Below, in pieces: positions 1 through 27,854 of a stretch of DNA of 27,854 bases (position 1 is its first letter; every line of letters starts with the position of its first letter). This stretch comes from Spirogloea muscicola. Lineage: Eukaryota; Streptophyta; Zygnematophyceae; Spirogloeales; Spirogloeaceae. The notes below the pieces were generated by a model, which ran no database searches, was not told the DNA's origin, and saw only the letters and a list, made by a program, of their open reading frames with translations. The position numbers and the translations under genes were made by a program. The stretch is taken from the NCBI GenBank assembly GCA_009602725.1, contig WELB01000019.1, positions 683,680 through 711,533 of the forward strand, given 5' to 3'.

Positions 1-2805
1 CCGCGCCGCCGCCACGCTCGCCGCCGTCGACGCCATCGTCGATCGCGCCGCCGCCATCGACGGCGCGCGCGCCGCGCTCGCCGCCGAGGACTACGAGGCC
101 GCCGCACGCTCCGTCGAGACCTTCCTGCAGCTCGACAAGGTCCACGCCCCAAACCCTAAACCCCTAAACCCTAAGCCCTAACCTTGCAACCACCCAGGTT
201 CGATCCGAGGCATTGGGCCGCCGCTGCCGCCGCCGCTGCCACTCTTTAGGGCTCGCTTTGCTCTCTCATGTTGCGGCATTAGCTCCAAAGGCGCAGCGAG
301 ACTGACACGTCCTCTTTACGTCCCGTGCTTCTGCCGGCGCAGGACTACAACGCGGCCATCGCCGGCGAGGGCGCCGCCGAGACGGCCGTGGACCAGCGGC
401 AGCAGCTGCTGGAGTCGGCGCGGGCCCTGGAGGGCGTCATCCGCACGCGGTTCGCCGCGGCGGCCGAGGCCCGCGACCACGCGCAGGCCGTGCGCTTCGC
501 CAAGCTCTTTGCGCCCCTGGGCCTGCAGGACGAGGGCCTGCAGAGCTACGTCAAGTACCTGCGAGCCGTCGTGGCCGCCCATGCCGCAGAGGACTACGCC
601 GCGCTGGAGGAGGTGCTGGAGCGGCCGGCCCCAGCGGCTGGCGGCCGCGGCGGCCTGCAGGGCAAGCCGTCGGCAGACTTTGTGGCCGTGCTGACCAACC
701 TGTTCAAGGTTCGTCGCCGCCTGCCGCGCCGCCACTCGCCAGGGACTGCATCTTCTAATGCTGCCGAGATGAAGGCGAGCCACGGCAGTGGGCACCCGAC
801 AGAATCGGCACCCAATTGACGGCAGACTGTCCTGCGTGCACAGGACATTGCCGTGAGCATCGAGGACAATGAGGAGCTCCTCCGCAGCCTCTTCGGCGAG
901 GATGGCATCGTCTTCGCCATCAAGGAGCTGCAGGTCAGTGCGGGCTCCTCGCTCTGCCAGTTTCTGCTGAGAGACAAGATTTGCGCCGGTACCACGTGAT
1001 GCCATTCGTGGGGTTTTGGTCTGTCGTGGCCCTCGAGCGAGCGAGCAATTTGTGCTTGCTGGCTCCCAGTGTGGCCGGTCTTGCTGCATCACTGCAAGCC
1101 GGTGATTCGGCTGCCGGCAGCTGACATCCATGCGCCTGTCCTCTCTGCCGCTCTCAATGGTTGGCTTGCTCACCCCCCAGCCACGGCAGCACGCTGCAGG
1201 AGGAGTGCGATGCGAGGGGCACGCGGACTGTAAGGGGATACATAGAGCACCGGCAGCTCGTGCGGCTGACCAAGGACGTGAATGGCGGCAGCGTCGTCAG
1301 CGGGGGTGTCGGTGGCAGCAGCGTCGGTGGCGCCACTGCAGCCAAGGGCACCGGCGGGGGTGGCGGGGGTGGGGAGGCCACGGATCCCCGACAGGTGGAG
1401 GTATTCTTGGAGGAGATCCTGATGCTGAGCCAGCGGAGCGAGGAGTACGCGGCTTTCATGGCCGGGAAGCTGCGTGAGGCGGAGGCTGGCGGCGCGGTGA
1501 CAGCGGCTGGCGCCGTGCCGCGTGGCGGCGTCGCGGGCAGCTTCGCTCGTGCACTGGCGGAGCTGATGGGCGCCTATGTAACTCTGGAGGAGTTCTTCAT
1601 GGCCGAGAATGCGCGCAAGGCGATCCGCATTGACGAGGCCGTGCCAGACGCGCTCACAACGTCCATGGTTGACGACGTCTTCTACATCCTGCAAAACTGC
1701 TGCCGCCGTGCGCTGGCCACAGGCAATGTGGCGGCGGTGCTTGCCACGCTGCATGCTGCTGCCAATCTTCTCAGTAACGAGTACAAGGAGGCCCTGCAGC
1801 GCAAGCTGCGCGAGCCAAACCTCGCCGCCAAGCTCTTCTCGGCAGCAGGCGGCGGTGCAGCACCTAAGACTGGTGCAGAGTTCGCGACAGCTGTCAACAA
1901 TGTTGATATTAGTGCAGAGTACGTGCTCAAGCTCAAGCATGAGATTGACGAGTACTGTGGTGAGGTGAGCCTTCAGGAGCCCGCGGTCATCACTCAAGCT
2001 GCAGTATATCTGTCGTCGGTCTGGGAAAATACAACTTAGCAGCCTGACCTATCTGATCTACACCTAAATTGGACACGCAGTCCAGAGTTCATAATCCGTT
2101 AAAGAATGTGCACATTACATGCAGATGCCTCAACTTGCAGCCCTGGCGACTTTTTGTGGCTCTTCTCCTGGGCAGGTATTTGTGGTGGTGGCAGATCGGG
2201 AGAAGGTGAAGCCGTGCCTATCGGACCTGGGCGAGACCAGCACGTCGCTGCGGCACCTGGCCACTGCAGGCCTGGACCAGCTGGCCAACAGCGTCTTGCC
2301 GCGCCTACGGGCAATCCTGGACGGCGTGGCGGGTGTGAGCTACGAGCTCACGGAGGCGCAGTATGCCGAGAACGAGGTCAGCGATCCATGGGTGCAGGCC
2401 CTGCTGCACGCAGTGGACGCCAACGTGTCGTGGCTGCAGCCACTTCTCACGCCCAACAACTACGACTCGCTCGTGCACCTGGTGGTGGACTTCATCTGCC
2501 GCCGCGTGGAGGCCCTCGTCCTGCAGAAGCGCTTCAACCAGCTGGGCGGCCTGCAACTGGACCGCGACGCACGCGCTATGGTCGGCTTCTTCTCCGGCAT
2601 GACGTCGCGCACCGTGCGCGACAAGTTCGCGCGGCTGACGCAGATGGCCACCATCCTCATCTCCCAGCGCGTGTCCGAGATCCTGGACTACTGGGGCGAG
2701 AACTCCGGCCCCATGACGTGGCGCCTCACGCCCGCCGAGGTCCGCCGCATTTTGAGCCTCCGAGGGGACTTCAAGCCGGAGGCGATTGCCGCCTTGAAGC
2801 TGTAG
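1..2805 (+). CDS. COG4: COG4, conserved oligomeric Golgi complex subunit 4 (5' partial)
   Basis: Subunit of lobe A of the COG tethering complex, which holds retrograde vesicles at the Golgi membrane. Exons read here: 2-139, 343-708, 844-933, 1200-1964, 2176-2805, all joining in phase 0 at GT-AG borders. The joined product is 662 residues and lacks the N-terminal 80-100 residues, which lie upstream of the window. Family-typical stretches appear in the expected order: GLQDEGLQSYVKYL, then SIEDNEELLRSLFGEDGI, then ELQEECDARG, DPRQVEVFLEEIL, NNYDSLVHLVVDF, KRFNQLGGLQLDRDARA, and a near plant-identical C-terminus with GPMTWRLTPAEVRRIL and DFKPEAIAALKL before the TAG at 2803. A Gly/Ser/Ala-rich insertion of about 30 residues sits between the DVN and DPRQ motifs and is probably a lineage-specific loop. 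The antisense frames over this gene are GC-driven shadows. Confidence 0.97.
151..182. repeat. Short interstitial telomere-type repeat (CCCTAAA-like)
   Basis: About four degenerate CCCTAAA units stand in tandem just inside the first visible COG4 intron (140-342). The unit is the plant/trebouxiophyte telomere type. Coding exons on both sides show that it is interstitial and not a chromosome end. Such telo-box motifs are known near the 5' parts of housekeeping genes in plants; any regulatory role here is inference. Confidence 0.85.
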
Positions 2806-4702
2806 TTGGTATGCAGTTGAAGCCTTGCTGTTGATACTGCCGCCGGGTTGCTTCACTGTAGAGCCACACGCCCAGGCCTTTAAGTGTACATTGATTGAGC
2901 CTTAACATGAATGCCTTCCAAAGTCCAGATTACCTCTCTGATGCCCTTTTCCTCTGTGGTCAACACTGTGAGTAATTTACAGACACTTTGTGGCAAAGCC
3001 ACATCGAGGAAACAAACGTCTAGGCGCTATCCAACCAGACTTGTTAGGCGTAATACCAACTACTGGCGAACTTAACTGTCTTGTTGTGACGAAGTGGTAT
3101 ACAAGGTGACCTGTAACAGCGATAGAGATGCTAGCTCATCCTTTCAACAGAGACAGGGCACCAATGAGGCACAGAGGTTGTAGGAGCCATGGGACAGGAG
3201 TCGGGCAATGAAGAATTGCTAGTTCTGAAGAATGCCAACGCAGAGATTGAGTGGCTACCTTGCAGGACTTGATAGCTCTGGTCAGCACTAAAAGATGAAC
3301 TTAGCTGCAGAACTGGAATGGGACCCCAAAGATGCAGCTTGCGAGCACTCAGCGCACAGATTCAAGGCTCAGAGGTCTGGCCAGGCATTGTGATGACTTT
3401 TCAGTTGGTTAGCTTGTCCTGCCTGCTCAATGCCAGGTGCATGCCCCAGTAGCTTCACTGGATGCTGTAATATGCCACACGTGCAGTGGCAAAGAAATCT
3501 GTTGCAGATGGGTGCCTTTCACCAGAATCTCTGGAAAAGAAGAAGGCCCTTATCAAAGGCCCTTGTCAACGGTAGGCCCTTATGAAGTCTATGAGAACCC
3601 TTCCTGAGAACCTCAGGCTCCATTTTCTCCATGACCATCGCTTTCTTGTTCTTCACATTGCAAAAGCAGTGAACTTACATCGTTCTGTCGCGGGCACTGT
3701 CGAGTGCAGCAGGACTACTGGACTGCATACCACTTCGTTGAGCCCCTAGCAAAAGCCCATGAAAACACAAAAGTCCTTCTTCCAGACACGCAGCAGCATT
3801 TGCCTTGAGGTGCCCAATACTTGCTTTGGAAGGTTCTTGGCCATGGCTTCTCGACGTGAGTTGATTGCTATGGTCCATGCAATCCTTCAGTCGCTGGCTT
3901 GCAGCTCTCAACCATTTGTGTATATGTTGATCACAAGGATGTTGCACCACGATCACAATCAGTGCTTTCCAAAGAGTGGGCCGCAGAGTCACACGTAACC
4001 CTTGCCTGCATACTCCAAGCCATCACAGCAGTGTACCTGGCTTTGCTTTCCTTCATGGCCCCTCGGTATGCCTGTTCTCAAGACTGCTGTCCTGGCAATC
4101 CCCTGCCAGTGACACCCTTAGCGACGTTGCCTCTCAACAGTGTTCCTCACCCGTTGCCTCTCAACAGTGTTCCTCACCATACATTAGCAGCACCATTTCC
4201 TGGCTCTTTCGTTGTGCTTGACCTTCCAACCGAACACTGTGGACTTGGACTACACCTAGACGAACTGGGCAATGCCTACATCTTGAGATGTCAACATGCC
4301 CCGATCCACTTGACCTACTATTATCAGGGCCGCACTGATATTCTATCAGTCAAAACAACGATTAGGTGGGGATATTACAACCGAATGCGGACATCCAGGA
4401 TCTAAGTAAGTTGATCGGCCACCCTTAAGTCTAAACTACAAATTGGGTTGCTGTTGGCACTGAGGCAAACTGGAAGGCCAAGTGGGGCACAGAAGAGAGC
4501 CTCATCCTTCTGTGTGGTGCTTTAGGGTGCAGGCCGCGGCTGTGTATGCCAGCCCAGCAGCAGGTCTGAGGCACCAGCGACAGCAATGAAGCAGCTTGTC
4601 AAGCAGGGTCCGAATCGATTCCAGGAGCCAGGTCCATGGCCAGTGTTAGAGCTCGACAATTAAGAGTGTCAATAGAAATTGCGATGGCCATCGAGAGCAG
4701 GA
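2806..4702. other. Spacer between convergent genes, no supported gene
   Basis: About 1.9 kb between the COG4 stop codon and the stop of the minus-strand giant gene, so both 3' UTRs must lie here. Several open frames of 80-170 codons exist, for example 3899-4405 plus, but they lack splice support, family resemblance and stable coding character. A weak likeness to reverse-transcriptase/RNase H text around 3750-3960 is broken by frame changes and too faint to call a retroelement. A two-copy 27-base tandem repeat lies inside. Confidence 0.6.
4125..4178. repeat. Two-copy perfect 27-bp tandem repeat
   Basis: Two identical 27-base units beginning CGTTGCCTCTCAACAG occupy 4125-4151 and 4152-4178. The unit length is a multiple of three, but the frame that crosses it is not a supported gene. 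Confidence 0.9.
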
Positions 4703-7700
4703 TTAGTTGCAATCCCAGAAATGTTCCTCCTGGCTATTGTGGTCGGATCTGCAGGGCACCGAAGCTTCAGAAGAGCCACTGGGGCTGCACGCCACCACCG
4801 ATTCTGAGGAGAAGAGGTCGTCCATGGTACTCTGTGGTGACACAAATTCTTTGCTATTGGACATCACTGTGCTGCCTCCGGTCGGCTGCTTGCATGTGCT
4901 CCTCACAGCGCCTGGCAGCAATGCATCAGTGCCAGGAACAGGTGTCTTGCAGCTCTCAAGCTGGGACGCAGCATCTTCAGACGTTGCGGTATATGATGAG
5001 CTCTTGACTGGATACTTGGCTGGAAAGTATCAGCACACGAGATGCACAAAATTCTCCGTCAGTTCACATTCAAAACAAGATTTCGAGGCAAAGCACAGCA
5101 GGTTTGTTGTCCTTTGCACCACAGCTTTGTGTTGTTGTAGATCTACTTCATCGATCTGATACGCATGGCCCACTTTGACAATCAAATTATTTGCTACTCT
5201 CCCTAAATACTAGATTGTCTTCTACAAATTCCCTCAGTAGGCTGTCTGAACTAGATGTGACTAATGCCACAGCAACGCTCACCTCCATCTGCAGAATGTC
5301 CAATGGGTGAGGTACCCAACACCACAACTGATGGTGCATGGACGCCTGCGACCTCAGAGTTGCATACACATGTCAAAATGGTGAAGCACATGTCAAAATG
5401 GTGATTCCTGCTAATTGCAACCTTCTATACATCCTTGCACTCACATCCAGCCAGACGGCACCTGCCAATAGAAGGAGAATTAAGTTGTGGCGCACCTAAA
5501 GCTGGAAGGCTTCCTACATTGCATAGGCCATCTTTTGCCTTGACATCCTGAGTCACTCGATCATGTTGACCTTGCCGTGAAGCCCCTGCTGCGTTACCAA
5601 CTATAGCTGCTGGCAACTGCTCTATGAAGTCTTTGTGATGTGTCGGATGATCAGGCCTTTGCTCTCGTCTATCATCAACCTCAAACTGGGCAACTAGAGC
5701 TGCAAGCTTCCCGCGACCTCGTTTGGGCTTATTGCAACCACCATCACTTTCTCCACGGCCAGACGATGGTGCAGGCAGATGTGACGTTGGAGATCTGGCT
5801 AATAGCTGTGATCCATGATGACCCACAGGCTGCAGGTTGTTCTCTTCTCTGATTCTTGTTCTCACCACTCCGTGTGTCTGCGCATGTCTTGGAGGCACCG
5901 TCTGATCCTCAAGCCCATTCCAGATAGATAGTCGCCCCCCTTTCTCTGAGCTAGGAGGCCTCCCTTTGAGCCCTTGATGCCTATGGTCACCTCCTGCACG
6001 CGGCTGCTCAGCCAGACTTGGCAAGCTCCTTCCCTCATTGGCTGACTCCTTGACCCTGTAACTGCTCCTGACACCTGCAGTGTTTACTTCGATGTTACCC
6101 AAAGGCATCCTACCATACACTGTATCTCTCCCTACTCTCAAACTGGTCTTGTCATCCTCCTGTAGCAGGTGTTTGTAGATGGGCCTTCCAGACGTGGTAG
6201 TGCACTCCTGCTGTTTGTCATCAGCAACCTCTACACTGAAAGTATTCACACCGCTGTTGCCTTCCTCCGCATGACCTCGTTCAGAAATTGATGTCATCTG
6301 TGAGCAATTATCCCAAGTACCCAATCTGCGCTCCTCCTGGTGTAGTGTTGGTGGCGTCTGCAAATGCATCATCTGACACCTTGTTGCAAGCTTGACCTGT
6401 ATCAGTGGGTGTAGTAGCATCAGAAGCGACATGGCCATCAAGCTTTCCCAGAGGGACCTTGTGACAACATTGTAAAAGCTTACCGAGCACAAGGAAAATC
6501 AGGCTGCCATGCTTGATCACCAACTACAATGTCAATTTTGTAAGCCATGACACTCATAGACAGAACAGCAGATCCAAGTCCTTACCAGGCAATGTGCCGA
6601 AGGGCTTGCTGCCAGGCTGCTGGTCCTGTCACTGCTGGTCATCTCAGTGTCTTTTGTTCCTGCGGCCCATTGTCCCACATACGTCAACAAGGATGGCAAA
6701 GAGCCTACATCCACACGGAGCCTCATCTAGACTACATCTGCATATCCTGACAACTACGTGATAGTTGGTCTCTCACCTGAGCTCTCGTCTGCGTCCACCA
6801 GTACCTCTGAGAAATTCGTCATTGAAGACTGGCTATCCTTCACAGCTGCTGACCCAGAGCTTTCAGAGGCTGGTGATACTAAGTCAAGTAGAGATGGAGC
6901 TTTGTATGTGTCTGCACTCCCAATTGTTGATGACCCCGGCAGTTCCGAAGGAGCAGAGGGCGATGTCCCCCAACCAAGAGAGCCAGGGGAGGGAATGCGC
7001 CATGCAGCAGATTCAGGCAGCTCAACTGTCCACATTCTATCAGAGCCACTGTTTGGCAGCTGGGCTGCGGACAGATCCTTGTCCGAAGCAGCTAATGATC
7101 CAGCTGCTATGGGAGGACTAGTAGCCTGTGTACTACTCAAGGCCTGCAGATTAACATCTGTGTCACCTGCAGAGCCACATCTGGACTCTTGTACAACGTG
7201 CTCCATTGTCGATAGCTGGTGGGAGTCAAAAACCTCCAGGCTTTGTCTTGCTGTCACTGTCAAGGTGTTGAAGTCCTGCAAGGGACTATTCGGACCAAAG
7301 GCCTCACTACTGGTTGTCCCAAATGTTTTGCCTTCTGTGTGGACATCTAGCATATCCTGCAGCATAAGACTCCTGCAGTCACCTGATTTTGCCAAGGAAT
7401 GGAAATGAGAGTAGCCTTTCAGCTTCTCTTGAGGACAATCTTTCGCCAGCAAGCTTATGGCATGTATTACTGCATCACCCTCTCCACTTTCGCGAAGGGA
7501 TGCACCACCCTCCTGAGCAGGTCAACAAAAGTCTTAGGTCGTCTGGAAAAAACCGTTCAGAGTGTGCCACATCATTGAAGTTTTGGAATCCATAGAGAGT
7601 ATACTGTCGGAGAAGAGGCACTACGGTCCAGACTCAGACCCTACAATCAAGTGCTGCTCACAGTAGTGCTGAGAGCAACTAAGAGCAACATCTCCTCACT

Positions 7701-10700
7701 TGATGGTCATATGTTGATGCACTGGAGGCATGATTGATTGTGGAGTCATCCAAGCCAGCAGCCGGTGAATGTGCATCATATCGAATTTTGTCTTGGACAG
7801 AGCTGCTCGTTCCAAGCCTGCTTGTCAGTTGCACTCTTGGGTTGCCTCCACTTCTGAGAGAGACGTCTCCCTGAACATGTGAGACAAAATTATGGATTAT
7901 CAACCTTTGACGCCGTGAAGTACTGTCCGGGTATCTTTGGAGGCAAGCTATCTTCTGGTCAGTCATAGATGTTTCTCAACACACTGAGTAACCGATTGGA
8001 GTACAAATGTTGAAGGCCTCCTGAGAGCAGCATGCTTTGCAACTGTCAGCCTTGGGCTTACTAGGGCAAATTTGATGTCAGGGTCTCGCAAGTCAGCAGC
8101 CTTCGTATATGAGCCATCGTGGGCATCTTCTTGTGCAGAGCTGCCTGTAAGCGTGCTTGTAAGACCCACTTTACTGTCTCCACTTCTGAGGAGGAGATCA
8201 CCATCTTCCTGCAGCAAACAAGCCCCAGTAGTCATTTCTTTGTCAATCCATGACATGAATATAGTCATCACATACATGCAATACCATGCAATACATGCAA
8301 TACCATCCAGAAGTAGTGCAGATCATCGCGCCCTGTGAGCATCAATGAAATTGCTGCAGTTTGGTGTGATGCCTTCACATGCTGCTAGGCCTATCAATGC
8401 ACTTTCGTCCTTATTTGTCTGCAGATCAGTGGGCTCACAGAGGCATGGTCGATATTGGAGCCTTGCAAGCTAGAAGCCATCACACTGTGGACACTTGCAT
8501 ATTGTTGGCAAGTGCTGGCTGGAGTATATTCTGGGCTTGAGTAGTCATGCAGCTGATCTTGTGGACTCTGTAGAGGTTCTGCTGCTGCGCCCCCTCTGCT
8601 TGGACATTTCACATCCTTCAACCAAGAGGAAACACCTTCAGGTGAAGTCCACCCAACAGAGCCTGGTGTTGGAACCTTCCATCGACCTCCAAGCGAGGAA
8701 GTTACCTCTAACACGTCGCTGACATGGTCCTCGCCTTGCAGAATGGAATCAGGCAATGTGCAGTCTCCTTGAGCTGATGATTCATCCTTGAAGGTAACTT
8801 CTACCCCAACCGACATCTCCTCCATATGATGGTCCTGAGTAGCACTTGACAAGTCTAACAATGGAGCTGCTGGAGATTGTGAAGCTGCAGGGTTGGCTGC
8901 TGCGCTTGACCCTGGTGCTACATAATTGCTAGCACTTATGAAAATTCCAGGATTTGTACAACTCTCTCTCTTGGGACAGTCTTCATCCTGTGAGACCACT
9001 GTGCTGACAACCTCCACTCTTACTGGATCCTGCTGCACCTTGTTCACTTTCAGGAAGTCAGCTTTAGGAATATCTGCCACCATGCTAGAGGAAAGATCTT
9101 CGACAATTCCAGGGCTTGTACAACTCTCTCTCTTGGGACAGTCTTCATCCTGTGAGACCACTGTGCTGACAACCTCCACTCTTACTGGATCCTGCTGCAC
9201 CTTGTTCACTTCCAGGATGTCAGCTTTAAAAATATCTGCCACCATGCTAGAGGAAAGATCTTCGAAAATTCCAGGGCTTGTACAACTCTCTATCTTGGGA
9301 CAGTCTTCATCCTGTGAGACCACTGTGCCAACAACCTCCACTCTTACTGGATCCTGCTGCACCTTGTTCACTTCCAGGATGTCAGCTTTGGAAATATCTG
9401 CCACCATGCTAGAGGAAAGATCTTCATTCCCCTCTGCTGACATACTGGGACTGTTGTTGCCTATCTTGATAGCAGCATCCGCTGACTCCAATAATGAGGT
9501 CTTCTGCTCACAAATCTGCTCAAGGATCTGCTCAGGAAGCAAAGTCATCACGTGCTGACAGCCGCCTGACCTTTCCGCACCAGAGCACAGGCCTCGCACT
9601 TCCATTGCCATAGTGCTGTCCTGGTCACCATGAATGGACTGTATCTCATGTCTCATGGCTGCTTCTTCCGACACAAGGCCATAGACCTCACTGTCTATAG
9701 GTACTCCTACTGCTCCTGCCAATCTCAAAGGTTGAAGCGAGTCGTGCAAATCCACAGGTTCCGGAGGCAAGTGCCTGACAAACTCTGGCCCTGGACCTGA
9801 GTATATCACAACGTCAAGCAGCCCTGTACATGGCCTTTTGCAGGCACTTGCAATTTTAGCAGGAGAGGAGCAACTTGTGGGACATGATAGTGGCTCAGAG
9901 GTGCCGCAGGTATCACTAGTCATGTTTGTCATCCTCTCAGCTACGCCAGGATCCTTGTCTTCTAGGGGCTCGGCATGCGTTGTATGCATGACATCTTGAT
10001 CCTTGACAATCTGGTGCACCTCCTGACTCCCGGTAATTCCTGTCAAGATGTCTGGATTGGGCTCACTATAAACTGGCACTCCTGCTGCCTTAGTGGGGCT
10101 TGAGGGTTGTGGCAAGGCAGGCAAAAGTGCACAAGGCTGAGAGTGCGCATGGCCTTCTGTTTGTATTGATGTGTCTGACGCCCATGTACATGGCATGTTG
10201 TGTGAGTCTGCAGCTTCTTCAGGAGGGTTGTTTGCAGGCAGCGCTAGCGATACAGGAAGTACATAGCTGGGAGCCGCCGCTACCTCCTTTGTCCTGTCAA
10301 CTGCAGCTTGACCATCACCATGTCGAGGATTCTGATGGTCCAGTACGATGCTCCTCACTGGACTGCTCTCTATGCATTCACCAAGTACTCCGCTGCTCAG
10401 AATGTCCTGGTCAGGAGCTGCATTCAGTCCTACAGTCTCTGAAGGGTCTGGAACAGCGTTTGTGTCTTCTGTTGCAGCTGTGACTGATAGTCCTGAAGCT
10501 GCCTGCTCAATCAGCCCGCTCGTGAATGCACCAGATATGAAGCAAGACTCTCCAACTGCTGATGTGAATCCCTCTCCAGCAGCTGCTCTTTCTTCAATGA
10601 GGCCTTCTGCTATGTCATCAGCTGGAGCTACAGAAGTAGCCAGTATACTGCAGGGATCACCTTTGTCTTCAGTCCCTTGCGGGCCACTAATATTCATCGC

Positions 10701-12541
10701 CAGCCCAGAAAGTCCTTGGTTGCTTTGTTCACACCGCTGATCTCCAGTTGTTGTACAAGCAGAGAATGGGCGCAATGATGTAAGAATGACCTCTGATGTG
10801 CTAAGCCCAACTTGTTCTACTTGTGGCACGACTAGGATGTCCAACAGGACAATGAGCCCTGTGTTTGCAGAAGTGTGAGACACACTTGACAAGGCAAACT
10901 CCTGCAGCGTGGCTCGCTTAAAACCCGTAGGCTCAAGCCTAGAACCTGGCATGCTAATCTGCAGGGTGTTTGGGTGTTTGGCAGGGGGTTGGACTAGTAC
11001 CTTCTCTGCAAGTGATTCCAAAACAGCTATCCTCTCCTGCAATGCCATCTTCTCACTCCCCATTTCTAGGAGCCTCCTTTCCATCTCAAGCACCGCTCCG
11101 GCACCTCTCAAGGCATTTCGCCTCCATTGTAATGGCCTTTCGCCTTGATGTCCATTACCACTTGTGGCTTGCATGCGCAAGAGTTCTTGTCTGAGGTTGC
11201 TAACTGCACGGACTTGACAAAGTTGTCAGTGCCTGCATTCAATACTATAAATAGACCAAGACTTTCAGCATGACTAACCACTTTCTTGACCGTAGCAGGA
11301 GAAGGGGGCGAGACAATATGCTACCTTGAGATCGTGACCGACATAACTGATAATGACTGGCTTTGATAAAGGTGTTCCTATATGTTTGCATCAGAACAAA
11401 GGTTTATAGAGTTATGCTGGACATAATACCTTCCGCTTCTAGTTGGCTTATCCTTCGCCTTGCCATCAGGCTTGCTTCTTTGTTCTTGAGGCCCAGCGCA
11501 TCATACTTAACATTGACAATATCAAGTTGACCATGGAGCTCGTCTAACTGCCAGGATCAGTGTCATATCCACCTTAGCATAAGTGTCTGGGTAAATCTTC
11601 TTTTACTTGCAAGAGAAACATACCAAAGACAGTGCTTGATATGCATGACAAGATGGACATGAGCATCTTTGATACATGCAAATCACAAGCTGCAATCCAT
11701 TGGTCTGTGAGTGCACCTCAATTTCTAAGTCTAGTGACAGGGCAGCATCATCCCTCAAATTGTGCCAGCTAGCAAAGGACTGAGCCACCAGGCTCCAGAT
11801 CTCCACCTTCAGGACCGTCTGTCTGTGCTTAGAGTTGACAAGGACAATAGGTCCCTCACACATTCTCAGGTTACCGACTCTTTCCTTATGCTGCAGGACC
11901 TCCCATAGGCTTGCCTCAGTCACAGACCTGCAAGGAGGAAGAAACAATCTTGTTACCCTCCGATACGAGCTTCAGCTCACATTTAAGCTCCATCAGAACA
12001 TCTTTGCAAAGGGCACCACAGTGAGCACGTGCAGGCCAAGTCCACATCTGATATGAGCTTTGACAGCAGATGGTTTGACGTCTCACCAGCCACTGAACTG
12101 GGCAGCATTCTGGCCAGCTGTTGTAGCGGAAAGAAGCATTCCATCAGCTGCCACGGACCGAAGGGCGATCTTATCCTTTTCAGGCCAGAGTAACAGAAAC
12201 GCAGAAGCTGACGTACACAGCATGGTCTCTAGGTCTCCGTCCTTGCAGGAAGAAGAAGTCTCCGTCAACTCCTCTGGACTAGCCTCACCTAGTTCCCATC
12301 TGAACGCAGGAAATTGTCAGATAGATCATCAAATTCGCTTTGCCCCAATAGCAGCACAATGGTGCTCCCAGCTTGGACTGCCCACAACATTAAGCTTCGT
12401 CTTTGACAGGCTGGAATGACAGATTTCAAGCAAGAACTAATTCCTACCCTCGCATGGCCTAAGGGCCATGCGCCACAGGGCTAAAAGTCCACAGGGAAAG
12501 ATCACACCGAAGGGGAAGAAGAAAACAGAAAATAGAAAGAG

Positions 12542-12633
<92 letters not shown>

Positions 12634-14016
12634 GAGTTAGCCTCAGCAAGTGAGTTATATTGGCAACTTCACCTCCAATTGCTGTACACCGCTGACAGAG
12701 TCCGACCACTAGCTTGTAGCATGACCAATGAGTTGTGGTCCAGCAGCCGAGGACTGTATGCCTATGCACACAATGTTGGACAAGCAGTTAGTGCTCCTTA
12801 AATGACTCTCAGCACTGTCAGTAATTCTCCAAGTCTATTGGATCTCTTTATTCAATAGCAGACTGAATGCAAGGCTAGCATGATTGGCAATGCAAGCCAT
12901 GTTCAATGACACAAACGAGCAGTCTGCCATGCATAAATATATTAAAATAGAATAAAAAGGCTTTTGGAGGACCTACGGTCACTACGAATACCTCTTCGTC
13001 GGACTCAGAGCTGTAGCTGCTGCTGCTAGAGCTCTCAAACTTATGCTCTTCGCAGGGACTGTCATTTGAGAGTCTTCGATTGCCAGACTTTTTGTATGCT
13101 GAGGGCTGCCAGTCGGCTGTGCAATTGTGCCCTTGATGTTGGACAGCCCCGCTCCTGTCCATCACCTCCTGTATGCTAGCAGCAGTTCCACTTGCCGCAA
13201 GCCCGGGCACGGGAAGCCTTGATGCTGGCTTGTCTTGCTGGTAGACTCCAATGTATGGCATGCTCACGCGGTCCTGGAGATACCTAATAGGAGAAATCGG
13301 ATTTTCCTCTTCTCCATCCAGCACAGGCTGAACCTTGGCTTTCAGTATCTCTGGTGATGCTAGCTCAGCCGATGGCTCGTCTCGGGCTTTTACCCCAAGC
13401 CACTCGAACAGACGGGGCAGCCTCTCCAACTTGTCTGCTGAGGCTCGCAATGTTCCTTTGGGCTTTGACACAGGAGCAGAAGGTGCTTTGGATCCACTCG
13501 TGCTTGGGAAGTCATTCATTGGAAGGATCGAAGGGTGGGACCGCTCCGAGCACGGGGCCTCTAAGCCGGAACTTGGCGGAGGTGAAGGGCCAAAGCCAGC
13601 TGCTACCACAAGAAGACTATTAGAAACTAACGGGTTTGGTGCAGTAACATGCGAGTTTGACTTTCTCACGCCAAGCCTGCTTGCATGATCGAAAGTACAA
13701 TCTGCCTGATGGTTCACCGTGCATTGGATCGTGCATCACGCTCCAGTGACCAACCCCTGAATGTCTCCTGCAAGGCCGATGCAACGCCATCCTGCTTTGC
13801 AAATCCAAGACTGAGTATCCATACCTGCAGCTTTCTGGAGATCAGCCGCGTACGACGTCCGAAGCCGCTCCTCGCTCGCCGGCGCGGCGCCCGACGCCTC
13901 CTCCATGTCAGGGCCTGGTTGAAGCCGGGCCAGGCGTTCTTTGGCTGGCAGTACGCCGTGTCCCAGGCAATACGGCTTGTGCCCGCGGAACGAGCAACCT
14001 TGGCCGCCGCCTCCGC
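4703..14016 (-). CDS. Giant coiled-coil and Ser/Pro-rich repeat protein, unknown function, about 2,200 aa
   Basis: I do not recognise the family. Exons (minus, 5' to 3'): 14016-13718 (5' end unresolved, no in-frame ATG), 13679-12992 (or to 12977), 12241-12087, 11927-11717, 11547-11430, 11203-8439, 8208-8062, 7870-7700, 7512-6777, 6659-6586, 6457-6380, 6297-5445, 5019-4703. Every junction is GT-AG and the phases match throughout, giving 2,204 codons including the stop. In order: an Arg-rich N-terminus; a disordered segment ending in a Ser run and SESDEE; a compact hydrophobic segment over the 12241 and 11927 exons; a heptad coiled coil from LDELHGQL through SNLRQELLRMQ and ALQERIAVLESLAEK; then a low-complexity tail of well over 1,300 residues. 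The tail carries three 54-residue repeats, duplicated exons, two W-x-[VI]-P-[ST]-PGS-[VL]-GW motifs, an AT-hook-like KPKRGRGK and an acidic Ser-rich end. The compact-head, coil and long-tail layout suggests a scaffold; that is inference. It might be two genes, split at the intron 12242-12991. Confidence 0.72.
5367..5404. repeat. 20-bp direct repeat, nearly two copies, in an intron
   Basis: CACATGTCAAAATGGTGA occurs twice at a 20-base period inside the last intron (5020-5444) of the giant minus-strand gene. No function is evident. Confidence 0.85.
7512..8208 (-). repeat. Duplicated exons of the giant gene
   Basis: Exons 8208-8062 (49 codons) and 7870-7700 (57 codons) both start and end in phase 0 and encode related peptides. 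Both begin with GD, two variable residues, then LRSG. Both then share V-x-LTS, a Ser pair followed by a Gln, an AA-x-L and a D-x-x-I near the end. The DNA shares the block CTCAGAAGTGGAG at the same place. The next exon, starting at 7512, opens with a weaker third version (EGGASLRESGEGD). The pattern indicates duplication of a symmetrical exon with its intron borders. Confidence 0.75.
8941..9426 (-). repeat. Three tandem 162-bp coding repeats (54 residues each)
   Basis: Units at 8941-9102, 9103-9264 and 9265-9426 are almost identical in DNA, differ by scattered substitutions and keep the frame of the giant gene. Each encodes, on the minus strand, EDLSSSMVADI, then KVQQDPVRVEVV, then VVSQDEDCPK and ESCT. 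High DNA identity implies recent expansion or ongoing homogenisation. The minus frame is the gene; the plus-strand open frame over the same span (8926-9558) is its shadow. Confidence 0.95.
12543..12631. repeat. (AC)n microsatellite, about 44 units
   Basis: An uninterrupted AC dinucleotide run of about 89 bases lies in the putative intron (12242-12991) of the giant minus-strand gene. The Cys/Val and His/Thr frames across it are artefacts of the repeat. Its length may be collapsed or expanded in the assembly. Confidence 0.98.
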
Positions 14017-14698
14017 CTAATTCACCGCCTCGCGGCCTTGGACGCGCGCACGCCGCGACCTCTGCCGGCGCGTCGGCAGCGGCGCCGGCGCCGCAACTCG
14101 CGGCGGGCCTCGCGGGGGCCGCCTCCGAGGCGATTTGAACCCCAAGCTTCCCTAACACCGTCGCCCCAGGCGAGTTTTTGAATCGGAGGCTTCCTCGGAC
14201 ACACCTCTGCACAGACAACTGATTATTTCAAGGCCGCTCCGCCGGGAGACGACCTACCCAGCCGTCCCAAGACCGTTGAGCTAGACCGCCTTCGAACGGC
14301 CTCATCCGCCTTCCCCGTGACCAGTCGGCTCCGAGGGCTCCAGCATGTGTCAGATCTAGGAAGGGGCAACGCGGTCGTCAAAATTGCTCAGTAGCTCGAG
14401 ATCTTCCGTCAGAGCCGCGCCGCGCGGCACGGACTGCGGCGCGGACTGCGGCGCGGATTGCGGCGCTCCTCAGGGCGGCGGCCGCGGCGCCGCAGCTGCN
14501 CGGCGGCGGTCTGCCGAGCCAAGAGCATCCAGACCGCTCCGGCTCTGTCCCGCAGCTCGACCGGCGGTGCCGATCTCGCGTCGGAGGCACGCCGGGAGCC
14601 CCGCTGCTTGGCGGGAGGAGCCCCCGGAAGCCTTGGCCAGGCGCGAGCTGCTGTAAGTGCTCCGCCAGCTCGCCGGGGCGAGGCCCCGAGCGGCGACG
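14017..14698. promoter_or_regulatory. Divergent promoter region between the giant gene and THO3
   Basis: The giant gene reads leftward from about 14016 and THO3 rightward from 14699, so the roughly 680 bases between them should hold both transcription starts and possibly a missing 5' exon of the giant gene. The segment is strongly GC-rich with many GCC/GGC triplets, contains an undetermined base at 14500, and carries a three-unit 12-base repeat. No TATA-like element stands out. Confidence 0.55.
14431..14466. repeat. Three 12-bp tandem units in the divergent promoter
   Basis: The units GGACTGCGGCGC, GGACTGCGGCGC and GGATTGCGGCGC are adjacent. They lie upstream of THO3, close to the ambiguous base, and may mark a locally hard-to-sequence GC-rich stretch. 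Confidence 0.9.
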
Positions 14699-17600
14699 AT
14701 GACCGCCGCCACCACCGCCGCCGCCGCGACGTCGCGCGAGCCGACGCCGCCACCGGGCAACCCCTTCCGCGACCTTAACGTGCGGGAGTACGTGGGCCAC
14801 CGCAAGAGCGTGAGCGCCCGCCCCTTTCCCCTCCCCTCAAGACGGGCTCTGGGGTCAGGTTAGGGTTTAGACCCTAGGTTGTTGGCCAGGCTGCCGTGCC
14901 CCGGCCTGCCGGACGTCTTCACGCCAATGGAGGCCATTGCAGCACACCAAGAGGCCACAGCTGAGGAGCAGCTGCCTCAAGCTCCTCGATGGCTGGACCT
15001 AGCTCACTTGTGTGCTTTGTTGAGCGCAAATAGGCCCTCCCATGTGGCTGAGACCTGTTCTGCGGACTCCCTCGAGCTCATGCGAGCTGCCCTTCATGTT
15101 GCAATTCGGCCAGACGTAGTGCTCGATATATTTGAGGCCCTTTCTCCATGTGGAGTGTGGCTGCCAATCTGCTCGTTGCAGGTCGCAATGCAAGTCAGAC
15201 TGCACCTATTCATTAGGGTTTAGGAAGTTGTGTTTGAGGTCCAGGGCAATGTCATGCTTTTACTGCTCTTCGCTTTGAGCATGCTGAGTATGCTCAAGGC
15301 TGCCGCGGGATATGCGAATTCAGTAGAGCCATATGCCAGAATCGCAGAAATTGAGGAGCGTTTAAGGAGTCATCTTTGTCATAAATAGTGAGCCTGTCCG
15401 AAAGCCCCACGTGCATGCCGTCAGAGCCCTGCAAGGAAGTAGGTCACCGTGACATCTTCTTGTGGGCCTCACTACAGATGAGATGCTGTCAGACGTCCAC
15501 AGTCGTGTATGGCTGAGCTAAGGGTTGAACCTGAGACTCAATTTCGCTCACTGTCTCTTTGCCTGAAGCAAGCAGGTGCACTCTGTGGCATGGAACAGCA
15601 CTGGACGGAAGCTGGCATCCGGGTCCACCGACTACACCGCCAACATCTGGCACATCGACCCTGCAGGCTCTGTGAGTTGCCCCAGCTCACAGGCTACAGC
15701 TCACCTTTCATAGACTTCCCAAACAGTCTTGCTGTAGACACCTTTAAAATCTGAGCTAGAGACAGAAATCTGCAAGATTGTGCAATAATACTGGGTGTCA
15801 GCAATGCCCTTTGAGCTGTCTACAGAAGCAAATCGATGATCTTCTCGCAGGAGGTATCATTTCTCGCAGCGGGCCAGTCCTCAAGTCTTTGTTGCCCCTT
15901 GCAATAGAAGTTTTTACTCCTGTCTCAACCTTCCTTCTTACTGAAGTGTGTATTGAGAATTTTGCTGAAATTTGACCAATTCCTAAGAATTTGCACCTTG
16001 TGCGTTCTCAGATTGTTTCAGTTGTGAAGGTGGTCCACATATGCTGTTGACTGCCTACACATTTGCATGTTTTGACAAACAATGATAATCATTATTATAC
16101 ACAACAGTAGTAAATGTCAGAGTGTGCCCAGCAGATAGTGCACCAAGCAAGGCCCTTGGCTTTGTCATGTTTTGTCTTTGTCTTGTCAAGTGCCAGCCTT
16201 ACTGAGCCTCTGCTCTGTGGCGCAGATATACTGCATGCTGTACTCCACTGGCTAGTCCTGACCCCGAGCTGTTACCTGGCAGGGCAAGACAGGGGGTGCT
16301 GGAAAGGAGGTGGAGCTCAGGGGGCACACTTCCAGTGTCGAGCAAGTGTGCTGGCACCCTAGCCATCCAGACACTGTTGCAACCTGCTCCTTTGATCGCA
16401 GCGTCCGCCTCTGGGATGCCCGCTGTGAGCTCATCGCTCCTTCTGGTGTGAAACACCCAAAATGTGACAACAGCTTGTCCTCAGTCACGAGTTGCTGTGA
16501 GCCCCGGTTGTCATTCATGAGATGGTCCTGATGCATTCACAAGAAGGACCTGATGAGATTGGTCAGGTCTTTTGGTGTACTGGGGTGCGACGATTAAGAC
16601 ATTGTGGCTATGCAACACGATTGCCAATCACCTTGAGCAAGTCTACTTGTTAGCAGCCAGACTCAGCTCTGAAGCAGTCAACTCCTTTCAGCAGGAAAAT
16701 TGAGCCAAGAGGCCCGCCTGAGTGGGGAGAACATTAACATTGCCTTCAATCCTGAAGGAACACACATTGCAATTGGAAACACGGTGGGTTCATCTTATCA
16801 ATAAGAGTTGCAGATGTGTTGCACATGACGCGCATGAATAGAAGCTTGTATTTGTTTGAAATGCCTGGTGTGCTGACATATCTTGAATTGGATGCTGGCA
16901 ACAGGCAGACGAGTTGACTATCATAGACGTCCGGAAATTTAAGCAAGTTATCAAGAAGAAGTTTACCTATGAGGTAAGCCTGGCATTTGAAAGGTAGACA
17001 CCGTCTCTACTGACAATTTCATTATCTTCATATGTTTTACCAGGCTACATGGTTGTGCTATTGCAGGTCAATGAGCTGTCCTGGAACCGGAAAGGAGACC
17101 TCTTCTTTGTGACCACTGGAAATGGTAGTGAATATGTTGGCCTACATATCTGCTGATGTATAGTGGATCTCCAGAATGCATGTTTCCAGTATCTGAAGCA
17201 TTACGATTATATGATGTGATTGTGGTGCCCAATCTGTACCAGGCACTGTGGAAGTTATGCCTCACCTCTCGACACAGACCTTGCATACAGTTGCAGCTCA
17301 CACGCACGGCTGCTACTCTATTGACTTTGACCAGACAGGCAGGTCAGTGCTGCAGGCTTGCGCGCGTTTCGCATGTTTCTGAGGCCTTGGTGTACTCTGT
17401 ATCTAAGGAAACGTCATTCACATCTCACATTATACTCCATGATGAGAATGTGAATGATTTCTCCTTTGCACGGACCCCAATGGTGTCCAAACACATGGCA
17501 GATACTTTGCTGTGGGCAGTGCTGATGCACTTGTAAGCCTCTGGGATGCCATAGAGATGCTTTGCGTTCGGACATTCTTCAGGCTAGAGTGAGGCTCTAC

Positions 17601-18473
17601 TCCCTCCCAGCTTAGGTATGCTCATGGGCTGTATGCATTCTTTCGTTCGAATTTGCAAGGCTGTTTCATCCTTCGTGCTTAGTACATTGACACAGACAAG
17701 TGGAGAGCTCAGTGTTGATGAGCAATAGAATACCATAGATTATCATATGGCTGTCATTGGGTACTCGAAGAAGTTGCTGAATTGACCTCTACTGTTGTTG
17801 GAGGTTGTGTGTATCTGCAGACACCCTGTTAGGACTCTGAGCTTCAACTATGATGGTCAGTATCTCGCATCCGCCAGCGAAGATCTGGTCATTGACATTG
17901 TGAGTTCTTGCTAGCATACTTGTGACCATATGAACACACCAAAGGAGAGTTCTGCAGACTGCATTGCTACGTCAATCTGCAATCTGAGAGAAAGCTTGAG
18001 CAATTCCAGTCACAATAGGAGCATCCTAATTATCAGCATGTACAGGACCTACTAGGTAATCAGATCATGTCTAGTACCTTCTGCTTCAATCCCTTGACGG
18101 TGTGCTTGCCATTCTTTGTCATTTATACGTTCAGACTCGTTGCAAGACTGTTAGGAGGTTACTAAGTGTGCAAGTGCCCTGCTCTTGATAGTGCGAGGTG
18201 GAGACGGGGAGATTGGTGCACACTTTGAAAACCCGGGCTGCAGCAAATTGTGTTGCATTCAACCCGTGCTGCAATCTTCTCGCCTATGCAACTGACGAAA
18301 CACCTCGCTATAATGTTCCCGAGGGTAATGCAATCCGCTTGGTGAAGAAGGCTTCTGCGCTGTCTCGATGTGACAGTGCACCCTGCCATCTGCGCGCTTG
18401 TATGTATGTATGCTGACCTTGCGTGCTATGCATTGCAGGTATATTTCGCGTGTTTGGTTTCGAGGCTCCATGA
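14699..18473 (+). CDS. THO3: THO complex subunit 3 (THOC3/TEX1), WD40 protein, complete
   Basis: WD40 beta-propeller subunit of the THO/TREX complex, which couples transcription to mRNP assembly and nuclear export. Eleven exons: 14699-14809, 15576-15671, 16283-16424, 16692-16783, 16905-16973, 17067-17124, 17243-17342, 17502-17588, 17821-17899, 18192-18324, 18439-18473. All are GT-AG with matching phases, giving 333 residues, the usual family length. The protein follows plant and animal THOC3 block by block: NPFRDLNVREYVGH, VHSVAWNSTGRKLASGS, SVRLWDARSGKLSQEARL, LSGENINIAFNPEGTHIA, DELTIIDVRKFK, VNELSWNRKGDLFFVTTG, AVGSADALVSLWD, VRTLSFNYDGQYLASASED, NLLAYATDE and the terminal FRVFGFEAP. The ATG at 14699 is the first in frame and puts a short Ala/Thr/Pro leader before the conserved NPF. 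Intron 1 is long (766 bases) with telo-box motifs. The gene is divergent from the giant gene. Confidence 0.97.
14858..14876. repeat. Telo-box motif in THO3 intron 1
   Basis: GGTTAGGGTTTAGACCC with a short inverted tail lies 48 bases into intron 1. A second TTAGGGTTTAGG copy stands at 15212-15223 in the same intron. Together with the repeat in COG4 this shows TTTAGGG-type motifs in introns of two of the housekeeping genes. Confidence 0.7.
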
Positions 18474-18673
18474 CCTGACTGAATCCTGCACTGTTTCGTT
18501 GTATTGCTGGTAAAATAATATCACTCTACCAACATCTAACTTGGATAAATGGAGGTGCTGTTTGCGATATGAATAAGGAAGGAGCTTGCATATGTGATTG
18601 TTGTGAGGAGTTCACTGAATGAGCTTAAGCAGAGAACACAGGAATTGTGACCAATGCTACTGATTCCCTACAG

Positions 18674-18800
18674 AGCCTGGGTGTCGGAGCGGGCAAGCCC
18701 TATATCAAGTGGCTACCCGACATTCATACAGCACTCGGAAAGGCGAGGTTCCAGCGGACTTGTCGGGCCCCTGCCAGCAGGGCATAAGTTCCAAGCATGA
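18674..18800 (+). other. Orphan coding-like terminal exon downstream of THO3
   Basis: After a plausible acceptor (CCCTACAG ending at 18673), a frame in phase 2 stays open for 42 codons with good coding character, including the segments VSERASPISSGYPTF and SSGLVGPLPAGHKFQA, and ends at the TGA 18798-18800. No upstream partner exon is visible between the THO3 stop and this point. It could be an alternative 3' exon of THO3, a remnant, or chance. Confidence 0.25.
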
Positions 18801-19689
18801 ACTGCAGGCTACCTCGCTGCCTACCCCTTTCTGTACTGCTGTTGCAATGGCTGGTGGTTATGCCCTCCTTTGATGAGCATGTATTACTCCTCAAAATAGC
18901 AGCATGGCAAGTGATCGAGTCTCTCCGGTTGGAGAGACCTCACTGGCACATATACCACATTGTCACCTATTGAGCTGTCTCTTCATGCTGGCTGTTTAGA
19001 CCCAAATGCTGGTGTTGGACTTGAAAATTTACTCTCGGCCTAAACAGTGCCCCAGCTGCCCAGCAGCATGATCAATGTGTTGAGGAACTGGCTTACATTT
19101 GCCGAGCTCTGGCCTGTCATATGGGGCTGTTGCTCCTGCTGTTGGGATCGCTGGCTTGCTGGGGCCTCGCTGTGAGTCGGCCGCATGCACTGGCTACAGC
19201 AACAGGCTTCTGGAGCGGAGCCAAAGACCTCCTTCTTATGTGCCTGATTGTCGGCTAATAACCTTGCAATTTGGCTACGATTAGTGGCAGTAGATTCTGA
19301 CTAACAGCCGCTTGTTTGCCAGAGAGTGTTGCTACCCATTGTGAGTAAAGTCTCCTACAAGCCAACGGTTGGCATTGTGCTGCTGTTTGTCCTCTTAGAC
19401 ATTCTCAGATGGTCACCGACCCTTGAATCAGTTGAGTCTGGTCAGGCATGTCTCCTCACCATTTCTCTCGGCAATGCTTGTGGGGCTGGCCATTGCAGTC
19501 TCCCTGCTGTGAAGATCGATCTTCTTGGGCGGCCACTCAACAATCTGCATTGTGGTGCTCACGCTTGGGAGCTCGTGCCCATGCAGCAGTTAGTCCGCCT
19601 CCAGCATTTGGCAGCAATCTAGCAGAAGTTGAGCCAGCAGCGTTGTGGTGGGGCACTGGCCGCTTCACTGCGTAGGCGGCCTCTGCTTG
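18801..19689. other. No supported gene
   Basis: Short hydrophobic open frames occur (for example 19326-19622 plus), but I can find no exon chain, family match or repeat. The texture resembles intron or UTR sequence of the neighbours. Confidence 0.5.
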
Positions 19690-21030
19690 CACTCTTGTGA
19701 AAATAGAGCTAAATAGAAGCTAAATAGGTGAAGCCGTGAATGTCCAGCCCCAAAGCATTAGACAATCCGAGTACTTAGTGCGGCAAGCAAAAGTTGCAAT
19801 GGTGCTTCATAACCACTAGTCAACAGACGCTAGTTTGAATTGCGTAGCAGCTGAAAGAGGACTGTGGTTGGCCCTCCATACCTCTAGTCAACAGATGAAA
19901 GCCGGCAAATGTTAGCAATTGAAAAGAGAAGTAGCTCCGCCAAAGGGGGCGATAGCTGTGACGTCCATTTCAGAGTCCAATAGACCATCCTCGTGGAGGA
20001 TTGTGCCACAGACGAGAAAGGCGCGCGGTGCACATGAATGAAATGAAAGCCACATCAAGCCAATACACTGAAGCCAGTACGTGTTTGGGCAAATGCTAGT
20101 CGCAAGCAATCGGCTAACGTAAGCGAAGCCCTGTACGACAAAGGGGGGCACGGAAGTGGACAAGGTCCTAAGGGGGCCTAAATTCACAATCAACGCAGCC
20201 ACGCGACCGAGTACTATGACTAATCGCTCGGCTGGATAAAGAGCAGAGGGGCAATCGCTGTGGAAAGGGCAGCCCAAAAGAAGGTATAAGCACCAGAAGG
20301 GCCCGGAAAAACAGCGAAGCACTCAGCAACGTATAGAGCTACTTCATGGATGGCCCCTCAACACTAGCTGATAGGTAAGCTGAAAGGACAACACGTTAAC
20401 AGTGAGAGCGAGAAGAAAGTGCTCGCCCAGAGAGAAGAGGAGCTGGCAAAGCCAGCCCAACAAGAATGGACAATGTCCAAAGCCAGAGAAAGAGCAAGAG
20501 CTCTTTCAAGACTATACTCTGCTACTCATCCCTCTTTTTCTTTGTATTTCTTGCAAACAGTGTACTCATTGCTTTGGCCTCACCCTCTTATCTCAGGTGC
20601 ACCACGCCTATTTCAAAAAGGGGGTAATAGACTACTGCATAGGCCAGCCCGAAGAAGAACGGATAACATTAGCAACAGCAGTCTCGAAGAATGTGGCTCT
20701 CCCAATGGGCGCAAGGGGCTGTGAACAGCCAGTCCGAGAAGGGCCGAAGGCGATAAAAGCGCTGTCTCAGAGCTTGCCCAGTATTATGAACCACTTAGTA
20801 ACCACGAGTGTGGAGCCGCAAATCAGAAAGACTAGCAGCCGGAAAGCAATCCCCCTGACGAAAGCTAGAGGCTGCAGCTAGAGCACAGCCAGCACGCGGG
20901 TGCAAGGCGTGGGACTGGAGTAAGATGGAGAGGCGCATGTTAAAGTCCTGAGCTAGCGAGCCAGCCGTGACCGTGTATTAGAAAGAAATGTAGGCCAAAT
21001 GGCCAGGTACAAAGGCAAGCACATCTGAAG
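19690..21030. other. Block of distinct composition, possibly inserted or organelle-derived
   Basis: By eye the plus strand becomes purine-rich, with many GAAGC, AAAGG and GGGGG words, and loses the TG/CA-rich texture of the flanking introns. A TAGTCAACAGA word recurs about 60 bases apart near 19818 and 19885. Open frames (19912-20322 minus, 20402-20881 plus) are low in coding character. No tRNA or rRNA could be recognised. A nuclear copy of organelle DNA is one explanation; a decayed element is another. Confidence 0.35.
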
Positions 21031-22374
21031 ATCTACATAACCTTCAGCAGATTGACCCGCTCAATAACCACGGGCCAGCGGTCGTTGACGTCGGCCTGCT
21101 CACCGCGCCTGCGCAACACAGCGCGTCGCGCAAGCGAGGCCAGCAGGTCGAGCCACTGAACAGCAAAGATCAAGCAAGAGCGCTTCCAAACTGACTGGTG
21201 GCAAAAATGGGACTCGAAAGCCCCGTGCACACCTCGAAGACGTGGGCCGCTCCTGCGCCTCGTCTGGACGGCGCCCGCCATTGCCCGAGCTTCCTTACAC
21301 GAACACGTGGCCACGAGCTCGCCACGTGGCATTCGCCATGCGGGAATTCGGGCCCCACTCCCGCCGGCTGCAGCTGGGCTTCGCGACCGTCCGATCGAGA
21401 CGGGGCGATCCGGCGGCCTGGTGGGCTGCCCTGCGACCAGCGGCCCAGGTTAGCGGGAGGCCACGCCCGCTAATGCATCGGTAAACCGCCGGCGCTGGAT
21501 GGCCTCTCCGTTTCCAAACGGTGCTCCGGCGGCAAGACGTGACTAGCGAGCCGGTGCCGTCCCGGCTCCGCGCGGCCAACTGGCCGTCATGTGCTGCGAG
21601 ACATTTCACCATCAGTTGCAGTGGGCCCAACTGGGTCCTACGCTCCACCATTGGTCCAGTGGGGTGGGCCCATCAACAACCAGGCGGGCGCCGACGCCAC
21701 CGCCGCCGCCGCAGCCGCCGCCACCGCGCCGCGCTGCAGCTGCCTGCTCCGGCCCCGACCTCGTCCGCCGCGCGGCCGAGGCCGCGGCGATCATTGCTGC
21801 GGTTGTGGACCCCGATACACGGCAATCCGCGCGACGGAGGCGGCGGCTGCCCGCTTGCGAAGTATCTGCGTCATTCTGAGGCTCGGCAGGACTGTCCGTC
21901 GGCGCCCCTGGCCGCCTTGATGGCGGACCGCGGAGCGGCTGTATTACCTCGCGCTGCGGATGGCTATGCTTGCCGCAGCGTTCTTGCGTCAGGGGACTTT
22001 GGCAGGAATGGCTTACATACGGTCAGCGCGAGGGGATCGGCGTTGGCCTCCAAGTTGCAGGAAGTGGCAACCATCCCGCAGCACCAGAGCAAGACCCGTG
22101 GGAAGTCTTCTTTGCAACGAAACGACAGTGCAGTGAGGATGCAGGCAGGAAGGAGTTCAGAGAGTCTCACCGAGGAGGGGGCTCAGGGTGCAGTGAATGG
22201 CTACTCTGGGAGGTCAGTTTGGGCTGTGCACTAGCTGAAGGCAAACTTCAATGTCTGGACATGTCCATCGTACTACTTATAGGCATCCACTTGCCCCTTC
22301 CGAGTAGGTCAGCGGTGTATCTTGTGAAGTTGAAACACCAGCTGAGCTGAATCATATTCATGTAGAGTTGTTAG
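21031..22374 (+). other. Probable 5' exons and promoter of the kinase-like gene
   Basis: GC rises sharply at about 21690-21850, as it does at the 5' ends of THO3 and NC2-alpha. A frame ending CSEWLLWE finishes at 22212 before GTCAGT in phase 0, which matches the phase-0 acceptor at 22374/22375 of the next gene. That makes a coding exon ending at 22212 likely. Its start is not resolved: an in-frame ATG is lacking, while ATGs in the other frames at 21919 and nearby lead to mismatching phases. Long GC-rich open frames here (21521-22234) are partly compositional. Confidence 0.45.
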
Positions 22375-25036
22375 TTGGACCAACACTACAGTCTCGAGAG
22401 AATTTGCATTGAGAGTTCCGTAGCTTCCACAGACTTAGAGAGGTTGCTTGTCATTGAAGTGGAAGCTCTCAGAACTGCAGGAACAGCACTACAAGCTATG
22501 TAAGCAAGGGTGCAAGCTCAACTGCAAGCATGGACAAGATAGAGGAGCAGGCAAAGGCGTCCATTGAGAAGTTGAAGCACATCCTGTACAAGCTAAAGAC
22601 CAGGAGCGCAGAGGTGATGACCTGCACTTTCTGTAGCTGCATACGACGTGCTAATGCACAAAGCTTCAAGTTGTCAAAGGGCTGTTGTAAATAGGCGGCA
22701 ATAATAGCAATCTGTTACATTGTGTCTCTCATTTTGTTTCATCACATGTGCTTAGCAATTTCTGCAATCATTGTGTGGTTGATGTAGGCAAACTCAACCA
22801 GTATCACATCTACCAGCACCATCGTGGACGACCGAGAAACAAGCAGCACAACTACAAGGTCATGGTCATTACCTGAAGCTGCAGAAATATGTTGGGGAGT
22901 AAATATCCATTTGTACGATGATGCTTTGCATGCAGCACTATTCAGGTCAGATGTGTTTCCTGATTGAGAAGACATTTTGCAGGTTGACCGAGGATAAGCG
23001 CGACATGTATTTGTCACAGAAGATCGAGGTGGATATAAGGGGCATGAATCACGTAGAGAAGGGGGGGCAGATCATCAACATTCTACCAGAGAATGAGGTG
23101 GAATTAGTTGAGAGGGAGTTGGATGAAGAGTTACATCAAGAGACACAATTGCAATATGATTCACTAACATGCACACGGACCATGGTGGAGATAGGTGCGT
23201 GAAGTTCCAGTGTCAGCTATCTTACCAATGAGCTGCCTGCTTGTCAGATGCTCAAGGTCAATCCCTGGGCAGCTTTCTAGAAAGCTGCCAACTGCTTTCA
23301 AATAGTTAGCTAAGTGTGGTTTGGCTAGGTTGTTATATATTCAACTCAGTCTGTGATGCTATGTCTGTACAATGTTTTGTGCAGATGAAGAGAATCAGAC
23401 TGCTGTTGTGACAATCACGGCAACGGTAAGAGGAGCAGATGTGACTGACCAAAACCTCTACACAGACATGACAGTGGCCATGGCTGCTCGTGCGCTTGCT
23501 CGTACCTGCCTTTCCTTTGATGAGGAAGCTCAGGTGAGTAATTCTATTCCAAGTATAATCTGGCATCTGCATGAAGACTATGCATCTTGCACCAGGCATT
23601 TTGACTTGCAACTGTTGATATGACATAAATTGCTTATCTTTTCTGTGACTGAGACATGGCGCCCTTGTGTACAGGCTGCACTGAGAAATGCATCACCTAT
23701 GCCAATGGCTGAAGTCTTTCTCAGTGGAGGCCAGCAACTCCATCATCGCTTGCTAGAGCACTTGAAGAACAGCAGTGTTGTGAGCTTCAGCCCGTGCTCG
23801 CTTGGCAGCACGCCTTTTCGGCAGTGCTACAGCGTCTCGCTGCTGGGCTCGCAGGGCGCTCAGCTTGATGCAATATTCAAGCCCTTCACTCCAGGGGACT
23901 CTTTAGGCAGGTGGAAGCGGGCGCCTGCTGACTGGGTTGCCTACAAGGTACACCTCCACGGAGCAACATTTTAATGATTGGTCGTGGTCTGTGCTTCTTT
24001 CCACTGCAGGAGCGAGGCACAATATATGCTGTAGCTTTGGGGCATCCTAGGTGCCTTTTGTATGACATAATGGATTGCCTGCTTCAACTGTTGATCCAGG
24101 TTGGTTTACTACTGGGCTTTGACATGGTTCCGCCAGCCGTCATTCGGAGGGATATCACATTGGGTCAGGAGACATCTGATCTTGGCGTGCTAACGGCAAA
24201 AGTTAACGACTTGCAGCCACTGTCAAACATCCCTTCTCAGGTACGAGCTTGCAGGTTTCAATCACATTGGAACTCATCATAGTGATTACCTATCCCTTCT
24301 CCCACAAGCTTCCCTACCCTGGCTAGCATGTTAACACCTTACCATGTACAACACAGGCTTGGGATGACGCCATACCAGCAGCTGTTGTCAGTAACGGCCA
24401 CATACTAGATGCCCTGCTGGGAAATGCCCCCCGCCATGCGAGCAACTTCAAAGCTGGCATGCACTGGGAGCAGAAAGGCAAGCTGCGGCCTGTGCTTGTT
24501 GATCATCCCATGGGCCCTATGCAAGGAGAACTGCATGCCATGTGGGCCAGGCGAGGCCAGTCAGAAGGTGGCGTGCAGGTTAGTGCCAGTCATGGCACCC
24601 ATGGATACCTGCATTGCAGCAGGTTCTCTTTTTGTGGTCAATGTCTGATTCCTTACTTCTCGCACTTGATGATGACATGCTCACTTATCATGACTGATTG
24701 TCGGTGTCAATCTGGTTCTTGTGCTGAGATGGGCCATTGAAGAGCTTGATCATTCAAGCACCTTCAGAGCTCCGGCTAGCAAGCCCCTCCAGTGTGTATA
24801 TACAGTACCAGATGGCTACCAGCTTACTCAGTATCTGATCACTTTGTGTGTTGCAGTACGTCAGTCCTTCGACACTCCTGAAATTGAGACAACTGAACCG
24901 AGCAGCTTTGCTGGAGAGCCTCAGTGGAGGTCTTAATGCCGAGGAATTGGAGCTCATATTGGCCAAGAGAGATCAGGTCGTCAGCTACTTTGACTCAATA
25001 GCACAGTGGCAGGGTCGCTTTTTGGCCGCAGCCTAG
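22375..25036 (+). CDS. Kinase-like fold protein (FAM20/HipA/PI3-4-kinase-like C-terminal domain), 5' end unresolved
   Basis: Exons: 22375-22499, 22529-22613, 22788-22945, 22983-23194, 23385-23533, 23675-23947, 24100-24240, 24357-24578, 24857-25036. Phases match at every junction; this part is about 514 residues. The N-terminal part is helical and likely coiled coil (LERLLVIEVEAL, then EEQAKASIEKLKHIL), followed by an unrecognised acidic region. The C-terminal 240 residues resemble atypical kinases: a Lys in DAIFKPF (codon at 23879), then DWVAYK, LLGFDMVPP, an ILDALLGNAPRHASNF block, VLVDHP with Asp at 24501, and a helical tail with LLKLRQLN and ELELILAKRD. In relatives such as FAM20 and actinobacterial SCO1664-type proteins, known to me from memory, the block reads N-x-DRH; here it is NAPRH, so catalysis is doubtful. 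The 29-base intron 22500-22528 is abnormally short. No signal peptide is visible. Confidence 0.6.
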
Positions 25037-25754
25037 GATTACCACTGGTCAATTGTTCTGTACTACTAATTGCAGCGGTGTAGTGTTGAGTCATCATAGT
25101 GGTACTCATTCTTGTAAGTGCCTTATTGGAGGCATGGGTTAGTTCATTACTTAGCGCATACCACATTAGTTTATTGGAAGGCAAAGAAGCAAAGCACAAG
25201 TATACACTGTTTGTAATGTACGCTGGTGTGAAGCATTCTCAAGCAGTGTAGGGTCACTCATATGAATTGAAACTTCACATCAGACACCTTAACTTGTAAT
25301 CAGTAGGATCTGTAACTCGTGATCTGTTACTCTTTCAATCTGCTCCACCCTAGACATGGTCCTTGGCACAAGCTCATATTGGCCGCTTAAGTTGGCAATA
25401 TTGTGGGGAGTCTAACAGAGGAGCTAGCACTTCTGCATGACCTGCTCACCAGCAATGTCATGCCAGCTCTTGCTCACGATTATGTGAATGGTGAATGCTT
25501 GCCAAGCCCAGGCTAACAGCAGTAAGGCACAGGACTAACTTCATCATCAACTACTGCCACAGCAAGTACATGTTTCTTAGTGGGCTGTGGATGTTGGCTT
25601 GTTAACGTATCCGAGCTACCTAACAAGTCCGAAGTAAGACATTCAGTGGGTGGAGCTACATCGCACTGAGACATGTTCAGTGGAGCTACATTTTCATTTG
25701 TCATTTTGACCTGAGCGGGCCTCTAAAGAATTCGCAGGGTGCCACCAAAAATCA
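25037..25754. other. Spacer between convergent 3' ends
   Basis: This holds the 3' UTRs of the kinase-like gene and of NC2-alpha. TGTAA words, the usual green-algal polyadenylation signal, occur on the plus strand near 25113, 25212 and 25293. A 63-codon minus-strand frame (25513-25704) has an ATG and looks mildly coding, but lies in the NC2-alpha 3' UTR with no other support. Confidence 0.5.
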
Positions 25755-27664
25755 TCAATCGCAGTCATAGTCGTCGTCTATGTCGGCAGTAGCCAGACTG
25801 CCAGTGGCTGCAGTGCTTATGGGCATTAGCACAGGCTGGCGACTTAGCGTCTCAAGCTTGATAGTGATTTCAGATAGCGGCAGCTGTAGTTGGACCGCGG
25901 CTGGAGCATCTGTCTCGCCACTGCCATGGAGGTCCAGGTTGAGGTCAAAGTCACATGGTGGCCGGCGGCCCGCGGCAGGGGGGCTAGCGCCAGCTCCCAC
26001 ATCGACGGCCTCCGACTTGACTGAGACAGCAGACACTGGCGGCGGCTCACGGCCGAGCCACTCGCATGCTCCTGCGCCACGCAAGGGAAGGGCGAACGCT
26101 CAGCTTGTGCTGACTGAAGCTGCGTCACTCACAGTGGGCATCCTGCGGCAGCAATTGTTGTGTTGCATGCGTGAAACGAGAGGCCTGAGGCATCGAGCTG
26201 AGGCGCTGACTGCAAAACAACACCTGGTGGGAGAGGCAGGCTGGCGAGGCCAGCGAGCGCCCGTGCGGCGTCGTGGTCCTCGCGGGAGGTGGTGACCTCC
26301 ACATTGACGTTGGCGTGCTCGCCCTTCACGCGGCCCGCTTTGCCATTTGCATTGCCGCCACCTCTAGACCGCCCGCGGCCCCTCTTAGCGGTGTGCTCTG
26401 GTGCCGCCGATGCGGGCGTCGTTGCCGGCTGCAAACTCCCACCCTGCTCCAGCTACGCAAGTGGCACGCCACGATAGAACCAGTCAGCAATTCAGGCCCA
26501 CAACATGAACTCAGCCGCACTTACCACCAGCGACAACATTAACAGCGGCATTGAACAACAGCGACATCAATTACAGCGGCAGCCAGGAGCAGGGGCAGAG
26601 CACAGGCAGATGTGGTGTTGCCACCTTCATTGCCATTTTGCTGTCACTGTCATTGCCGCCCGCCTCGCCATTGATTGCCGACCTGCTCACCATCAAGCGA
26701 GTTGAAGGTAAGTGAGTGCCCTGCGAGGCATCAAGGGCAGGGCATGCACTGGGCCAAGAGTGGCACCACCTGTGCTCACCTCTTGCGGCTGCTTCCGCCT
26801 GGCCCGCTCTCGGGCACGGCGCTCTCATGCGACGGGCTGGCGACGGCGCCGGCGGTGTCGCCAGCGCCAGCGAGCCCGGGGTCCGGGAAGTTGGCCACGA
26901 GCTCCCGCAGGAAGTCGAAGGCGCTGTGACCCTCGATGCACTGCTTCCTGCAGCGAAAGCCAGCAGCGCGAGAGAGGGGAGTCAGCGCTGCAGATTTTCC
27001 AGGAGGAGCAAGCGAAGGTTCATGGCCAGGCAAGTGGGGCGTTGGAGCCGCTCACAGGTGGGCGACCGTGACGGTCTTGCTGCCGCGCTCCTGCGTCACG
27101 CGGTACGTCTTGTCGCACAGGTCCTGGAGGAAGAGCTCCAGCGCCCGGGCTGCACGGGCAGAGCCACGGCGTCATGGTCAGGGTCCTCGTCAGTAGCATC
27201 AGAAACGTCAGTTAGAAAGAGCGTCAGCGTCTTCGTCCGTTTTTCCACCACAGCGACGACGCAAGAGGACGGCCTACCAGCTGCGGCCTTCACGACAGCT
27301 GCGACCACTGGCATGCAGGCTGCCGCTGCAGCATGGGGCGGCGAAGGAGGGGCCCTCACAGATGCCAACCGGGGTAGCCTGTGCGATCTTGCCGACCTCC
27401 TCATCGGCCTGCATGATCTTCTTGATGCGGGCCTGCAGCAGCAACACATGATCGGGAGAACCAGGGTGAGGGGGATGCGCTCGCTTTCGGGAACTGCGCG
27501 GGGAGAGGAGGGAGGAGGTATGGGAAAGGTGGGGAGGAGCAGAAAGGCACTCGCCAAAGGCATGGCAAGGCTCAGCGCTCAGCGAGCAGCGACGGCGAAG
27601 CACCGCCGGGGGGGGGTGTGGGGGCTCCTACAGAGGGGAACCGCGTGTCCAGCTTCTTCCTCAT
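25755..27664 (-). CDS. DRAP1: NC2-alpha / DRAP1 transcription corepressor, complete
   Basis: Histone-fold subunit of negative cofactor 2, which with Dr1 (NC2-beta) binds TBP on DNA and blocks preinitiation complex assembly. Seven exons (minus): 27664-27632, 27432-27360, 27149-27056, 26947-26780, 26682-26625, 26428-26224, 26071-25755. All are GT-AG with matching phases, giving 315 residues. The histone fold is explicit: MRKKLDTRFPS, ARIKKIMQADEEVGKIAQ, then RALELFLQDLCDKTYRVT, ERGSKTVTVAHLKQCI and FDFLRELVANFPD. The tail has a basic KRGRGRSRGGG stretch and the plant-type acidic end CDFDLNLDL, finishing DIDDDYDCD. The start at 27664 puts the family-typical short basic leader before the fold and has a purine at -3 (ACCGCCATGA). 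DLNLDL and QLQLPL both contain an LxLxL EAR-type motif. The gene is GC-rich at its 5' end. Confidence 0.95.
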
Positions 27665-27780
27665 GGCGGTGGCGCCAGCAGCGGCGCCGAGCGTGGCGGT
27701 GAGAGCCGGCACTTCGGCAGCGGCCAGGCGGCCTAGTGCGTGGTAGGAGGCGGCTGCCGGGGAGCACGGCGGCGACCCTC
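27665..27780. promoter_or_regulatory. Putative compact divergent promoter
   Basis: Only 116 bases separate the NC2-alpha ATG (minus) from a plus-strand ATG at 27781. If the latter is real, both genes share a very short GC-rich bidirectional promoter. No TATA element is visible. Confidence 0.35.
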
Positions 27781-27854
27781 ATGGAGCCAGGGGCTCCGCC
27801 ACAGCCGCCGCCGCCGCCGAGGCCGCCGCCGCCGGGAGACCGCCGTCGCCGCCG
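27781..27854 (+). CDS. Start of a proline-rich reading frame (3' partial)
   Basis: From the ATG at 27781 the frame reads MEPGAPPQPPPPP and continues Pro/Arg-rich to the window end without a stop (24 codons). GC-rich, low-complexity first exons are the rule for genes here, and the position diverging from NC2-alpha fits a gene start. CCG repeats alone could also produce this, so the call is tentative. Confidence 0.35.
   Translation, partial: MEPGAPPQPPPPPRPPPPGDRRRR

Follow-up and report, generated by a model that had tools for sequence, protein, structure and literature searches.

Copy comparison of a long spliced gene from the alga Spirogloea muscicola points to a constrained head, coil and terminal segments around a fast-evolving linker

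Large low-complexity scaffold genes are easily mis-annotated and mostly remain without an assigned function, and a locus in the genome of Spirogloea muscicola raises the question of what such a gene encodes and where along its protein constraint is found. The locus lies on the minus strand of the window, as we call the whole stretch of 27,854 nucleotides that was analysed. The original prediction had placed here a protein of about 2,200 residues, arranged as a compact segment, a coiled coil and a very long disordered tail. We found the gene in three syntenic copies, one in the window and one on each of two further contigs (C78 and C389), with the same neighbour genes on all three contigs. Two genome searches, with queries other than the N-terminal half as a whole, detected the protein solely at these three places. 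Having three diverged copies within one genome fixes the exon map.

Judged by this comparison, the long spliced gene at 13906–4703 is real. Its corrected model comprises 14 exons and 2,027 residues and runs from an ATG at 13906 (13906–13904) to a TAA at 4703. The 13 exons initially proposed over 9.3 kb do join in consistent phase into one frame, of 2,133 residues, and the call of a single long spliced gene stands, but in detail that model is rejected, since its largest exon hides an intron and both the exon 2 acceptor and the exon 12 donor move. Eleven gap rows within its exons were not multiples of three; six of them fall within 11000–10737, inside the largest exon (11203–8439), two in 5495–5445, a stretch now dropped from exon 12, and the remaining three correspond to two events in the C389 copy. 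The six frame-breaking rows, together with GT and CAG ends common to the three copies, are the reason for calling an intron at 11000–10737, which is open and in frame in the window copy. Similarly, the start of exon 2 was moved to 13599 because the CAG there is common to all three copies and the TAG is not, and the end of exon 12 to 5496 because all three copies have a GT at this place, the donor at 5444 not being conserved. The start formerly placed at 14016 had to be given up, this position being the first base past a stop in another reading frame.

The window copy and the C78 copy are open from start to stop across the 14 exons, and their GT...AG introns occupy matching positions. Between these two copies, all 11 gaps in exons have lengths divisible by three, as against 13 of 43 in the introns (P ~ 2e-6 at the intron rate). 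In the C389 copy, exon 4 bears a 4-nt insertion, exon 7 has changed length out of frame, and the last acceptor is lost. A chance origin had been considered unlikely, and this was borne out, as the corrected exon 7 alone contains 766 open codons (P ~ 2e-17 at its own base composition).

All exons are on the minus strand. Exon 1 (13825–13906) is open, with its ATG conserved, in all three copies, and exon 2 (12992–13599) encodes a low-complexity N-terminal region that includes a conserved block at residues 61–120. The head is encoded by exon 3 (12087–12241; first half, residues 231–281), whose splice sites are common to the three copies, and by exon 4 (11717–11927), which covers the second half of the head and the head–coil junction. 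Exons 5 (11430–11547) and 6 (11001–11203) contain the first and second parts of the coil, as delimited by copy comparison and heptad analysis. The exons that follow were likewise placed by copy comparison: exon 7 (8439–10736), a long linker segment; exons 8 (8062–8208) and 9 (7700–7870), both of phase 0-0; exon 10 (6777–7512), a linker exon with the second W-[KR]-x-P-x-P-G-S-x-G-W motif; exon 11 (6586–6659); exon 12 (5496–6396), a linker exon which contains a conserved KPKRGRGKLAALVA block and whose acceptor is the least certain junction of the model; exon 13 (5283–5345); and exon 14 (4703–5019), encoding the C-terminal 105 residues and the stop. Thus, while the order of compact segment, coil and long low-complexity region was predicted correctly, the head is not N-terminal, because a 230-residue low-complexity stretch comes first.

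Constraint is strongest in the head, the coil, the last exon and the N-terminal block, and the long linker is fast-evolving. As computed on one pair of copies (dS 0.16), dN/dS is 0.20 in the head, 0.21 in the coil and 0.18 both in the last exon and in block 61–120, compared to 0.85 in exon 7, 0.78 in exons 8–9 and 0.79 in exons 11–13. Counts of synonymous and non-synonymous changes differ between head plus coil and tail (Fisher p 0.002) and between exon 14 and the remaining tail (p 0.005). The most conserved stretch is the head–coil junction, where residues 321–360 are identical to C78 at 40 of 40 positions. Exon 10 shows a dN/dS of 0.49, and the linker is accordingly not uniformly free to change.

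The linker also varies by duplication. Within exon 7, the window copy carries a 3 x 162-nt in-frame tandem repeat with an SQDED unit (8940–9425, minus strand); the SQ-acidic repeats that had been noticed are therefore present, but in this copy only, each of the other two having one 162-nt unit that reads LQDED instead. The protein alignment of exons 8 and 9 scores above all 500 shuffles in both of the copies tested, and by this alignment the two are products of an exon duplication. A duplication reaching exon 10 was rejected, as shuffles scored as high as exons 9–10 in 130 of 500 cases (window) and 20 of 500 (C78), and as high as exons 8–10 in 26 and 177 of 500, respectively. As for the disorder ascribed to the tail, low-complexity composition and fast evolution agree with it, but FoldIndex values for the tail lie close to zero (-0.21 to 0.24) and do not set it clearly apart from the head.

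In agreement with the earlier failure to recognise a family, the head has no significant Pfam, NCBIfam or PDB sequence match. A Pfam scan of pieces of the protein other than exons 8, 11 and 13 gave nothing above any curated cut-off. Below the cut-offs, SOGA (E 0.075) and Shugoshin_N (E 0.09) matched weakly to the coil only, followed by Lzipper-MIP1 (0.19) and Parecho_VpG (0.13), and the first model's exon 6 gave DUF3888 (0.0045), Dickkopf_N (0.062) and GATase_2 (0.062). The PDB search with the head returned a single chain, pantothenate kinase, which was not significant (E 0.33 and 0.99). A search of genome contigs with the head alignment gave 47 stretches and no relative, and the head and the last exon gave 7 and 13 pattern stretches, respectively, and again no relative among viral contigs. 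The coil is short and interrupted; its heptad periodicity reaches a nominal p of 0.02–0.03, the uncorrected best of 26 overlapping windows.

The reading that we favour, with about as much belief as doubt, is that this is a functional nuclear gene whose long product acts as a homodimeric tether or scaffold. The small folded head and the following coil would bring two chains together and contact one partner, and a low-complexity linker of about 1,460 residues would span a distance, with in-frame tandem duplication and exon duplication driving rapid change in its length and sequence. The conserved 105-residue C-terminal segment would bind the other partner or partners, as would probably block 61–120. 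That the chains dimerise through the coil, that the linker is disordered and that both ends bind partners is inferred from these sequence features. Long coiled-coil scaffolds and tethers such as golgins, pericentrin-like and shugoshin-like proteins also have constrained ends, a coil and an extended low-complexity region; unlike in these, no family-defining domain was found here, and the coil makes up little of the protein. The copy comparison singles out the parts worth testing, namely the head, the coil, residues 61–120 and the last exon, and indicates that the SQ repeat can be ignored.

There is a small chance that the protein has diverged from within the XRCC4 superfamily (XRCC4, XLF, PAXX, SAS-6, CCDC61/VFL3), whose plan is a seven-stranded head with a helix-turn-helix between strands 4 and 5, then a parallel coil and a low-complexity tail, here greatly lengthened, and that it acts as a filament-forming scaffold. 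To our knowledge, no member of the superfamily has a tail nearly as long as the one found here. The best head profile score was obtained with SAS-6 (19.2, as high in 1 of 60 shuffles), and head and coil are adjacent, with the highly conserved junction between them. Paired strands and a helix are seen in each of the two structure models of the head, which are otherwise too poor to read (mean pLDDT 32.1 for a model that included 53 intron residues and 44.4 for exon 4 alone). The order of compact head, coil and low-complexity tail is the same as in the superfamily, but there the head is N-terminal, according to the part of PMC7267773 that sets out this layout, whereas here it is internal (from residue 231), and a conserved C-terminal segment closes the tail. 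Besides the lack of a PDB sequence match, no sequence similarity was detected: profile comparison of the head to XRCC4, PAXX and SAS-6 gave probabilities of 0.1–2.2%, but known members reach just 0.26–0.74% among themselves, so that this comparison speaks neither for nor against membership, and the SAS-6 alignment (2.2%) pairs non-corresponding parts. XRCC4 (Pfam PF06632) matched elsewhere in the genome, at C75 (31.7 bits), C156 (26.6) and C77 (25.2, slightly below the 26.2 cut-off), and not at this locus in the genome profile search. A separate XRCC4-family gene is thus present, this gene is therefore not XRCC4 itself, and the notion that it represents the genome's XRCC4-family locus was rejected. 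Profile searches of the genome, run without positive control, did not find the domains of the centriole and cilium proteins SAS-6 (SAS-6_N), CPAP/SAS-4 (Tcp10_C) and IFT46, or those of XLF and PAXX. There is a slim chance that the gene represents a new algal branch of the superfamily, in which an internal head and coil and a tail of ~1,570 residues with a conserved tip would form a filament-forming scaffold with a long-range tether, beside the ordinary XRCC4-family gene. Were the head indeed XRCC4-like, an unusually large algal branch would be added to the superfamily.

About as doubtful is a degenerate GAF-like head whose last helix runs into the coil, which would make the protein a ligand-sensing or structural GAF–coil scaffold. 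By eye, the head reads as strands AFLLLWPEKD and KIALRSVAADG, helix EASLWEVLQ, strands PIVLV and TVLKVEIW and a helix entering the coil, an order which we take to resemble that of the GAF fold. However, no GAF model in Pfam matched at E values up to 10, and a profile comparison to five GAF sequences (four real and one invented consensus), made without a distant-GAF positive control, gave 0.53%, with 11 of 60 shuffles as high.

Very improbable, in our estimate, is an MDC1/BRCA1-like mediator of the DNA-damage response, the tail SQ/TQ sites of which would be phosphorylated by ATM/ATR. DNA-damage mediators with SQ/TQ cluster domains have a long S/T-rich tail, as is the case here, and the genome contains an XRCC4-family gene. 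An SQE at residue 2018 lies inside the conserved last exon, its SQ being kept in C78, and SP sites are in mild excess in both copies (21 vs 14.5, p 0.04), although S/T-P sites show no better retention. Unlike in such mediators, SQ/TQ sites of the tail are not in excess (14 vs 15.0 expected in the window copy, 11 vs 14.7 in C78), nor are they preferentially kept between these two copies (8 of 14, vs 163 of 268 for other S/T-x pairs). [ST]Q[DE] is enriched in the window copy (7 vs 2.1 expected, p 0.006), an excess which disappears in C78 (2 vs 1.9); the repeat peculiar to the window copy, present as a single LQDED unit in the other copies, supplies three of the seven. In the pieces scanned, which covered all but exons 8, 11 and 13, neither FHA or BRCT nor any further repair domain was reported. 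Hence, the cues that had hinted at a DNA-damage mediator did not hold. An AT-hook is defined by a Gly-Arg-Pro core flanked by basic residues; the AT-hook-like KPKRGRGK is present and kept in all three copies but lacks this core, and two GRP tripeptides elsewhere in the tail (SGRPIYK and LKGRPPSSEK; 2 vs 0.3 expected, p 0.04) are without a flanking basic cluster, so that this reading was rejected.

Least probable of all is that the model runs together at least two separate genes, or follows a gene in decay, as the three defects of C389, one of the three copies, and a linker dN/dS nearing 1 might suggest, since in two copies all 14 exons are intact and every gap keeps the frame, and both ends of the protein are constrained.

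Direct reading of the minus strand confirmed the outline of the original prediction, which had placed one long gene at 14016-4703, as the joined exons give a single frame. The first model built from it comprised 13 exons and 2,133 residues in one frame, from the ATG at 13906 to the TAA at 4703. The single joined frame stood, but the exon detail had to be revised, as alignment with the copies of the gene on two other contigs of the same genome (C78 and C389) gives 14 exons and 2,027 residues. Across the three aligned copies, the exons of the first model contained 11 gap rows whose length is not divisible by three. Six of these lie within 11000-10737, a phase 0 stretch with GT and CAG ends common to all three copies, which is an intron that by chance is open in the window copy. 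Two further rows lie beyond 5496, where a conserved GT likely marks the end of exon 12, and the remaining three represent two events of C389. With the exon 2 acceptor set at 13599, the corrected model is open across 14 exons in both the window (2,027 residues) and C78 (1,912 residues), and all 11 exonic gaps between these two copies are multiples of three, as are 13 of 43 intronic ones. Among the junctions, the start of exon 12 is the least secure: a later AG near 6300 is likewise common to the copies and in phase. Overall, this is a real and apparently functional orphan gene of sensible architecture.

We next consider how constraint is distributed along the protein, using dN/dS values that all derive from a single pair, the window copy and C78 (dS 0.159). 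Low values were found for the head (residues 231 onward, exons 3-4; 0.20), the coil (exons 5-6; 0.21) and exon 14 (0.18), with higher ones for exon 7 (0.85), exons 8-9 (0.78), exon 10 (0.49) and exons 11-13 (0.79). Residues 1-230 gave 0.44 as a whole and 0.18 at residues 61-120, and residues 321-360 are identical in the two copies. Both head plus coil (p 0.002) and exon 14 (p 0.005) differ significantly from the tail. The ends are thus conserved and the middle can vary freely, and on this basis we would venture, as a reasoned guess, that the protein may act as a tether with constrained ends and a variable middle.

Within the middle, a 162-nt unit occurs three times in frame in the window copy (94-96% identity) and once in each of C78 and C389. 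Sequence comparison shows a relationship between exons 8 and 9 (each phase 0-0), with Smith-Waterman scores of 65 (window) and 55 (C78) that each exceed 500 of 500 shuffles; exon 10 does not convincingly share in this relationship. The motif W-[KR]-[VI]-P-[ST]-P-G-S-[VL]-G-W occurs twice in the window copy and is retained in C78.

The gene is not XRCC4 itself, since the XRCC4 family (PF06632) has separate matches on contigs C75, C156 and C77, of which two exceed the cut-off. The head of the window copy and of C78 had no Pfam or NCBIfam match at E up to 10, and the only match in a PDB search with the head was a chance-level pantothenate kinase. Comparison of the head with GAF, XRCC4, PAXX and SAS-6 sets by hhalign gave probabilities of 0.1-2.2%, on a scale where known XRCC4-superfamily members reach only 0.26-0.74% among themselves, so that these values speak neither for nor against membership; the top score (SAS-6) aligns the end of the head with the start of SAS-6. 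AlphaFold predictions made without relatives had pLDDT values of 32 and 44.

In the tail, the window has 14 SQ/TQ sites (15.0 expected) and C78 has 11 (14.7 expected), and 8 of the 14 are retained from window to C78 (background 163/268). [ST]Q[DE] sites are in excess in the window (7 against 2.1 expected, p 0.006), with 2 against 1.9 expected in C78. SP occurs 21 times against 14.5 expected in both copies (p 0.04), and 16 of 25 S/T-P sites are retained between them. The segment KPKRGRGKLAALVA, described earlier as AT-hook-like, is indeed present and retained in all three copies, but its core is not that of an AT-hook; it may serve in binding or nuclear localisation.

Searches of the genome to which the window belongs, 153 Mb in 471 contigs, located the gene at the same three places, the window (C19), C78 and C389, with head plus coil (10 matches) and with the C-terminal 884 residues (22 matches). 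By DNA alignment, the copies share neighbours on both sides; their identity is about 83-89% within the gene and 92-95% in the far-left stretch that includes COG4. They may represent homoeologues, or else the haplotypes of a polyploid or hybrid. These three diverged syntenic copies, together with the XRCC4-family gene likewise found at three places, suggest a three-subgenome or triploid-hybrid assembly. In the C389 copy, exon 4 contains a 4-nt insertion, exon 7 differs in length by a number of bases not divisible by three, and TG replaces AG ahead of the last exon; this copy may be decaying or misassembled. Alignments to both other copies break in intron 2 at 12543-12631, where the window copy has 44.5 units of a perfect (AC)n microsatellite.

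No matches to SAS-6, CPAP or IFT46 were found in the own-genome search. PMC12633428, which describes an allodiploid trebouxiophyte alga, reports Chlorella variabilis as being without most or all IFT genes and retaining other cilium genes, so that the missing matches are not decisive as to whether the organism studied here forms cilia.

Neither neighbour hints at the role of the gene. On the left, COG4 (conserved oligomeric Golgi complex subunit 4; 300-2810, plus strand; PF08318, E 4.5e-36; PF20662, E 9.6e-51) is convergent with it. On the right, across a GC-rich stretch (GC 0.70 at 14001-15000), lies a divergent plus-strand THOC3-like WD40 gene at about 14600-18400 (PF25174, E 2.6e-85), whose exons were joined by eye and whose 286 bits fall below the curated 305. 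Further plus-strand open stretches at 22450-25030 may represent another gene; the pieces scanned had no Pfam match at E 0.01. Upstream of COG4, a short run of CCCTAAA-like telomere-type repeats is present at 146-181.
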